Shown here piece by piece: positions 1-64,000 of a stretch of DNA of 64,000 bases. Each line of letters opens with the position of its first letter. Within the stretch, counting starts at the first letter, position 1. A program made the position numbers and the translations under genes. The notes under the pieces were generated by a model, which was not told the DNA's origin, made no database searches, and saw nothing but the letters and a program-made list of their open reading frames with translations. The DNA is from Spirosoma foliorum (GTDB taxonomy: Bacteria; Bacteroidota; Bacteroidia; Cytophagales; Spirosomataceae), in assembly GCF_014117325.1 (NCBI RefSeq), contig NZ_CP059732.1:7818501-7882500 (forward strand), read 5' to 3'.

Positions 1-257
1 ACTTTCATCCCTTGGGTAGAATCTACTTTACTAGCTATTAAATCGAACCAGACGGTTTGACGGTCGTCGGCTCGGGTGAATCGAATGGTAGTTTCGCCTT
101 TAATCTGGTTAGTCGAATCGCTCAGCGTGAGCGAAAAGGCATAATTCAGAACGTCGACACCGGGTTGCGTATAACGGGCTAAGTTGCCTGGTTGTTGGCA
201 TTGGGCAGTCGAGATAATTAAAACAAATAGGGCAATTAATAATCCTTTTTCCTTCAT
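1..257 (-). CDS. M1 family metallopeptidase, N-terminal fragment (runs off left edge)
   Basis: Read on the minus strand, this codes for the first 85 or so residues of a secreted protein; the rest lies beyond position 1. It opens with a charged start (MKEKG), a hydrophobic stretch and a probable lipobox or cleavage region ending in TAQC, so it is exported. The mature part has the pattern DVLNYAFSLTLSD followed by IKGETTIRF, typical of the N-terminal beta domain of M1 aminopeptidases (gluzincins). The catalytic HExxH domain is outside the window, so peptidase activity is inferred from the N-terminal domain alone. An in-frame ATG further upstream would place the signal peptide internally, so the start at 257 is preferred. 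It lies 110 bases downstream of mce on the same strand. Confidence 0.75.
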   Translation of the reverse strand, partial: MKEKGLLIALFVLIISTAQCQQPGNLARYTQPGVDVLNYAFSLTLSDSTNQIKGETTIRFTRADDRQTVWFDLIASKVDSTQGMK

Positions 258-367
258 GCTAATACGTTCAGGTTCTATTAATGCTATGGATTCTCGTAGG
301 GCTAAGTCGTTTATCTCCCGCATAATAGAATCTGAAGAATCAATAGAATCAAATTTATCCAATCTAT

Positions 368-775
368 TTACTCCTTAATCTCCTGGCAAAGTTCGATCAA
401 AACCCCATTCGTACCTTTAGGATGTAGAAAACAAACTAATTTATTATCGGCTCCGCGTTTCGGAACGTCATTTAACAGGGTAAATCCTTCATTTTTTAAC
501 CGCTCCATCTCTGCCTGAATGTTATCTACTTCAAAGGCAATGTGATGAATACCTTCCCCTTTTTTCTCCAGAAATTTGGCAATTGGACTGTCAGGGCTGG
601 TTGCTTCGAGAAGCTCAATTTTAGTCTGGTTTACCTGAAAAAAAGAAGTCGTTACACCTTCTGTCGCAACGGCTTCGGCTTTGTAGGGGGCTACGTTTAG
701 TAACTTGGTAAATAAGTCGTTTGACGCAACAATGTCACGAACAGCGATGCCGATATGTTCAACGTTTGTAAGCAT
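368..775 (-). CDS. mce: Methylmalonyl-CoA epimerase (VOC superfamily)
   Basis: This gene codes for about 135 residues of two paired VOC (glyoxalase-type) modules. The enzyme interconverts (R)- and (S)-methylmalonyl-CoA in the propionate/succinyl-CoA pathway. The N-terminus MLTNVEHIGIAV is typical of Bacteroidota epimerases. Likely metal ligands are the His of VEHIGIAV, a Glu in KIELLEA, a His of GIHHIAFEV and the Glu of VLIELCQ near the C-terminus. A TTG codon five codons upstream extends the frame, but it lies inside an inverted repeat, so the ATG at 775 is chosen. The family's usual length is 130-140 residues. Confidence 0.9.
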   Translation of the reverse strand: MLTNVEHIGIAVRDIVASNDLFTKLLNVAPYKAEAVATEGVTTSFFQVNQTKIELLEATSPDSPIAKFLEKKGEGIHHIAFEVDNIQAEMERLKNEGFTLLNDVPKRGADNKLVCFLHPKGTNGVLIELCQEIKE

Positions 776-779
776 GATC

Positions 780-866
780 GTCTGGGCCAAGCCGCTACGG
801 CGGACCGTTCTGGCTTGGCCTTGATTAGTTATTGTAAAAGGCCAAGCCAGAGCTTGGCCCAGACAT
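780..866. repeat. Imperfect palindrome between divergent mce and the A-type carrier gene
   Basis: The outer arms (TCTGGGCCAAGC near 781 and its complement ending near 865) enclose a second inverted pair (TCTGGCTTGGCC near 810 and its complement near 840). The element sits between the start codons of two divergent genes, so it is not a terminator of a converging pair. It could be a mobile palindromic repeat or a regulatory site; nothing in the sequence decides between these. Confidence 0.6.
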
Positions 867-942
867 AGAACAGAACTTTTCCATTTAGCCGAAAGTTATA
901 GAGAAAGCATTGATATGTGTCAACACTGACTCGATTACAACT

Positions 943-1269
943 ATGGTTACGGTTTCTGAAATTGCTAAAAATAAAATTGTTGAACTCCGTCAGAAAGATG
1001 GTCTGAACGATAACTACGCTATTCGGGTGGGTGTTCAGGGAGGAGGTTGCTCGGGTCTGATGTACGATCTGCAGTTCGACGCTACGCAGCAGCCAACCGA
1101 CCACGTTGTTGAAGATAAAGGCGTTAAGATTCTGATAGATCGCAAAAGCCTACTCTATCTGGCCGGTACCGAACTTGATTTTTCGGACGGGCTAAATGGC
1201 AAAGGATTCCAGTTCAAAAACCCCAACGCCAGCCGGACCTGCGGTTGCGGTGAGAGTTTCGCCGTCTGA
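943..1269 (+). CDS. A-type iron-sulfur cluster carrier (IscA/SufA/ErpA family)
   Basis: This gene codes for 108 residues with the HesB/IscA fold. The three conserved cluster-binding cysteines are visible: Cys36 in GGGCSG, and Cys100 and Cys102 in the C-terminal TCGCGESF. Proteins of this family carry Fe-S clusters or iron to apo-proteins in the cytoplasm. The start is the ATG at 943; an upstream TTG at 910 would add 11 residues not typical of the family. It is divergent from mce. Which of IscA, SufA or ErpA it is cannot be told from the sequence alone. Confidence 0.9.
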   Translation: MVTVSEIAKNKIVELRQKDGLNDNYAIRVGVQGGGCSGLMYDLQFDATQQPTDHVVEDKGVKILIDRKSLLYLAGTELDFSDGLNGKGFQFKNPNASRTCGCGESFAV

Positions 1270-1285
1270 AACCGCATCGGCGGCC

Positions 1286-1453
1286 CGGCGGGATTTTTGT
1301 GATTACTATGATTTTCTTGATTTTTTGAAGAAGCCAGCCTATATAAGGTTGGCTTCTTCATTTTTATGCCTTATTTCATGCATTGTCAGCTAATTGCTAA
1401 GCTTATAAAAAGAAAAATCATAGTCAGTCAGTTAAATCAAAAAAATCCCGGTT
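1286..1453. repeat. Long inverted-repeat element, family A copy 1
   Basis: The left arm starts in CGGGATTTTTGTGATT and the right arm ends in AAATCCCGGTT; the inner parts of the arms carry ATGATTTT and its complement. Two further copies with the same outer arms lie at about 2018-2198 and 10430-10537, each between genes. The interior differs between copies and here contains a terminator hairpin. This looks like a REPIN or MITE-like nonautonomous repeat. Confidence 0.65.
1327..1364 (+). terminator. Rho-independent terminator after the A-type carrier gene
   Basis: A 13-bp stem (GAAGAAGCCAGCC against GGTTGGCTTCTTC, one G-U pair) with a 7-base loop is followed by ATTTTT. It lies 58 bases past the stop codon at 1269. 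Confidence 0.8.
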
Positions 1454-1456
1454 CAG

Positions 1457-2035
1457 ATGAACGCCAAGCCCGTTAGTCACTCCCGTACCACACTTACCGA
1501 ATTGATGATTCCGGCTTACGCCAATTTTGGTGGCCGCGTACATGGTGGAATACTGCTGTCATTAATGGATAAGGTGGCCTATGCCTGTGCAGCGAAACAT
1601 GCTGGTCAATACTGCGTGACGGTTTCGGTCGATGGCGTGAATTTCCGGCAACCCGTTGAAGTGGGTGAACTGGTTTCGCTGATGGCGTCGGTTAATTATG
1701 TTGGTCGAACGTCGCTGATTGTGGGTATTAAGGTCGTGGCGGAGAATGTGAAAATCGGGAGCGTGAAGCACACAAATACTAGCTATTTCACGATGGTGGC
1801 GAAAGATGACAATGAGAAACCGACCGAAGTACCACCACTTCTGCTCGAAACCTCAGATGATATCCGTCGTTTTCTGGAAGCGATGAAACGTAAAGAGTTA
1901 CGCGCCTTAAACGCAGAGTATTTTCACAACGCCAAAACCCAGATGCTCATCGACGAAAGTGTTGATAAATTAGCGAACGAGCGTTGCCAGCTGGCCAACG
2001 GTCTGAGCCTGGATTTACGGGATTTACCTGACTGA
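1457..2035 (+). CDS. Acyl-CoA thioesterase, hotdog fold (YciA/BACH type)
   Basis: This gene codes for 192 residues. Residues 1-120 form a hotdog domain with the signature NFGGRVHGGILLSLMDKVAYAC, in which a GG(R)xHGG-type loop precedes the long helix, as in YciA and brain acyl-CoA hydrolases. The enzyme would hydrolyse acyl-CoA to free fatty acid and CoA in the cytoplasm. The last 70 residues are charged and helical, beyond the minimal fold. The extreme C-terminus (DLRDLPD) is encoded inside the left arm of a repeat element, so the reading frame ends within repeated DNA. Substrate chain length cannot be inferred. Confidence 0.85.
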   Translation: MNAKPVSHSRTTLTELMIPAYANFGGRVHGGILLSLMDKVAYACAAKHAGQYCVTVSVDGVNFRQPVEVGELVSLMASVNYVGRTSLIVGIKVVAENVKIGSVKHTNTSYFTMVAKDDNEKPTEVPPLLLETSDDIRRFLEAMKRKELRALNAEYFHNAKTQMLIDESVDKLANERCQLANGLSLDLRDLPD

Positions 2036-2198
2036 CTATGATTTTGTCTCTATCATAAATGTTCATTACGGCTGAATAGATTTTTGTCATTTCGACGTTA
2101 GGAGAAATCTCAAAAACCTCATTAGTAAAGCTTAAGATTTCTCCTAACGTCGAAATGACAAAATCATAGTCAGTCAGTTAAATCACAAAAATCCCGGT
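2018..2198. repeat. Long inverted-repeat element, family A copy 2, with a nested hairpin
   Basis: The outer arms share CTGACTGACTATGATTTTGTC and its complement; the right arm ends in ATCCCGGTTT, directly abutting the MetE-like stop codon at 2199. A second near-perfect hairpin is nested at about 2083-2162, with arms reading GTCATTTCGACGTTAGGAG and onward to AAATCT and the complement. Lying between two converging genes, it may end transcription from both sides. The left arm overlaps the last codons of the thioesterase gene. Confidence 0.7.
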
Positions 2199-3227
2199 TT
2201 AGATTTCCCCCCGCACAATCTTAGCCCCAGCCACCATATTCGTTAGTTTCTGTTTGGCGGCCCAGCGAGCGGTTTGGCTTAAGCCACAATCGGGAGCAAC
2301 GGCCAGTTTTTCTGCCGGAACATAAGGCAGGCATTTGCGGATGCGTTCCGCTACATCTTCAGGCGTTTCGATGTAGTAGCTTTTTACGTCGATGACTCCA
2401 ACGGCTACGTCGAACTTTTCGGCGAAGCGTTCCAGAAGATTTACTTCTGAGAAATTCAGGATGGTCATTTCGGAGTGAAGCTCATCGACGGTCATATCCA
2501 GAAAGTCGGGTAGCATGGGAGCGATAGTCTTTTTTCCTACCGAACGGCCTTTGTAGTTGCCAAAGCAAAGGTGCATCGAAAGCCTAGTTTTGCCGACACC
2601 CGGTGCCACTGTCCGGTTGAAAATATCTACAAATCGTTTCGTGTCTTCCCGATAGGCATAACACGACATCGATGGCTCGTCTACACAAATTTCGGGGACA
2701 CCCAACTCAACCAGTGTGGCAATCTCTTTGCTTACCAGCGGCAACAAGGCTTCCGTTACTTCCCAACGATCTTTGTACAGCCTTCCCGGTAATAGTCGCC
2801 CACTGAGCGTGTATGGGCCTGGAATCGACACTTTGATGCCCTGCCCTTCGGGCGCTAATCGTTTCAGACGAAGATATTCTTCCACAACACCCAAGCCATT
2901 GGGGGCAGTTAGCGGCTCAATAATGTTATGCTTGCCTCGCTGATCGTGAGCGGGTGGGCCAAAACGACGTAACTCCGTCTCATTATTCTGGATGCCGTTG
3001 ATGTAGCCGTAAAACGACAGATTAAAATCGAAGCGGGTTTGTTCGCCATCAGTGATAACATCCAAACCAGCAGCTACCTGATCGTGAACAGAGGCCACAA
3101 CGGCATCTTCAATCATTTCATTGATGTCGGCAGGGCCAAACTGGCCGAGATGCTGACTGGAAAATTCGAGCCAGCCCGGAAAGGGCATTGAACCGACAAC
3201 CGTAGTTTTAATAGGAACAGGTTGCAT
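2199..3227 (-). CDS. MetE-like methyltransferase (C-terminal domain type, short form)
   Basis: This gene codes for 342 residues resembling only the catalytic C-terminal barrel of cobalamin-independent methionine synthase; the full MetE has two such halves (about 750 residues). Probable zinc ligands are visible: the HLC motif near residues 219-221 (His-x-Cys), a Glu in VDELHSEM, and the Cys of APDCGL near 313. CVDEPSM resembles a substrate loop. Short forms like this are known in archaea and many bacteria and transfer methyl groups to homocysteine or an unknown thiol from a donor that may not be folate. The actual substrates cannot be read from the sequence. Confidence 0.8.
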   Translation of the reverse strand: MQPVPIKTTVVGSMPFPGWLEFSSQHLGQFGPADINEMIEDAVVASVHDQVAAGLDVITDGEQTRFDFNLSFYGYINGIQNNETELRRFGPPAHDQRGKHNIIEPLTAPNGLGVVEEYLRLKRLAPEGQGIKVSIPGPYTLSGRLLPGRLYKDRWEVTEALLPLVSKEIATLVELGVPEICVDEPSMSCYAYREDTKRFVDIFNRTVAPGVGKTRLSMHLCFGNYKGRSVGKKTIAPMLPDFLDMTVDELHSEMTILNFSEVNLLERFAEKFDVAVGVIDVKSYYIETPEDVAERIRKCLPYVPAEKLAVAPDCGLSQTARWAAKQKLTNMVAGAKIVRGEI

Positions 3228-3300
3228 GGGTTTAGTTAGGTTTAGGCGGTTGAGTTAAGCTGCTTGTCGTAGACAAAAGCACTTTGTCGTGAGGTTTTAA

Positions 3301-3807
3301 CTAACGGAAGTTATGTTCCCACCAAAGCATATCTTCAATACGATCAAATAGCCGGAAGCCATTTTTCTCCAGCACTTTCTGAGAGGCTACATTCTCGGTA
3401 TTGGTATCCGCAACAACACGCAAAACACCTGGTTGCTGACCGGCCCAATTTACCAGCCCGCCAACCATTTCGGTCATATAGCCCTTGCGTTGTAGGGCGG
3501 GATAGGTCCCGTAGCCAATCTCAACAGCTCCCGTTTCATCGGGTTCGCCCTTAAACTTGGCTTCGGCTACAAATTGTTGTTTCTCCCGATCAATAGCCAG
3601 CCACAATGTGTGATAAAGCGGGTCGAGTGTGGAGTTTTGTAAACGAGGTATTGTAAAATGAGTAATGATGCTCAGAACCGGATCGACAGCTTCCCGATGG
3701 CCTTTTTTCAATCCTAATGTGGCTTCCAGGCGGTGTTTATCCGAGATGTGGAGCCGAAGTTGATCGAGACTCAGCGGGATTAGCGTTAAGCGGGGTGTTT
3801 CGATCAT
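3301..3807 (-). CDS. GNAT family N-acetyltransferase
   Basis: This gene codes for 168 residues. It starts with IETPRLTLIPLS, the usual opening of RimJ/RimL-like GNAT proteins, and has the acetyl-CoA binding region around YGTYPALQRKGYMTEMVGGL, with QRKGYM matching the Q/RxxGxG/A pattern in relaxed form. The late segment NTENVASQKVLEKNGFRL is also standard for this family. It would acetylate an amino group of a protein or small molecule. It follows the SDR gene by 10 bases on the same strand and is probably cotranscribed with it. Confidence 0.85.
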   Translation of the reverse strand: MIETPRLTLIPLSLDQLRLHISDKHRLEATLGLKKGHREAVDPVLSIITHFTIPRLQNSTLDPLYHTLWLAIDREKQQFVAEAKFKGEPDETGAVEIGYGTYPALQRKGYMTEMVGGLVNWAGQQPGVLRVVADTNTENVASQKVLEKNGFRLFDRIEDMLWWEHNFR

Positions 3808-3817
3808 GGCTAATAGG

Positions 3818-4600
3818 TTAGATTTGTCCTTCGCTCACACTCCAGCCCCCATCGATGGTCAGAACCTGACCGGTGGTGAAGGCCGAGTAGTCAGACATGA
3901 AGTAAACAGCGGCCCCATCCAGATCGTCGGGATGGCCAATGCGGCCTCCATCGAGCGGTTGTTTGGTTTTGGTGAAGGCCAGAATGGTCTCGTCCTGCGT
4001 GGCCCGTTTGGCCATTGGTGTTTCGACCAGAGCAGGTGCCAGCACATTTACCCGAATATTATCGCTGGCGTAATAAGCGGCTACTGATTTGGTGAAGCCA
4101 ATCACCCCCGATTTCATAGCGGCATATGCATGCGTTGCAAAGTAAGTAGGTGAAGGGCGAGAACCTAGTACGGAACCCATGTTAAGGATAGATCCACCTC
4201 CGCCTTGCGCACGGAACGCACGGACAGCTGCCTGATTCGACAGCATCAACGAGGTGAGATTTAGATTGGCCGTATACGTCCAGCCTTCGAGGGTAAGCTC
4301 ATGGAGAGGCCCATCGCCGAAACGCCGACCACTGCCACCGGCTACATGATAGAGTCCATCAAAACCACCAAAAATCTGCTGACAAAGGGCAATAGCTTTG
4401 GGAGCTGTTTGCGGGTCAGAAGCATCACCCGACATCGCTAGTCCATTGCCATCCAATTGTTTTTCGGCTTCTGCACAGCTCTCTGGATTCCGCCCGACTA
4501 CGACCACTTGTGCCCCTTCCCGTACGAACGCCAACGCAGCCGACAAACCCATACCCGTTGTGCCACCGATGACGACGATCTTTTTATTTTCTAACCACAT
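3818..4600 (-). CDS. Short-chain dehydrogenase/reductase (SDR)
   Basis: This gene codes for 260 residues of classical SDR. The nucleotide-binding loop is GGTTGMG near residues 13-19, and the catalytic Tyr and Lys are in YAAMKSG (YxxxK). LNMGSVLGSRPSP supplies the catalytic Ser region, and the C-terminus has the usual TGQVLTIDGGWS. It is a cytoplasmic NAD(P)H-dependent oxidoreductase of unknown substrate. It lies just upstream of the GNAT gene on the same strand. Confidence 0.9.
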   Translation of the reverse strand: MWLENKKIVVIGGTTGMGLSAALAFVREGAQVVVVGRNPESCAEAEKQLDGNGLAMSGDASDPQTAPKAIALCQQIFGGFDGLYHVAGGSGRRFGDGPLHELTLEGWTYTANLNLTSLMLSNQAAVRAFRAQGGGGSILNMGSVLGSRPSPTYFATHAYAAMKSGVIGFTKSVAAYYASDNIRVNVLAPALVETPMAKRATQDETILAFTKTKQPLDGGRIGHPDDLDGAAVYFMSDYSAFTTGQVLTIDGGWSVSEGQI

Positions 4601-4679
4601 TGGAATCTTGGATAATCAAATTGGAATTTAGTCACGCAAGAAACGAAATTGCGCCTGTAACACCAATATCACTTACCTA

Positions 4680-5150
4680 ATGCTATCATTCGATATGACA
4701 GGCCATCTGATTCCCTACGATGGAATCTTAAGTAGTCTGCCAGAGATAGAAACTACATTTGTAGACTCTATTCCGGAATCTGCAACCCGAAAAGATTTGT
4801 TTATTCAATTGGTTGGCTATCTCACGGCTTTCAAAAATGAAATTTCAGGTACATTCACAGCTATAATAGACGGAAGTTTTGCAACATATCAACTCAATCC
4901 GAATGACGTTGATGTTGTTATCTTTCTTGATTATAGACTATACGAGCAGTCAAAAGAACGACTAGACGAATTTAGACGAAAGGCGCGTTTTTCCAAAATA
5001 GACAGTTATATTGAGCAGGCTTACCCAATTAATCACCCATACTACATTCGTTACCAGTCTGATGTAGCTTATTGGCATAGCTTATTTACTCGCAATCGAA
5101 GGAAAGAACGTAAGGGCTATTTACAAATTTCATACAACTATGATGCCTGA
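4680..5150 (+). CDS. DUF6932-like nucleotidyltransferase-fold protein
   Basis: This gene codes for 156 residues. The segment IDGSFATYQLNPNDVDVVIF has the Gly-Ser followed by Asp-x-Asp spacing of minimal nucleotidyltransferase domains, and the arrangement GSF...P.DVDVV is typical of DUF6932. These two Asp residues would bind metal if the protein is active. The C-terminus is basic (RNRRKERKG). The stop codon overlaps the start of the next gene by 11 bases, so the two are very likely translated together. A toxin-antitoxin or mobile-element-linked role is possible but unproven; the fold assignment is from motif only. Confidence 0.6.
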   Translation: MLSFDMTGHLIPYDGILSSLPEIETTFVDSIPESATRKDLFIQLVGYLTAFKNEISGTFTAIIDGSFATYQLNPNDVDVVIFLDYRLYEQSKERLDEFRRKARFSKIDSYIEQAYPINHPYYIRYQSDVAYWHSLFTRNRRKERKGYLQISYNYDA

Positions 5151-5355
5151 GCAAGATTCTGTTATTACAGAAATTTCAGCAACGTTGGAGCAAATTCGCC
5201 GAGCTAATCAAATGCTGGCTTACCACCGTCAATTTAAAGAGGTAGATGAAAATGCTATTCAAAATTTTGAGCGTTTGAAGGCCGATTTTATAAAGCAGTT
5301 AGCTGAATTAATGAAAGAGATGCAGATTGATGCTGATTTTCATACGTCTCCTTAA
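5140..5355 (+). CDS. Small helical protein, partner of the DUF6932-like gene
   Basis: This gene codes for 71 residues, mostly charged and probably all alpha-helical, with heptad-like segments (SATLEQIRRANQML and FERLKADFIKQLAELMKEM). It begins with ATG at 5140 inside the end of the previous gene (11-base overlap). I do not recognise the family. The tight overlap suggests it forms a complex with, or regulates, the nucleotidyltransferase-like protein. Confidence 0.6.
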   Translation: MMPEQDSVITEISATLEQIRRANQMLAYHRQFKEVDENAIQNFERLKADFIKQLAELMKEMQIDADFHTSP

Positions 5356-5359
5356 CTAA

Positions 5360-5402
5360 TGATTTACGTAAAAAGCCGTGCCATGGCTTTTTACGTAAAT
5401 CA
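5360..5402. terminator. Perfect 18-bp hairpin between converging genes
   Basis: Arms TGATTTACGTAAAAAGCC and the exact complement surround a 7-base loop, GTGCCAT. It lies four bases past the stop at 5355 and before the converging oxidoreductase gene, and the A/T-rich arms give a short U run in both directions, so it can end transcription both ways. The loop resembles that of the palindrome at 6672-6726. Confidence 0.7.
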
Positions 5403-5445
5403 ATTCTTGATGGAGATGAAGGATTAACTCGTCTCGCTTAAGCAT

Positions 5446-6639
5446 TTACACCAAATCCCGCTCAATAATCTTCCCACTGGCTTTCTCCTTAAGAATCACC
5501 TTGTTTCGGCCATCGTGGGTCATTTCCTGTTTGATGAGATAATGGTCGGCGTCGTACTCAACCAGTGTCGATTCGGGTTTGAGACCTTCCTGACCACGCC
5601 AAACGGGTAAGTTTACTTTTTCCCACTGCTTCGTTTCTGCCGATTTATAGGCTGCGTCCAGTACCGCATTGACAACGTATCCATCGTAGAAGGTTTCGGC
5701 AGCATCGCGCCCTTCTTCCTGCGACTTGAACATGTCCGTAAACATGTGATTGTAGCCGAGGTCGTTCACTTCATCGCCGACGGGGAAAAGCCAACCCGTG
5801 TTCGATTCCGCTTTTTCGGCGATATAATCACCACCCTTACCGGTCGAGAACATCTCGAAACCCGTACGCAGGAAGTTGTTGATCCAGATGGTGCCCTCGG
5901 TGCCCATTACTTCATCGCGGAGGTCCATGCCACCCCGGAATGTCCAGCTTACTTCAAATTGGCCGATGGCACCATTTTCGTATTTCACCAGGGCAATGGC
6001 GTGATCTTCGGCGTCGATGGGTTTTACCTGCGTGGCAGCCCAACACATGACCTCTACTGGCTTCACATCTTTCCCGATAAAATTCCGGGCGATTTCGACG
6101 CAGTGACAACCCAAGTCGAGCATGCAACCACCACCAGCCTGCTCTTTGTCCCAGAACCAGTCGGAGTGGGGGCCGGGGTGTGTCTCGCGTGATTTAGCCC
6201 AGAGAATTCGGCCTAAGGCCCCATTTTTGACGCTATCCAACGCTTTCAGGAACTTTGGCGTATAACAGAGGTCTTCCAGGTAACCCGCAAAAATGCCCGC
6301 TTCTTCAACGGTTTTCATCATACGTAGCGCTTCTTCGGCTGTCCGGCCTAGCGGCTTAGTACAAACCACCGACTTCTTGTGTTTCGCACAGAGGTTGACC
6401 GCTGTTTCATGAATGTTATTGGGCAGGGCAATACAAACCATATCCACATCGGGATGCGCAATTACTTCTTCCATATCGGTCGAAGCAAAGTCGCAGCCAT
6501 AGTCGGCTTTGAATTTGTCGGCGGTTTCCTGCCGACGGGCATAGATCGCTACCACTTTGTCGCGGCTGCGTTGACCGTGAATGGAATCGGCATAGAAGCG
6601 GCCAATGAAGCCGCCCCCCAGCATGGCAATACGTTGCAT
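5446..6639 (-). CDS. Gfo/Idh/MocA family oxidoreductase
   Basis: This gene codes for about 397 residues. The N-terminus RIAMLGGGFIGRFYADS is a Rossmann fold with the GGGFIG nucleotide-binding loop; VVCTKPLGRTAEEAL holds the conserved KP of the family, and GGGCMLDLGCHCVEIAR contains the D/H region of the active site. It would oxidise or reduce a sugar or cyclitol with NAD(P)H in the cytoplasm. The longer frame to 6702 reads into a palindrome, so the ATG at 6639 is chosen. It is divergent from pnuC. The substrate is unknown. Confidence 0.85.
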   Translation of the reverse strand: MQRIAMLGGGFIGRFYADSIHGQRSRDKVVAIYARRQETADKFKADYGCDFASTDMEEVIAHPDVDMVCIALPNNIHETAVNLCAKHKKSVVCTKPLGRTAEEALRMMKTVEEAGIFAGYLEDLCYTPKFLKALDSVKNGALGRILWAKSRETHPGPHSDWFWDKEQAGGGCMLDLGCHCVEIARNFIGKDVKPVEVMCWAATQVKPIDAEDHAIALVKYENGAIGQFEVSWTFRGGMDLRDEVMGTEGTIWINNFLRTGFEMFSTGKGGDYIAEKAESNTGWLFPVGDEVNDLGYNHMFTDMFKSQEEGRDAAETFYDGYVVNAVLDAAYKSAETKQWEKVNLPVWRGQEGLKPESTLVEYDADHYLIKQEMTHDGRNKVILKEKASGKIIERDLV

Positions 6640-6671
6640 AGGAATTATAAGTAAAAGGTTAATCCGTACTT

Positions 6672-6726
6672 TTAGTAGGAATTTTGCGGTGAACCGTGGC
6701 ACGGTTCACCGCAAAATTCCTACTAA
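6672..6726. repeat. Perfect 24-bp inverted repeat in a divergent promoter region
   Basis: The arms begin TTAGTAGGAATTTTGCGG and continue to AACC; the loop is GTGGCAC. It lies between the starts of two divergent genes (6639 and 6768), so it is not an ordinary end-of-gene terminator, although it could form a very stable RNA hairpin in either leader. The core CCGTGGCACGG resembles the loop of the hairpin at 5360-5402. Confidence 0.75.
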
Positions 6727-6767
6727 GCAAAGTCAACTACGAGAAATTTCTATTGATTACTGATTTC

Positions 6768-7442
6768 ATGCCTAACTTTTTTGACATCCATACCATTTTC
6801 TTTACCCTGTGGGATTACCCCATGAGTTACCTGGAGTTTTTCGGTGTGGTTAGCGGATCGGCGGCTACCTGGCTGGCTGCCCGGGCGCATGTCTGGAGTT
6901 GGCCCATTGGGGCGGCTAGCGTGTTGCTCTTCTTCTTTCTGTTTTATCAGATTCAGTTGTACCCCGATATGTTTTTGCAGGTGTTTTTCTTTGTCACAAA
7001 CTTGCAAGGCTGGTGGCGCTGGACGCATCCTACAGTGGACGAAGCCGATCAACATAACGAACTCCGGGTTACGCGCTTGGTGGGCCGTCCGTTGGTGCTG
7101 GTGTTACTAGGTGGTGTAGTAGCTACGGGCGTTTTGGGTACGTTTGCGCAGAATCTGCATGTCTGGTTTCCTGTGTTGTTCAGCAAACCCAGCGCCTTTC
7201 CTTATCTGGATTCATTTACGACCGTTATGAGTATTATTGGTACCTTCATGATGATTCATAAAAAGCTGGAATGCTGGTGGGTGTGGCTGGTTATTGATAT
7301 CATTAGCACCTATATGTACTTCAATAAAGGCGTGAAATTAGTTGGGTTTGAGTACGCCATTTTCTGCCTGATTGCTTTTCAGGGTGCCTGGCACTGGACA
7401 AAGGAGTATCGAAGTTATTCGCAGCTAACTGCTGTCAAATAG
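6768..7442 (+). CDS. pnuC: Nicotinamide riboside transporter PnuC
   Basis: This gene codes for 224 residues with about seven hydrophobic segments. Family marks include VSGSAATWLAARAHVWSWPIG, the aromatic-rich ITNLQGWWRW-type segment (here VTNLQGWWRW), and late VDIIS-like and WHWTK segments. PnuC lets nicotinamide riboside diffuse through the inner membrane, with trapping by phosphorylation inside. A frame extension to 6696 runs through a palindrome, so the ATG at 6768 is preferred. nadR, coding for the trapping kinase, lies 490 bases downstream, so the pair forms an NAD salvage unit. Confidence 0.88.
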   Translation: MPNFFDIHTIFFTLWDYPMSYLEFFGVVSGSAATWLAARAHVWSWPIGAASVLLFFFLFYQIQLYPDMFLQVFFFVTNLQGWWRWTHPTVDEADQHNELRVTRLVGRPLVLVLLGGVVATGVLGTFAQNLHVWFPVLFSKPSAFPYLDSFTTVMSIIGTFMMIHKKLECWWVWLVIDIISTYMYFNKGVKLVGFEYAIFCLIAFQGAWHWTKEYRSYSQLTAVK

Positions 7443-7526
7443 CATTGCGCGTCAATATTTATGACGCCTGGGCAACTGTTCGTTGAGTTTTAGGGTCTTA
7501 GCCCCCAAACACCAATAGAATCGACG

Positions 7527-7934
7527 ATGAAATATAGTGTATTTGCCCTTTTTCTATGGGTGGCCATGGGCTGCTCGAAATCAGACTCATTATCGCCTTC
7601 GAATACCATCGTTGGTACCTGGCGATTAGCAACGTATTGTAAACCAACCAGCAGCTCAGCCTGCACCACCGTCGATGTTCCAGCGAACAAAGGTGTATTT
7701 ATCTCATTCGACAGGGCAGGCAGGTTTACCGAAACGTATGAAAATACTAAGCCGGTTGAGTATGCTTTTCTGGGATGTGGTAGCGGGAGCTATAGCCTTG
7801 AGGGAGACAGTGTACGAATTACGGCTGTATGTATGTCGTCACTAGGAGGGAAGTTGATGCCTCTGGTTTCGGTGGAAGCGAATCGATTGGTTTTACGGCC
7901 ATTCGACTCGGGTGAGTATATTTTCGTCAGATAG
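7527..7934 (+). CDS. Lipocalin-like lipoprotein, uncharacterised
   Basis: This gene codes for 135 residues, beginning with a lipoprotein signal that ends in the lipobox-like VAMGCSKS (Cys16), so it is probably anchored in a membrane facing the periplasm. The mature part IVGTWRLATYC, then FDRAGRFTETY and GSYSLEGDSVRI, matches the short lipocalin-like pattern common in Bacteroidota. It lies between pnuC and nadR, with one base between its stop and the nadR start, so it is probably cotranscribed with nadR. A role in nicotinamide riboside uptake is only a guess from position. Confidence 0.7.
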   Translation: MKYSVFALFLWVAMGCSKSDSLSPSNTIVGTWRLATYCKPTSSSACTTVDVPANKGVFISFDRAGRFTETYENTKPVEYAFLGCGSGSYSLEGDSVRITAVCMSSLGGKLMPLVSVEANRLVLRPFDSGEYIFVR

Positions 7935-7935
7935 A

Positions 7936-8907
7936 ATGACAACGGGTCTGGTTTTCGGGAAGTTTATGCCGGTTCATACTGGGCATCTGGCGCTGATTGA
8001 ATTTGCCCGGAAGCAATGCGATCAACTGATTGTTTCCATGACTATCTCGCCCGATGATGTTATTTCGCCCGATCTCCGACTTCAATGGCTGACAGAATTG
8101 CTTGCCCCTTATTCTACCATAGAGGTGGTAGCTGAGACGAACGAATTTCATGATCCGACATTGACGCTGTGGGATGCCACTAAATTATGGGCTGCTTTTA
8201 TTAAGCGACGTTTTCCAGATGTAAGCGTATTTTTCTCATCAGAGGAGTATGCCGTTCCGTTGGCACATCATTCGGGCTTGCAGCATGTTTCATTTGATCC
8301 ACCTCGGCAGCAAGTGCCTGTTTCTGCTACGTTGATTCGGCAGCAACCGGCTTGCTACTGGGATTACATTCCTGCTGTAGTGCGTCCCTATTTCGTCAAA
8401 AAGATCTGCCTGTACGGTCCTGAAAGTGTTGGCAAAACAACGCTGGCTCGCCAGTTAGCGGCCGATTATCAAACGGTTTTTGTTCCTGAAATGGCCCGCG
8501 AGATGATTACATCTAACGATTTTGTTCTGGATGATTTTATTCGGATCGGACGGGCGCAAACCGAAGCCGTACAACAGGCAGAGCGGCAGGCAAATCGGAT
8601 TCTATTCTGCGATACGGATGTCATTACGACGCAAATCTATTCGGATATCTACCTTAGCCAGATTCCATTTATTTTACCCGAATTAGAACAACAGGTGCAT
8701 TATGACGTTTATGCGCTATTGGATATCGATGTTCCGTGGATTGCCGATGATTTGCGGGATCAGGGGCATCATAGGGCTGAAATGCTGGCTCGTTTTCGAG
8801 CGGAATTAGATGGGCGAAAATTGCCTTATCTGCTTGTGAGTGGTTCTTATCCGGAACGGTTAATTACCCTTAAGAACATGGCTGATAAGCTACTTGGATC
8901 TGATTAA
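7936..8907 (+). CDS. nadR: Bifunctional NMN adenylyltransferase / ribosylnicotinamide kinase (NadR type)
   Basis: This gene codes for 323 residues. The N-terminal half has the nucleotidyltransferase motif GKFMPVHTGH near residues 7-16, and the second half has a P-loop GPESVGKTT near 160. The first domain makes NAD from NMN and ATP; the second phosphorylates nicotinamide riboside. The DNA-binding helix-turn-helix of E. coli NadR is absent, as is usual outside enterobacteria, so this is an enzyme and not a repressor. The start at 7936 immediately follows the upstream lipoprotein stop, consistent with an operon with pnuC. Confidence 0.9.
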   Translation: MTTGLVFGKFMPVHTGHLALIEFARKQCDQLIVSMTISPDDVISPDLRLQWLTELLAPYSTIEVVAETNEFHDPTLTLWDATKLWAAFIKRRFPDVSVFFSSEEYAVPLAHHSGLQHVSFDPPRQQVPVSATLIRQQPACYWDYIPAVVRPYFVKKICLYGPESVGKTTLARQLAADYQTVFVPEMAREMITSNDFVLDDFIRIGRAQTEAVQQAERQANRILFCDTDVITTQIYSDIYLSQIPFILPELEQQVHYDVYALLDIDVPWIADDLRDQGHHRAEMLARFRAELDGRKLPYLLVSGSYPERLITLKNMADKLLGSD

Positions 8908-9066
8908 TATGATCAGATAAATTGGACGTTTTTTAGATTGGTAATTATAAGTCAATAATTATTAAATATGATTATTTAAAGATTTTTGGCTTATAATGTG
9001 CTGATAATTATGATATTAACAATATTGTACTATAATTTTGCATTGGAAACCAAACAGTAGACCTCT

Positions 9067-9375
9067 ATGGCAGTTGCCAAACAATTTCTAAAAAGCAAAC
9101 CACTTGCAAAAGTAACGTTTGAATTGCCGGCTGAAGCCGTCAACGGTGCTAAAACGGTCGCCCTGGCCGGTGAATTTAATAGCTGGGACCCTAGCGCCCA
9201 GGTTCTGAAGAAGCAGAAAGATGGTTCGTACAAAACGACCGTTGAACTGCCTGTAGGTGGCGAGTATCAATATCGCTACATTTTGGATGGTACGACTTGG
9301 ACAAACGATTGGGCTGCTGATAAATATGTAGCCAGTGGCGTTTCGAGCGAAGAGAACTCGGTTGTTGTTCTCTAG
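9067..9375 (+). CDS. CBM48-type isolated early-set domain protein
   Basis: This gene codes for 102 residues with no signal peptide. The segment KTVALAGEFNSWDP, followed by DGSYKTTVELPVGGEYQYRYILDGTTW, is the signature of the CBM48/glycogen-binding (AMPK-beta, isoamylase N-terminal) fold. As a stand-alone domain it has no catalytic part; it may bind alpha-glucan or act as a small regulator. The region just upstream contains TATAATTTTG near 9030, close to the Bacteroidota -7 element. A terminator hairpin follows. Confidence 0.8.
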   Translation: MAVAKQFLKSKPLAKVTFELPAEAVNGAKTVALAGEFNSWDPSAQVLKKQKDGSYKTTVELPVGGEYQYRYILDGTTWTNDWAADKYVASGVSSEENSVVVL

Positions 9376-9398
9376 GAAAGACATTTGATAGGAACAAT

Positions 9399-9443
9399 AA
9401 ATGGGTAATTAGGTGTCATCATGACTTGCCTAATTACCCATTT
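9399..9443. terminator. Bidirectional terminator hairpin
   Basis: A 15-bp stem (AAATGGGTAATTAGG and its complement) with a 15-base loop lies between the converging CBM48 gene and the isomerase gene. Both ends are A/T rich, so termination in either direction is plausible. Confidence 0.7.
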
Positions 9444-9464
9444 GCTTAGTTAGCCGAGCTGCTA

Positions 9465-10415
9465 TTACACGGTAAAGTTATCCGATTCAACGTAGGCTTT
9501 GATCAGGGCAACTTCGCCTTCTTTACCCTGTTGCGATTTGCCGTGCTCCATACCAAAAATGAATTCCTTGTTTTCGGCTTTCTGCTTTTGGTAAATGTGC
9601 TTGAACACGTTTTTATAATTGATTTCACCCGTGGTTGGCTCATTCCGGCCAGGATTATCGCCAATCTGGAAATAGCCGATTTCACTCCAGCACCAGTCAA
9701 TGTGCGGAATGATGTGCCCTTCGTTTTTCTGCATGTGATAGATATCGAACAGAATTTTGCACGAAGGACTGTTTACCGCCCGACAGATTTCGTAGGTCTG
9801 ATCCGAGGTGCGCAAAAACAGGTTTGGGGTGTCGCTGAGTGGTTCAAGAACCATCGTTAGGTTACCCGCTGCCAGAATATCGGCTCCCCGGCGAAGGGCA
9901 TCAATTACGTTACCCGTTTGAATACCAATCGGCAGTTTGCGCTCGAAATCGCCGGGTACAACCGTCGTCAACTTTGTGTTGCAGCGTTTGGCTGTTTCAA
10001 CGGCTTTTTTACAGCCGTTCAGGAAAATGTCGATGTACTCCTGCTTTCCGGCAGCCAGGGTATTTTGTCCATTACCACCTTTATCGAGCACGAACACGCC
10101 CATAGTTATGCCCAGGCGGGCCATTTCTTCGCCGAGTTTGGTTTGTAAGGCAGGTTCTCGACCCATCATGCCGTTGTCTTCCATTGCCGTAAAACCCATA
10201 TCGGCCATAAACTTCAGCTGGTCGATGAGGTCTTTACCCGCGCTGTTTTCAAACATGCCAAAGTGCGGAGCATATTTGAGTTTGAAATGATTTTTCGCCA
10301 GAAAAGTGGGCTGTGAATGCCAGTTCTCGGCGAATGATTCGCTTGAAACGGCGGCACCTGTCAGGCCTAAGCCCGCTGCGCCAAAGGTTGATTTTACGAA
10401 GTTGCGTCGTTGCAT
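9465..10415 (-). CDS. Exported hydroxypyruvate isomerase-like TIM barrel protein
   Basis: This gene codes for 316 residues. The N-terminus MQRRNFVKSTFGAAGLGL has an RRNF twin-arginine-like motif, so it is likely exported folded. The rest is a sugar-isomerase-type TIM barrel: GFTAMEDNGMMGREP, LEPLSDTPNLFLRTSDQ, ILFDIYHMQKNEGHIIPHI and HGKSQQG carry the Glu, Asp and His residues typical of hydroxypyruvate isomerase/xylose isomerase-like proteins. The substrate is uncertain. It lies just past a large cytochrome-type dehydrogenase gene, a common pairing in sugar-degrading Bacteroidota. Confidence 0.8.
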   Translation of the reverse strand: MQRRNFVKSTFGAAGLGLTGAAVSSESFAENWHSQPTFLAKNHFKLKYAPHFGMFENSAGKDLIDQLKFMADMGFTAMEDNGMMGREPALQTKLGEEMARLGITMGVFVLDKGGNGQNTLAAGKQEYIDIFLNGCKKAVETAKRCNTKLTTVVPGDFERKLPIGIQTGNVIDALRRGADILAAGNLTMVLEPLSDTPNLFLRTSDQTYEICRAVNSPSCKILFDIYHMQKNEGHIIPHIDWCWSEIGYFQIGDNPGRNEPTTGEINYKNVFKHIYQKQKAENKEFIFGMEHGKSQQGKEGEVALIKAYVESDNFTV

Positions 10416-10429
10416 AAGGGTTGTTTGAA

Positions 10430-10537
10430 CCGGGATTTTTGTGATTTAACTGACTTTGATTTTAGCCTCTGGCTTTCTTTGAAAGCTAAATCCTAAAAAA
10501 TCAAAGTCAGTCAGTTAAATCACAAAAATCCCGGTTC
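10430..10537. repeat. Long inverted-repeat element, family A copy 3
   Basis: The left arm begins AACCGGGATTTTTGTGATTT and the right arm ends with the complement, AAATCACAAAAATCCCGGTT. The arms include ACTGACTTTGATTT and AAATCAAAGTCAGTCAGT. It is the most symmetrical of the three copies and fills the space between two codirectional genes (10415 and 10541). Confidence 0.75.
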
Positions 10538-10540
10538 GGA

Positions 10541-13500
10541 TTATTTTTTCTTTAAACTCGCTAAATATTCAACTAAATCGACTAATTCCTGCGTACTCAT
10601 GGTTTCCTGTAAGCCCGATGGCATCATAGACGAGTCTATTTGTTTCATGGAAACTACGTCGGCCATTTTGTAATTCTGAACCACGCCACCCGGAAACTTC
10701 ATTTGTAGATCGGTTTCGGTTTTACTGGAAACAATACCCGTCATCGAGCTGCCATCTTTGAACTTAACATCCCAACCTTCAAAACCGAAACTAATGCCCG
10801 CATCGGGGTGCAAAATAGCCAGGTATTGTCCTTCTTTGGGGAGTTTAGAGCCGATTTCTGAGAGCTTAGGCCCGAAGTCCATTCCTTCTCCATTCACCTG
10901 ATGGCAGGTTGAACAGTTGTTTTTGAAGACAGTCATCCCCCGCGATGCATCGCCCGTAAGAGTCAGTAATTCGTTCAGACCGGGCAGTTTTTTGCCTTCA
11001 GCACTTTTGCCTCCATCCAGAAAGTTAGCCGCCTGTTGCCGGATATTTTTGCGCCAATCGCCACTTACACCCTGTACTGCAGCTTTTTTATAATCGCCTT
11101 TGATATCGCCCGATTTCAGGAGAGCCACCACCTGATCGGCGCCTTCCATGCTACCTCCCAATGAGCGAGTTGCTTCCCGACGTAGTGCTGCCGGGCGTTT
11201 TTCATCTAAAGCCACTCGTTTCAGGATGTCGATGGATTCTTTGTTGCCGATACGACGTAAAGCTATCAGCATATTGGTGGCCGCTTCGGTATCGCTACCG
11301 TCTATAGCCAACCAAACCAGCGGACTGCCACCTTGCTTCAACAATTGCCGGGCGGCATCACGGCCCATTCCTTCCGTCGCTTTTTTTACCGCTAACTGCT
11401 TGAGATTAACGTTTTCGGAAGTCGGTTCGTACCGCGTAACGAGTTCGATGTATTCAGGTGTTCCGTATACATCAGTCATGAGTTTGGTAAGGGCCGCTGT
11501 GGCAACAGACGATCCTTTTACGAAAGCGGGATCAAGGTGCCGCAGTGCCAATTTGGTTACCTCGGCGGCCGATGCAGCAGTTGAGTTGCTATTCGCTTCT
11601 AAAATGGCAAGCAGCGCGTTTGATTTTTCGGTAGCACCCGGATTGAAATCGAAGGCCCGGAAGTAGCGCAGCCGCTGACTGAGATCAACCGAAGGGTCGC
11701 CGGCAAGTTTAGCCAGCAGAGGGACAGATTCTTTGGTGCGCGCGCGCCAGACAATATCACGACCTTCTGTTTTGGCGATTGGGTCACCATTTACTTGCTT
11801 TACCCAGGCGGTGTAATAACTATCCCAGTTGCCATCGGCACCAATGCCTAATGCTTCAAGATACCAGCGATCTTTGCCGTTGTATTGGCTAGCCAGTTGC
11901 GCCCATAAAGCGGGTGCCTCGGCCGACGTGCTCCGCCGAAGGGCAATGATACACTCTCTACGTACTTGGGCATCGGCGTCATTGACCAACTGTTTTATGT
12001 ACGGAATTATATCAACCTTAAGCTCTCTAGCCGCCCGAAGAGCCGTAATGCGCAGATCGGCATTGGGGCTTTTGAGGGCCGTTTCAATGTATTTTGGGCC
12101 TTTTTCTAACTTACTCAACAGCCATAATGCACGAGCCTGCATCCTCGGGTTGTCGGACGATTTATATAAGCTGGCCAGGGGTTTTTCGGCTTTCTTATCC
12201 AGTTCACGAAGTTTTTGCCAGCCAGCATAGCGGATAGACATATTGGGGCTTTGTAAGGCTTCAATGGCTCCCGCTGTTGTTGTAAGATCAACTTTCGGCA
12301 TCGTGTAAGGCGAATTTGGGGGAGCTACCCGATAGACTCGTCCCCGACTCTGATCGCCCGCCTGGTGGCCACCTACGCCGGGATCATACCAGTCGGCAAT
12401 AATCAGCGAACCATCGGGAGCTACGCACACATCGGCGGGTCGGAACCATTGGTCACGGGTGCCTTCGAGTACATTCACAATCTCCGCTTTGTAGCCTGCC
12501 CCATCTTTCTGTACTGGGTATGATCGCACTACATTTGGACCTGCATCGCAGTGAATCATCTGATTCCGAAAGACTTCAGGAAGCAATTTTCCTTCGTACA
12601 CAATCATGCCGGTGGGTGAGCCAGCGCCAGTCTGAAGCAGGTTGGGCACAACACCTGGGTCGTTTAAGTGCCAGTGCCGACGAGGAATTTCGGGTTCGAT
12701 ATTTTCCCGATTGACCTGCCAGCCTGCGCCTGTCATTTCGTCGGTGTAGCCGTAGTTGCCACCTTCCATGACGTAGTTAATTCGAACACCTTTGTTACCG
12801 TCGTCGTCGTTATCTGATTGCCAGAGGGTACCGTACGAATCGACAGCTACCTCATAGTTGTTACGGAAATTCTGCCCAAGCACTTCTACGTTTTTTCCGT
12901 CTGGGTCACAGCGAAACACCATGCCCATTTTGAAGTTCTGTTTATTGATGGTTTTGCCGGTAACAATATCCGTAACCGCATTGCCATCTTTATCGAGGAG
13001 CTGACCACCTTCATTCCCAAAATTGAAGTACCATTTTCCGTCAGGCCCGAACACAAAAGTGTGCATGCCGTGGTCGTGTTGCTCGCCCCCGATGCCCGTA
13101 AAGAGTAGCTCTTTTTTGTCGGCTTTATCGTCACCGTTTTCATCCGTCAACACCCAAACGTTTGGGCTGTCCGAAACGATAACTTTGTTGCCCTGAACCC
13201 AGATGCCGAGTGGCGACTCGATGCTTGGATCTTGAAAGAATACTTTCGAAACATCGGCTTTGCCATCGCCATTCTGATCTTCCAGAATAACAATCCGGTC
13301 ACCTTCCTTTCGGGTTGGATTTCCATTGATGGCTGGTCGGTAATTATACGCTTCGCACACCCAGACTCGCCCTCGTGCATCAACATCGATGTCGGTTGGA
13401 TTAGTCAGCATTGGTTCTGACGCAAAAAGGGTTGCTTCAAGCCCAGGCGCTACGTTTAGACTCCCGACGGCATATTTGGGGTCATGTTTATCATCGTCGC

Positions 13501-13663
13501 TCAGTTGAGCAAACAGGCTGTTGAGGTACTTGCCCGAAGCCGCATTCAGGTTGCGATTCTGATAAGCGCCAATAAAACTGCCACCGATTAGCAAGCCGGC
13601 AGTAGAGAGCGCAAGAGCCCGGCGGGTCAATGCCGAACCCTTAAATACAGGAAATGGGGTCAT
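10541..13663 (-). CDS. PVC-type heme-binding CxxCH protein with beta-propeller and HEAT repeats
   Basis: This gene codes for about 1040 residues. A hydrophobic segment near residues 15-35 anchors or exports it. Residues 50-440 are a sorbosone/glucose-dehydrogenase-like beta-propeller (DVDARGRVWVCEAYNYRP, GPDGKWYFNFGNEGG and APDGSLIIADWYDPGVGGHQ). Residues 460-880 are helical HEAT-like repeats. Near 930 lies the cytochrome c heme site CSTCH, with a Met ligand likely in the PSGLQETMS region. Proteins of this build are thought to oxidise sugars in the periplasm and pass electrons on. The ATG at 13663 is chosen over an upstream TTG. Confidence 0.85.
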   Translation of the reverse strand: MTPFPVFKGSALTRRALALSTAGLLIGGSFIGAYQNRNLNAASGKYLNSLFAQLSDDDKHDPKYAVGSLNVAPGLEATLFASEPMLTNPTDIDVDARGRVWVCEAYNYRPAINGNPTRKEGDRIVILEDQNGDGKADVSKVFFQDPSIESPLGIWVQGNKVIVSDSPNVWVLTDENGDDKADKKELLFTGIGGEQHDHGMHTFVFGPDGKWYFNFGNEGGQLLDKDGNAVTDIVTGKTINKQNFKMGMVFRCDPDGKNVEVLGQNFRNNYEVAVDSYGTLWQSDNDDDGNKGVRINYVMEGGNYGYTDEMTGAGWQVNRENIEPEIPRRHWHLNDPGVVPNLLQTGAGSPTGMIVYEGKLLPEVFRNQMIHCDAGPNVVRSYPVQKDGAGYKAEIVNVLEGTRDQWFRPADVCVAPDGSLIIADWYDPGVGGHQAGDQSRGRVYRVAPPNSPYTMPKVDLTTTAGAIEALQSPNMSIRYAGWQKLRELDKKAEKPLASLYKSSDNPRMQARALWLLSKLEKGPKYIETALKSPNADLRITALRAARELKVDIIPYIKQLVNDADAQVRRECIIALRRSTSAEAPALWAQLASQYNGKDRWYLEALGIGADGNWDSYYTAWVKQVNGDPIAKTEGRDIVWRARTKESVPLLAKLAGDPSVDLSQRLRYFRAFDFNPGATEKSNALLAILEANSNSTAASAAEVTKLALRHLDPAFVKGSSVATAALTKLMTDVYGTPEYIELVTRYEPTSENVNLKQLAVKKATEGMGRDAARQLLKQGGSPLVWLAIDGSDTEAATNMLIALRRIGNKESIDILKRVALDEKRPAALRREATRSLGGSMEGADQVVALLKSGDIKGDYKKAAVQGVSGDWRKNIRQQAANFLDGGKSAEGKKLPGLNELLTLTGDASRGMTVFKNNCSTCHQVNGEGMDFGPKLSEIGSKLPKEGQYLAILHPDAGISFGFEGWDVKFKDGSSMTGIVSSKTETDLQMKFPGGVVQNYKMADVVSMKQIDSSMMPSGLQETMSTQELVDLVEYLASLKKK

Positions 13664-14304
13664 ATGCTTGAGCAACTAAGAGAGGTTCGCTCTTAAAAAG
13701 GTACCTTGAGTATTTACCGAGTAAAAATAACAGCAGGGGCAGTTTATACCCATTTGTGATTTTTATTTTTTACCCTCAGGTAATTCTAACCTAAGTTAAT
13801 CATGCCACATTTTATGAGTGCTCCTATAGTGGCTCATTCTCTGGACGGCTGTTTCAGTAACTTGTCTTGTCGGTAAAATTGCTTGTATAGGCTGAAATCG
13901 GCTCTACGACCTATAATACCCATTCACGATCACTCTGCACACCGTAAAATAAATCGAATATTTTTATAAATCGATCGTACGTTCATGTACGTAAGTACTA
14001 TATCGAGTTAATATTTTGAGGTAAAGTTGAACAATAATATAAGCTTTTAGTTGTGCGAGTTGATAAGTTGATATAGATTAGCGTTAAATGATCATTAATG
14101 GATATGAATCGTTTAGAATGTATCTTAATAAAGTATATAAGTTTTTGATTTTGTGATTAAGTGAATTTATTCGCTAGACTTTAGCGACATTTAGGTTAGA
14201 GTGGCATTAGTTTTGTACTAAAGATTATTAAAATAAACCCAATGAGGAGTGCTCTATAAGAGTACCCCTTGCTATCCTCATCTCACCATTATCTTATTCA
14301 ACGT
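13664..14304. other. Gene-poor interval before the first orphan LytTR gene
   Basis: There is no supported gene here. The interval is A/T rich and lies between two divergent genes, so it should hold promoters for both. I see no repeat or hairpin of note. Confidence 0.4.
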
Positions 14305-14703
14305 ATGGCATTTTATGTAGATCGCGGACAATGGATTACTTCTGAATTACTTAATTGGCCTCCACTTCGTGTTTATGACAATTGCAGCGGGGCTCAATGG
14401 TTAGCGGTAGCAGACTTAGTTTACCTGGAAGGAGAATTAAATTACACTTGGCTTCAATTTGCTGATGGACGACGAATACTAGTTCCCTATACATTAAAGC
14501 GGTTCGAGGCTAAATTGCCGTCTTCCTGGTTTATTCGGCTTCATCGACATTATCTGGTTAATCGGCAGTTTATTGAGCGGATCGAATGCGATAGTACCAG
14601 CCCTGCCTTTTATTTAGTTACTGGGGCAATTCTGCCCGTATCCCGCCGACGTTGGTTTATACTTCGCCGACAACTTAATTTCCAGCGAAAAGTAGTACAG
14701 TAA
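14305..14703 (+). CDS. Orphan LytTR DNA-binding protein
   Basis: This gene codes for 132 residues from the ATG at 14305 (a TTG at 14269 would add 12). The segment DLVYLEGELNYTWLQFADGRR, then PYTLKRFEAKLP, FIRLHRHYLVN and FIERIE, is a complete LytTR DNA-binding domain. There is no receiver domain, unlike the usual LytR/AlgR regulators, so the input must come from another protein or from a direct ligand. Two more stand-alone LytTR genes occur in this window (17530 and 39188). Confidence 0.75.
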   Translation: MAFYVDRGQWITSELLNWPPLRVYDNCSGAQWLAVADLVYLEGELNYTWLQFADGRRILVPYTLKRFEAKLPSSWFIRLHRHYLVNRQFIERIECDSTSPAFYLVTGAILPVSRRRWFILRRQLNFQRKVVQ

Positions 14704-14758
14704 CAGACAGCGTTTATCTGTCCTGATTAATAAGTAGTTATGGTTTCTATCCATAATT

Positions 14759-14803
14759 ACCTCAGTTAGTTGTGTCTGTAAACAAGACACAGCTAACTGA
14801 GGT
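14759..14803. terminator. Bidirectional terminator between LytTR and sigma genes
   Basis: An 18-19-bp stem (ACCTCAGTTAGTTGTGTCT with its complement, one G-U pair) has an 8-base loop. It lies between the converging LytTR gene and the sigma factor gene and ends one base before the sigma stop codon. Confidence 0.75.
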
Positions 14804-14804
14804 A

Positions 14805-15359
14805 TTAGATGGTGTATTGTTGTGCACAGAATCGCTGTATTTTCTCGCGACTACGTTTGAGCCGCATTTTGACTGCGCTGGATTTTAGATTATAAAGCTG
14901 AGCAATCTCGTCGACGCTCATATTGTCTTCGTATTTCAAACGAAGCAAGGTTTGTTCTTTCGTAGAGAGGGTCGCCATGGCCTGTCTAACAACCTCCAGC
15001 GTTTCTTCGTGGAGTTGTGTTGCCTCAAAGTCGGGGGCGCTTTGGGTTAATCCTTCTTCTATGGAGGTATAATTGACTCGCTTGGCTATCCGCAGTTGGT
15101 CTGAGCAATAATTATAAGCGATTGAGTAAAGCCAGGTTGAGAAGCTGGATCTCTCCTGAAATGCATCCAGTTTAGCAAATACTTTTAGGAATATGTCGTG
15201 CGTGAAATCTTCTGCTTTCTCGGCGTCTTTCGTCATGGACAAGCAACGCCGATAGACCTTATTAACGTAGCGATTGTAAAGTGTTTCGAAACATTGATCT
15301 GGTTGATCCGGCAGATATTGACGAATCGTTTCCTCGTCAGTTAATGAAAGTGATTTCAT
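14805..15359 (-). CDS. ECF-type RNA polymerase sigma factor
   Basis: This gene codes for 184 residues. Region 2 is DQCFETLYNRYVNKVYRRCLSM through AEDFTHDIFLKVF and FSTWLYSIAYNYCSDQLR; region 4 is LSTKEQTLLRLKYEDNMSVDEIAQLYNLKSSAVKMRLKRSR. It directs RNA polymerase to a set of stress or envelope promoters. No anti-sigma gene lies next to it, which is unusual for this class but common in Bacteroidota, where many ECF genes lack a neighbouring regulator. Its target promoters are not evident. Confidence 0.9.
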   Translation of the reverse strand: MKSLSLTDEETIRQYLPDQPDQCFETLYNRYVNKVYRRCLSMTKDAEKAEDFTHDIFLKVFAKLDAFQERSSFSTWLYSIAYNYCSDQLRIAKRVNYTSIEEGLTQSAPDFEATQLHEETLEVVRQAMATLSTKEQTLLRLKYEDNMSVDEIAQLYNLKSSAVKMRLKRSREKIQRFCAQQYTI

Positions 15360-16107
15360 AGTTTATGGGAGTGATGAAGGCAAGCTAACTCTCATCATAG
15401 TATGCGCATACCTCTAAGTACATACGCGACCAGCCTGACTTACGGATGGCTTGATGATAAGCAAAATATAATAAATCTATTAGACGGCGTATTTATATGA
15501 ATCTCTGGATACAAGCTCAACGTATTAAAAAAGCCTGAAAAAGCACTATTTTGCCGTAAATATAAGTGAATTTACTTATCCTTGAGCTTGATTTATACTT
15601 AAGTGATATTTGTAATTTACCAATATTGCTCTCTTTTAATAATACCAGAAATTATATGGATATTTTGAGTCGATTAATCAAAAAACTAAATGAGGTCGGT
15701 TTAAGGAATTGCCCAAACTGTTTACATAAGTACCTGATTGATTGTAATCTTTGGGGGATAGGTTGATCAATTTTATGAATGAAAGGTCACTCTTAGTCTA
15801 TTATTTATCCTGTTTGATTGGACAGCTTTTTTAATTACAAGTTACTGTTGGTATAGCCAATTGTTAATTTAAGAGTAGGGGAAGGGCTTTCCTACATCAT
15901 ACCGATTTCTGTATTGTCTCTGGCGCAAATAGATATAGTGAACAGCCATACTTGACCCTGTACTAGTCATAAGTTCGTTACCGTCTGAAAGCGGATTGGC
16001 CTTAAAAGTTTTATTTATACATTTAAACTTTTGGATGTATAGGTGCGTTAGGGCCTTGAAACTACTGCAAAGCGCTGGCTTTGTTCACCATTAAAACGAC
16101 TAGACGA
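15360..16107. other. Gene-free interval upstream of the sigma factor and the OYE gene
   Basis: This 750-base stretch has only short frames with no family features. It lies between two divergent genes and must contain their promoters. I see no stable hairpin or repeat. Confidence 0.4.
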
Positions 16108-17214
16108 ATGGCTCAGAAATTATTTTCAGAAGCTAAACTTGGTGCGCTAACACTCACCAATCACATTGTAATGGCTCCCATGACCCGAAGCCGTGCTCTT
16201 GGCAACATCCCTAACGATATGATGGCTGAGTACTATGCACAACGAGCATCGGCCGGTTTGATTATCACCGAAGGCACCTCTCCCTCGCCCAACGGATTAG
16301 GGTATGCCCGGATACCTGGCATTTATAGTGCCGAACAGATTGAAGGCTGGAAGAAATCAACATCGGCAATACATCAGAAAGGCAGTAAAGTGTTTATTCA
16401 ACTAATGCATACAGGCCGTATTTCGCATAGCGCCAATATGCCTCAAGGTGCTGAAATTCTAGCCCCTTCGTCGGTAGCTGCAGCAGGTGATATGTGGACG
16501 GATTCGGAAGGGATGGTTTCCAATGCCACTCCTCGTGAGATGACCCAGGCCGATATAAAAGCAACGATTCAGGAGTTTGTACAAGCGGCCAAGAATGCTG
16601 TTGAAGCGGGTTTTGATGGTATAGAACTGCACGGAGCCAATGGGTATTTGATTGAGCAATTCCTGAGCCATCGGAGCAATCAGCGGACAGATGAATACGG
16701 TGGTGCCATCGAAAACCGGGCTCGATTCTTACTTGAAATCGTAGCTGGTTCTATTGAAGCTATTGGCGCCGATAAAGTGGGCTTACGCCTATCGCCTTTC
16801 GGGGCTGCGGGCGACTTACTTCCTCATGCTGACGATAATCATGATTTATACGTTTATCTGACGGCTAAACTAAACGAATTAGGGATTGTGTACCTGCATT
16901 TAGTTGATCACTCTGGCTTAGGAGCACCTGCCGTACCAGAAGCCACAGTAGACGCAATTCGGGAGCAATTTAAAGGAACATTAATTTTATGTGGTAGCTA
17001 TACGGCTAGTCGGGCTGAAGCTGACCTCGAAAGTGGTAAGGCTGATCTGGTTGCTTTTGGACGGCCATTTATTGCTAACCCTGACCTCGTCGAACGTCTG
17101 GAAACTGGTGCAGAATTAGCGCCACTTGATCCAGCTACTCTTTATGCACCCGGCACTGATGGCTTTGCTCAGGGGTATATTGATTATCCTGTTCTGGCAG
17201 AAGCGCAGGCGTAG
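16108..17214 (+). CDS. Old Yellow Enzyme-type alkene reductase (NADH:flavin oxidoreductase)
   Basis: This gene codes for 368 residues of an FMN-binding TIM barrel. MAPMTRSRA is the classic OYE N-terminal motif; GFDGIELHGANGYLIEQFLS holds the catalytic His-Gly-Ala-Asn group, and RTDEYGGAIENRARFLLE follows it. VAFGRPFIANPDLVERL is the C-terminal FMN phosphate region. The enzyme reduces activated C=C bonds (for example enones, nitro compounds or maleimides) with NAD(P)H. The ATG at 16108 gives the usual N-terminus. A terminator follows 67 bases past the stop. Confidence 0.92.
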   Translation: MAQKLFSEAKLGALTLTNHIVMAPMTRSRALGNIPNDMMAEYYAQRASAGLIITEGTSPSPNGLGYARIPGIYSAEQIEGWKKSTSAIHQKGSKVFIQLMHTGRISHSANMPQGAEILAPSSVAAAGDMWTDSEGMVSNATPREMTQADIKATIQEFVQAAKNAVEAGFDGIELHGANGYLIEQFLSHRSNQRTDEYGGAIENRARFLLEIVAGSIEAIGADKVGLRLSPFGAAGDLLPHADDNHDLYVYLTAKLNELGIVYLHLVDHSGLGAPAVPEATVDAIREQFKGTLILCGSYTASRAEADLESGKADLVAFGRPFIANPDLVERLETGAELAPLDPATLYAPGTDGFAQGYIDYPVLAEAQA

Positions 17215-17280
17215 TCACAAAAAGACTTTCCGACACAACTTCCTCTTCACTTTATAGCCCACGTAGGAAGCTCGCCAAAG

Positions 17281-17317
17281 CAGCCTTGTCAATCATGACA
17301 GGGCTGTTTTATTTTTT
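17281..17317 (+). terminator. Terminator after the OYE gene
   Basis: A 10-bp stem (CAGCCTTGTC against GACAGGGCTG, one G-U pair) with a 6-base loop is followed by TTTTATTTTTT. Confidence 0.8.
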
Positions 17318-17529
17318 GATAGTATGCAGCTTTACTACGATTCAGAGAGAGTATATATCACTAGCTATATTTTTTTGAAATTGTTTCGTAACGATCTAAC
17401 TATGAGGGAATAGTGAGAGTGTTACGGATGTCTGCTGATAGGTATTAATTTTTCGTTAATAAAAGTAATTAATAGCAAATCCGTCCTTAAATCTGTTTCG
17501 TAAGTACTGGTAACAAAATTTAGCTCCCT

Positions 17530-17850
17530 ATGAGAAAACAAATACTCAATTCAGATCAAATTATGTATGCCCTCGGTAACGGGAACTACAGCAATTTGTA
17601 CTTCTCGAATGGTACTTCAGAGTTAACCAGCCACACATTAAAGTGGTATGAGGAGGGGTACCCAACGCTACTCCGAATTAGTAAAAGTGCCATGATTAAT
17701 CCTATGTATGTAAAAGAAGGGGTTAAGCTATCGCCCGCTACAGCTTACATTACGATGCATACAGGGATTAAGATTCCCATTTCCCGACGTATGGTGAAGC
17801 GTGTAGCGCTCAAGCTCCGCTCTATCAATGCACCATTAACCAGTCAGTAA
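17530..17850 (+). CDS. Orphan LytTR DNA-binding protein
   Basis: This gene codes for 106 residues, almost nothing but a LytTR domain: SDQIMYALGNGNYSNLYFSNG, HTLKWYEEGYPTLLRISKSAMINP, and KIPISRRMVKRVALKL. It resembles the gene at 39188 in its LKWY and INP motifs, so the two are paralogues. There is no receiver or sensor domain. It is probably a DNA-binding regulator whose partner is unknown. Confidence 0.75.
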   Translation: MRKQILNSDQIMYALGNGNYSNLYFSNGTSELTSHTLKWYEEGYPTLLRISKSAMINPMYVKEGVKLSPATAYITMHTGIKIPISRRMVKRVALKLRSINAPLTSQ

Positions 17851-18160
17851 GTTTTTGTCTGATGTAAAAAGCAGCTACTCTGCCAAAGTTGGCTTTTACG
17901 TGAGAATGAAATAAGTCGTTTCTGAGGTTGAGAACAAGTGGTAAGCTTGGTACTATCTACTAACGCTATAGTAGATTTACGTTTAACTTGCTAGTTGTTA
18001 GGCGGTTACTGATTAAAGGGGTTGTCTTAATCACTTTAATGGGATCTTGCTATTGACGTACAAAGGCTATGAGTATAGGCCTTTATACTTATCTAATAAA
18101 GCGAAAGCATCTACAGAGCAAGCATTTTGTTGGCTCAATAGTTGCCGTGCTTTAGATGAT

Positions 18161-18243
18161 TGCAAGCTGATAGTTGTCGGCTTGCAAGCTCTTATGGGTT
18201 AGGTTCAAAAACGTTGGTCCATTTTTGAGGCCAACGTTTTTTT
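18161..18243 (+). ncRNA. Structured small RNA candidate, family B copy 1
   Basis: A 7-bp hairpin (TGCAAGC with GCTTGCA, 12-base loop) is followed by the unpaired block AGCTCTTATGGGTTAG and then by a terminator hairpin (ACGTTGG with CCAACGT) and a run of seven T. A second copy lies on the minus strand at 46842-46925, with the same unpaired block, the same terminator stem and a compensatory base-pair change in the first hairpin. No frame of any size matches this layout. Transcription start and function are unknown. Confidence 0.6.
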
Positions 18244-18559
18244 GATGCCTATGGGCAAATTCAACAGAAATACGTTTGCAATACCAACCCGTAAATAAGG
18301 CTGCTTCGAGTAAATACTATTGGTGCCAGGGTAGTTAGGGGGCATAACAATACCCGCTGACGAAATTGAGCCGTTTGTAAAATTACCTGTCTGGGATGTA
18401 GAGGATGGTGGTAAGGCACCGAACCGTATTGGGAAAAGTAAGCGGGACAACCCGACGTGGAAAGAAGGTTATTTTTTCAACCTAGCCTAAATAATGAGTG
18501 CCGTCTTGACATCTATTGTTCAATTGCTGCCGTATATAACACAGTAGCGCGGCTCATTT

Positions 18560-18649
18560 ATGAAAAAACCACTACTACCAGGTGCCTGGCCATTGGCTAT
18601 TGCCATTGTGCTGGTCTTGCTGTACATAGCGGTGAGGTTGCTTTTTTAG
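18560..18649 (+). CDS. Membrane microprotein, Pro-Gly-x-Trp family (29 residues)
   Basis: This is a very short frame coding for MKKPLLPGAWPLA and then a hydrophobic helix ending in VRLLF. The layout is a basic start, a PGxW motif at the membrane edge, one transmembrane helix and an end with Arg and aromatic residues. Two similar frames at 18713 and 23475 share the motif and build, which supports this as a real gene family. Function unknown. Confidence 0.5.
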   Translation: MKKPLLPGAWPLAIAIVLVLLYIAVRLLF

Positions 18650-18712
18650 GCAAACCGGTTTCTTATTGTTCATTTTTTGTGACTGCTTGAAATTGAGGCA
18701 AGTCAAAACAAA

Positions 18713-18820
18713 ATGAAGCGAGCAAAATGGCCTGATCCCGGCCCGTGGACACTTTTATTGGCTATCCTGGCTGTTGGGCTCTGGCTTCTGGGGCAGTGGC
18801 TATGGAAATACTGGTTTTAG
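18713..18820 (+). CDS. Membrane microprotein, Pro-Gly-x-Trp family (35 residues)
   Basis: The frame codes for MKRAKWPDPGPWTLLLA, a Trp-rich hydrophobic helix and the end WKYWF. The PGPWTL block is identical to that in the 34-residue frame at 23475. It lies 63 bases after the 29-residue relative, in the same direction, as a probable tandem pair. It is most likely inserted in the inner membrane. Function unknown. Confidence 0.55.
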   Translation: MKRAKWPDPGPWTLLLAILAVGLWLLGQWLWKYWF

Positions 18821-18891
18821 CGAGTTTAACCTCTTGTTACTTTTGACCAATGTTAACTGGTTTTTCGCATTTGAGGTCGTGAGGGCCGATT

Positions 18892-19359
18892 CTAATTACT
18901 ACCGGTTAAGTAATTGATACTGGAAGTTCCTATCGTTTTTGATATTTTCTTTACCAATTCAGTCAAAGAAACAAAACCGCTCTTTTCGACCCCACTGCCT
19001 GACCCTCTATAAACCAGGGGCACGTTGGTATACTTATAACCCAGAACTTCGGCATCTCCCTGGCCTCTAAAAACAGCCTTATTACTGCTGATACCAACAA
19101 TAACTTTTATAGAGATAGGGTCCGTATCAGGCTTATTCACGTTTTTGTATTCTGTTATGATATAGCCCTTTTCCAGATTTGACTGTTCAATAAAAAAGCC
19201 CACCGATTCGAGTCTAAAGGAAATCATATCGAATAAGGCAGAATCGGACAGCGTAGTAGAGACTTCTATTCGATTTGCCCCTTTAGGGATTTTATCACTT
19301 TGCGAATAGCCGACAGTGGCTAACAATAACAGCAGGAATAGGTAAAGACCGCTTTTCAT
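18892..19359 (-). CDS. Secreted protein of unknown function
   Basis: This gene codes for 155 residues with a clear signal peptide (MKSGLYLFLLLLLATVGYSQ). The mature part has two beta-rich stretches (NRIEVSTTLSDSALFDM and ISIKVIVGISSNKAVFRG), and a Ser/Gly-rich turn precedes the end. It could be a small periplasmic or outer-membrane-associated domain. I do not recognise a family; the signal peptide and normal codon use support it being real. Confidence 0.65.
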   Translation of the reverse strand: MKSGLYLFLLLLLATVGYSQSDKIPKGANRIEVSTTLSDSALFDMISFRLESVGFFIEQSNLEKGYIITEYKNVNKPDTDPISIKVIVGISSNKAVFRGQGDAEVLGYKYTNVPLVYRGSGSGVEKSGFVSLTELVKKISKTIGTSSINYLTGSN

Positions 19360-19650
19360 GAAAGAGAAGGTTTCTTACAAATATACTATATAGCCCAATT
19401 GGTGCAATCTGATGGCTTAACATAACTGCCTGACGACTCAGTTAAAACGCCATTGACTAAAAAATCTTATGGGTGAACGTAAATTCCGAAATAAGAAGCT
19501 ATTCTATGATATTTTTTGGTAGTTACTTCTTGCTATAAGCTCTGATTAAAAGGTATTTGCAATTAAAAACTTGTTAAAAATACTCAATTTTGAAACTAGG
19601 TATTTATACGGTATGTATGCTATCTATTATCGCTGTAACCTGTACAATAC

Positions 19651-19764
19651 ATGAATCGCTTACGCATACTTTCAATTGATCTGGTAAATACACTAACCTG
19701 GGGCTCAATATTCATTATCTCGACTTGTTTGAGTATTGGCCTATTCAGGCTGATAGTTTTATAA
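19651..19764 (+). CDS. Possible single-helix membrane microprotein (37 residues)
   Basis: A short frame codes for MNRLRILSIDLVNTLTW, a hydrophobic helix and FRLIVL. It has the basic-then-hydrophobic build of a membrane microprotein but lacks the PGxW motif of its neighbours. It is supported only by composition and by its place among similar small genes. Confidence 0.35.
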   Translation: MNRLRILSIDLVNTLTWGSIFIISTCLSIGLFRLIVL

Positions 19765-19788
19765 TTAATAATTTGGTGTTCCTAAGTT

Positions 19789-19817
19789 CCGATTGGCAAT
19801 TGCCGATCGGGATTTTT
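19789..19817 (+). terminator. Terminator-like hairpin before tRNA-Arg
   Basis: A 9-bp stem (CCGATTGGC against GCCGATCGG, one G-U pair) with a 4-base loop is followed by GATTTTT. It could end the small upstream transcript. Confidence 0.5.
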
Positions 19818-19967
19818 GTTTCGCTGGCTAAAAAGGATGGAATGGTATCGAACAAGCCCCATGTCGGATCGATGCGGGCCTACTTTTCTGCTAAATATCG
19901 ACTCAAATTGAAATTGTTGAGTTTACCTATGCCTTAAATCGGCTAAATAAGCTTACTTTTGCGCAAT

Positions 19968-20039
19968 GGCTTTATGGTGTAATGGATAGCATCACAGTCT
20001 TCGGAACTGTTGGTTGGGGTTCGAGTCCCTATAAAGCCA
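19968..20039 (+). tRNA. tRNA-Arg (anticodon TCG)
   Basis: The cloverleaf is clear: acceptor GGCTTTA pairs with TAAAGCC, the anticodon stem ACAGT pairs with ACTGT around the loop CTTCGGA (anticodon TCG, reading CGA), and the T arm is GGGTTCGAGTCCC. The discriminator is A and no CCA is encoded. A terminator follows at once. Confidence 0.9.
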
Positions 20040-20050
20040 CAAACTTTGAT

Positions 20051-20086
20051 AAAAACCGCGTCTACAAACTGTAAACGCGGTTTTTT
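20051..20086 (+). terminator. Terminator after tRNA-Arg
   Basis: Stem AACCGCGT against ACGCGGTT with a 13-base loop and a six-T run, 12 bases past the tRNA. Confidence 0.85.
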
Positions 20087-20182
20087 CATTTCAACAGTAT
20101 GTCAACAATGCCCACCAGCCGCTTTCTAGGGGCATTTAGTTTCAACTCATTTCAACCGGAAATTTTCCAGTAAAATAGAGTT

Positions 20183-20250
20183 AGGCCTATCGCTTAACGT
20201 CGCGCTACAATTCTATTGACAAACTGTGGCAGGCGTTAAGCGATAGGCCT
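20183..20250. repeat. 17-bp inverted repeat
   Basis: Arms AGGCCTATCGCTTAACG and its exact complement enclose 34 bases. It lies between tRNA-Arg and the end of the minus-strand gene at 20291 and may serve as its terminator. Confidence 0.6.
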
Positions 20251-20290
20251 GAGAGTATAAGATAGCCACTTTGATAGCTGTTTTTATACG

Positions 20291-20584
20291 CTATAGCAAA
20301 GCCACTGCATGGCTAATCTTTTCCTGGAGAGAAATAAAAGTCCTTTTCCTGGAGATTACTCCAGTGCTGTTAGCGGTAAGTTGTCTTAAATTAGGTCTGG
20401 CCTGTTGATCCAAAATTACCCACGCCTGTAATAAACGGGAATTACCAGGGTTGATGAATAACACCTGCTGAAATAATCCTTCCAGTCGGGCAAACGCATA
20501 ATCAATATCCGAGACATCATCACAAAGGGTAAGTGATTGGATGTGAGCATTCTGAGCTGTAACCTGAGTCATCAACGTATACAT
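20291..20584 (-). CDS. Hypothetical protein (97 residues)
   Basis: The predicted protein has an acidic middle (CDDVSDIDYAFARLEGLFQQ) and a basic end. It has no signal peptide, no transmembrane segment and no motif I recognise. Its length and start codon are consistent with a real gene, but it lies in a gene-poor region. Confidence 0.4.
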   Translation of the reverse strand: MYTLMTQVTAQNAHIQSLTLCDDVSDIDYAFARLEGLFQQVLFINPGNSRLLQAWVILDQQARPNLRQLTANSTGVISRKRTFISLQEKISHAVALL

Positions 20585-21240
20585 GCTATTGCTGATTTAA
20601 GCTAGAGTTTAGATGAAAAGAGGGTTTTGGGAGTTAAGTAAAAAACCTTGTCTATAGTTAGTTTAAAGACGTTCCTATTGTTCCTATTCTTCTGTACTGA
20701 TTTTTGTCAATTAATTGATCCTTCTCAGATGAATCTGTTGTAGTAAGTAAACAAAGTAACCTAGTCGAGCGATGACCTGTGTTGCTGGATAGAGCATAAG
20801 GAAAACAGTTTCATGGGTTGACTACTATACGTAAATCAGGATGTTTTTGATTCCTAAGAATTCATACTATACGCTTAACTCTCTAAAAAATGATGTTTTC
20901 GTGTGTATTTGATAACTAAAAGCCTACCAAATCAAGATGCCATGAACTTCAGATTGGCCTACAAATTCCAATTCTGTTAAAATTAACATGTGTTAGTTAG
21001 TTACGCCGTTTAGTCGATGTGTTACCAAATATAAACATTTGTTCCTTATTTTGTTTTGAGAATTGTTAAGTGTAAACTTAATTATTCGTTGGAAATAATT
21101 TGTAAACGCTGGCTCGTTTGAGTCCAGCGTTTTTTACAATGACTAGCGGGCTTATTTATACAGCTATAGATGAATCGGTAAGGCTTAATAGAGAGAAGAT
21201 ATAGCTATAGGCTGCCTCAAACAACAGTTTCTGATAGTCT
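20585..21240. other. Gene-free A/T-rich interval before the small-RNA array
   Basis: There is no coding frame of note here. One terminator-like hairpin (21104-21135) marks the end of an unknown transcript. The interval is probably a promoter region plus leader for the array that follows. Confidence 0.4.
21104..21135 (+). terminator. Terminator of unknown transcript
   Basis: Stem AAACGCTGG against CCAGCGTTT with an 11-base loop, then TTT. It has the same stem type as the terminators of the array downstream but no GGTGTGG motif in front of it. Confidence 0.7.
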
Positions 21241-21337
21241 ATTCGTGTTCTTTGTAAGTACTACTATTATTCCTCACTCATGTGTAGAATGGATTAGGTA
21301 CAAAAAACGCCAGCCTTACTGAGGCTGGCGTTTTTAA
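21241..21337 (+). ncRNA. Degenerate member of the GGTGTGG small-RNA family
   Basis: The terminator (AACGCCAGCC with GGCTGGCGTT) and the flanking ATTCG and TACTA blocks line up with the unit at 21600-21677, but the GGTGTGG motif is reduced to GAATGG followed by ATTAGG. It is read as a decayed or diverged first half of a duplicated pair. Confidence 0.45.
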
Positions 21338-21368
21338 TTTTATATTAATGAGCTTGACTTCGTTATGC

Positions 21369-21463
21369 CGTAAGTTGCAAGAAGTTATTAGGTGCGCTTT
21401 GGCGCACGAATGGTGTGGATAGAATATATATAACGCCAGTCTCATTGGGACTGGCGTTTTTTT
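21369..21463 (+). ncRNA. Small RNA candidate, GGTGTGG family member 1
   Basis: The order is TAAGTTGC block, hairpin GTGCGC-TTTG-GCGCAC, then GAATGGTGTGGATAGA, then a terminator (AACGCCAGTC with GGACTGGCGTT) and a T run. The same order and nearly the same ends occur at 21711-21799. No frame fits. The fixed unpaired GGTGTGG is the likely functional part. Confidence 0.65.
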
Positions 21464-21599
21464 ACGGCTATTGCCGAAGATTCAAATCGTCATAAACCAC
21501 TATACTATCTCGAAGCTTGACCAGGCATGATAAGACTATAGCGTATTGTTATAAAAAGTATATGGCTTGCCAATAGCCCATTCGGCAAAGCTCTGGGTA

Positions 21600-21677
21600 C
21601 TATTTATTGTCTCCTACTTAGGTAGGGATGGTGTGGATATTGCCCAAACGCCAGTTCTCGTAGGACTGGCGTTTTTA
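21600..21677 (+). ncRNA. Small RNA candidate, GGTGTGG family member 2
   Basis: The hairpin has a wholly different stem (CCTAC-TTAG-GTAGG) but is again followed by GATGGTGTGGATA and a terminator of the AACGCCAG type. The changed stem sequence with kept pairing is good evidence for an RNA structure. Confidence 0.6.
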
Positions 21678-21710
21678 ATTCTCTGTTAATGAACTTAAAT
21701 TCATTAACCT

Positions 21711-21799
21711 GTAAGTTGCATGGCTTATTAAGTGCGTTACATGCACGAAGGTGTGGATAGAGAAGTTTAACGTCAGTTTCGCTGGGACTGGCGTTTTTT
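21711..21799 (+). ncRNA. Small RNA candidate, GGTGTGG family member 3
   Basis: This is a close copy of the unit at 21369-21463: TAAGTTGCA, TTATTA, hairpin GTGCG with TGCAC, GAAGGTGTGGATAGA, then terminator AACGTCAGT with ACTGGCGTT and six T. The bases just upstream also match those ahead of member 1, so a stretch of about 340 bases was duplicated. Confidence 0.65.
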
Positions 21800-21876
21800 C
21801 ATTTACGAAGGTATCGTGTTGTCAATCAGAGAAGTATACGATTCGCTTGCGGCTATAGTCCGTTATAGTAGACGCA

Positions 21877-21912
21877 TAAAAAACAGTCGCCATCAAAATA
21901 GATGACGACTGT
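21877..21912 (-). terminator. Terminator of the minus-strand isomerase gene
   Basis: On the minus strand, the stem ACAGTCGTCATC with GATGGCGACTGT and a 6-base loop is followed by a run of T. It lies 94 bases past the stop at 22006. Confidence 0.75.
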
Positions 21913-22005
21913 AGGACCTATTAAAGATTATCACTTAGTACCAATACTCCTTATTGGCATAGATCGTTGCTGTCAGCAGGTAAAAGCCTAAGCGGGTATT
22001 CATTC

Positions 22006-22857
22006 TCAGGCGTTAAGCTTCTTGACATTTTGGAAGCTAATCGCAATGGCTTCCAGCGGGGGAACTTTGCAAATGTCCTGCTCAACGTAATAGTGTTTAA
22101 TACCTGCAATCTTGCGTGCATCCAGAATTCGCTGAAAATCAATGGAGCCAGTACCTACTGGCGCGAAGGAACGCTCGGCCGTTTTTTCCATATCCTTCAA
22201 ATGGACAATTGGGAAACGGCCTGGGTTTTGCTTGAATAGCGCTACCGGATCTTGACCCGCTTTTGTTGACCAGTATATATCTAATTCCAGTTTAACCAAT
22301 TTAGGATCAGTTCCTTTTAGGAGTAGATCATAGGGAACCTGACCGTCTAAGGGTTGAAATTCAAAGTCGTGATTGTGGTAAATAAATTGAAGCCCGGCTT
22401 TCTGGCATACTTCTGCCGATCGGTTAAATAACTCGTTCAGCTTTTTATAGTCATCGATAGTTTTACGTTCATTGGGGGCTAAATAAGCACATCCTATGAG
22501 CGATTGGCCAGCTTCAGCGGCCTGGTCTACGGTTTTCTGCCAGTCGGTTTTCATCGTGCTCGTCATAGTGAGGAGACTTGGCGCACTCAGCCCCATTCCA
22601 CTCAAAAAGGCTTTGAATTCCTTTGGAGATTTGCCATAGTAGCCACCTATTTCTATTTCGGTATAGCCGATAGCCGCTACCTTTTTCAGTGTACCTTCTA
22701 CGTCTTTTTCCATCTCATTTCGGACCGTATAGAGTTGCAGACCTACGTTTTTTAGTGGAGCCGCCGTAGCGTCCAGTTTACTCAGAATGGGCAGAGAAAG
22801 AGCAAGGGCACTTGTTTTCAAGAACTCGCTTCGGGAAATTGTACGGGGAAAGGCCAT
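22006..22857 (-). CDS. Exported sugar phosphate isomerase/epimerase-like TIM barrel protein
   Basis: This gene codes for 283 residues. The N-terminus ISRSEFLKTSALALSLPIL is a twin-arginine-like or Sec signal (SRSEFLK). The barrel includes VGLQLYTVRNEM, IGYTEIEIGGYYGKSP, FIYHNHDFEFQPLDG, LVKLELDIYWSTKAG, FPIVHLKDMEK and YVEQDIC, the pattern of AP-endonuclease-2/xylose isomerase-like proteins, with the metal-binding Glu, His and Asp in these blocks. The substrate is unknown. Genes of this type often work with sugar dehydrogenases in Bacteroidota. Confidence 0.85.
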   Translation of the reverse strand: MAFPRTISRSEFLKTSALALSLPILSKLDATAAPLKNVGLQLYTVRNEMEKDVEGTLKKVAAIGYTEIEIGGYYGKSPKEFKAFLSGMGLSAPSLLTMTSTMKTDWQKTVDQAAEAGQSLIGCAYLAPNERKTIDDYKKLNELFNRSAEVCQKAGLQFIYHNHDFEFQPLDGQVPYDLLLKGTDPKLVKLELDIYWSTKAGQDPVALFKQNPGRFPIVHLKDMEKTAERSFAPVGTGSIDFQRILDARKIAGIKHYYVEQDICKVPPLEAIAISFQNVKKLNA

Positions 22858-23212
22858 AAAAGTAGAGTAGAATCAAGATTTGTAGAAGATTGGTCAGCAA
22901 GATCGATTGTAGCATACAAAAAAAATAATGCAGAATTCTACTGGTTTGATCCAGCGAAAGCCTACATTATTTTTAACTAGTGCTACCGTGTGAAAAGTGC
23001 TGTAGTAGGATTTATTCTGGTTTGATTATTATCTTTATTTGAATTTTTATTAATCTATTTGCTATATTAGTAACTCCTTATTTACTTTAAATCAAAAACA
23101 AACACCACATTAAATCTTCCTTATTACATTCATTTTAGTAGCTATCCTTAGTAATCCAGCCCCTGCCGGTCAATTCTGGTGGGGGCTTATTTAGTGAAGG
23201 CCTCCCAGAACT
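22858..23212. other. Intergenic region with a GC-rich hairpin
   Basis: There is no coding frame. A hairpin AGCCCCTGCC with GGTGGGGGCT (two G-U pairs) at about 23159-23188 lies ahead of a small membrane-protein gene. It has no strong T run, so it may be a leader structure. Confidence 0.35.
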
Positions 23213-23398
23213 ATGAACCTCTTTTATCGAATCTTGACTATTCTCTTCTTATTAATAGGCCTCAGTTGTTTCGGCTACGCAGTTGTCTCGCTGTATTTGA
23301 AGCAGGTTGCTTATCCGGTAATAAGTGCTTCGTTTTTAGCATCCTTACTCAATACCGGAGCTGCTATTTTTGTTTCCAGTAGAAGCAGTAGCGTATAA
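23213..23398 (+). CDS. Small membrane protein (61 residues)
   Basis: Two hydrophobic segments (ILTILFLLIGLSCFGYAVV and YPVISASFLASLLNTGAAIFV) with a short polar link predict a two-helix inner-membrane protein. It sits just ahead of the PGxW microprotein at 23475, on the same strand, which suggests a shared transcript. I do not recognise a family. Confidence 0.5.
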   Translation: MNLFYRILTILFLLIGLSCFGYAVVSLYLKQVAYPVISASFLASLLNTGAAIFVSSRSSSV

Positions 23399-23474
23399 GC
23401 TCTTTATTTTATTACTAATTAGCTAAACATTTGTAATAATTTCATGTTTATCTTTTATCTCAACGTTGATAGAT

Positions 23475-23579
23475 ATGAACAAACAATCGATTTTGCCCGG
23501 CCCCTGGACACTCATCCTGTCTATTACAGCTTCGCTTTTTGTCATCATTGCCGAAATGCTGATAAAGTTAATTTTTTAA
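23475..23579 (+). CDS. Membrane microprotein, Pro-Gly-x-Trp family (34 residues)
   Basis: The frame codes for MNKQSILPGPWTLILS, a hydrophobic helix and LIKLIF. The PGPWTL block is identical to that at 18713. It lies about 4.8 kb from its relatives and beside a small two-helix membrane protein. A short membrane-active or regulatory role is a guess. Confidence 0.55.
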   Translation: MNKQSILPGPWTLILSITASLFVIIAEMLIKLIF

Positions 23580-23659
23580 CATCGCTTATCCAGTTGCCCG
23601 CCAGGGGCTCTTCGCTGGTTCTAACTACTATTAGCCTATAGGAGCATAGTAGCTCATGA

Positions 23660-23815
23660 CTAGAAACTATCCCTTCTTGAACTATCTGGTACGGACACAA
23701 TTCGACCACTCGGTTCCCGCGTAACTCGTATGCCAACAGGTGGCTCTTTAGACTCTTTTTTCTTCCCTGTGCAGGCTGCCAGGGCGAGAACGAGAAATAA
23801 TAACGTTGTTTTCAT
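23660..23815 (-). CDS. Small lipoprotein (51 residues)
   Basis: A short frame codes for MKTTLLFLVLALAAC, a lipobox (LAAC, Cys15), then a basic stretch (TGKKKESKE) and a polar tail. It has the build of the very small lipoproteins common in Bacteroidota. It lies 104 bases past the stop of the large sensor kinase, on the same strand. Function unknown. Confidence 0.55.
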   Translation of the reverse strand: MKTTLLFLVLALAACTGKKKESKEPPVGIRVTREPSGRIVSVPDSSRRDSF

Positions 23816-23919
23816 AGATCAAAGTTAAAGAAAACACATATTCGTTCGAACGGTTTAGTAACTCCGAGTGTATAAAAGTGAGCAAAGAGTCAGGGGGCAG
23901 GTAGTAACATTTGTACTAA

Positions 23920-26900
23920 TCAGATTGGGAGATACATACTAAAAGTCGCCCCTTGGCCTGGCTGACTGGTGGCCGTAATAGCTCCCCCATGATTAGCCAC
24001 CACCTTTTCGCAAATGGCTAAACCAATACCAGTTCCTGCAAAGACGCTTTGACTGTGCAGTCGCTGAAATATCTGGAAAATGCGATCCAAATACTTTTCA
24101 TCAAAACCAATACCGTTGTCAATAACATCGATCCGATGGTAGGTTGCAGTCGCCCGAAAAGGCCTGATTTGGGTGGGGAGTTCAGTCGCATTGACCAAAT
24201 GAGCCTGTACCGAAACAACTGGCATTATTGGAAGTCCATCTGGGCTTGTTTTGTGAAATTTCAGCGCGTTCGACAATAGATTTTGTAGCACTTGAGTTAA
24301 TTGGGAGCGATCGCCCAGCACAGTTGGCAATGGATTTACCTGTACGTGCGCACCTGACGCATTGATCATATTCTCCAGATCGGCCAGTACTGTGTGAACA
24401 AGGTCTGTCAGCAGAATTTGGGAAGGTGCTTCCTGCCGAGTTGAAATTCTGGAAAAATTCAACAAGTCCCGAATGAGAGTAGACATGCGGTTAGCTCCGA
24501 CTTGCATGCGTCGTAAATAATCAACTCCGTCGCCCAACTGTTCTGCATAGCGTTGCTGTAGTAAATCGCCGAATGACTGAATCTTTCGTAAAGGCTCCTG
24601 CAAATCATGGGAGGCAATGTAAGCGAACGTTTGTAGGTTATCGTTAGAGCGCTGTAGGTCATGAACCGATGCCTGTAACTCCGCTGTTCGCTGCTGTACC
24701 TGCCCGTCCAACTCGGCCGAAAGCTGACGATAGCTCGCTTCACTCTGAGCCAATGCCTGACTGGCTAACACCTGTTGGGTAACCTCCGTACATACCTCCA
24801 GAACACCAGTTAGCTTAGTTCCTTCGTAGTAAGGCGTTAACAGGATATTGAAATAGGCCTCTTCCAGTTTGTTATTCCGCTGAACCAAAATCGGCACTGC
24901 CCAGCCCTGATCGGGTATACCCGTTTCATATACCTGTAAAAGTCGACCGATAAAGGGTTGGCCGCTCAGTTCGGGTAGGGCTGCCAGAAGGGGCTTACCC
25001 AAAACATCGCCTTCGCGATAAACAAGCTCGAGCATCGCCTGATTGATCAACTCGATAACCAGTTCGTTGCCTTTAACTAGCAACATAGCCACAGGCGCTT
25101 GTTGAACCAGATTCCGGAGCCGAGTTTCAGCCTGCCTGCGCGACTGTTCCAGGTTTATCTGGCCCCGCACTTTAGTCAGCAACTCCTGGGCTGAAAAAGG
25201 TTTGACCAGATAATCGTCGGCTCCTGCCTGTAGACCCTCAATTCGGGCTTCCTGACCGGCCCGTGCCGATAGAAAGATCAGTGGAATATGTGCCGTGGCT
25301 GGATTTTGTTTGAGGTGATAGAGTAATTGACTACCATCCATCACCGGCATCATAATGTCGCTCAGAATAAGCTGAGGCTGTATACCCGCTACTTGCTGAA
25401 GTGCGTCGACCCCATTCAGAGCCGCGTACACTGTAAATGATGGCTCTAATAAGCGAGTCAGATACGCCCGCATGTCGGCGTTATCATCTACAATCAGAAT
25501 CTTGACGGCCTTATTCTCCGTAAACTCTTCGGAGAGAGCCTCTGCTGAAGCTGAAGGGCTCGGTTCGTCTAATATGGAATTAGCTTCCTGAATAAAGGAT
25601 TCGGCTAAGCGGCTCATCGTATGGCTTGGCTTGTCTTCAACTATCTGACCCGCGGGAAGATGAGATTTGCCTAACGGTATATTGACGATAAATGTACTCC
25701 CTTTCCCTTCCTCACTGACCACCCGAATACTGCCTGCATGGAGCCGTACCAGTTCATGAACCAACGAAAGGCCAATGCCGCTACCCTCGTAGGTACGACC
25801 ACCAGCGTTTTCCACTCGGTGGAATCGCTCGAACATATGCGGAATTTCCCGCTCGGGAATACCAACCCCCGTATCCGAAACCCGCAGAACGGCAGTGTTT
25901 TCCTCAGCTGCAAGTTCGACTCGAATACTTCCTTGTAGGGTAAACTTGAAGGCATTGGACAGCAGATTGAGGACAATCTTCTCCCACATTTCTGTATCGG
26001 CGTAGACAGTCGATGGTAATGGGTGGCAGTCAACAACAAATTGTAAACCTCCCCGCTCGATTAGTGAGCGAAAACTACTGGTTAAGTCCAGCGTGAGAGC
26101 GACCAGATCAACCGGACGAAAACTGGCTTTTACACGGCTAGCTTCTATTCGACTGAAATCGAGCAGGTTGTTCACCAGTTTGAGCAAACGAAGTGCGTTT
26201 CGGTGAGTTGCTTCTATAGGTGCTTTGTAAGGCGATGCCAATACGGTTGTATCCTGAAGTAATTCTTCCAGTGGCCCCAGCATCAGGGTTAGCGGTGTAC
26301 GGAACTCGTGACTGACGTTGCTAAAAAAGGCAGTTTTGGCCTGGTCGATAGCAGCTAGTGCCTCGGCTCTCTTTTGCTCTTCCTGATAGGCATGTACATT
26401 GGAGAAGGCCGTACTAATCGTGTTGGCCAGTAGGGCATAGAAACTGAGATAATCGGTATCCAGCGCCCGGTGTGGACTAACTCCCGCCAGCAAAAAGCCA
26501 ATTGGCTGTTCTTTGGTCGATAGCAGGATGGGTAAGCGAACAACCGTGTGCGGAGACTCCTCGTAAGGACCACCATGTAACGAGCCGATCCGTTCTGCGA
26601 GATTCTCAATCACTAAGGTCTGCGGTAAATCGGTTAGCCAGTCTGTCTGGGCTACATCCAACTCAGTCAACTCTACTGGAAAAAGGTGGTCTGCCGACAG
26701 GCCAGCCATACTTTTCAGATGAGCCTGGTTCTGCTCATCCTGAATTTTATAAATCAGCAGAAAGGGTAAATCGAGCGCAAAATCTGATGAGGCATCCGTC
26801 AGGCTCGTATAAATATCCTGGTTGGTTTTGGCCTGACCCGTGCGGGCTGCCACATCGCGAAGCACCTGCGTTCGACGGGCGCTGAGCATCTTATCGGTCG

Positions 26901-27363
26901 TTTCGGTAATGGGGTGAAAAATGCCACCTACCTGACCACTTTCGTCCCGGATCGGGGCAAAAGAAAAGGTCATAAAGGCTTCTTCCAGATACCCATATCG
27001 ATCCAGAAACATGCGCTGGTCTTTGATATAAGTTCCCTCGCCCTGTTGGCCACGCGTAAACGCATCGCCCACAACAGGGAGGGCTGTTTCCCAGCAAATC
27101 CGGAAATTCTGCCCCATCGATTCCGGATGTTTGGCGCCACAGATAGGTCGGTAGCTGTCGTTATAGATCTGAATCGTTTCGGGACCCCAGGCAATCAGAA
27201 TAGGAAACGTTGAGGAGAGACACAAACTAACGGAGGTGCGTAAACTTTGGGGCCAGGTAGCAACTGGGCCAAGCGGAGTGGTCGACCAATCCATCGAACG
27301 AATCAGCTCACCCATTTCGCCACCACCCGCTAAAAATTGTTCTGATTGGTCAAGTTCATTCAT
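23920..27363 (-). CDS. Hybrid sensor histidine kinase with two kinase modules and an internal receiver
   Basis: This gene codes for about 1147 residues with no transmembrane segment, so the sensor is cytoplasmic. The order is: N-terminal PAS-like domain (WSTTPLGPVATWPQSLR to about 165), GAF-like domain (about 175-335), first HisKA with SHEFRTP (His near 357) and ATPase domain, receiver (VKILIVDDNADMR, phospho-Asp in LILSDIMMP near 680), PAS domain (about 750-870), second HisKA with SHDLQEP (His near 924), and a second ATPase domain. The two kinases could phosphorylate the inner receiver or others. The ATG at 27363 is chosen over an upstream TTG. The small receivers at 39-45 kb are possible targets. 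Confidence 0.9.
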   Translation of the reverse strand: MNELDQSEQFLAGGGEMGELIRSMDWSTTPLGPVATWPQSLRTSVSLCLSSTFPILIAWGPETIQIYNDSYRPICGAKHPESMGQNFRICWETALPVVGDAFTRGQQGEGTYIKDQRMFLDRYGYLEEAFMTFSFAPIRDESGQVGGIFHPITETTDKMLSARRTQVLRDVAARTGQAKTNQDIYTSLTDASSDFALDLPFLLIYKIQDEQNQAHLKSMAGLSADHLFPVELTELDVAQTDWLTDLPQTLVIENLAERIGSLHGGPYEESPHTVVRLPILLSTKEQPIGFLLAGVSPHRALDTDYLSFYALLANTISTAFSNVHAYQEEQKRAEALAAIDQAKTAFFSNVSHEFRTPLTLMLGPLEELLQDTTVLASPYKAPIEATHRNALRLLKLVNNLLDFSRIEASRVKASFRPVDLVALTLDLTSSFRSLIERGGLQFVVDCHPLPSTVYADTEMWEKIVLNLLSNAFKFTLQGSIRVELAAEENTAVLRVSDTGVGIPEREIPHMFERFHRVENAGGRTYEGSGIGLSLVHELVRLHAGSIRVVSEEGKGSTFIVNIPLGKSHLPAGQIVEDKPSHTMSRLAESFIQEANSILDEPSPSASAEALSEEFTENKAVKILIVDDNADMRAYLTRLLEPSFTVYAALNGVDALQQVAGIQPQLILSDIMMPVMDGSQLLYHLKQNPATAHIPLIFLSARAGQEARIEGLQAGADDYLVKPFSAQELLTKVRGQINLEQSRRQAETRLRNLVQQAPVAMLLVKGNELVIELINQAMLELVYREGDVLGKPLLAALPELSGQPFIGRLLQVYETGIPDQGWAVPILVQRNNKLEEAYFNILLTPYYEGTKLTGVLEVCTEVTQQVLASQALAQSEASYRQLSAELDGQVQQRTAELQASVHDLQRSNDNLQTFAYIASHDLQEPLRKIQSFGDLLQQRYAEQLGDGVDYLRRMQVGANRMSTLIRDLLNFSRISTRQEAPSQILLTDLVHTVLADLENMINASGAHVQVNPLPTVLGDRSQLTQVLQNLLSNALKFHKTSPDGLPIMPVVSVQAHLVNATELPTQIRPFRATATYHRIDVIDNGIGFDEKYLDRIFQIFQRLHSQSVFAGTGIGLAICEKVVANHGGAITATSQPGQGATFSMYLPI

Positions 27364-27552
27364 CGATAAAGAGGGCAACGATTCAGGTTTCGGCAGAAAA
27401 GTAATTGATCTAGGGCTTATGATCTTATTCTGTTTAACTTCTGACTAGGCTGGTGTGTTGGGCTTTGGATTTAATTGTCTGGATAGATGGGAATGTCCAA
27501 AAAGTCTGCTAAATATACTCGTCGTGGGTGCAGAGAGATTTATACCGTGAGA

Positions 27553-29109
27553 TTAGTTGGGTAAATACACGGAAAAAGTTGCTCCCTGACCTGGTTGACT
27601 GGTGGCTGTAATAGCTCCGCCATGATTAAGGGCTACTTTCTGACAGATGGCTAACCCGACGCCCGTTCCCGCAAATTCATTCCGGCCATGTAAGCGTTGA
27701 AAGACCTGAAAAATGCGTTCGGTATGCTTTTCATCAAAACCAATTCCATTATCCGATATGCTGATGCAATGGTAAGTCGAAGCGGGCCGAATATGATTAA
27801 TAGAGGCAGGTAATTGGCTGGCACTGATTTGATTCGCATTGATCCGAACGAATGGGCTTTGGCCTGCCCGGTGAAATTTGATAGCGTTGCTAATCAGGTT
27901 CAAAAACAGTTGACCTAATTGAACAGCATCGCCCGATAGAGTGGGCAGCGGCTCTTTGATCTCGACTACCGTTCCTGTTTCCTGAATACGAATCTCTAGG
28001 TCAGCTAAGACCGAGTCAATAACGTTTTTCAGACCTACCGGCTCTGTGGTTTCCTGATAGGTAGAAATGCGGGCTAAGGCTAACAGATCGCGAATCAGGA
28101 TAGACATCCGCGCTGCCGATGCCTGTATTCGTTCCAGAAAGCTGGCACCGTCTTCCAACTGATCGCTGTACTGATCCTTGAGTAAATCGGCAAAGGATTG
28201 AATCTTTCGCAACGGTTCCTGCAAATCATGACTGGCCACGTAAGCAAACTGCTGTAGATTTTCGTTGGAGCGATTCAACTCATCGATCTTGCTTTCAAGC
28301 TGGAGTTGTAACTGCCTCAGACGGGTAAAATCAGTAAAGTAGATGACCACTTCATCATCCACTTTGAACGTACTCATCAGATTATAAAGGTCGAGGCCAT
28401 CTTTGTCGTAGTGGATTTCAAACGTAAGTGACTGCCCCGTTTTGTAGGTTTCTACGGGTTTAGTAAAACTCACTGTGTCGAAGTAGCCAGGAAAAACGTC
28501 GCCTACCTTTTTGCCCTGCAATTGTTCAGGCGTTGTATTGGCATACGACGCATAGGCTTGGTTCGTAAGTTTAAACTGGAAATCAATGATTTCCCCATTT
28601 TCGAAAATGGGCTGAAGAACCTGCAACGGTTCTTTCATTAAGTCAAGTAGGGTTTGTTGATACTGGTTGGCTTTGGCCACTTTTAGTAGTTCCTCGGCAC
28701 TGGCACTATCCTCAATCGTATGAATGATATAGATGACCTCGCCACAGCTATCCAGAACCGGCTTGCTGGCCGGACGCCAGGTTCGCCACGTAAGTTTGCC
28801 CGTTTGTTGATCAGGCCACTGATGACGTTGGTTGGCCATGACATGAGGCCGTTTGGTTTGTACTACCTGAGTTAGTGACTGGCTGATTTGACTGGCCAAT
28901 TCATCATCACGTCGGTCACCCAAAAATACCTCAACTAAGTTGGCTCCTATCAGCGATTCACGCTGGATACCAAAAGCGTCGATATACGCATCGGTCACGG
29001 CAGCAATCGTAAAGTTTGGCGCATCGGGCAATAGTACCAGATGCTTGCCTGGCATGGCATTCATAAGTGAATAACCAAAGTGAAAGCCGTCACTTACTGG
29101 TGTAGACAT
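27553..29109 (-). CDS. PAS domain sensor histidine kinase
   Basis: This gene codes for about 518 residues, soluble, with two PAS domains (about 20-150 and 165-285) and a short coiled coil, then HisKA with SHDLQEPLRK (His near 295) and an ATPase domain with DNGIGFDEKH and GTGVGLAIC. Its kinase core closely resembles the second core of the upstream hybrid kinase and that of the kinase at 40690, so the three are paralogues. There is no receiver in the same gene. Confidence 0.9.
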   Translation of the reverse strand: MSTPVSDGFHFGYSLMNAMPGKHLVLLPDAPNFTIAAVTDAYIDAFGIQRESLIGANLVEVFLGDRRDDELASQISQSLTQVVQTKRPHVMANQRHQWPDQQTGKLTWRTWRPASKPVLDSCGEVIYIIHTIEDSASAEELLKVAKANQYQQTLLDLMKEPLQVLQPIFENGEIIDFQFKLTNQAYASYANTTPEQLQGKKVGDVFPGYFDTVSFTKPVETYKTGQSLTFEIHYDKDGLDLYNLMSTFKVDDEVVIYFTDFTRLRQLQLQLESKIDELNRSNENLQQFAYVASHDLQEPLRKIQSFADLLKDQYSDQLEDGASFLERIQASAARMSILIRDLLALARISTYQETTEPVGLKNVIDSVLADLEIRIQETGTVVEIKEPLPTLSGDAVQLGQLFLNLISNAIKFHRAGQSPFVRINANQISASQLPASINHIRPASTYHCISISDNGIGFDEKHTERIFQVFQRLHGRNEFAGTGVGLAICQKVALNHGGAITATSQPGQGATFSVYLPN

Positions 29110-29356
29110 TATCAAACTCCCTCCTGTTTGTGAATTTTCCTGATCAATAGTTGTCGCCTTATACGATCGTATGCTGAGCAGTATCCACCATTCGGTTTAA
29201 ATTGTACGCAAGATACTTATTTACTAAATGCTGCTGAGGAGTCTCCCAAACCAAACTAGCAACTGGCTTGACGTTACTCATGAGCAAAAGGCTCGCCATT
29301 CTTAAGGAGCTGTTTTATACATTTGGTGCTCACAATCAGATTTTGCTTAGTACGTA

Positions 29357-30550
29357 ATGGATACCGCTATGCCATCAGGACACGTGTTGTTGAAGGCCCG
29401 AAGAGCCACCCAGTTAATTTTTCTGGTTTGTGGTCTGGGCATGTCTAGCTGGGCTCCAATGGTTCCTCTGGCCAAAGATCGTTTAGCTTTGAACGACGCC
29501 AGTCTGGGCTTATTATTATTGTTATTAGGCGGAGGTGCCATGCTGATGATGCCTATTTCGGGTTGGCTGGTTGGTCGCTTTGGCAGTCGTATCGTTATGG
29601 CCTGTGCCGCACTAATCATGGCGCTCGTCCTGCCGTTGTTGCTTCTGTTGCCTTCCGTCGTTCCTGTGGCGATTGCGTTGTTTGTTTTTGGCTCTAGTAT
29701 TGGCGCTGTTGACGTAGCCATGAATGCGCATGGTGTACAAGTACAGAATTTGTACGGAAAGCCGATCATGTCGTCTCTACATGGCCTCTTTAGTGTTGGC
29801 GGATTGTTCGGTTCCCTCGGACTGGGCTTTCTGATTAAGTTGGGACTTAATCCAGCTTATGCCATCGGTAGTATAGCTGCGTTGATGATCATTATTACCC
29901 TTACCCAATACAAAGACTTGTTTCCGTTGCCTATTGAGCGACAGGCGATTGCTCGTTTTTCTGGCGACGAGAAACCGGCAGAAAGCAATCGGCAGTTTAG
30001 TTGGTTGAACAGTAGTGTAGTATTCTTAGGGATGATGTGCTTTGCCATTTTCCTGGCTGAAGGCGCTATTCTCGACTGGAGTGCCGTCTTTCTTAGGGAT
30101 ATAAAACAAATTGAACCAGCGTTTGCGGGAGCAGGCTATGCCGCCTTTTCTGTTGCTATGGCCATAATGCGATTAGTAGGGGATAAGCTGGTAGCACGCT
30201 TGAACAGTAAAACGGTGGTGGTAGGAGGTAGTTTGATTGGGGCCGCCGGATTGAGCCTTGCTGTTTTATGTCCTTGGGTAATTGGAGCACTGATTGGCTT
30301 TACGTTAATGGGCCTGGGAGTGGCTAATGTTGTTCCGGTGTTTTTTAGTGCGGCTGGTAGGCTGCCCGGTATCGCTCCAACAGTCAGTATATCTGCCATT
30401 ACGACTATGGGTTACACTGGACTACTGGCTGGTCCTGCTTTACTAGGGTTTATTGCTCAGCATTTTTCCCTGGCCACCGCTTTTGGATTCATAATCCTAT
30501 TATTGTTGCTCGTTTCACTAAGTTATGGAGTAAAAGGTCGAGCTGATTGA
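29357..30550 (+). CDS. MFS transporter (YbjJ-like)
   Basis: This gene codes for 397 residues with 12 hydrophobic segments. The opening LVCGLGMSSWAPMVPLAKDRL and the loop GWLVGRFGSRIVMA match the MFS loop 2-3 motif, and NAHGVQVQNLYGKPIMSSLHGLFSVGG resembles the YbjJ subgroup of putative drug or sugar exporters. It is an inner-membrane transporter of unknown substrate. A small hairpin follows the stop. Confidence 0.85.
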   Translation: MDTAMPSGHVLLKARRATQLIFLVCGLGMSSWAPMVPLAKDRLALNDASLGLLLLLLGGGAMLMMPISGWLVGRFGSRIVMACAALIMALVLPLLLLLPSVVPVAIALFVFGSSIGAVDVAMNAHGVQVQNLYGKPIMSSLHGLFSVGGLFGSLGLGFLIKLGLNPAYAIGSIAALMIIITLTQYKDLFPLPIERQAIARFSGDEKPAESNRQFSWLNSSVVFLGMMCFAIFLAEGAILDWSAVFLRDIKQIEPAFAGAGYAAFSVAMAIMRLVGDKLVARLNSKTVVVGGSLIGAAGLSLAVLCPWVIGALIGFTLMGLGVANVVPVFFSAAGRLPGIAPTVSISAITTMGYTGLLAGPALLGFIAQHFSLATAFGFIILLLLLVSLSYGVKGRAD

Positions 30551-30575
30551 GAGAGATTTTTGATTCCCTTTGTTT

Positions 30576-30682
30576 GGCGTAGTCCAAAGACTACGCCCTG
30601 GTGTTATCTGGTCTCTGACCAGTTTCCAACTTATTTTATACCGGTCAGAGACCGGATAACACTCGAACGTAGTTCATACTAC
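30576..30682. repeat. Cluster of hairpins between converging MFS and GH30 genes
   Basis: There is a 9-bp stem (GGCGTAGTC with GACTACGCC, 30576-30597), a 20-bp stem at 30601-30662 (GTGTTATCTGGTCTCTGACC, one G-U pair), and a further small stem around 30668. It probably ends transcription from both sides. Confidence 0.6.
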
Positions 30683-30754
30683 GCTCAACAAGGATGCGCT
30701 GGGTTTTAACCCGGCGAGAATGAAAAAAACATGCTCTCACAGAGCTATAGTAAA

Positions 30755-32362
30755 TCAGTTATACTGGCCCACTAGCGTTACAACCGACTTGGGTTCAAGC
30801 TGGATTTGGTTAGAAGGAGCAATGGACTTGGCAAGCGTTTGGGTTTCAGTTGTTTTATAACAGTCAAATCGTCCATGCCGAATCGTCAAACCGTGGAGTG
30901 GCAGGGTTAGTGGATCAGCGGTCATGTTGATACAAACCAGCACGATCTGCTTAGTACGACTATCTTTATAAGCCGATATCATACACTGACTAGCCTCTTG
31001 TGTGGGGTTGCTATCTGCCATATGGACAGCTACCCGCTTCATGCCGGGGCGTACAAAGCGGGCATAGTTACCGAAAGCCCACAGTTGCCTGGAGTCCAGC
31101 ACCTGGCCATCTTGTCGAGCGTTGTCGTGCTTTTTGTAGTTACCATCGGGGCCATTGATATACACCAGCCCATCGCTATAGTCATATGGATTGATCGCCA
31201 GCCACCATTGCCACGACGTTACATTGGCCACGGTTAGGTCGTTGTGGATGACTTTGGCAACATAGAGGCCATAGTCCATGTCTGTATGGCGAGGACTGCC
31301 GTTGTAACGGCCACAGATGTCGCCCAGAACGCCAAACTCACTTTGCCAGAGCATCGGATTGCCAACTGCTTTAACGCGTTGGGCCACTTTCTGTCGCATA
31401 GCCACCAGCACTGAATCTGAACAGGTCGTGAAATAGCTATGATATGCCCAAATCGGTTCAACATTGGGGAGTTTGGTTATGGGCGCTTCTTGTTTTGAGG
31501 AAAAAAAGTAATCTAATTGATTCCCACGGCCACTTTCTGCTTTTTCGTAGAGGAAATTGAGCTGCCCTGCTTCGCCGGTTACTACGGTCGTTTTGGCTTT
31601 TTGGGCTGCCAATTTTGCCGATAACGCTTTTGTGACGGCTGCAATGTCGGCATTTTCGGCAGGGGAGCCTTCCTGCCCGGCTCGGCCATTTTTCCCGGCT
31701 GTCCAGTCCCACTGCGGTTCGTTGATGGGACTCAGGTAATCGAATTTGAAGTGCTCGGACACTTTCACTAAAAAATCTGCGAAGGCATTCGTCGCATCCG
31801 GTTTAAGGTTAATGGATTTGCCTCCTGCCGAAAACGCTTTGCCATTTTTCGTCATCTGTACGGGAGGGGAGTTGGTAAAGCCCAATGTATAGCGCACTCT
31901 CCGTTGCCGAGCGGCCTGCAAAAACCATTGGCTTCCACTTTGTTTAGTCCAGTCGAAACGTCCTTGGCTATCCATAAAACATTCCTCCCGGCGCCAAGGG
32001 TCGCTAATGCGGCTGCTGTCGCCTTGCTCATAGCTCCCCGCGCCAATATTCATCCGCCATAAGGACAAACCAATTCCCTTAGGCTGACCGCTAGGCAACG
32101 TATCCAGGCTAAATAGCAGATCGGCAATCTGATTTTTCTTGCTTTCATCTTGCCATTTGCCAATAAACTTAGCCGACCAGCAGTCTGATGCACCAAAACT
32201 GTGGATGGTCTGAAATTCTTCCTGCAAGTTAATGGTAACCGATTTTTCAATTCGCCGGTGTCTATTGCTGGTTTTCTCCGGCGGATCTATACCCCTGAGT
32301 GTACTACCTAAACAGGTGAAACCAATCAATGCGAGCAGGCTAATTTTAATTCTAAATTTCAT
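30755..32362 (-). CDS. Secreted GH30-like glycoside hydrolase
   Basis: This gene codes for about 535 residues with a signal peptide. The mature part begins with HSFGASDCWSAKFIGKW, the usual GH30 opening. The acid/base Glu is in SPINEPQWDW and the nucleophile Glu in MLWQSEFGVLGD, both near the usual spacing of the family, with DYLSPINEP and VTSWQWWLAINPYDYSDG as landmarks. The best fit is the GH30 group acting on beta-1,6-linked galactan or glucan, but the exact glycan is unproven. A C-terminal beta-sandwich follows the barrel. The ATG at 32362 is used; a TTG lies two codons upstream. Confidence 0.88.
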   Translation of the reverse strand: MKFRIKISLLALIGFTCLGSTLRGIDPPEKTSNRHRRIEKSVTINLQEEFQTIHSFGASDCWSAKFIGKWQDESKKNQIADLLFSLDTLPSGQPKGIGLSLWRMNIGAGSYEQGDSSRISDPWRREECFMDSQGRFDWTKQSGSQWFLQAARQRRVRYTLGFTNSPPVQMTKNGKAFSAGGKSINLKPDATNAFADFLVKVSEHFKFDYLSPINEPQWDWTAGKNGRAGQEGSPAENADIAAVTKALSAKLAAQKAKTTVVTGEAGQLNFLYEKAESGRGNQLDYFFSSKQEAPITKLPNVEPIWAYHSYFTTCSDSVLVAMRQKVAQRVKAVGNPMLWQSEFGVLGDICGRYNGSPRHTDMDYGLYVAKVIHNDLTVANVTSWQWWLAINPYDYSDGLVYINGPDGNYKKHDNARQDGQVLDSRQLWAFGNYARFVRPGMKRVAVHMADSNPTQEASQCMISAYKDSRTKQIVLVCINMTADPLTLPLHGLTIRHGRFDCYKTTETQTLAKSIAPSNQIQLEPKSVVTLVGQYN

Positions 32363-32497
32363 GGCCAATAGTAGCTTGAGGTAGTTGATATATAGGAGCA
32401 GAGAGAGCCGATACTCTACTAATGATAGCTTAGAAATACACTTTATTTGATCGCGTTTTTCGTCAGAATGACAAAAAGCCCTTTAGTACAATGTCAA

Positions 32498-32986
32498 TTA
32501 CACCACTTCATGAGAGTCTTTAATGATATCCATGACGAATACGCTTTTCGCCTTTTGGATGCCTTTAACCTCCCCCAGATAATTGATAAAAAAGTCATGA
32601 TAACTTTCGATGCTCTCGGCTAGAATTTTGAGCATAAAGTCATAGTCACCTGATACGTTATAGCACTCGACCACTTCTTTAAACCCAATAATGCCACTTA
32701 CAAAAGCGTGAGCTGTTTGTTTGTCGTGCTCTTTCAGTGCCACCTGACAAATCACCATGACTTTCCGGTTTACTTTTCGATTATCCACTAAGGCCACATA
32801 CTGCCGAATGACCTGTAGTTGTTCAAGTCGTTTGATTCGCTCGTGGGTGGGCGTAGTACTCAGGTGAATGCGCGACGCGATCTCCCGCACGGTAAGCTTG
32901 GCATTGTCCTGGAGCAGTCGCAAAATAGCGTAATCCTTTTCATCTAACTCAATAGCGACTCGATTGGGCTGTTCTGTTTGGCTCAT
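32498..32986 (-). CDS. Lrp/AsnC family transcriptional regulator
   Basis: This gene codes for 162 residues: a helix-turn-helix (LDEKDYAILRLLQDNAKLTVREIASRIHLSTTPTHERIKRLE) and a RAM ligand-binding domain (residues 80-150, with ECYNVSGDYDFMLKI). It starts 127 bases from the divergent DHA2-type efflux gene at 33114, the usual layout for a local regulator of an exporter, so it probably binds that shared promoter and responds to an amino acid. The longer frame upstream has no family features. Confidence 0.9.
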   Translation of the reverse strand: MSQTEQPNRVAIELDEKDYAILRLLQDNAKLTVREIASRIHLSTTPTHERIKRLEQLQVIRQYVALVDNRKVNRKVMVICQVALKEHDKQTAHAFVSGIIGFKEVVECYNVSGDYDFMLKILAESIESYHDFFINYLGEVKGIQKAKSVFVMDIIKDSHEVV

Positions 32987-33950
32987 AAAAGAAAAATGGG
33001 ATAAAGCAGATGTTCTATATAAGGGGTAAAAAATAAGTATTTGTTCTAAATATCCTACAGTTTTTTTTAGCTCTATGCTGCTATTGCTTCTTTTGTGAAA
33101 ACAATTGGTCATTATGGTACCTATACTCCGACCCAAATTAGCCCTGCTTATTGCATCGGTCAGTGTCTTTTTTGAAGCGTTAGATATTGCGATTGTCAAT
33201 TTAACCATGCCGCTGATTCAGACCTGGTTTAAGCTGTCTTTTAATCAGGTACAATGGCTACAGACGCTGTATGTGCTGCTGTATGGTGGGTTACTCATTC
33301 TGGGAGGACGTTTGACGGATACCATAGGTCGGCGAAAAATCTTTCTGGTGGCTTCCACGCTATTTCTGCTCACTTCACTTGGGGCCGGATTGGCCGGATC
33401 GTTTGTTTGGCTGCTCATTTTCCGGACTATCCAGGGCATCGCTGCTGCCTTATTAATGCCATCGGCACTTTCGATTGTGACACACGCGTTTACGGAACCC
33501 CAGGCCCGCAGTAAGGCAATTGGTATTTTTAGTTCGTTTGCCGCGCTTGGTTCGGGTAGTGGTTTATCGGTTGGCGGCTTAATTGCGGCCTGGTTTGGCT
33601 GGCAGTGGGTATTTTTTATTAATGTTCCAGTTATTTTACTCACCTTATTATTGGCTTTTCGATACCTTCCCAAAGATGCGGCTCGCACGGAACCCTTGCC
33701 CGATATCCCATCCGGGTTATTGCTGACGCTGGTTATTACGGCCTTGTCGTATGTGGTCCATGAACTAGGCGACTGGGCGAATCAGGGTTATTTATTGCTC
33801 CTGTTAAGCCTGTTGGTGGCTGGTGGTGCAGCGCTGTTTATCAAGCGAAACAGCGTTCAGGCTTTTCCGTTGATTTCGTTTCCAGTCCTTAACCGCTCTC
33901 TGATCCCAATTACGGTTATGGCCATGCTTGGTGCTACCTTTACGGGCTAC

Positions 33951-35105
33951 AGGGTAATTGCATCAAACGTTAAGTTGGCTCAATAGAGTCATTAGATAAG
34001 CATCGTCTCGGGCAGCTTTCTTTCGCTTACGCTTCAAACTCATCTTGGCCGGGTCACGACTAATTAAGCCTAAGGCCAACTTACGAACCGTACTCAAATT
34101 ACGCGGAGCATGGTCTTTCCGGACCTGGCACCCATCTTCATCAAAGGTGACATCAAGGTGCCAATGCTGCTCATTCTCAATACTCCAGTGCCGACGAATG
34201 TAGCAACTCATCTGAGCGGCTGAATAGCCTCTTAGTGAGCTGATATAGTAGCGTGTACTGCGCTGTTCTTTGTCATTGATCCAACGAGTTGACTCCACAT
34301 AAATGACGCTTTTTAAGCCTACCCACCCCGCTGCGGCATCAATCAAGTCCAGTGTTTCGCTTACGAATACAGCCCGCTTTTCAGCTCGCCCATGGCCCAA
34401 ATCCCGGCTTATATCGGCTTGTAAGGAAGGCTTTGTTCGCTCGAACCAATCGACCACTTGTTCATATAAGCCGTCCTGATTGGCCTTTAAGCCAATGAGA
34501 TAGTCTGCCCGCTGATCGATAATGAGTTTGGCAATCGTTTTTTGGCATCCAATGGCATCCATACTAACCACGCTACTGGCGATGTCAATCGATTTTAACA
34601 AATCAGGAATCGCTTTGATCTCGTTGGTTTTAGTAGCTATCTGGCTCTGAGCCAGACACAACCGCTCTTTCTCGGCCCAGACACTGACAATCTGAACGGT
34701 GGCTTGTTTGTGGCCAGCCTCTACCGTTCCCCGCAGTTGTTTACCGTCGATGATAAGCTGTTTTTGGGTCAGCAGGTCAACAATTTCTTTGCCCCAATTG
34801 GTTAACAAAGTCTCCAGCTGGGTGGGCTCAAGTCGGCGAAAGACCCGATTTAGGGTATCGTGCGAAGGAATCCCGCAGGGTAGTTCCAAAAACTCACGGA
34901 ACACCTCCTGTTTATCACAAGCATAATCATAAACCTCTTCAAATCCCTCACAATCAGCTAAGTATCCACAAAGTACGATCATTAGAATATCGGTTAGCTG
35001 GTGAAAACACTTTCCTTCTTGGCGGGGATCATCAATCTCAAAAAACAATTCGGCTACGTCCATCTGTCAAAGATGGCTAACTTAGCTTTTCGTGCAATCA
35101 CCCTA
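33951..35105 (-). mobile_element. ISAs1-family insertion sequence
   Basis: The element is about 1155 bases long with imperfect terminal inverted repeats: left AGGGTAATTGCATC, right end (complement) AGGGTGATTGCACG, and further in TAAGTTGGC against TAAGTTAGC. A direct repeat of TACGGGCTAC flanks it at 33941-33950 and 35106-35115 (the exact edge is uncertain by one base). It carries one transposase gene on the minus strand and lies inside the DHA2-type exporter gene. Confidence 0.9.
33963..35063 (-). CDS. ISAs1-family DDE transposase
   Basis: This gene codes for 366 residues filling the insertion sequence. The opening DDPRQEGKCFHQLTDILMI and the segment GIPSHDTLNRVFRRL are typical of the ISAs1 N-terminus. 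LIIDGKQLRGTVEAGHKQATV holds the first catalytic Asp, VVSMDAIGCQKTIAKLI the second, and the segment HWSIENEQHWHLDVTFDEDG the catalytic Glu. It appears intact, so the element may still move. It runs opposite to the exporter gene. Confidence 0.93.
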   Translation of the reverse strand: MDVAELFFEIDDPRQEGKCFHQLTDILMIVLCGYLADCEGFEEVYDYACDKQEVFREFLELPCGIPSHDTLNRVFRRLEPTQLETLLTNWGKEIVDLLTQKQLIIDGKQLRGTVEAGHKQATVQIVSVWAEKERLCLAQSQIATKTNEIKAIPDLLKSIDIASSVVSMDAIGCQKTIAKLIIDQRADYLIGLKANQDGLYEQVVDWFERTKPSLQADISRDLGHGRAEKRAVFVSETLDLIDAAAGWVGLKSVIYVESTRWINDKEQRSTRYYISSLRGYSAAQMSCYIRRHWSIENEQHWHLDVTFDEDGCQVRKDHAPRNLSTVRKLALGLISRDPAKMSLKRKRKKAARDDAYLMTLLSQLNV

Positions 35106-35820
35106 TACGGGCTACCTGTTTCTGATTTCATTGATTTTGCAACAGGATCGACAACTAAGCGCAGCGTATGCGGGCTTGTTGCTTTTTCCCTTCAGCCTTC
35201 TCTCGGCCTTAGCCGGAAAATATTTACTGCCCATGCTACTGAAACGATTCTCCATAAAACAGGTGGCTATTTTGGGCATGGCCTCGCTGGTAATCGGTAC
35301 GCTATGCTTAACCTATTATATCCAATCGACCGACCATCCGCTTATTGTATTGCTAATATCTCTTTTGGGAGTTAATAGCATAGGTATTGCGCTGAGCTTT
35401 TCTGGCTTAACGGTACTTTCCTTACAACCCGTCCCAGAAGTTCATCACGGGTTAGTATCGGGGGTTAATACTACTGCCTATTTCATTGGAGGTGGTTTCG
35501 GCCTATCGATTGTATCCCTATTTCTGGATGGGTCGGGGCAGACAGATCATGGGATAGGTATTCTGCCAGCCGTTATACTCAGCTTATATGCTTTACTCGG
35601 TCTTGGCAGGCTTCTTCTAAAAGGTCGCCATGAGCCTCATAAACCTTCTGGTTTGTCAAATAATACGACGGAGAAGTTTAGTGCTGAGCCTGCTTCGTCG
35701 TTGTGAATTGCGCAGCTTTATCGCCAATTCAGTAAACCGATTACATACTCTATGGCATGATTTCGTCTATATTACATAGTTAAAAACTAAATCTGTTACA
35801 ATTAGCACTGCATTAGTGGA

Positions 35821-36317
35821 GTCATTATTTTACTTGTTTCTCCTTCGCTTGCTTACCTCCTTTGGGCTCAGACCAATTATGTTGTTAATACGCCCAACAC
35901 TCTTATACCTGCTGATTATACTACGATTATTGGACCAGGAGCAGGTAATAAAGCCTTACCAGTAAGTATAAGGCATTTATAGGGACCTATTCTTATCAAC
36001 TACACATCAATAATACTAGCGAATGGAGTGATAAGGTGTTTGCGCCAGGCTATAACTTGTCGACATTGGCGGAGGTAAAGAAGTACATCGGTGCCAACCA
36101 GCATTTGCCGGGCGTTCCCTCAGCAGAACAGGTCGCTGGAGATGGTATTGATCTATTGAAGATGAATGCCACCTTATTGGAAAAGGTGGAGGAGTTGACC
36201 TTATATAGCATTCAATTGGAGGAGGCTCGCCAACAGGATCAAAAGAAACTACAAGCATTAGAGCAGAAGCAGGCCGAACTAGAACAGTTGTTGAAACAAG
36301 TTTTAAGTCGAAAATAG
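35821..36317 (+). pseudogene. Remnant of a surface protein gene of the TIGxxAG type
   Basis: The first part codes for a hydrophobic segment and AQTNYVVNTPNTL with IIGPGAGNKAL, then a stop. In a shifted frame it resumes with SEWSDKVFAPGYNLSTLAEV, then QHLPGVPSAEQVAGDG and the helical MNATLLEKVEELTLYSIQ. The intact gene at 49839 has the same ends with about two dozen repeats between them. The head repeats are gone here and no proper start codon remains. It is a decayed relative, probably created by deletion between repeats. Confidence 0.7.
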
Positions 36318-36457
36318 TTGTACAGGTTAGACCTTTCGACAGTGACTATAATACTAATACCCAGGCAGCGTAAGTACTTAATTTTTATTGTAGGTATTTA
36401 TACTTAATTTTGTTGGCGGCCTCATCGAAGCTGTCTTATAAATTACGGTAATTGCCG

Positions 36458-36489
36458 AAACGCTGGTTCCATTTGGAGCTGGCGTTTTT
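36458..36489 (+). terminator. Terminator of the remnant surface gene transcript
   Basis: Stem AACGCTGG with CTGGCGTT (G-U pairs) and a 12-base loop, then TTTTT. It lies back to back with a minus-strand terminator at 36493 onward. Confidence 0.6.
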
Positions 36490-36492
36490 GCT

Positions 36493-36610
36493 ATAAAAAC
36501 AGCCGCTACCCAGCAAGTAACGGCTGATTGCTACATGTAATAAACTAAACTATTATCTGTACTATCTATAGAGTAGGTTTGGAGTTACTGGCAGTGAGGC
36601 AACGGGCGAA
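36493..36610 (-). ncRNA. Repeated minus-strand element, family C copy 1
   Basis: Read on the minus strand, it ends in a terminator hairpin (CAGCCG ... CGGCTG, then TTTTT). The stretch before that holds TTAGTTTATTACATG and, further upstream, CGCCCGTTGCCTCACTGCCA. The same layout lies at 43597-43715. It may be the 3' end of a transcript or a separate small RNA. Confidence 0.45.
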
Positions 36611-36634
36611 GCCTGAATGAATAGTAGCCAGTAG

Positions 36635-36793
36635 TTAATAGGCTTCATATTCATAAATAAACTCGTATCCTCCGTCGTGTTGAGTGACTTTGATTAGTAA
36701 GCCATTAGCATCATAGGTATTTAAGGAGTATGAGTTACTGGTTGCAAGGTGGTAAAGTACATATAGGCGCTCCCGCAAGTTTAAGGATTGCAT
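36635..36793 (-). pseudogene. Fragment resembling a YD-type repeat domain
   Basis: A 52-residue frame on the minus strand ends with YSLNTYDANGLLIKVTQHDG and FIYEYEAY. The YDANGxLI and V.Q..GG..F.YEY pattern resembles RHS/YD-like and DUF4595-type repeats. The start is not convincing and the piece is too short to fold alone, so it is read as the tail of a lost gene. Confidence 0.35.
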
Positions 36794-36940
36794 CAAGGCT
36801 ATGCAGAAGGAAATAAACGGGATGGGGATAACACTAACTCATAGCAGTATAAACTAATAGCCCCGTCTAATGGCGAGGCTATTATTGTTTGTTGAATAAG
36901 TTGGTTTGATTGCTGGCCTTCAGATAAAGTTAATGCCCGC

Positions 36941-37267
36941 TTACTGTTTGCCCTTTAACTTACTCTTCCCTTTTCCATTCGCTTTATAATCCATCTTTGT
37001 CTCCCGTTGAGCTGTGTGACTACCTGGCGAAACACTACTATTTGGATTAGCCGCTGCATCAACACCAGTACCGACTGATGAGGCCGGTACCGGATGATCC
37101 GCTCGCTTCGGTATCGTTTTACTTTTCTGCTTGGCATCCTTATTATTGGAAGCACCTTTACTTTCTATCTGGCTATTGTTGGGAGTTTGCGTATTGCCGG
37201 ATTGAGCCCATGCCTGTAAGGTTCCAGTCAGTAGAACCACTGCTATGGCCATTTGCATCTTTTTCAT
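36941..37267 (-). CDS. Secreted low-complexity protein
   Basis: This gene codes for 108 residues with a signal peptide (MKKMQMAIAVVLLTGTLQAWA) and a mature part rich in Ser, Asn, Gln and Lys, ending in GKGKSKLKGKQ. It is similar in build, though not closely in sequence, to the 141-residue secreted protein at 45080. It is probably disordered and located in the envelope or outside. Function unknown. Confidence 0.6.
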   Translation of the reverse strand: MKKMQMAIAVVLLTGTLQAWAQSGNTQTPNNSQIESKGASNNKDAKQKSKTIPKRADHPVPASSVGTGVDAAANPNSSVSPGSHTAQRETKMDYKANGKGKSKLKGKQ

Positions 37268-37527
37268 GTGTCTAGTTCGTTTATAACGTTGTCAATTGTT
37301 GAAGTAAACAAATTGACAGGGGATAAGGGACTAGATAGTGTATGAAATAAGGTAATGGGATCAATACACTGGCAACTCGTTTATAGTACTAGCGATGGTA
37401 GATTTATCCTTCATATATGCCGTCTAGTAAATTTGTGATAGTGAATAGGTTTGAAAAGGTGACACAAAATTTCTTGTAACGTCTAAATCGGTAACAAATT
37501 GAGGCTTAAATATTCCTAGTTAATCCC

Positions 37528-37647
37528 ATGAACGCCACCACGAGTATTACTATTCAAGAAGTAATCGATCAGGCCAAACAGTATCTTGAGCAGGGCATAA
37601 GCCAGGATGAAGCTATTCGCCGGGCAATTGCAGCGGCCAAAGCTTAA
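37528..37647 (+). CDS. Small helical protein (39 residues)
   Basis: A short frame codes for MNATTSITIQEVIDQAKQYL, then a charged segment and AIAAAKA. The composition is that of a soluble amphipathic helix, and the start follows a plausible upstream region. I do not recognise it. Its reality rests on composition and position only. Confidence 0.4.
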   Translation: MNATTSITIQEVIDQAKQYLEQGISQDEAIRRAIAAAKA

Positions 37648-37743
37648 TTAGGTGAACAGAATTGGCCCAACTCTCCCTTCTTATTTACGATAGGTAGTAA
37701 CAGCCTCTTCGTAAATTGATTAGGGAACCAGCTTTTGGGCTAT

Positions 37744-38163
37744 TCACAATAAAAATTGCTTCATGTAATAGCTAAATACGTAGTAGCCTCCGCCAATGAT
37801 TAGTAATCCTGCAGCAATGGCTAATAGAATGATGGCCCAGCCAAAGGCGCCAAAGTAACTTAGTACCATAGGATTCTCAGGATCACCTATCTTATAAACA
37901 ACCGTTGCTTTCTCGCCCACTTGCCAATCCGGTGGAGAACTCGCAACATTATAGGCATGATGTATTTCTTTACCGGTGATAGTCGTAAATTTAAAAATAG
38001 GCCGATAGGTTGATTTCCCCTTTTTGCTATTTTCTCGAACAAGCTCTTCAACCGTGGCCAGTGTACGGGTTCCTGTTTTAATAAAATTAATCGAGTTGGA
38101 GAATAAATACAGTGAGCCTAGAAGTACTACTATGCCCGCTAAAAAAGTAAGAAAGTAACCCAT
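37744..38163 (-). CDS. DUF3592 family membrane protein
   Basis: This gene codes for 139 residues with a helix at each end (MGYFLTFLAGIVVLLGSLYLF and IILLAIAAGLLIIGGGYYVF) and a beta-rich domain between: TLATVEELVRENSKKGKST, YRPIFKFTTITGKE, GEKATVVYKIGDPENPMV. The middle with its P-x-F..G pattern and the VxYxPxxP-like end match DUF3592. It would sit in the inner membrane; function unknown. Confidence 0.75.
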   Translation of the reverse strand: MGYFLTFLAGIVVLLGSLYLFSNSINFIKTGTRTLATVEELVRENSKKGKSTYRPIFKFTTITGKEIHHAYNVASSPPDWQVGEKATVVYKIGDPENPMVLSYFGAFGWAIILLAIAAGLLIIGGGYYVFSYYMKQFLL

Positions 38164-39187
38164 TGACGCTAGGAGTTTGCTAGATGGTTTCTTTTCGCAT
38201 AGGATAATGCGCCTAGCAATTTACGGTCTAGATACCTCCCAGACGGTAATCAACTGATTGAACGGTTGTATTTTGAGTTTGATGCATGTCTCCTGACAAG
38301 TAGGGCAACTACGACTGCTACGATAAGTACACCTGGGGTGCGCAACTTATTTAACCTGGCACCTTACGTCTGACACCCTTAGCCTTACTGTTTCCTTGTT
38401 ATTTCTCCCCAGAGTTGTGCGAATAGCAACAAAATGGTAAAACAACTACTTACAATGTCAGACAAGAAAGCCTACTATTTAATCTGAAATTTAAACAGAT
38501 AGATACCACACTTGCGTTGTCTTTAACATTATAATTATTCATGTAGAGGTCATGGTTACCTTAGTGCGAATACTACTGGCGGGACTACAGCAATCGGTTG
38601 TTGTGGGGCTCGACCTGGATTTTTTGATAAGCATACACTCTTGGGCAGTACATTTTTTCCCTCTATGGTCATGAGTTGCCCGGTAGGAATCGTTCGCTAC
38701 AGTCCTGGCCAGTTTTGCTATACCTTACCGGTTAGTTCGACCGGGTCACTCTGGTCAGGATTTGGTGCCTGGCATTTTCGAGTATGCTGCTTCCTGCGTA
38801 TTGAGTGGGATACTCCCCATCATTACAGACCAGAAAAGCAGATAGCTCTGTTTATTCAGCCTCGAGAAAGTTTCAGGGTCCTAAATTCAGGTGGCTCTCT
38901 CCGACGCGTTACTCCATATCCAGGTTAATGGATATCCATACACACTTGGGGCTTAATGCCGCATTCTGGGGTGCTATCTAGTATTATTACAGTTGTACTT
39001 GCTTTGCAGGCTGAGATTTAGGGCTCTAAAAGGATTTCTGGCTAGCCCAATAAATAAATTTTCCAGGATTTATAAAGGATATATTGTTACCGAAATGCAA
39101 TAAAAGCAACAAGTGATAGTATTTATTAGTATCCTAGTAGTACTACATAGGAAAAACTACATTTTCTTTTCCTCAACGGCTCTAGCT
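38164..39187. other. Gene-poor interval
   Basis: A frame around 38554-38928 codes for ANTTGGTTAIG, which recalls the NTTG repeats of the surface protein at 49839, but the rest has no sense as a protein. It may be debris of a repeat gene. Otherwise this is A/T-rich sequence upstream of an orphan LytTR gene. Confidence 0.3.
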
Positions 39188-39556
39188 ATGAAGCGATCTT
39201 CTCATGCGGCACAGATTCAACACAACTTTGATCCTGACCAGATTCTTTATTTAGCTGGGGATGTTAATTATTGCACCGTTTATCTGCTGGATGGTCGGGC
39301 CATTCTATCCAGTCGAACCCTAAAGTGGTATAGTAATCGGTGGCCCTGCTTTATTCGGATTCACAAGGGTTATTTAATCAACCCAGCGTATGTTCATAAT
39401 TGTATCGTTCTTTCTTCGATTTTAGCCTATATGATTATGCATAATGGCGCTAGGCTACCGATCGGCCGACGCCGAATTAGCCAGGTTATTCAGGAACTGG
39501 GCTTTGGATTGCCTGCCTACGGCCGTACGAGTAGCTATCTGCTGGTTGCTAGTTAA
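39188..39556 (+). CDS. Orphan LytTR DNA-binding protein
   Basis: This gene codes for 122 residues from the ATG at 39188; a longer frame to 39113 adds a hydrophobic segment with no family support. The domain is plain: PDQILYLAGDVNYCTVYLLDG, RTLKWYSNRWPCFIRIHKGYLINPAYV and GARLPIGRRRISQV. It is the third LytTR domain without a receiver in the window and closely matches the one at 17530. It lies just ahead of a repeat with DnaA-box-like sites and of the receiver genes. Confidence 0.75.
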   Translation: MKRSSHAAQIQHNFDPDQILYLAGDVNYCTVYLLDGRAILSSRTLKWYSNRWPCFIRIHKGYLINPAYVHNCIVLSSILAYMIMHNGARLPIGRRRISQVIQELGFGLPAYGRTSSYLLVAS

Positions 39557-39572
39557 AGCCAGCTATCGCCTT

Positions 39573-39640
39573 TTTGTGAATTTTATCCACAGGCGTTGGG
39601 AATAGCTGTGGGTAAGTTTTAGAAGAGGGGATATAGGGGC
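39573..39640. repeat. Repeat with opposed DnaA-box-like sites, copy 1
   Basis: TTATCCACA at 39583-39591 and TGTGGGTAA at 39607-39615 form an inverted pair with a 15-base gap. The surrounding 65 bases are repeated at about 52511-52576. The first site is the classical DnaA box. It lies between the LytTR stop and the end of the minus-strand receiver gene. Confidence 0.6.
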
Positions 39641-39672
39641 GCTACGTTGTAAAAGCACCTAAAGCGCTGGAC

Positions 39673-40113
39673 TCAGTCCTCACTAAGAAAATAGAGTTTT
39701 GGCGTGGTAGCCACATCAACCCAATACAACCGTAAATTCTCCACATACAACTTCCACTCCTCGAAGCTAAACGGCTTGCCGGTAACGGCATTGGCGCCAC
39801 GCACATAAGCCTCTCCTCGTTTCAGCGGATTTTTATTGGCAGACAACATAATAATGGGCAATAAACGGCCTTGGGGATGCCCCCGTAATAAGGTCAAAAA
39901 ATCCAGCCCATCCAGTTCACTTTGCAAGTCAATATCCAGCAATACCAGCCGGGGACCCGGACCCGACAAATCACTCAGAAAGCGGGCCGCTTCGGCAAAA
40001 CTCTGGATACCCAGAAAATGGGCCTGAGGAAAGACGCTCCTGGCTGCTCGCCGAAGGATATCTACAATGTGGGGGTCATCATCAACGACCAATATGGGAA
40101 AGGAAGTGGGCAT
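39673..40113 (-). CDS. Single-domain response regulator
   Basis: This gene codes for 146 residues with only a receiver domain: FPILVVDDDPHIVDIL opens with the acidic pair, LVLLDIDLQSELDGLD holds the phospho-Asp, and GANAVTGKPFSFEEW the conserved Lys. There is no output domain, so it must relay phosphate or bind a partner. It is divergent from a second receiver gene at 40198 and close to the kinase at 40690. The ATG at 40113 is chosen. Confidence 0.85.
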   Translation of the reverse strand: MPTSFPILVVDDDPHIVDILRRAARSVFPQAHFLGIQSFAEAARFLSDLSGPGPRLVLLDIDLQSELDGLDFLTLLRGHPQGRLLPIIMLSANKNPLKRGEAYVRGANAVTGKPFSFEEWKLYVENLRLYWVDVATTPKLYFLSED

Positions 40114-40197
40114 TGGGCTCACGAAAAAGTCTATAGATGAGGAAATTGAAAACAATTAGCGACTTTAGGGCTTATAAGGACGCAAACGATTATTGAA

Positions 40198-40644
40198 ATG
40201 CAACCTACTGAAGGCTCAATTGTTTCATTTATGGTTCTGGTGGTCGACGATGAGCCAACCGTCTTTGAACTTCTGACCAGAATTGCGCAGAAGGCATTTC
40301 CCGAAGCGACTTTTATCAACACTCGATCGGCCCCAGAAACACTGATTTATCTGGCCAAGACGACTAAGTTGCCTCAATTAGTCTTGTTGGACATCGATTT
40401 GAAGACCGAATCGAATGGTTTGGCTTTATTACCAGAGCTGGTTCAGCGGTTTCAAGGTAAAGTCCCTGTAATCATATTTAGTACAGATGGGGCCAAACTA
40501 ACTATTGAACAAGCCTATCACCTGGGCGCGGTGGCCTACACGGTGAAGCCCGATGATTTGGCGGGGTGGACTGATTATCTGGCGGTGATGAGGGCTTATT
40601 GGTATAAAACAACGCGGCTACCTACGGAGGATTCGCTCAATTAA
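40198..40644 (+). CDS. Single-domain response regulator
   Basis: This gene codes for 148 residues of receiver only: FMVLVVDDEPTVFELL, LVLLDIDLKTESNGLALL with the phospho-Asp, and YTVKPDDLAGW with the conserved Lys. It is closely related to the divergent gene at 39673 (both share LDIDL and an end with RLYW/RAYW), so the pair arose by duplication. The PAS kinase gene at 40690 converges with it and is the likely donor. Confidence 0.85.
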   Translation: MQPTEGSIVSFMVLVVDDEPTVFELLTRIAQKAFPEATFINTRSAPETLIYLAKTTKLPQLVLLDIDLKTESNGLALLPELVQRFQGKVPVIIFSTDGAKLTIEQAYHLGAVAYTVKPDDLAGWTDYLAVMRAYWYKTTRLPTEDSLN

Positions 40645-40689
40645 CCCCTTGCCGTTACCCGAATTCGAATAAGTCCTGAATAAACGAAT

Positions 40690-43248
40690 CTAAGCAATGG
40701 GTAGGTACACACTGAACCGGGCTCCTTGGTCAGGCTGGCTGCTAGCCGTGATGGCTCCGCCATGATTGGCCACGACCCGCTCACAAATAGCTAGGCCAAT
40801 ACCAGTCCCGGCAAATTCGCTCTTACCATGCAGCCGCTGAAAGACTTGGAATATGCGGTCCAGATACTTCTCATCGAAACCGATCCCATTGTCGACCACG
40901 TCAATCTGATGATAGGTTGAGGTTGCCCAGGCCGGCTTCACGGAAAGCGGGAGCTGGTCCGCTCCTAAGATTTGGGCGTTAATGTGAATGATCGGAGGAA
41001 TCGAACGTCCGGACGAGTCAGCCCTGCGAAACTTCAGGGCATTACTCAACAGATTCTGAAACAACATATCCAATTGAGCCGCATCCCCCTGCACGGTCGG
41101 TAAAGAGCCTATCTCCACCTGGGCATTGGTTTCACTAATCACCAAGTCGAGCGTAGAGAGTACCCGATGAATGGTTTCCGTCAGCGATACCGGCTTGTTA
41201 GCGTCCCGTTGAGTGGCAATGCGCGAAAAGTTCAACAAATCCCGGATTAAGGTGGACATTCGGCTAGCCGCAACCTGCATCCGCTTAATATACATTTGGT
41301 CTTCACTCGATAAGGCATCCTGCCGCATCGCTAATAGATCGCCAAACTGCTGGATTTTGCGCAAAGGCTCCTGCAAGTCATGGGAAGCTACATAGGCAAA
41401 GGTTTGCAGATTGGCATTCGAGCGCAGCAGCAATCCGTTGGCCTCTTCCAACTCTTCATTCAGTGTGGCATACTCTTCAAGGCTGGCAGCCAGTTTTCCG
41501 TTGGTTGCCGCTAATTCCTCGGTCCGGGTTTGTACTTCATTTTCCAACGCCAACTGTAAGGCTTGTTGCATCGTGATATCCTGCGCCGTACCCGCCAGGA
41601 TTAGTGCGTTGCCATCCGCATCGAAGGTGGTCTGTCCGCTGGCATGAATGATGCGCTCATGCCCCGTTTTGCTATGCAAGATGGTATATACCTCATCAAA
41701 ATGGCCAGTACCCCCTTTTTGAAGCGCCCGCCCGATTGCTACATTAATTCGCTTCTGGTCTTTAGGGTGAATACGGGGGGAAGGGACCTGTTGTAAAACG
41801 GGCTCTGTGGTACCTAACCAGGTTTGCAGTCGTTCCGAATACGTAATTTGCCCGGTTTGGGCATTAATAGCCCAAGTGCCTAATTCTGCCAGTTCAATGG
41901 CATTCCGCAGAGCCGCTTCACTGTCCCGCAGCGCCAATTCTCGCTGCTTGGTTTGGGTAATATCAGCAGCATGGACAATCAACCCAAGTACCTGTTCCTC
42001 TTTGTTTTTGTAAGGTGTATAGGTGATGTTCAACCATTTTCCTTCCCCCATTCGAGTGGGAGACCACAATTCGTAGCGTTCCTGTTGTCCTCCATAAGCA
42101 ATGGCTAAATGAGGCAGTACGTTTTGATAAGCCGCTTCGCCAATAAACTCGCGTACCGTTTTTCCAATGGCCTCCGTTGGATTGACCCCGAACCAGTGCC
42201 GGAAGGTATCATTATAGTACTGATAGCGTTGCTGGTCATCCAGGTAAAAAATCATCGCTGGTACTGTATTGCTTAACAGTTCCAGATGGGCTCTGCTTTC
42301 TTCGACCTTTTTTCGAGCCAGTACTTGTTCAGTGATTTCATTAGCGACCACGGTGACACCACGAATGGTTCCATCAACTGCTCGAAGAGGTTGATAGACG
42401 AAGTTGAAATACACCAGTTCAAGTTGACCCTTTCGCATTAAGGGAGCGTTTAACTCATTGGCGTACAAAGGTTCACCAGTAGCGAGGACAGTGGCCAACA
42501 GTTCTTCGTAGCCCTTCCCCTTAATTTCTGGCATGGCCTCAAACATAGGTTTTCCCAGCAACTCATCCGCTGGGCGGCCAACAAGCTGCTGATAAGCCTG
42601 GTTGGCCGTTTCGATAATGTGATCAGAACCCTGGAAGACAGCCATAGCAATGGGAGCCTGTTCCACCAGGGCCCGGAACTGTTGTTCAGGAAACTGGACC
42701 TGCTGTCGGCTTTTGGTCGCTTCGGTTGTATCCTGACAGTTGACCAACACTCCACCATGCTGGCCATGATCATCAAGAATCAGACTACAGGAAAAAGTCC
42801 AATAAACCTCCTCCCAAACACCATGACGCTCAAGCCGTATCGGTACCTCCTGACTAGTAACGGGCTCACCCGTCTTGCGGACGCTGCTGAGCATGGGGAT
42901 CATAAAGTCCCAGTCTTTTCCGCATAGCTCCTGAACAGGTTGACCAAGGGTCGGATGTTTTTCTGGGGTCAGGCTCGGAATCACCGCGTCATTGTAGAAG
43001 CTATAAAGCTCTTCTCCCCAAAATACAAACATGGGTAGGCTTGCCTGTAGCAGATTACTAACAGAGGCCCGTAAACTGTAAGGCCATTGGTCGGGTGTAC
43101 CTAAGCCGGTTTTAGACCAGTCATACTGCCGAAGGAAGGCTGCCGTCTTGCCGTTTCCCTGTAGAAAAGGGTAATGCTTAGGGTTAGAAGTTGTCTCCAA
43201 AGTGGAAGCTGTTGACGCTATAGGGCGTTTGCCGATTGGCCTAGCCAA
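40690..43248 (-). CDS. Multi-PAS sensor histidine kinase
   Basis: This gene codes for 852 residues, soluble. The N-terminus is a PAS-like domain close to that of the kinase at 23920 (YDWSKTGLGTPDQWPYSLRA), then three further PAS domains, a coiled coil, HisKA with SHDLQEPLRK (His near 622) and an ATPase domain (DNGIGFDEKYLD, GTGIGLAICE). The frame is open only to a TTG start at 43248, because a stop codon lies just upstream; no early ATG exists, so the start is less sure. The neighbouring receiver genes are its likely partners. Confidence 0.85.
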   Translation of the reverse strand: MARPIGKRPIASTASTLETTSNPKHYPFLQGNGKTAAFLRQYDWSKTGLGTPDQWPYSLRASVSNLLQASLPMFVFWGEELYSFYNDAVIPSLTPEKHPTLGQPVQELCGKDWDFMIPMLSSVRKTGEPVTSQEVPIRLERHGVWEEVYWTFSCSLILDDHGQHGGVLVNCQDTTEATKSRQQVQFPEQQFRALVEQAPIAMAVFQGSDHIIETANQAYQQLVGRPADELLGKPMFEAMPEIKGKGYEELLATVLATGEPLYANELNAPLMRKGQLELVYFNFVYQPLRAVDGTIRGVTVVANEITEQVLARKKVEESRAHLELLSNTVPAMIFYLDDQQRYQYYNDTFRHWFGVNPTEAIGKTVREFIGEAAYQNVLPHLAIAYGGQQERYELWSPTRMGEGKWLNITYTPYKNKEEQVLGLIVHAADITQTKQRELALRDSEAALRNAIELAELGTWAINAQTGQITYSERLQTWLGTTEPVLQQVPSPRIHPKDQKRINVAIGRALQKGGTGHFDEVYTILHSKTGHERIIHASGQTTFDADGNALILAGTAQDITMQQALQLALENEVQTRTEELAATNGKLAASLEEYATLNEELEEANGLLLRSNANLQTFAYVASHDLQEPLRKIQQFGDLLAMRQDALSSEDQMYIKRMQVAASRMSTLIRDLLNFSRIATQRDANKPVSLTETIHRVLSTLDLVISETNAQVEIGSLPTVQGDAAQLDMLFQNLLSNALKFRRADSSGRSIPPIIHINAQILGADQLPLSVKPAWATSTYHQIDVVDNGIGFDEKYLDRIFQVFQRLHGKSEFAGTGIGLAICERVVANHGGAITASSQPDQGARFSVYLPIA

Positions 43249-43424
43249 GGTTTACTGAGGACAAAAATAAGAAGTATGACGTATTTGATCGACTTACCGG
43301 TAAAAAGGAAGCACCCAGCGGACTTTTTTCGGTTTTGCCGCGACGTTGAGTGCTCATTTTCAAAATAAATATGGCTAAAGCCATCTTGCAAATTCAGCAA
43401 CTAATAGTCCACTAATCCCTATTT

Positions 43425-43503
43425 TGGGTATTACGTTAGTTCGCGCTAGGCGCGACGGTGTGGTTTCACGAAACGCTCAGGCTGATGGCTTGGGCGTTTT
43501 TTA
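43425..43503 (+). ncRNA. Small RNA candidate, GGTGTGG family member 4 (dispersed)
   Basis: The hairpin TCGCGC-TAG-GCGCGA is followed by CGGTGTGG and a terminator hairpin (AACGCTCAGG with CTTGGGCGTT) and a run of six T. The stem differs fully from those at 21.4-21.8 kb yet has the same place and size, which supports a shared RNA structure. Confidence 0.55.
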
Positions 43504-43596
43504 TGACATCCCCTCATCCCTACGTCTGCTAGCCGTAGCTAGCATTCACAAAGGTTGATTGCTAAACACCAGCCTCTTTTGGGTCTGGCGTTTAGC

Positions 43597-43715
43597 ATAA
43601 AAACAGCCGCCACCTAGTAGGTAACGGCTGATTGCTGCATGTAATAAACTAAAATATCATTTACACTACTGACAAGCCAGGCTGTTGGTTACTGGCAGTG
43701 AGGTAACGGGCGAAG
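43597..43715 (-). ncRNA. Repeated minus-strand element, family C copy 2
   Basis: It matches the element at 36493-36610: a terminator hairpin (CAGCCG ... CGGCTG, TTTTT), TTAGTTTATTACATG, and CGCCCGTTACCTCACTGCCA further upstream. As at 36.5 kb, a plus-strand hairpin of the CTGGCG type abuts it. The link between the two loci suggests duplication of a wider region. Confidence 0.45.
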
Positions 43716-43823
43716 AAAAAGCTACAATCGAATGAAAAGGCTTTAGAGCAGGATCAACTGAGCGTTTATTCTATTCACATCATCCTATCACAAGCACCTT
43801 TCAACAAGAACACTTAGTCTGCT

Positions 43824-43945
43824 ACTAGTGCTCTTCCAAAAGAGTTTTTTTTGATTCTACTAGATTCTTTTGGTACTAGATGACTGATTATCAGAATCGA
43901 TAGAATCTACAGAAACTATAGAATCTAAATTGGAAAAGCACTAGT
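43824..43945. repeat. Inverted repeat with 16-bp arms
   Basis: Arms ACTAGTGCTCTTCCAA and its complement (one mismatch) surround about 90 bases with inner short inverted pieces (GATTCTA and TAGAATC). It lies past the stop of the receiver gene at 43980. Confidence 0.5.
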
Positions 43946-43979
43946 CATCCCTAATTCCTGTATCCGACTGTATTAGTAA

Positions 43980-44393
43980 TTACACGCATTGATCCAGATG
44001 CCAGGCTTTACGAAGATGAAGAACCATTTGGCCAAGCAAATCCACACTAATGGGCTTTATCAGATACTCATTTGCCCCTAAGGCATATGCATCCTGGCGA
44101 TCTGTGGAATCACTTGAGGTTGTTAGAATCACAATTGGGGTGTGTTTATACTGCGTGCTAAGGCGCAACACCTGCAAGGCTTCCAGGCCATTGAGTCGAG
44201 GCATGTTCAAATCAAGGATAATTAAGCAGGGTTCTGAGGTCAATTGGGCCAGAGCATCCAGCAAAGCCAGACCATCCTCAGCAAAGATCAACTCACATTC
44301 GGGGCTGTGTTGAGCGAAGGCGTATTTTAATAGTAAACGATCATCTTCGTCGTCATCAGCGATAAAGACAGCATGAGTAGGGTATTGATCCAT
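43980..44393 (-). CDS. Single-domain response regulator (CheY-like)
   Basis: This gene codes for 137 residues: AVFIADDDEDDRLLLKYAF with an acidic cluster, CLIILDLNMPRLNGLEAL with the phospho-Asp, and NEYLIKPISVDLLGQM with the conserved Lys. This is the Bacteroidota subgroup often called Rcp1-like, which usually serves phytochrome-like or PAS kinases of the SHDLQEP kind seen in this window. It is divergent from another receiver at 44534. Confidence 0.88.
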   Translation of the reverse strand: MDQYPTHAVFIADDDEDDRLLLKYAFAQHSPECELIFAEDGLALLDALAQLTSEPCLIILDLNMPRLNGLEALQVLRLSTQYKHTPIVILTTSSDSTDRQDAYALGANEYLIKPISVDLLGQMVLHLRKAWHLDQCV

Positions 44394-44533
44394 TAGCTCG
44401 TTGTTACGGAGAAGGCGAATATACAACAATGAGCAGAATTCATTTACCCTAAATGCAGTAAGTGGATTAGTTTAGAATGTGTAAACAATAGCGCGCTTAT
44501 TGATGTCTATAGGTATTGCTTACAACCGAATCA

Positions 44534-44932
44534 ATGATACCAATATCGACAATGCCCTGGATAGCTCTACTGGATGATGATGAGGACGATTTTACATTCT
44601 GGCAATATGGCGTTGAAACTTGGGCAAAACCAGTAGTGCTCAAATGGTTTTTATCCGCCGAATCGTTTCTTGCCGAAGCGTCCAGGGCTAGTAGTAAACC
44701 AACGGCCATCGTTCTGGATGGAATAGTCCCAGATGACGATCAGGAAAGCTGGCTAACGACCTTTCTGGGCCATATGTGTTGTCAGAACATTCCCATCTTT
44801 ATACTTGCTGGTCAATTTAGTCAGGCGCATCAAGAACGTTTTCTGGCACTCGGAGCCACTGGTTATCTACTAAAGCCAAGCTCTACTGATGAGCTTCAGG
44901 CTGTGATTCTGCAAGTAATCGATAAGCAGTGA
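44534..44932 (+). CDS. Single-domain response regulator, diverged
   Basis: This gene codes for 132 residues with the DDDEDDF acidic cluster at the start, a probable phospho-Asp in AIVLDGIVPDDDQ and the Lys of YLLKPSS. The region after the phospho-Asp (GIVPDDDQESW) differs from the usual MPxxxG turn, so phosphotransfer may be altered. The ATG at 44534 is chosen over an upstream TTG. It forms a divergent pair with the gene at 43980. Confidence 0.75.
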   Translation: MIPISTMPWIALLDDDEDDFTFWQYGVETWAKPVVLKWFLSAESFLAEASRASSKPTAIVLDGIVPDDDQESWLTTFLGHMCCQNIPIFILAGQFSQAHQERFLALGATGYLLKPSSTDELQAVILQVIDKQ

Positions 44933-45008
44933 TGTCTACTTAATCTAACGTGAATAATGGGTTAAGCCGTTAGGCGGCTACCCGTCGCGGTAGGTATCAT
45001 TATTCATG

Positions 45009-45041
45009 AAAAAGGTCGGCTTCAATTTAGAGCCGACCTTT
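45009..45041. terminator. Bidirectional terminator hairpin
   Basis: Stem AAAGGTCGGCT with AGCCGACCTTT and a 9-base loop. On the minus strand it is followed by more T, so it ends the secreted-protein gene at 45080 and perhaps the receiver gene at 44534. Confidence 0.75.
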
Positions 45042-45079
45042 AAAAGACATTTAGTATACTTACTAAGAATTAAATTTGA

Positions 45080-45505
45080 TTAATTCGAGGAAGTCGTTGT
45101 AGTAGGCTTCGTCATTTTACCTTTACGGTTGCCGCGTCCCTGAGATTGCGAAGATCCTTTATCCATCGTCCCATCCTGAGTTGACATCGAGTTGCCGGTT
45201 TGGGTGCCTGTCGCATCTGTTGACGAATTGTCACGCTGATTGCCCATTCCATTCGTCGATGAGCCGTTACTCATCGATCCTGAACGACCTGATTTGCGAC
45301 GACCACCCTGGCCAGTCTGATCGCCATTCATGGAGCCTGTTCCTGAAGTGCTACCTGTTCCTACTGTTGATCCGTTTTGAGCAGCCGAGCCGTTCGTACC
45401 GTTGCCTGTACCACTACCGCTGGTAGTGGTAGGTGTTGTTTGCGCCTGTGCGCTGAAGGTAGCAATGCCGACTAGCATAGCCCCGAGTATGATTACCTTT
45501 TTCAT
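45080..45505 (-). CDS. Secreted Gly/Ser/Thr-rich low-complexity protein
   Basis: This gene codes for 141 residues with a signal peptide (MKKVIILGAMLVGIATFSAQA) followed by a nearly pure Gly, Ser, Thr, Asn and Gln sequence with a basic patch (GGRRKSGRSG) and the end GNRKGKMTKPTTTT. It is likely disordered and surface located. It resembles the 108-residue protein at 36941 in build. The longer frame upstream adds no signal features. Confidence 0.65.
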   Translation of the reverse strand: MKKVIILGAMLVGIATFSAQAQTTPTTTSGSGTGNGTNGSAAQNGSTVGTGSTSGTGSMNGDQTGQGGRRKSGRSGSMSNGSSTNGMGNQRDNSSTDATGTQTGNSMSTQDGTMDKGSSQSQGRGNRKGKMTKPTTTTSSN

Positions 45506-45665
45506 AACCTTGAGTTGATTACACCTATTTAGTTGATAGGTAAGCATCTAACACGAGGAAATTGAGAAGAGGTAAAAAACTGTCTTATTAATGAGAATAT
45601 GGTACTATGTATAGCAAATCGCTATGAGTTAACACTTTTGACAATGGTTCATTGCCTAATCGTTA

Positions 45666-45953
45666 CTAGGCGATTGACAGTAGTTCACCAAGCTGATCCA
45701 TTTCGTGTTTCAGCTCATGAATAGCATGTGTTTTACCTTCCTGAACCTCTGCCAGGCACTTATAGGCATCATCTCTGAGCAGGCTCCAGGCTCGGGCATG
45801 GGAGTCAGAATCTTCATCGGTCAGCATCAGCGATTGAACGATGTCTATAATTCGATTATAGGCTGCGGTAATCTCGTCGGCACTAGTGGTTGAGGGTAGC
45901 TCCTTAAAGGCGCTTATTTCAGTTGCGAGTTGGTCTTTTAGTTCTTCATTCAT
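45666..45953 (-). CDS. Hypothetical acidic helical protein (95 residues)
   Basis: The product is acidic and wholly helical, with no signal or membrane segment (LKDQLATEISAFKELP and AEVQEGKTHAIHELKHEM). It lies 35 bases past the stop of the 201-residue gene on the same strand, so the two are likely cotranscribed. I do not recognise a family. The neighbour suggests prophage descent. Confidence 0.55.
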   Translation of the reverse strand: MNEELKDQLATEISAFKELPSTTSADEITAAYNRIIDIVQSLMLTDEDSDSHARAWSLLRDDAYKCLAEVQEGKTHAIHELKHEMDQLGELLSIA

Positions 45954-45988
45954 AGTCTTTGTTTCGAGATAGCTAACAGGACCTTACC

Positions 45989-46594
45989 TTATTTGCGATA
46001 TGTGGTAATAGCCTCTTCGTAAATCCGGACACCTGGTATATCTCTCGCACCATTGGCGATATCAGCTTTAATTGCGGCTTCATCAATGATCCAGTAGCCG
46101 TTCGGCACTTGATTGGGATCTACGATTTCAAAGGTCCATCTCATCTGTACGCCTTTAGGTTTAGCGATTAAGGCGACTTCCGGTGTAAGCCAGTTTGTCT
46201 CGCCGGATTGAGCTAGTGAGGCTTGCTGGGCGGCTTCAGCCTGCTGATGTTCCCTCACTCGTAATAGCTCCCGGTTATAATGCTCAACAGCATCTTTCAG
46301 GGGTTGCATCGCGGCCAGGATGGGAGCCGTCATTTCCTTTTCCAATTCAATCCAGTCATGTTTCTGCTGGTCGAGTTGACGGGTAATCTTGAGCCGCTCA
46401 ACTGTTACAAGCTTGATTAAATCATGGCCCTGAGCAACGTGTTTGATGAGTGCTTCCTGTTGTTCGGGCGTGCCACAGACGGCTGGTTGTCGACGCAGAA
46501 ACGTAACGTAGTCCGATAGGGTGGCTTGTAGCTGCTGGCGTCCGCTGGAATCATTGAGTGAGAGGCCAGTGGTTGGGTTGGTTTGGGTAGTCAT
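45989..46594 (-). CDS. Phage-type coiled-coil protein of unknown function
   Basis: This gene codes for 201 residues. Residues 50-125 form a long coiled coil (ERLKITRQLDQQKHDWIELEKEM ... QPLKDAVEHYNRELLRVREH, given in parts). The C-terminal 55 residues, VQMRWTFEIVDPNQVPNGY followed by AIKADIANGARDIPGVRIYEE, match a domain often found in phage recombination-associated proteins. It could be a leftover of a prophage together with its small neighbour and the decayed integrase at 48975. Confidence 0.6.
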   Translation of the reverse strand: MTTQTNPTTGLSLNDSSGRQQLQATLSDYVTFLRRQPAVCGTPEQQEALIKHVAQGHDLIKLVTVERLKITRQLDQQKHDWIELEKEMTAPILAAMQPLKDAVEHYNRELLRVREHQQAEAAQQASLAQSGETNWLTPEVALIAKPKGVQMRWTFEIVDPNQVPNGYWIIDEAAIKADIANGARDIPGVRIYEEAITTYRK

Positions 46595-46779
46595 ACCCCT
46601 AAAAGCAACGAACAGGTATAAATGTTGGCTAAATCATATATGTTGAGTAGCTCTAAGTTCCCCTAAAGTCGTAATAGCTATAGGGATTTGGGCGAAACCA
46701 GGCATATTAGATCGGTTTTCTCAAAAAAATAACCCCATCCTTAGGCGGACAGGGCTAATACTTTTTCTTTGATGAACGT

Positions 46780-46841
46780 GCTCTTATGGGTTAAATTCAC
46801 GTTGGTATTCTTTAGACGGTCAAAGTGTATTTTGGACACAT
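46780..46841 (+). repeat. Partial inverted copy of the family B noncoding element
   Basis: The plus strand here carries GCTCTTATGGGTTA and CACGTTGG, the same blocks as in the minus-strand small RNA candidate that follows. The two copies face each other, so the region can fold back on itself. Confidence 0.5.
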
Positions 46842-46925
46842 AAAAAAACGTTGGCACTAGTAGCACCAACGTTTATATCTAACCCATAAGAGCTCGCAGG
46901 CTACTAGATGTAGACCTGCAATCGG
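46842..46925 (-). ncRNA. Structured small RNA candidate, family B copy 2
   Basis: On the minus strand the order is hairpin GCAGG-14 bases-CCTGC, AGCTCTTATGGGTTAG, then terminator ACGTTGG with CCAACGT and a seven-T run. Compared with 18161-18243, one A-T pair of the first stem is replaced by G-C with the 14-base interval kept, and the block in the middle is the same. Confidence 0.6.
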
Positions 46926-47187
46926 GGTCAATATAGTTGAAGAAATGAAGCTAGTGGTAACTTATTGGCTGTTTTTTGAATTAATTTGGCAACAAATAAC
47001 TTAACTCCCACAGCATCAGAAAGTCGTCTACTTGTAGACTATCACTTACCTGGCAAAAGAGAACAGGCATTCACCCTGTCTTAATACATGCCACTAACAG
47101 ATAGGTAATCCGTTAATGGCAAGTTTGAAAAAACCTGACTGATTTAACGAACGTTTCTTTTTTATCAGGAATAGAAGATTGTCAGTG
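46926..47187. other. Gene-free interval upstream of the family B copy
   Basis: There is no supported gene between the noncoding element and the end of the AmpG-like gene at 47188. It should include a promoter for the minus-strand RNA if that is real. Confidence 0.3.
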
Positions 47188-48519
47188 TTAAATTTTTTCG
47201 ACTTTTAGGACTGTTGATAAATCTTTATAGCGCCGTAAAACCAACCCAGTAAGTAGCAGAGCCACCACGGCTAAGCCACCGGCCAGTAAGCCAATTGTGG
47301 GTGCCTGAATATAAACCAATGCCTGCCCCGCCAGAAATGATCCGGCAATATCCGACAAATTTATAAATGCCATGTAGGTGGTGAACTGTGATCCTTCCAC
47401 CCCAGGTCGACAGACTGACATGAGCAGCGGTATAGCTGCCACACTTAGGCTAGGGTCCATAAAATACAAAGCGACCAGGCCAGTTTGGGCAACCGTCCGA
47501 TTGCTCCAGGTGGGCTCCAGGAGGTTAAATACAAGCAGATAGGTTGCGATAAGCGCTAAAACAAAAACCAGTAAACGACGGGCCCCGATTCGGTCAGCCA
47601 GATAGCCCCCTAGAAGGGCAACACTGGTGGCAACCAGCATACCATAGGTACCAGTAAGAATAGACACGGATGTGTCGGCCCAGCCCAGCTTGTGAATCAG
47701 GTGATAATTGTAGGATCTCAAAAACAGACTTATGCTTACATAAGTGGCTACCACCCCGCCAAATAATAATAAGCTTCGTTTGGCGAAAATGCCTTTCAAT
47801 AATTCGGCAAATAGCCAGCTGAAGGTATGATTGGGCCCCGCTTTTTTGGCCTCAGTAGCCGGGAATAAGGATTCTCGACGAGTCAAAAAGGGGGAAAGCC
47901 GATCCTCAGGACGCTCCCGGATGAAAAAAGTCAATAGGGTTAGGGCTAGTAGGCAGAGCGTTTGGGTTAGGGCTGCCTCAAAAAAACCATATCTCCGCAG
48001 AATCTGCGCAAAAACGGCAGCACCTACGCCGGTACCTAGCAGAAAGCCTGCCCGCATGAAGGCGTTTACGCGTCCCCGTTCCTGGTCGGGAATGACCGAA
48101 ATGGCCATGGCGTCAACGCTTGCATCCTGTATGGCAGCAAAGATGCTGTGGACCAGGAAGCAGCCCCCTAGTGTCTGAAGCTGGGTTATGGGATTGTGAA
48201 TGAAGAGCAGAGCGATTGAGGCCAGAAGCGCCAATAGTTGAGCACCTAGCACCCAAGGTTTCCGACGCCCCATTGACGAGCGTTGATAGCGGTCAATCAA
48301 GGGCCCCCAGACAAATTGAAACGCCCAGGGTAGCCCCACTAGGGCCGCAAACGAACCCACGGAGGACGACTTAACTCCTTCGGCGGTTAAATAGTTGGCT
48401 AAGGCGGTGAGCGAAAAACCAGCCGGAATGCCCTGCATGATATACAGGTAAAAGAAAACGCCGTAACGTAATGGTCGATTCTGGGAAAGTACCAGCGGAA
48501 AAGCAGAAACTATAGGCAT
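47188..48519 (-). CDS. AmpG-like MFS transporter
   Basis: This gene codes for about 443 residues with 12 hydrophobic segments. FYLYIMQGIPAGFSLTALANYLTAEG is typical of the AmpG/PAT subgroup, followed by PLIDRYQRSSMGRRKPW in the loop 2-3 position, and AIQDASVDAMAISVIPDQERGRVNAFM, the AmpG hallmark. AmpG proteins import muropeptides (GlcNAc-anhydroMurNAc peptides) for cell wall recycling. Whether this one takes muropeptides or another solute is not provable here. The ATG at 48519 is used; a frame extension has no family support. Confidence 0.85.
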   Translation of the reverse strand: MPIVSAFPLVLSQNRPLRYGVFFYLYIMQGIPAGFSLTALANYLTAEGVKSSSVGSFAALVGLPWAFQFVWGPLIDRYQRSSMGRRKPWVLGAQLLALLASIALLFIHNPITQLQTLGGCFLVHSIFAAIQDASVDAMAISVIPDQERGRVNAFMRAGFLLGTGVGAAVFAQILRRYGFFEAALTQTLCLLALTLLTFFIRERPEDRLSPFLTRRESLFPATEAKKAGPNHTFSWLFAELLKGIFAKRSLLLFGGVVATYVSISLFLRSYNYHLIHKLGWADTSVSILTGTYGMLVATSVALLGGYLADRIGARRLLVFVLALIATYLLVFNLLEPTWSNRTVAQTGLVALYFMDPSLSVAAIPLLMSVCRPGVEGSQFTTYMAFINLSDIAGSFLAGQALVYIQAPTIGLLAGGLAVVALLLTGLVLRRYKDLSTVLKVEKI

Positions 48520-48804
48520 AATGGGTTTACACCAGGCAGTTATACGATCTGATTTAGCCGGGCTAGTAAGTGGCCAGTAAGACTCTTTGCTTAGGAATAA
48601 TGTTTTGAGAGTTGGGTTGTAGTTGGGCAACAGGCTTTATGGCCCGTAATTAGTCCTAGCTTTCGACTTAAAACTACCCTATTCATATGGCATTTTGAGG
48701 ATAGGATTGTCCTTACTAAGCGCTCTCCATTGCTGTAGGCTTAAACAAAAAGGCCCGGCACCAATAACACCAGGACTTCTAAACCCACTCATATATATAG
48801 CCTG

Positions 48805-48957
48805 TTAGCTTTCCAGCTCTTTTACTTTCTGTTCGATAAACTCATTCATCTGCATTCCCGAGTGAATAAATGAACCAGCTTGAGAAGGCCGAATTACCCC
48901 CGCTACTTCACCTCCAGTGTGATAGCTGGCTGGTTGCTGCCGAACTGTGTCTACACT
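48805..48957 (-). pseudogene. Gene remnant without a start codon
   Basis: An open frame on the minus strand reads SVDTVRQQPASYHTGGEVAG and ends MNEFIEQKVKELES. It looks like real coding sequence by composition, but the only ATG is near its end and a stop lies just ahead. Probably the tail of a lost gene next to the decayed integrase. Confidence 0.3.
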
Positions 48958-48974
48958 AGGCTAATTATATAGAA

Positions 48975-49388
48975 TTGCCCCAAATAGAGTTTGTCTATTC
49001 CAATAACCTCTTCATGCAGCATGACCGAGCTAAGCAGGCTGGAACCAGGCTTGTTCAGACCGTAGACGTAACGCCTAGAGCATTGCGGCTCCTGGAAAAG
49101 TATAACGGGTCTAAGGGGCTCTTTTATGGCTCGAACTGGAGCAAGCAACTAAAAACGATTGCGCGTCTGACGGATCTACGTGACCCGAAAACGGGCGAAT
49201 TTATTCGACTCCTGTTTGGGATGGGTTGTGATACAGGCTTAACTGCTCGTGGGATTCGGAGTGATAATGATATGCAGATGACGCGTCTGGGAGGGTGGTC
49301 CTCAACACGTCCTGCGCGACGGTACATCGGCCTGGATCTAAAGATTATTGCCGGTTTTGCTACTAACTCATCCGTTGTATCGTACTAA
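48975..49388 (+). pseudogene. Decayed tyrosine recombinase (C-terminal fragment)
   Basis: The frame codes for 137 residues: TVDVTPRALRLLEKYNG, then YGSNWSKQLKTIARLTDLRD and QMTRLGGWSSTRPARRYIGLD. This follows the order of the Bacteroidota phage-type integrase catalytic domain, ending at LGHxS-x-T-x-x-Y, here LGGWSSTRPARRY. The HxLRHTFAT block is missing or ruined (GCDTGLTARG), so it cannot be active. There is no proper start, and a stop lies just upstream. It marks a past insertion. Confidence 0.6.
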
Positions 49389-49391
49389 GCC

Positions 49392-49688
49392 ATGAAAACG
49401 AAACCATCATCCGGCGATCCCCGCGATTGCTACGACTTCGAAACGCTCTGGCAGTGGGTGGAAGAGCTACAGGGCCTAGCGACCGTACAGCAGGAGCTAG
49501 TAACTTGCAGTAACAAGCAGTGTGAGGTTGCAGACAGGCTCTACCGGCAGCTAGATGAGAAAGCGACCCTGTTGGAAGAGAAAGCGGCCTTACTGTCGGA
49601 GAAAATGGAACTGCTCATCGAGCGTTTAGTGCAGTATGAGGTAGCTTTCTCGGGCGAGTTCATTAATGATGTCAGGCGGCTGAATTAA
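49392..49688 (+). CDS. Coiled-coil protein (98 residues)
   Basis: The product has a Trp-rich start (CYDFETLWQWVEELQGLATVQ) and a long coiled coil (ATLLEEKAALLSEKMELLIE). No family is recognised. It starts three bases after the stop of the decayed integrase, so it may have belonged to the same element. A terminator follows 40 bases past the stop. Confidence 0.55.
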   Translation: MKTKPSSGDPRDCYDFETLWQWVEELQGLATVQQELVTCSNKQCEVADRLYRQLDEKATLLEEKAALLSEKMELLIERLVQYEVAFSGEFINDVRRLN

Positions 49689-49727
49689 ATGTAACCGGGT
49701 TCGGTATCGAAATAAACAAACGCTGGC

Positions 49728-49756
49728 TCTATTAGGGCTGGCGTTTTTTGATTATT
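49728..49756 (+). terminator. Terminator after the coiled-coil gene
   Basis: Stem AACGCTGGC with GCTGGCGTT (two G-U pairs), an 8-base loop and TTTTTT. Confidence 0.75.
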
Positions 49757-49838
49757 ACAAAACCAATGAGTTATATATTAAAATCCCATATTTTTAACGT
49801 GCAGTCAATGTTCACATCGTTTAACCATCCTAAATACA

Positions 49839-51722
49839 ATGAAAACTCATTTTTACTTACTTATTCTCTTTCTTAGTACATCGGTTTTTGCACAAAACAA
49901 CTATGTCGTTACCGCCCCAATTTCAAGTACACCTGGAAAGAATAATACGTTAATTGGATATCAGGCAGGTGTAAGTAGTACAAGCATTTCTGCTGATAAT
50001 GTATTTATTGGATCTCAAGCCGGCAACCGGAATACATCTGGATCAGAAAACACATTTATAGGTAGTAGTGCTGGATTATTGAATACAACAGGAAACTTAA
50101 ACACCTTCTTAGGGGCCGGTGTAGGTTATCTTAACACAACAGGAATCAGCAATACCTTTGTTGGAGCAGAATCAGGCTCGGCTAATACAACTGGGTATGC
50201 CAATGTATTTATGGGTGCAAGGGCAGGTAGCTACAGTACAACGGGTATCTCAAACTCGTTTATTGGCACATACGCGGGGACTAACAATACAACTGGCAAT
50301 TCAAATACTTTTTTAGGGGGAGACGCCGGGAGTAATAATACAACTGGGAGTCAAAATACAATTCTCGGTCGTAGTTCGGGGCAATCCAATACAACTGGCT
50401 CAAATAACGTGCTGGTAGGTTACTATGCAGGGTTTTTGAATAAGACAGGCTTTTCAAATGTTTATCTTGGAAGCTATGCAAGCTTTAGTAATCAAAATGG
50501 GAGTAACAATATCATGATTGGTGACTCGGCTGGTCTTAATAATACTGTTTCGGGCAATGTGTTTGTTGGGTCAAAGTCGGGGTATAGTAATAGTTCAGGT
50601 ACAGATAACGCTTTTGTAGGTTATCGTGCTGGCTATACTAATACAACAGGGAAGTGGAATTCATTTTTGGGAAATGAGTCAGGGGTTTTTAACACCACTG
50701 GCAGCTCAAATGCTTTCGTGGGCTATCAAGCGGGAAATCACAATACTACTGGAGGTAGTAATGCCTTTTTGGGTGCTCAGGCAGGTTTCTCAACCACCAC
50801 AGGTTCATTTAACACGTTTACGGGCTATGTTGCGGGAACTTCAAATACGACCGGTACTGGAAATACTTTAGTGGGAGCTTCGGCGGGGACTGCTAACACA
50901 ACTGGCCAGCAGAATACGTTTATAGGGACTAGTTCGGGTATAAATAATACAACTGCTTCTGCCAATACCTTTTTGGGCTATCAGGCAGGCTACACAAACC
51001 AAACTGGAGTAAAAAATACGTTTATCGGCTATCAGGCAGGTTATTTGAATTCAACAGGTAGCAATAATATCATCATCGGGCCTAACTCGGGCACTGCTAT
51101 CACAACTGGTGACGACAATGTGCTAATGGGTTATAATAGTCAGGCCGAAGATGGATTGTATAACGCCACTGCCATCGGTGCCAACAGCCGAGTAGCCATC
51201 AGTAACGCCCTAATTCTGGGTAATAATGCCAACGTGGGCATTGGTACCTCTGCCCCTACTTCCAGTCTTCATGTAAACAGTTCACAGGCTAATCAATCAG
51301 GGGTGCGCCTAGAACAACTAACTTCATCAAGTCCGGCAGGCCGCTCGACCGACCAGTTCCTAACGGTCAACGAAAAGGGTGATGTCGTGAAAGCACGTTA
51401 TCAACTCCGAATCGCCAATGCTAATGAATGGAGTGACAAGGTGTTTGCATCGGGCTATCACTTGCAATCATTGACGGAGGTAAAGAAGTACATCGATGTC
51501 AACCAGCATTTACCTGGTATACCCTCAGCTGAGCAGGTAGTAAAGGACGGCGTTGATCTGGTAAAGATGAATGCTACTCTGTTGGAGAAGGTAGAAGAAT
51601 TGACGCTGTATAGCATTCAGCAAGATAAGGCTATTCAACAGCAAAACGAGGAACTACAGGCCATCAAGCGGGAGCAGGCCCAGTTGAAACAAATGCTACA
51701 GCAGGTGTTAAACTGTAAATAG
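49839..51722 (+). CDS. Secreted surface protein with TIGxxAG-type head repeats
   Basis: This gene codes for 627 residues. A signal peptide (MKTHFYLLILFLSTSVFA) is followed by about two dozen 16-residue repeats of the type NTTGxxNTFLGxxAG from about residue 35 to 440, the head repeat of trimeric adhesins, then ALGANSRVAISNALILGNNA-type transition and NVGIGTSAPTSSLHV, the usual entry to a tail-fibre-like stem. The end has EVKKYIDVNQHLPGIPSAEQ and a coiled coil (NATLLEKVEELTLYSIQ). There is no YadA-type membrane anchor, so it is secreted or held by other means. A decayed relative lies at 35821. Confidence 0.85.
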   Translation: MKTHFYLLILFLSTSVFAQNNYVVTAPISSTPGKNNTLIGYQAGVSSTSISADNVFIGSQAGNRNTSGSENTFIGSSAGLLNTTGNLNTFLGAGVGYLNTTGISNTFVGAESGSANTTGYANVFMGARAGSYSTTGISNSFIGTYAGTNNTTGNSNTFLGGDAGSNNTTGSQNTILGRSSGQSNTTGSNNVLVGYYAGFLNKTGFSNVYLGSYASFSNQNGSNNIMIGDSAGLNNTVSGNVFVGSKSGYSNSSGTDNAFVGYRAGYTNTTGKWNSFLGNESGVFNTTGSSNAFVGYQAGNHNTTGGSNAFLGAQAGFSTTTGSFNTFTGYVAGTSNTTGTGNTLVGASAGTANTTGQQNTFIGTSSGINNTTASANTFLGYQAGYTNQTGVKNTFIGYQAGYLNSTGSNNIIIGPNSGTAITTGDDNVLMGYNSQAEDGLYNATAIGANSRVAISNALILGNNANVGIGTSAPTSSLHVNSSQANQSGVRLEQLTSSSPAGRSTDQFLTVNEKGDVVKARYQLRIANANEWSDKVFASGYHLQSLTEVKKYIDVNQHLPGIPSAEQVVKDGVDLVKMNATLLEKVEELTLYSIQQDKAIQQQNEELQAIKREQAQLKQMLQQVLNCK

Positions 51723-51911
51723 TAAGACAATCAGTGTAGGCTATAAAACATTCTTTTTTGCCTGTTAACATTTCCCTTCTTTACCCCAAAGTAGGAGCCA
51801 AAACTAAAGCCTATTTGTAGCTACTTATAGCTAGCGCCAACAACAGGGCATACTCACTGGTTAAGGGAATAGTCAACCTACGGTAGCTATAGTAAGCTGC
51901 CCCAGACATGC

Positions 51912-52355
51912 ATGAAAGCAGATCATAAACTCCAACGCTTTTTAGACGCTCAGTATAGCAGCTATGCCAAGGCCCTAGCTGAAATCATCAGTGGCCGAAA
52001 GCAAACTCACTGGATGTGGTATATCTTTCCTCAGATTGATGGGCTAGGGCTTAGTGAAACCGCTCGATTCTACGCTATTAAAGACCTCCAGGAGGCCCGT
52101 GATTATTTGGAGCATCCCGTATTGGGGAAACGCCTGATTGAAATAGCGAACGCAATGCTTCAGCTTAATGGAAAATCAGCCAATCAAATTTTGGGAAGTC
52201 CAGACGACTTGAAATTGCACTCCAGTATGACCCTGTTTAGTCTATTGGACAAAGCAGATCCTGTTTTTCAAGCGGTCTTATTGAAGTATTTTAATGGCGT
52301 CCCCGATCAGCGTACACTATCGATTGTTAAAGATATGACTACCTCAGCTACATGA
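51912..52355 (+). CDS. DUF1810 domain protein
   Basis: This gene codes for 147 residues. LQRFLDAQYSSYAKALAEI, KQTHWMWYIFPQIDGLGLSE and ARFYAIKDLQEARDYLEHPVLG, with LHSSMTLFSLL near the end, are the standard blocks of DUF1810. It is cytoplasmic. The family is widespread and its biochemical role is not established. Confidence 0.9.
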   Translation: MKADHKLQRFLDAQYSSYAKALAEIISGRKQTHWMWYIFPQIDGLGLSETARFYAIKDLQEARDYLEHPVLGKRLIEIANAMLQLNGKSANQILGSPDDLKLHSSMTLFSLLDKADPVFQAVLLKYFNGVPDQRTLSIVKDMTTSAT

Positions 52356-52510
52356 AAACAATGGCTTTGGTGGTTCAAAAATCGGTCTTTTTTGTGCAAG
52401 ACCTCGATTCTTGAAATTTTCATCTTTTTAGTTTCATCGGAAGAGACAAAACAGAATAAACCCCAGTAGTTCTGGCCCGACTGAAGCTAGGTTAGGAAGC
52501 CCCAATTTTT

Positions 52511-52576
52511 GCCTTTTTGTGATTTTTATCCACAGGGGTTGGGGATAACTGTGGGTAAGCTCTGAAAAAGGGGGTA
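52511..52576. repeat. Repeat with opposed DnaA-box-like sites, copy 2
   Basis: TTATCCACA at 52526-52534 and TGTGGGTAA at 52550-52558 form the same inverted pair with a 15-base gap as at 39573. The flanks match over about 65 bases (TTTTTGTGA before, GGGGTATAGG after, with small differences). It lies between DUF1810 and tRNA-Gly. Confidence 0.6.
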
Positions 52577-52621
52577 TAGGAGGTGTTTCAACCAGCGTTT
52601 CAACCGTCCTCCAAATCCCAT

Positions 52622-52655
52622 AAAAAATGCCGGCCAACCTTTCGGCTAACCGGCT
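52622..52655 (-). terminator. Terminator of tRNA-Gly
   Basis: On the minus strand, AGCCGGTTAGCC pairs with GGTTGGCCGGC (G-U pairs) around a GAAA loop and is followed by ATTTTTT. It lies 22 bases past the tRNA. Confidence 0.8.
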
Positions 52656-52677
52656 ACTTTTCATATAGTTATGGGCG

Positions 52678-52750
52678 AGCGGGAAATGGGTCTCGAACCC
52701 ACGGCCTGCAGCTTGGGAAGCTGCCGCTCTACCGACTGAGCTACTCCCGC
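52678..52750 (-). tRNA. tRNA-Gly (anticodon CCC)
   Basis: On the minus strand: acceptor GCGGGAG pairs with TTCCCGC (one G-U pair), D arm with AGCTCAGTCGGTAGAGC, anticodon stem GCAGC with GCTGC around the loop TTCCCAA (anticodon CCC, reading GGG), T arm GGGTTCGAGACCC, discriminator T. No CCA is encoded. Confidence 0.92.
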
Positions 52751-52804
52751 TTGTTTACGATAACAAAGTTGATTCTTTAAAATCACAATGTCAAGCCCTG
52801 GTAG

Positions 52805-54076
52805 TCAGATCGTTTGAGCCAGTTTGCTTATCTGGAAATACGTATACGCTAATTGCTCATCTGTGGTACAATAAGGCGGCATCAGGTATAAAACATTGCC
52901 CAATGGGCGCATCAGAATACCGCTTTCAAGCAGAAAATTGTAGGCCGTATCCCGGATACTATTGAAATACGATGTCTGCTCGCCAGCTTTTAAATCGAAG
53001 GCCAATAATGTCCCGTGTTGCCGAATGGTGTCGACTGTTGAGTAAGTTGTTAACTGCTTTGCGAATTCAGTATGTTTTTGGGAAATACGCTGAATATTTG
53101 CCTGCGTCTCATCCTGTAGGAGCAAGTCCATACTGGCCAAAGCTGCCGTACAGGCAAGCGGATTGGCCGTAAATGAGTGGCCGTGGAAAAGCGTTTTGAA
53201 CTTGTCGTCCGACAGAAAAGCATCGTAGATGGCTTGCGTACACGTCGTTACCCCTAACGCCATTGTTCCACCAGTTAACCCTTTCGATAAGCACATGAGG
53301 TCGGGATTTTCCTGCAAATGATCCGATGCGAATAACCGTCCCGTCCGGCCGAAACCAGTCATTACTTCGTCGGCAATGATGAGCGAACCATGTTGGCGGG
53401 CTAGCTGAAACAGTTTGTCCAGAGCAGTAGGCTCATACATATTCATACCTCCGGACCCTTGTACTAGTGGTTCTACAATGAAAGCAGCTACTTCGTCAGT
53501 AAAAAGCGTAGCAGCTTGTTGCAGAACGGCTTCCTCCTGACCCGCTACAGGAACAGGTATATACTCCACATCGAACAAGAAAGGGGTAAACGGAGCAGTG
53601 AAGGCACTACGCCCACTGACGGCCATTGCTCCAAACGTATCACCGTGGTAAGCATTCTCGAAAGCCACAACTTTACGGCGCGGTTTGCCCAAATTATGCC
53701 AATATTGAAAGGCCATTTTCAGAGCAACCTCAACGGCAGTTGAACCATTGTCGGAATAAAATACCCTGCTCTGGTTTTGGGGCAAAATGGCGAGTAATCG
53801 CTCGGCTAACTCAACGGCGGTGGGATGGGTAAAGTCCGCAAAAATGACGTGTTCAAGGATTTGTAATTGCTCTGCTACCCGTTGCGCAATGTACGGATGC
53901 GCGTGACCATGCAAATTGACCCACCACGACGAAATCATATCCAGATATTCACGACCGTCGGCACTATATAATACTGATCCCTGACCTCGTACAATAGGTA
54001 TCGGCATTGGCGCCGTCTGCATTTGTGTGAATGGATGCCAGATAACAGCCTTATCACGTTCTGCTAAGTTGTTCAT
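52805..54076 (-). CDS. bioA: Adenosylmethionine-8-amino-7-oxononanoate aminotransferase
   Basis: This gene codes for 423 residues of class III PLP aminotransferase. VIWHPFTQMQTAPMPI is the diagnostic BioA start, SSWWVNLHGHAHPYIAQ follows, DEVMTGFGRTG is the PLP-Asp region, and the PLP lysine is in CLSKGLTGGTMALGV near residue 264. The enzyme makes 7,8-diaminononanoate with S-adenosylmethionine as amino donor in biotin synthesis. No other biotin gene is adjacent, so the pathway genes are elsewhere. Confidence 0.95.
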   Translation of the reverse strand: MNNLAERDKAVIWHPFTQMQTAPMPIPIVRGQGSVLYSADGREYLDMISSWWVNLHGHAHPYIAQRVAEQLQILEHVIFADFTHPTAVELAERLLAILPQNQSRVFYSDNGSTAVEVALKMAFQYWHNLGKPRRKVVAFENAYHGDTFGAMAVSGRSAFTAPFTPFLFDVEYIPVPVAGQEEAVLQQAATLFTDEVAAFIVEPLVQGSGGMNMYEPTALDKLFQLARQHGSLIIADEVMTGFGRTGRLFASDHLQENPDLMCLSKGLTGGTMALGVTTCTQAIYDAFLSDDKFKTLFHGHSFTANPLACTAALASMDLLLQDETQANIQRISQKHTEFAKQLTTYSTVDTIRQHGTLLAFDLKAGEQTSYFNSIRDTAYNFLLESGILMRPLGNVLYLMPPYCTTDEQLAYTYFQISKLAQTI

Positions 54077-54083
54077 TTATAAC

Positions 54084-54163
54084 TAATGGATAATGTAAAA
54101 TGGATAATGAATAATGAATGGGGTGAGTGTTTCCCATTGTACATTATTCATTATCCATTAAGA
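54084..54163. repeat. Inverted repeat between bioA and the KdsC-type gene
   Basis: TAATGGATAATG at the left pairs with ATTATCCATTA-like sequence at the right (TTCATTATCCATTA). A related AATGAATAATGG stretch lies ahead of fabI at 57198, so this may be a scattered repeat. Confidence 0.45.
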
Positions 54164-54676
54164 TTAAACACCCCACTTCCCCTGAGCTTTCATTACCTGC
54201 TCAATCACATCCCGAACAGCACAATGGCCGCCTGCGTTGGGCGATATGTATTGGCAAATGCCTTTTATTTCGCTAACGGCATCAGACGGACACGTACTTA
54301 GTACGTCCGAACGGCTCAAGATTTTGTAGTCGGGGAGGTCGTCGCCCATATATAAAACTTCGGATTCGTTCAGGCCGTCGCGAGCAATATAACCGAGGTA
54401 GGCGTTGACTTTCTGGTCGGATGGGCCACCCATGAAAATATCTTTTACGCCCATGTTCGTCAGCCAGTTACGGACACCGTCGGCATTAGATGAAGATAGA
54501 ATGGCTACCCGGAAGCCTGCTTTCAGTGCCTGTTCAATAGCATAGGTATCGCGGATGTGTACCGTTCGGAAGCGTTCGCCGGAGGCTAATAGATTAACGC
54601 TACCATCGGTCAAAACACCATCGACATCAAAAATGAAGGTCTTGATTTTGGTAAATCGCTCTTGTGTTGCTGCCAT
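54164..54676 (-). CDS. KdsC-type HAD phosphatase
   Basis: This gene codes for 170 residues of HAD type C0. FIFDVDGVLTDGSV has the catalytic Asp pair, LSSSNADGVRNWL the motif 2 Ser, and YMGDDLPDYKIL the motif 4 acidic pair. KdsC removes phosphate from KDO 8-phosphate in lipopolysaccharide synthesis. It may also act in related nine-carbon sugar pathways. It is divergent from the methyltransferase gene at 54724, 47 bases away. Confidence 0.88.
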   Translation of the reverse strand: MAATQERFTKIKTFIFDVDGVLTDGSVNLLASGERFRTVHIRDTYAIEQALKAGFRVAILSSSNADGVRNWLTNMGVKDIFMGGPSDQKVNAYLGYIARDGLNESEVLYMGDDLPDYKILSRSDVLSTCPSDAVSEIKGICQYISPNAGGHCAVRDVIEQVMKAQGKWGV

Positions 54677-54723
54677 GTTACAAGTTTAGTGAAAACCGCC
54701 CGACAGTTCCGTATTTTTGCTGC

Positions 54724-56145
54724 ATGAATGATCAAAACCCGTCCTGGACTGGGTCGCCCCAGGTTGAATTGCCCCAGGAGTTCCAGGCGCAGATGCAGGC
54801 GCAACTGACTACGGAATTTCCTGATTTCCAGTCTGCGTTGATGGGACCTTCACCCATAAGCATTCGTCTGAATCCACGTAAGAATGGCTATGACACAGCT
54901 AACTTGACACCTGTGCCTTGGTGTTCTGCTGGATTCTATCTGCCCGAACGCCCCAATTTTACGCTTGATCCCCTGTTTCAGGCAGGTGCTTATTACGTTC
55001 AGGAGGCTTCGTCGATGTTGCTCCATGATGTAGTACGACAAACTGTTAATGTAAATCACCCGTTGCGGGTTCTGGATTTGTGTGCTGCGCCGGGCGGGAA
55101 AAGTACCTTGCTGACCTCGGCTTTACATCCCGATAGTTTGCTGATGTGCAATGAAGTAATTCGAAGTCGGGTTTCGGTTTTGCGTGAAAATCTCGATAAA
55201 TGGGGATATCCAAATGTCGTTGTTAGCAATCATGATTCGGAAGATATGGCTAATCTGGCGGGCTTTTTTGATGTGGTCGTCGTCGATGCGCCTTGCTCTG
55301 GTGAGGGACTTTTTCGAAAAGATCCCGATGCTATACAAGAGTGGTCAGAAGCGAATGTGCAACTTTGTTCGGCGCGCCAAAAGAGGATTCTGGCCGCAGC
55401 GGCAACGTTACTGGATAAAGACGGTATCCTGATTTACAGCACGTGTACTTATAACGATACTGAAAACGCGGAGAACGTCCGATTTCTGACCGAAAATGGC
55501 TTCAGAAATATTCCCTTGATTCTGCCTGCTGATTGGAATGTAGTGGAGCGAGAAGCTGGTGACTCGGAAACGGGAGAGGCTGTTGGGTATCAATGTTACC
55601 CGCATCGGGTACAGGGTGAAGGTTTTTTCATTAGTGTTTTTAAGAAAACGGCATTTACGGCTCCGGTGAAATTGGATGCGCGTACTTTCCGCAGTATCCG
55701 GGCCTTACGACCTCGCGAAACAGCAATAGCATCGAAATGGCTGCAAAATCCAGCCGATTTTTCGTTCTGGGAAAAACCGAATGGCGATGTAATGGCTTTG
55801 CCGAAAGCATTAGAAAAAACGTTTCTGTTCCTCGATGTTGCTATTCGCCAAAAAGGTTTCGGATTGGAAATGGGGCAGTTTAAAGGACAAGACTTTATTC
55901 CTTCTCACGCACTAGCGCTCAGCACGGCCATTAATCAGAATCTGCCGAGTATTGAATTAAGTAAAGAAAACGCGTTACGATACTTTAAGAAAGAGAATCT
56001 GGTGTTCGATGAACCAGTGAAGGGCTGGCTGTTGGTTAAGTACAATGGCTTGAATCTGGGTTGGGTAAAAGGAGTGGGCAACCGGGTGAATAACTATTTG
56101 CCGAAAGATTGGCGCATTCGGATGGATATAAAAGAATACGTATGA
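54724..56145 (+). CDS. RNA cytosine-C5 methyltransferase (RsmF/NOL1-NOP2-Sun family)
   Basis: This gene codes for 473 residues. VLDLCAAPGGKSTLL binds S-adenosylmethionine, VDAPCSGEGLFRKDP and LIYSTCTYNDTENAENV carry the two catalytic cysteines, and a C-terminal domain of about 150 residues (WLLVKYNGLNLGWVKG) resembles the RNA-binding part of RsmF. It methylates cytosines in rRNA or tRNA. The ATG at 54724 is chosen; a longer frame overlaps the divergent phosphatase gene. Its stop overlaps the next start by four bases (ATGA). Confidence 0.9.
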   Translation: MNDQNPSWTGSPQVELPQEFQAQMQAQLTTEFPDFQSALMGPSPISIRLNPRKNGYDTANLTPVPWCSAGFYLPERPNFTLDPLFQAGAYYVQEASSMLLHDVVRQTVNVNHPLRVLDLCAAPGGKSTLLTSALHPDSLLMCNEVIRSRVSVLRENLDKWGYPNVVVSNHDSEDMANLAGFFDVVVVDAPCSGEGLFRKDPDAIQEWSEANVQLCSARQKRILAAAATLLDKDGILIYSTCTYNDTENAENVRFLTENGFRNIPLILPADWNVVEREAGDSETGEAVGYQCYPHRVQGEGFFISVFKKTAFTAPVKLDARTFRSIRALRPRETAIASKWLQNPADFSFWEKPNGDVMALPKALEKTFLFLDVAIRQKGFGLEMGQFKGQDFIPSHALALSTAINQNLPSIELSKENALRYFKKENLVFDEPVKGWLLVKYNGLNLGWVKGVGNRVNNYLPKDWRIRMDIKEYV

Positions 56146-57179
56146 AACGGTTTGTTCTGATTTTAGGCTTGCTCTTGGCGGTTATGGCGGTCGGTTATTT
56201 ACTTGGCCCATCGGCTCATTCTGACCCTATTAAAGATGCACCAATTACGCTTGATCCAGATCTGGTGAAGCTGGAACAAAGTATTGCAGAGTCAGAGCGA
56301 AAATCTAACCTACGGCCCGACAATGAAGCCCGCATTGTTTGGGCCGATAGTCTGCATAAAGTCAAAACGCCTTATAGCATCGTATACATTCCAGGCTTTT
56401 CGGCAAGCTGGGCAGAAGGCGATCCGGTTCATAAACAGATTGCCAGGCACTTCGGCTGTAATTTATACCTCGCCCGTACAGCAGAGCATGGCATAAGTTC
56501 ACCGGATGCGTTTAAGGAAATTACGCCATCGAATTATGCGGCCTCTGCCGAACGGGCGCTAGCGATCGGTAAAGCGTTGGGCGAAAAAGTGATTGTCATG
56601 GGTACATCGGCGGGGGGCATGTTGTCGCTTTATCTAGCTGCGCATCATCCTGAAATAGATGCGTTAATCTTATACTCGCCTTGTATTGCAACGGCTAATC
56701 CAGCCTTAAAATTGGCCACCAAGCCCTGGGGGAAGCAAATTCTGGATCAGGTGTTTCAAGGCGAATACTTCATTAATAGCCATTACGATAACGAACGGGC
56801 TAAATATTGGCTGCCTCGGTATCATACAAACGGTCTGATTACGCTGCAAACGATGCTCGATGAGTTTATGACGCCCGAGCAGTTTCAGAAAGTGAAGCAG
56901 CCCGTATTTATGGGCTATTACTATAAAGATACCGCGCATCAGGATCAGGTTGTGTCGGTACCCGCCATGCTGGAGATGTTCGACGAATTAGGGACACCCG
57001 CCGATAAAAAAGAGAAAGTCGATTTCCCCAATGCAGATGCTCACGTAATTGCATCTCATTTCACATCGAAAGACTTAACGGGTGTTTATCAGGCCACTGA
57101 GAAATTCATGACCGATGTCTTAAAGTTACCATCTGCACCAGCATCAACGGCGACTGTAGCCCTTCACCCAAAAAAATAA
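56142..57179 (+). CDS. Alpha/beta hydrolase with N-terminal anchor
   Basis: This gene codes for 345 residues. A single hydrophobic helix (FVLILGLLLAVMAVGYLLG) at the start suggests export or anchoring. The fold shows SIVYIPGFSASWAEGDPVH, the nucleophile Ser in VIVMGTSAGGMLSLYLA (GxSxG), and a late His in NADAHVIASH. It overlaps the methyltransferase gene by four bases and so is cotranscribed. Substrate unknown. Confidence 0.8.
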   Translation: MKRFVLILGLLLAVMAVGYLLGPSAHSDPIKDAPITLDPDLVKLEQSIAESERKSNLRPDNEARIVWADSLHKVKTPYSIVYIPGFSASWAEGDPVHKQIARHFGCNLYLARTAEHGISSPDAFKEITPSNYAASAERALAIGKALGEKVIVMGTSAGGMLSLYLAAHHPEIDALILYSPCIATANPALKLATKPWGKQILDQVFQGEYFINSHYDNERAKYWLPRYHTNGLITLQTMLDEFMTPEQFQKVKQPVFMGYYYKDTAHQDQVVSVPAMLEMFDELGTPADKKEKVDFPNADAHVIASHFTSKDLTGVYQATEKFMTDVLKLPSAPASTATVALHPKK

Positions 57180-57236
57180 CCTAACTTTGAGCAATTAATG
57201 AATAATGGATTGGGATTCACTGGAACACTAGTTGGT

Positions 57237-57264
57237 CATCATTCATCATTCATCATTCATCATT
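57237..57264. repeat. Tandem 7-base repeat ahead of fabI
   Basis: CATCATT is repeated four times (28 bases), ending 8 bases before the fabI ATG. A change in repeat number would alter the spacing of the fabI leader. Confidence 0.7.
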
Positions 57265-57272
57265 AGAAAAAC

Positions 57273-58088
57273 ATGGCTTACGGATTACTGAACGGAAAAC
57301 GCGGCATCATTTCGGGTGCCTTAGACGAAAACTCAATTGCCTGGAAAGTCGCTTTAAAAGCGAAAGAAGAAGGGGCCACTTTCACGTTGACCAATGCGCC
57401 GATTGCTATGCGCATGGGGGCTATCAAAGAACTGGCTGAACAGTGTAATGCCGAAATTATTCCGGCAGACGCCACTTCGGTTGAAGACATCGAAAATCTG
57501 TTTTCCAAATCAACCGAAATCCTCGGCGGTAAACTGGATTTCGTGTTGCATAGTATTGGCATGAGCCCAAACGTGCGGAAAGGAAAAGCCTATACCGACC
57601 TCAACTACGAGTGGTATAAGCAAAGTATCGACATTTCGGCTCTGTCTTTTCACAAAATGATGCAGACAGCCTATAAGCAGGATGCTATCAATGAATGGGG
57701 TTCGATTGTTGCTTTAACCTACATGGCGGCACAACGGACATTTCCATTTTATGGCGACATGGCCGATGCAAAAGCTGCGTTGGAGTCCATTGCCCGGAGC
57801 TTTGGCTATCAATATGGTAAATATCGTAATGTACGTGTAAATACGGTTTCGCAATCTCCAACACCAACGAAAGCGGGTGGTGGCATTGGGGGATTCGATA
57901 AATTCTTCGATTTCGCTGATAAAACGGCTCCTCTCGGAAATGCGACCGCCAATCAATGTGCTGATTATGTGATCACACTTTTCTCTGATCTGACGCGTAT
58001 GGTAACGATGCAAAACCTGTTCCACGATGGCGGTTTCTCAATGACCGGGATCTCGGAAGAGGTAATGTCCTTGATTACGAAGGAATAA
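57273..58088 (+). CDS. fabI: Enoyl-ACP reductase (NADH), FabI
   Basis: This gene codes for 271 residues of divergent SDR. The N-terminus LLNGKRGIISGALDENSIAW binds NADH, FVLHSIGMSP is a hallmark, and the catalytic Tyr and Lys are in FYGDMADAKAAL (Y-x6-K). It carries out the last step of each fatty acid elongation cycle and is the target of triclosan-type inhibitors. No other fatty acid gene is adjacent. A repeat array lies just ahead of the start. Confidence 0.95.
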   Translation: MAYGLLNGKRGIISGALDENSIAWKVALKAKEEGATFTLTNAPIAMRMGAIKELAEQCNAEIIPADATSVEDIENLFSKSTEILGGKLDFVLHSIGMSPNVRKGKAYTDLNYEWYKQSIDISALSFHKMMQTAYKQDAINEWGSIVALTYMAAQRTFPFYGDMADAKAALESIARSFGYQYGKYRNVRVNTVSQSPTPTKAGGGIGGFDKFFDFADKTAPLGNATANQCADYVITLFSDLTRMVTMQNLFHDGGFSMTGISEEVMSLITKE

Positions 58089-58096
58089 ACACAGGG

Positions 58097-58191
58097 GGGA
58101 AAAGGGACGAAAGGGAGGAGCGGGAAGAAAGGGATACACATTGCTCAACGCATGTTTTCCTTTCTTCCCGCTCCTTCCTTTTGTCCTTTTC
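58097..58191. repeat. Purine-rich inverted repeat between converging fabI and PhoD-like genes
   Basis: Left arm GGAAAAGGGACGAAAGGGAG and onward to GAAAGG; right arm is nearly its complement, ending TTTTGTCCTTTTCC, with about 26 bases between. One strand of each arm is almost all purine. It may act as a terminator for both genes. Confidence 0.65.
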
Positions 58192-59214
58192 CTAAAACTT
58201 AATCTCCTGAGTAAGATACGTCGTCTGGTTATCGCCATTGATCCGAACAGTAGCCGTTAGAGGTTTGGCATTCCAGTCAATTGTAATTAATCCATAGTTC
58301 AGTTCTGTGACCATTTTACCAACCCGATGGCGATTCGCTTCTTCGTGCGGGGCCGAAACGTGGGTCAGGCCGCTGCTGGTTATATCGTACAGATCATAGG
58401 GTAAACCCGGTATACTTACCTTCGAAACCTCTGCCATGTGGCGATCACCGCTGATAAGCATCGCGCCTTTGGGTTTTGTCTTGCTTATCAAATCCAGGAA
58501 GCGCTGGCGGGCGGTTGGAAAATTGGCCCACTTCTCGTAGATATGTTCTTCTGGCAAGAATTGAATACCACAACCAATAATATGCACATCGGCATCAGAG
58601 TTGGTTAATTGTTGTTCCAGCCATTTCCACTGCGTTTCGCCTAGCATATCGCCCGATGGATCGGGTACGTTTTGTTTGTTTTCCTTCTTCAATGGGTCTC
58701 GGAAGTAGCGGCCATCTAATAGAATTACTTTTACCCGTTGGCCATTTGGGCCATATGTGTTTATGGAGTAAGCCCCTTCCTGCGTTCGTAATGGACTATT
58801 GGTGGGCACATCCAGAAAATCCAGCATAACCTGCTGGCTCTCTTTTCGTTTGGGATATTCTTTGCCACCATCATTAACTCCGTAATCGTGGTCATCCCAA
58901 ACGCCAATGATCGGGGTGGATTGCCGTAATTGCTGATAAACAGGATTCGATTTTTGACGGGCATATTTAGCCCGCAGGGTATCCATGCTTTCCGAATCGC
59001 CATAAATATTGTCGCCCAGCCAAATCCAGATATCCGGTTTTTGCGCCACAATATCATCCCACAGTGGCTGAGGCCGTTTTTGGTCGCTGCATGAGCCAAA
59101 GGCGATAGTAGTAATGGGCTTCTGGATTGATGATGTAGCCGTTCCCGACTTCGGTGTACGGCATCCGGTTAGTACAATGCAGCCGAAGAGGAAAAGCGTA
59201 ATAAGTTTTTTCAT
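58192..59214 (-). CDS. PhoD-like metallophosphoesterase lipoprotein
   Basis: This gene codes for 340 residues with a lipoprotein signal (FGCIVLTGC, Cys18). The metal-binding motifs follow in order: IAFGSCSDQ, WIWLGDNIYGD, GVWDDHDYGVNDGG, and AMLISGDRHMAEVSK. These match the alkaline phosphatase D/PhoD family of phosphodiesterases. It would act at the cell envelope on phosphate esters. Its last residues are coded right beside the inverted repeat. Confidence 0.9.
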   Translation of the reverse strand: MKKLITLFLFGCIVLTGCRTPKSGTATSSIQKPITTIAFGSCSDQKRPQPLWDDIVAQKPDIWIWLGDNIYGDSESMDTLRAKYARQKSNPVYQQLRQSTPIIGVWDDHDYGVNDGGKEYPKRKESQQVMLDFLDVPTNSPLRTQEGAYSINTYGPNGQRVKVILLDGRYFRDPLKKENKQNVPDPSGDMLGETQWKWLEQQLTNSDADVHIIGCGIQFLPEEHIYEKWANFPTARQRFLDLISKTKPKGAMLISGDRHMAEVSKVSIPGLPYDLYDITSSGLTHVSAPHEEANRHRVGKMVTELNYGLITIDWNAKPLTATVRINGDNQTTYLTQEIKF

Positions 59215-59458
59215 CGGAATGAGTTTGATGATTGATTCGGTAAAAGTAAAAAAGCGCTGCCGTTTCCCAGAGTAATTAAAGATTTGATAACTTTACCACC
59301 CTGAAGATTATCATCACATATCACTGACCTGCGCCGAAAGCTCCTATCTAGTAGGATAATGCTTTTCGGTATAGACTGCCCAACACGGGGCAGCGTTGAC
59401 TCGTCCTATTTTTGGGGTGAGTTTTTGGTCATTTCTCAATCCTTATAATTCTCTACCG

Positions 59459-60292
59459 ATGAAATTTCATCATTTCATCTCGGGCTTCCTATGCGTAGGT
59501 GTCGCCCTCATTTTGTCGTGTTCCAAAACGATTACTACAAACAAGCAGATCATGCAACAAGAAGCAATAAATAAATCCATCATCCGCGATTTCTACCGCC
59601 GGGCAGTTAGTCAGGGCGACCTCGATTTTGCGAAACAAATAATAGCAGACGAGTACATTCAACATAGTCCGATGGTTAAGCCAGGAAAAGAGGGACTTCT
59701 GGAAGCACTGGCCTACATGAAGCAAATGCCGAAACCAGCAAGTACCTCAACGCCTTTTCTGCGCCTAATTGCCGAAGGAGACTATGTTGTAACGAACATG
59801 AGTTTCGGTTGGGGTGATAAGCAGAAAGTCGTAGTTGACCTGTTCCGATTTCGAAACGGGCAGGTAACTGAGCATTGGGATGCTATTGAAGATCAGCCCG
59901 AAACAACCCGAAATGGTAACGCCATGATGGACGGCCCGTTGCCGATTGAGGATAACGGGCAGGTAGCAAACAACAAAGCCCTGGTGTCGGAGTTCTTTGA
60001 AAAGGTTTATATCAAGCGCCAACTAGAAGCACTTCCCGATTTTGTTGATGCTAACCTAATCCAGCACATTCCTGAAATTGAAAATGGCATCGCTGGATTA
60101 ACAGCTTACTTCCATCAGACATCGGATCAATTTATCGTAGAGAAAGTAGCCCATGTTATTGGCGAAGGCGATTTTGTAGTCGTGCAAGCTGAGGGGAAAG
60201 TAGGTTCAAAGGCGGCTACGTTCTATACTATTTTCCGTTTGAATGACGGGAAAGTAGTTGAGCAGTGGGGAGTGAAGCAGATTGCTTTGTAG
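59459..60292 (+). CDS. Tandem SnoaL-like lipoprotein
   Basis: This gene codes for 277 residues with a lipoprotein signal (CVGVALILSCSKT). Two SnoaL/NTF2-like domains follow in tandem: INKSIIRDFYRRAVSQGDLDF with EYIQHSPMVKPGKEGL and FRFRNGQVTEHWDAIEDQPE, then NKALVSEFFEKVYIKRQLE with NLIQHIPEIENGIAGL and FRLNDGKVVEQWGVKQ. The fold often binds small hydrophobic molecules; enzyme activity is not certain. The ATG at 59459 puts the signal at the start. Confidence 0.85.
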   Translation: MKFHHFISGFLCVGVALILSCSKTITTNKQIMQQEAINKSIIRDFYRRAVSQGDLDFAKQIIADEYIQHSPMVKPGKEGLLEALAYMKQMPKPASTSTPFLRLIAEGDYVVTNMSFGWGDKQKVVVDLFRFRNGQVTEHWDAIEDQPETTRNGNAMMDGPLPIEDNGQVANNKALVSEFFEKVYIKRQLEALPDFVDANLIQHIPEIENGIAGLTAYFHQTSDQFIVEKVAHVIGEGDFVVVQAEGKVGSKAATFYTIFRLNDGKVVEQWGVKQIAL

Positions 60293-60298
60293 ATAGAA

Positions 60299-60415
60299 CT
60301 GGCGCGGGCATTTGCTCGCGCCTTTTATCTAGTCAGCATTCGCTGACTCTATTGGCTATTTAGGTGCCAGCGAATGCTGGCTAAATGAAAAGGCACGGGC
60401 AAATGCCCGCGCCAG
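60299..60415. repeat. Nested inverted repeat between converging genes
   Basis: The outer arms CTGGCGCGGGCATTTG and the exact complement enclose inner arms around TAGTCAGCATTCGCTG and its near-complement. It lies eight bases from the SnoaL-like stop and just past the sbcC stop at 60420. Confidence 0.7.
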
Positions 60416-60419
60416 CTTT

Positions 60420-63400
60420 TTACTCTTCCCAACTCCGCTTAATCCGACTCCCATTTTCCGAAGCTTCGGCGCGTATGTACATATCCACTTCCTGTTGTAG
60501 TTCTTCAACGTGTGAAATAATTCCCACCACCCGATTTTCAGCGCGTAACGCCTTTAGGGTTTTGAAGACCGTTTGCAGCGAATCTTTGTCCAGAGTACCA
60601 AACCCCTCGTCCAGAAAAAATAGATTCTGCTTCGCTTTGGTCAAATGCTGAATATTGTCAGACAGCGCCAGCGCCAGCGATAAAGCCGCCTGAAAGGTTT
60701 GACCACCCGACAGCGTTTTTACACTCCGGGTTTCGCCCCCGTTGAGGTAGTCGCGTACCTGAAAATTGTTTTTTTCATCTAGTTCAAGCTTCAGTTGACT
60801 ATTAGTCAACTTGAAGAAACGATCATTAGCCGATTCGCAGAGGTTTTTCAAATAAACGGATGAAACATAGTTGACAAAGCCCTGCGCCCGAAACATTTCG
60901 TCCATTTTCTTCAAATCCTGCTTACGAAGATCTAACGCATCATACCGTTTCTGATGCTCCTGTTTCTGAGTCCATTGCTGTTTTAGCGTTGTCAGCACAT
61001 TGGCCAGTCGCCCGAACTCTTTATTTAAACCGTCTTTTTGGTCTCGCAACAGCTTGAGTTGGCTTTGTACAGTTGCCAGCGCAGTTGGATCAAACGGGTG
61101 TTTGGCCAGCTCAATTTCCAAATCGGCGATTTGCTTCTCTAAACCAGCCCGTTTTTTGTCAAATTCACGAATGCGTTGCTTTTCCTGATCAATGTCCAGA
61201 TTACTTTGCAGCACTTGTTCAACGACTTCACGAGTCATAGATTCCCTGACCAGATTTTGAGCAAGGGTCAATTCTACTGCCTGAATTTCCGTCTCCTGGT
61301 CGGTCAACTGCTTGCTCAGTTGCTGAAGTTGTTCCGCTAACGTTGCTCGTGATTTCTCGACATCCGATTTCTGCTTATCGGCTTCGTCAAAATTGGTCTT
61401 CGTTTGCTCGTAGGCTCGATTGAGAGCGCTTCGCAAATCACTAATCTGGCGCAAATCCCACTTCTCAACCTCAGAAAGACGGTAATAGGCAAGGGATTCA
61501 ACTTCCCGTTTCAATTGGCCACTCAGACCAGCAATCGCTGTATCGAACTCATTCCGCTTTTTTTCCTCATCGCGCAATACAGTTTCGATATCCTCGATTT
61601 GTCGGCTCAACTCCCTAACGATCTTCTGCCCATCCTGAAGTTGCTTTTGCTGTTCGCTTTCCCGACGAATAGTACCCGTCAGGTCGTCTTCCTGGTTTTT
61701 GTCGAACTCATGCCAAATGAACTGATCTTCATGTTCGGTCAATTGACGGACTATTTCGGTGCGTTCCTGAATAAGCCGTTTGCTGTTATCTAAAGCTGTC
61801 CGAAGATCTTTGGCTAACCCTTCGATGAGCAATCGTAACGCAGTCGTATCATCAATACGCTGATTTACTTTGTTCAGTGCAGCTTCACTTTTCGATACCT
61901 CCTGCTGAATTAAATCGGCCTTCGATGTATCCTGAATAGCTTCGTGTCTGGCCGGATGGTGCTCGGAACCGCAAAGAGGGCAGGGGGCACCATCAGTCAG
62001 TGAATCGGCAAAATGGGCTAATTCCTGTTTTACGAATGCCTGCTGATAAACCTTTTCGCGGTCTTTACGAATGCCTTTTAGTTGTTCCAACGCGGTATCA
62101 ATGTGCGCTGGCAATGTTTTCAAGGTAAACGAGGCCCACTCTTCAGGGAAACCTGTCAGCGCCTGGTCTTTTTGGTGTTTGATTTGCTCAATCGCTGTTT
62201 CGTACTCAACTAACTGTTTCTGTAAGTCATCAGCCTGCTTTTTCAGTGGCTTATAAACGGCAAACCATTTTTCTGCCTGATACAGACGTTCTAGTTGGGA
62301 GGGTTGTCCAAGCAAACGGTCGATAAGGGTCTGGTACGTTTGACGCTGTGTTTTTTGACTATCACACTCTTTCTTTTGTCGTTCAATTCGAGTCGCTAGT
62401 TGCTGACGATTGCGCGTCTGGAGTTCAATCGATTCCTGCAACGTTCGTAACTGCTGGACCGTGTCTAACTCATCGATCTGTTGTTGCAATTGGCCTCGAC
62501 TTTCATAGGCTTTTTTCGTAGCCTCATAAACCGATTGAACACTAACTAACCGACTCTCTGTTAAGGCAAACTGCTTGGCTGCTTTAGTTTTCGCGTCAAT
62601 CAGACCGGTTTGTTTATCCTGCAATTTTCGAAGCGCTATCAAATCGGCCTGAAACACAAGCCGACATGTTTCATATAAGGCAATCGTCTGCCGAAGCTGA
62701 TTATAATTGATTTCCAGTGTTTGCAAACTTACTAATTCTCGCTGCACGCTTGCCAACTTCTGGCTTTGGGTTTGGGAATGCAACAGCTGTTGTTCATTGG
62801 GTTCCAACTGCTCTATTTCGAGTTCCTTTGCTCGAACAGCATCCATGCTGGAGGCAATATTTGCCTCGGCGTGTGTGATAGCCTCAGGCGTAACAGCTTC
62901 CAACGGACTTAATAATCCGCGAAGTTCGGCTAGTTGATCATCATTAGATTTGCTCAATTTCCCTATCCGTCCAGCCAGATCGTACTGTTCTAGTTTGAAC
63001 AGCTGATTCATCATCTTAGTCCGCTCAGTGGGACTAAGTTCCAGAAATTCGCGAAACTGATTCTGAGGAATGATAATCGTACGCTTGAAATTCTCGTAAT
63101 CCAGGCCCAGAATCTGCTTCGAGAGTACCGAAATATCCTCTTTTTCATTTCCGATTGGATGCCAGTCGTTTTCTTGGCGGACAAACATTCGCCGTTCGCC
63201 GGGGCCAATCTCGTGGTGTTTTTTCGGATGCCGTTTCGCTTCGTACGTGAACTTATATATATGCTGATCGGGGCCTGCCTGAAATTCGAAGTCAATAAGC
63301 AAATGCTTCGACTTCAGGTTCATCATATTATACTGTCGGTTATCTCGGCTATTTAGCCGCTCCGTTTCGCCATATAAGGCAAAGCTGATAGCTTCCAGCA

Positions 63401-63530
63401 GCGACGTTTTACCACTGCCCACTTTCCCGAAAATGCCAAACACACTCGATCCGGTCAGTTTCTGAAAGTCAATCTCCTGAAGATCCTGATACGAGTAGAG
63501 ACCTTGAATGGATAATTTAATAGGTATCAT
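60420..63530 (-). CDS. sbcC: Exonuclease SbcCD ATPase subunit SbcC
   Basis: This gene codes for 1036 residues. The N-terminus has the P-loop FGKVGSGKTSLLEAI, then about 350 residues of coiled coil, the zinc hook CPLCGSEHHP near 518, a second coiled coil, and the C-terminal signature LSGGQTFQAALSLALALS and Walker B NLFFLDEGFGTLD. With SbcD it cuts DNA hairpins and ends, part of double-strand break repair. Its start overlaps the sbcD stop by four bases. The many palindromes in this chromosome are natural substrates in principle. Confidence 0.93.
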   Translation of the reverse strand: MIPIKLSIQGLYSYQDLQEIDFQKLTGSSVFGIFGKVGSGKTSLLEAISFALYGETERLNSRDNRQYNMMNLKSKHLLIDFEFQAGPDQHIYKFTYEAKRHPKKHHEIGPGERRMFVRQENDWHPIGNEKEDISVLSKQILGLDYENFKRTIIIPQNQFREFLELSPTERTKMMNQLFKLEQYDLAGRIGKLSKSNDDQLAELRGLLSPLEAVTPEAITHAEANIASSMDAVRAKELEIEQLEPNEQQLLHSQTQSQKLASVQRELVSLQTLEINYNQLRQTIALYETCRLVFQADLIALRKLQDKQTGLIDAKTKAAKQFALTESRLVSVQSVYEATKKAYESRGQLQQQIDELDTVQQLRTLQESIELQTRNRQQLATRIERQKKECDSQKTQRQTYQTLIDRLLGQPSQLERLYQAEKWFAVYKPLKKQADDLQKQLVEYETAIEQIKHQKDQALTGFPEEWASFTLKTLPAHIDTALEQLKGIRKDREKVYQQAFVKQELAHFADSLTDGAPCPLCGSEHHPARHEAIQDTSKADLIQQEVSKSEAALNKVNQRIDDTTALRLLIEGLAKDLRTALDNSKRLIQERTEIVRQLTEHEDQFIWHEFDKNQEDDLTGTIRRESEQQKQLQDGQKIVRELSRQIEDIETVLRDEEKKRNEFDTAIAGLSGQLKREVESLAYYRLSEVEKWDLRQISDLRSALNRAYEQTKTNFDEADKQKSDVEKSRATLAEQLQQLSKQLTDQETEIQAVELTLAQNLVRESMTREVVEQVLQSNLDIDQEKQRIREFDKKRAGLEKQIADLEIELAKHPFDPTALATVQSQLKLLRDQKDGLNKEFGRLANVLTTLKQQWTQKQEHQKRYDALDLRKQDLKKMDEMFRAQGFVNYVSSVYLKNLCESANDRFFKLTNSQLKLELDEKNNFQVRDYLNGGETRSVKTLSGGQTFQAALSLALALSDNIQHLTKAKQNLFFLDEGFGTLDKDSLQTVFKTLKALRAENRVVGIISHVEELQQEVDMYIRAEASENGSRIKRSWEE

Positions 63531-64000
63531 TCAGGTTCAGTTGCTAAAATCTCTCGAAACAATTGCTGTAAGCGGCCATTAGGCTCTTGCCCTTTGTTTC
63601 GACTCTTGAAATAATTTGTAAATAGAGCTTCCATACTCTGCGTAAGATCAATAGCAGGTGTTGTTTCCTGCTCCGGCTCATCTACAATACGCACATCAGG
63701 AATAATGGTCACTAACGACTCATGCGCTTGCTGAAGCTGCCGACGTTCCTCGCTGGTCAGATACGTTGTAGTTTGCAGGGTAATTTCTGCGAAACAGTTC
63801 GGGTTTTCCTGAAGCCACTCAACGGCTTCGGTAACAAGTTTGAATTTTGGTCGTAATAAACGCTTACCTGCTTTAAGTGGAATCGGTGTAATAGTTACTG
63901 CCTGATTGGGTTCTGCATCAATCAAAACAACATACTTCTGTTGATCGGCTTCCGCAAAACTATAAGCCAAAGGGCTACTACTATATATAACAGGGCAAGG
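63527..64000 (-). CDS. sbcD: Exonuclease SbcCD nuclease subunit SbcD, C-terminal part
   Basis: The last 157 residues lie in the window; the nuclease domain is beyond position 64000. The visible start PVIYSSSPLAYSFAEADQQK is a hallmark of SbcD (the loop PVIYSGSPxxxxFxE), and a C-terminal domain binding SbcC follows, with a helical end. It overlaps sbcC by four bases, so the two are translated together. Confidence 0.9.
   Translation of the reverse strand, partial: PCPVIYSSSPLAYSFAEADQQKYVVLIDAEPNQAVTITPIPLKAGKRLLRPKFKLVTEAVEWLQENPNCFAEITLQTTTYLTSEERRQLQQAHESLVTIIPDVRIVDEPEQETTPAIDLTQSMEALFTNYFKSRNKGQEPNGRLQQLFREILATEPE

Follow-up and report, generated by a model that had tools for sequence, protein, structure and literature searches.

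Three tandem units in a gene-poor neighbourhood

The window analysed here, a stretch of 64,000 nucleotides of the Spirosoma foliorum contig NZ_CP059732.1 (positions 7,818,501 to 7,882,500), contains three tandem predicted small RNA (sRNA) units and a fourth copy 22 kb off. The array lies in a gene-poor neighbourhood, with a tRNA gene (19968-20039) on one side and a minus-strand gene (22006-22857) on the other. Each unit runs from a 5′ hairpin through the core GGTGTGGATA (usually with AT just before it) and a short linker to an intrinsic terminator. Bit scores in the following list are those of R2, the second of three steps (R1, R2, R3) in which a covariance model was built.

21241..21339, plus strand: hairpin and terminator with ATGGATTAGG and without GGTGTGG, initially described as a diverged unit (sequence, fold)
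21371..21378, plus strand: possible -7 element TAAGTTGC of unit 1, a weak TAnnTTTG match
21392..21463, plus strand: unit 1, predicted sRNA, 5′ end possibly some bases further upstream (R2 70.6 bits; contig 7839892-7839963)
21392..21407, plus strand: unit 1 variable 5′ hairpin, GTGCGC-TTTG-GCGCAC (fold)
21410..21421, plus strand: unit 1 core ATGGTGTGGATA (sequence)
21432..21463, plus strand: unit 1 intrinsic terminator (terminator scan)
21612..21676, plus strand: unit 2, predicted sRNA (R2 70.3 bits)
21612..21627, plus strand: unit 2 variable 5′ hairpin, TCCTAC-TTAG-GTAGGG, with T-G as its outermost pair (fold)
21628..21639, plus strand: unit 2 core ATGGTGTGGATA (sequence)
21646..21676, plus strand: unit 2 intrinsic terminator (terminator scan)
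21712..21719, plus strand: possible -7 element TAAGTTGC of unit 3, weak
21732..21799, plus strand: unit 3, predicted sRNA (R2 59.8 bits)
21732..21746, plus strand: unit 3 variable 5′ hairpin, GTGCGT-TAC-ATGCAC (fold)
21748..21759, plus strand: unit 3 core AAGGTGTGGATA (sequence)
21769..21799, plus strand: unit 3 intrinsic terminator (terminator scan)
43442..43503, plus strand: fourth copy, with hairpin CGCGC/GCGCG, GGTGTGG at 43457 followed by TTT rather than ATA, and terminator (R2 52 bits)

The hairpin, GGTGTGG and terminator that the initial annotation had ascribed to three units are all present in units 1-3, where 6-10 bases link the core to a GC-rich terminator and the stem letters are unrelated from unit to unit. 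Its 3′ ends were correct, whereas its starts (21369, 21600 and 21711) sit 12-23 bases upstream of the hairpins. A fourth unit had been placed at 21241; a hairpin and terminator do occur there, but GGTGTGG is absent and membership is doubtful. Open reading frames of 35-55 codons overlap the units, yet their strand and relative position differ from unit to unit and they share no common frame, which agrees with the earlier statement that no reading frame fits. Between 20000 and 22000 we counted 10 terminator-like sites, compared with 1.6 in shuffles, and fold z-scores were -4.9, -4.5 and -1.8 for units 1, 2 and 3 and -6.9 for the stretch at 21241. Just 5′ of the array (21104-21137) stands an AACGC-type terminator hairpin without an obvious core.

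Copies in the genome and in relatives

Eleven GGTGTGG copies were read in the S. foliorum genome, those outside the window at contig positions 3904002, 1441978, 1441416, 4384531, 1015919, 2270040 and 4293325. A further R3 match, at 7460130, has no core and was assigned to a second family described below. The consensus of the copies is a variable hairpin, AATGGTGTGGATA, often GAAGCGGAAA, and a GC-rich terminator.

The pattern GGTGTGGATN{4,26}AACGCC occurs at 18 places in 36 genomes of the same genus, units 1 and 2 among them, versus five places for the reversed control. When the letters were read, 14 of the 18 loci had the hairpin-core-terminator layout; L010, L012, L018 and L019 look like chance pattern matches and were not kept as members. 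Extra candidates adjoin two of the matches (L016 at 1050; L015 at 1356, with an unclear T run). The covariance model matched all 36 genomes at E ≤ 0.01, part of these matches being read and some, such as L085, being bare terminators; a single genome (G039) gave 43 R2 matches at this threshold. The conservation check suggested by the initial annotation came out positively, the model and pattern searches both finding the layout in relatives and the pattern search exceeding its reversed control.

Across the taxonomic family of S. foliorum, R3 at E ≤ 1e-5 matched at least 78 of 150 genomes and at least 21 of 36 genera, with few of the matches read and with 0 to 19 per genome among the matches listed. 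All 23 loci read from seven other genera of the family carry the core GGTGTGGATA before the terminator. Among a set of 241 genomes R3 matched 34, 11 of these outside the family. GGTGTGG before a T run was absent from all seven outside-family match loci read (L118, L123-L128), a reading that took one locus from each of seven genomes, left out G195, G260, G280 and G363, and relied for L125 on a motif scan alone. L118, from another family of the order, has ATGGTGTGAAAAAGATAGTAGAAAAGCC before its terminator near position 1500 (minus strand; R3 E 6.3e-9) and might be distant kin of the sRNA family. A phylum-wide search with the pattern matched 10 of 395 genomes, four in the same family and six with unlike linkers, judged from the matched letters alone.

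A covarying hairpin that may be absent in one genus

MAFFT misplaced the hairpin or the core of the short copies, so structure-fitted alignments were used instead. The resulting alignment, A10, has 61 rows, of which 60 are distinct. Each of the six modelled pairs of the stem has changed on both sides, 96.0% of stem cells pair, and the whole-structure covariation score is 0.869, compared with 0.224 after shuffling and at most 0.108 after sliding; since the alignment was fitted to the structure, these figures are biased toward it. A10 includes three coreless rows (L080:161, L047:609 and L049:636, the last two with the core of the second family) and one row with AGTGTGG (L083), and these odd rows stayed in R3 and in the covariation counts.

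Two further comparisons, which are less biased, agree with this stem. A structure-free MAFFT alignment of 13 copies of a long form (see below) was folded with RNAalifold, which recovered the stem, with both partners changed in 7 of its 11 pairs. At the 18 pattern-retrieved loci, for which the hairpin was not used and which include the four chance loci, the mean stem score was 6.56, versus 4.88 for mononucleotide shuffles and 4.97 for control stretches 200 bases upstream of the same loci. Six of the 18 reach P ≤ 0.05 individually, and in 14 of 18 the fold z-score is lower adjoining the core than 40 bases upstream. Stem covariation in relatives upholds the initial view of a selected RNA fold. 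In one genus (g45), eight loci have no 5′ hairpin by eye and consist of TATATTTG, about a dozen bases, AATGGTGTGGATATAGTCGGAAAGC and then the terminator, an arrangement suggesting that the RNA can do without the hairpin but not without the core.

A near-fixed and mostly unpaired core

GGTGTGG is exact in 57 of the 61 A10 rows, a constancy that is partly a retrieval effect, as the pattern and model searches favour the core and copies that lost it would be under-counted. That everything in the RNA except the core changes among the copies found is not a search artefact. The core has a mean unpaired probability of 0.71 over the 57 rows, exceeding 0.5 in 53 of them, compared with 0.34 for the stretch upstream. 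ATA follows GGTGTGG directly in 52 of 57 rows (exceptions L040, L078, L079, L082 and L086). Because the core is kept by paralogues that have diverged everywhere else, we consider this ten-base, mostly unpaired element most likely to be the working part of the RNA, and the earlier reading of the fixed unpaired motif as a functional site holds up in relatives.

The triplet overlapping the start of the core is ATG in 40 of 57 rows and TTG in 10, with TTG, GTG or CTG together in 12. The core could accordingly be read as the start of a short peptide, MVWI..., whose frame, where the linker is GAAGCGGAAAGC, continues through the terminator as MVWIEAES.... We regard such a peptide as highly improbable: five of the 57 rows have no start codon (AAG twice, TAG, GCG, ACG), the reading lengths vary between 0 and 70 residues, what follows MVWI is different unless the linker is shared, and the frame crosses the terminator stem.

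Transcription signals and mobility

The -7 promoter element of Bacteroidota is TAnnTTTG. In 9 of 59 copies an exact match stands no more than 30 nt 5′ of the matched hairpin, versus 1.4% of shuffles; with up to one mismatch allowed the count is 21 of 59, versus 24% in shuffles. Most copies are therefore without a clear promoter of this type. Units 1 and 3 have TAAGTTGC alone, and GTAAGTTGCA occurs upstream of both of them and of a G039 copy (L080). The array of RNA genes that had been proposed gains support from the identical architecture of dozens of dispersed copies and from the promoters in part of them.

The core-type pattern is also found in four viral contigs, three of which have the full layout (L150, L151 and L152); L149 has a pattern match without it. 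The copy-carrying contigs are 43-69 kb long. The copy in L150 adjoins tape measure and anti-repressor genes and that in L151 an endolysin gene, and the one protein compared from L152 had no PHROG match. Seven of ten G039 stretches that were compared have aligned pieces in common, which are up to 320 bp long and contain the RNA. Three G039 sRNA copies also have a repeated coding stretch of about 600 bp, 68-76% identical, no more than about 1 kb away (L243 1148-1751; L245 2891-3496; L249 3027-3632).

Shared pieces of this kind would suit a DNA element that is never read as RNA, either a terminator combined with a DnaA-like box or a REP/MITE-type repeat, and the core resembles a DnaA box in that TGTGGATA is similar to the reverse of TTATCCACA. 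This explanation is nevertheless very improbable in our view, given that the core may be followed by G, A or T while the conserved part reaches GG on the other side, that the stem covaries and exact promoters precede some copies, and that order and orientation relative to the terminator are constant in the copies read.

A long form beside two-component systems

Thirteen copies from 13 genomes belong to a long form of about 140 nt. The addition, which lies 5′ of the usual hairpin, looks by eye like a small hairpin of its own; in 12 of the 13 its sequence is CCTTTACAAAGG or close to it, and in G074 an unrelated longer hairpin takes its place. The long form also carries a second invariant stretch, GGGAAGGTTGAA. 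At 8 of 11 loci examined, an OmpR-type response regulator gene follows it in the same orientation, in one case after an intervening gene, and a kinase gene is visible after the regulator in five loci. In S. foliorum the long-form copy (L153, contig 2267646-2273401) is located between a CusA/CzcA efflux pump gene, which scores above its model's cut-off, and a two-component system whose regulator and kinase have cztR_silR_copR and cztS_silS_copS as best models, both below cut-off. A link of the long form to metal stress may be taken from these neighbours as a lead. At six loci from three genera (L096, L098, L113, L114, L115 and L120), a second copy with the linker TAGTCGGAAA precedes the long form by 237-761 nt, core to core.

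The recurrent position before a response regulator is what one would expect of a cis-acting leader or attenuator, with hairpin, core and terminator forming a 5′ UTR sensor for the downstream gene. As an account of the family this is improbable, since the gene after the window array is on the opposite strand, the short copies of S. foliorum adjoin various genes, three long forms (L069, L098 and L104) have no response regulator within the stretch examined, and tandem copies that each have a terminator do not fit.

Proposed function

We consider it rather probable that these loci constitute a paralogous sRNA family, whose members most likely act in trans as antisense regulators with the core as seed. 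The unit anatomy, the covarying stem, the near-fixed core, the distribution and number of the copies, and the phage genes next to two of them can be read directly from sequence, whereas transcription, the seed role, the direction of regulation and protection by the hairpin are what we infer. The predicted RNAs would be about 65-90 nt (about 140 nt in the long form), each with its own intrinsic terminator and part of them with a recognisable promoter of their own. The freely changing 5′ hairpin would cap the 5′ end and hold the following stretch open, so that the single-stranded core GGUGUGGAUA (usually AUGGUGUGGAUA, often running on into GAAGCGGAAA) could pair with other RNAs as a seed, and the terminator hairpin would form the 3′ end. 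Tandem duplication, dispersal and carriage by phages may have multiplied the copies and thereby placed one seed behind different promoters. Cores of this kind serve most commonly as seeds for antisense pairing.

Predicted targets did not stand out at gene starts. CCACACC, which the initial annotation had proposed to seek near start codons, is not enriched there: it occurs at 3 of 832 predicted gene starts versus 3.6 expected (1.264 Mb, 14% of the genome). A few complementary words with more A and T show a mild excess (TATCCAC 8 versus 4.0; CTATCCAC 4 versus 1.1), others do not, and the excess may merely reflect AT-rich leaders. Duplex energies at the 832 starts are no better than in gene interiors (-13.30 versus -13.46 kcal/mol), and we therefore give no weight to the ten best start duplexes, which average -22.5 kcal/mol compared with -20.6 (sd 1.0) for 60 shuffled seeds. 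For SusC, with 30 of 56 matches tested against 618 other genes, duplexes gave p = 0.22 with the long seed and p = 0.85 with the core. The top-ranking duplex of the 832, at a gene (1442236) beside an sRNA pair, was not found again in the stretches examined near sRNA copies of G016, G024, G014 and G001. A small regulon would escape detection in these comparisons, because starts were taken as the first ATG, over 14% of the genome and without a conservation filter.

The lack of enrichment of CCACACC, and duplexes that are no better at starts than elsewhere, would be expected if the RNAs were instead protein-binding decoys or adaptors, in which an RNA-binding protein recognises the unpaired core and is titrated by the numerous copies, as by a CsrA sponge. 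A core that stays nearly constant while hairpin, linker and terminator drift (with a retrieval that favoured the core) points the same way, as does GGGAAGGTTGAA in the long form, which adds GGA motifs. Candidate partners were, however, not found in the S. foliorum genome, for Hfq (PF17209; 5 of 14 control genomes positive), CsrA (PF02599; 3 of 14 positive) or RRM proteins (PF00076; Bacteroides control positive). Known sponge RNAs carry several protein sites, whereas the copies read here have one core per RNA. We accordingly hold the decoy explanation to be unlikely, though worth keeping in view beside the antisense one.

Relation to known sRNAs

At gathering score, Rfam 15 recognises only two tRNAs in the window, and the array, unit 1 and 10 relative loci all remain below gathering scores, in keeping with the initial remark that no described family has this layout. 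The best-scoring model on unit 1, Qrr, falls far below its cut-off (25.2 versus 50 bits). We found no published description of the family in the titles and abstract starts examined, a coverage that excludes bioRxiv preprints and most subscription journals, and the family is apparently, and provisionally, undescribed.

The RNAs have the layout and multiplicity of a multicopy sRNA family. Qrr and the csRNAs are such families with a common seed, and LhrC1-5 and NgncR_162/163 are likewise sibling sRNAs sharing a seed; all of these are from other phyla. The RsmX/Y/Z and CsrB sponges resemble the present RNAs in their unpaired GGA-containing motifs but differ in carrying more than the one core per RNA seen here, and no CsrA gene was found in this genome.

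FopS comes closest, in kind as well as in phylum. The FopS sRNAs of Bacteroides thetaiotaomicron comprise 14 paralogues of about 65-70 nt that have a seed in common and their own promoters and terminators, have a phage-borne relative and work with the RRM protein RbpB (PMC11697453). Both families belong to Bacteroidota and are multicopy and short, with a shared seed or core, a promoter (exact in 9 of 59 copies here) and a terminator. They differ in that no RRM gene corresponding to RbpB was found in S. foliorum, that a covarying hairpin usually precedes the core, and that SusC targeting was not seen. As far as the GibS model (RF04182) can show, the two are unrelated in sequence, unit 1 scoring 19.3 bits against a gathering score of 115 (E 0.78).

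As far as the literature searched shows, RNA regulation in environmental Bacteroidota of this kind is hardly described. About a dozen copies with a near-fixed core, together with the viral copies, offer a way into the regulon and to a partner protein, if there is one. Set beside FopS, the family would also be a second, independent case in which to ask why many copies of one sRNA are maintained in Bacteroidota.

A second sRNA-like family with the same layout

The sequence ATGGGTTAG stands before a T run at 11 places in the sequences examined, eight of which resemble hairpin-core-terminator units, with hairpins identified by eye and cores that read AGCTCTTATGGGTTAG or nearly so. The remaining three, L163, L166 and L181, appear to be chance occurrences. 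Other members are located at contig positions 7460130-7460192 of S. foliorum and in L047, L049, L250, L251 and L004, and two lie in the window:

18150..18243, plus strand: second-family unit, core at 18194
46842..46905, minus strand: second-family unit, core at 46887

We counted 29 places with the 15-mer GCTCTTATGGGTTAG, spread over 7 of the 36 genomes of the genus, and none with its reversed control. Inverted pairs 95-99 nt apart are present in G004, G039 and G045. In the stretch at 21241, ATGGATTAGG resembles the second-family core ATGGGTTAGG, so that this unit may be a diverged member.

Tentatively, we propose that the two families belong to one regulatory system of a single bacterial family, a system that would do without Hfq, CsrA and RRM proteins and in which parallel RNA families are built on one chassis and differ only in their core, their copies being spread by duplication and by phages so that one seed comes under many promoters. 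The shared chassis would consist of a freely swapped hairpin, a fixed unpaired core and a terminator, with the cores GGUGUGGAUA and AUGGGUUAG marking two such families.

Further hairpin/terminator units have other recurring stretches before the terminator, namely AGTGTGATG, AATGTAAGTAGTG and TGATGTAGA. They are located in L008 (1072-1131 and 1219-1286), L020 (1046-1105 and 1187-1251) and L017 (63-126 and 1698-1775, both on the minus strand), and are perhaps more sRNA families in the same arrays. Near sRNA copies of two species (L154 9677-9783 and L253 6568-6675) there is, in addition, a GATTCT-rich stretch of 107 bases that is 86% identical between them.
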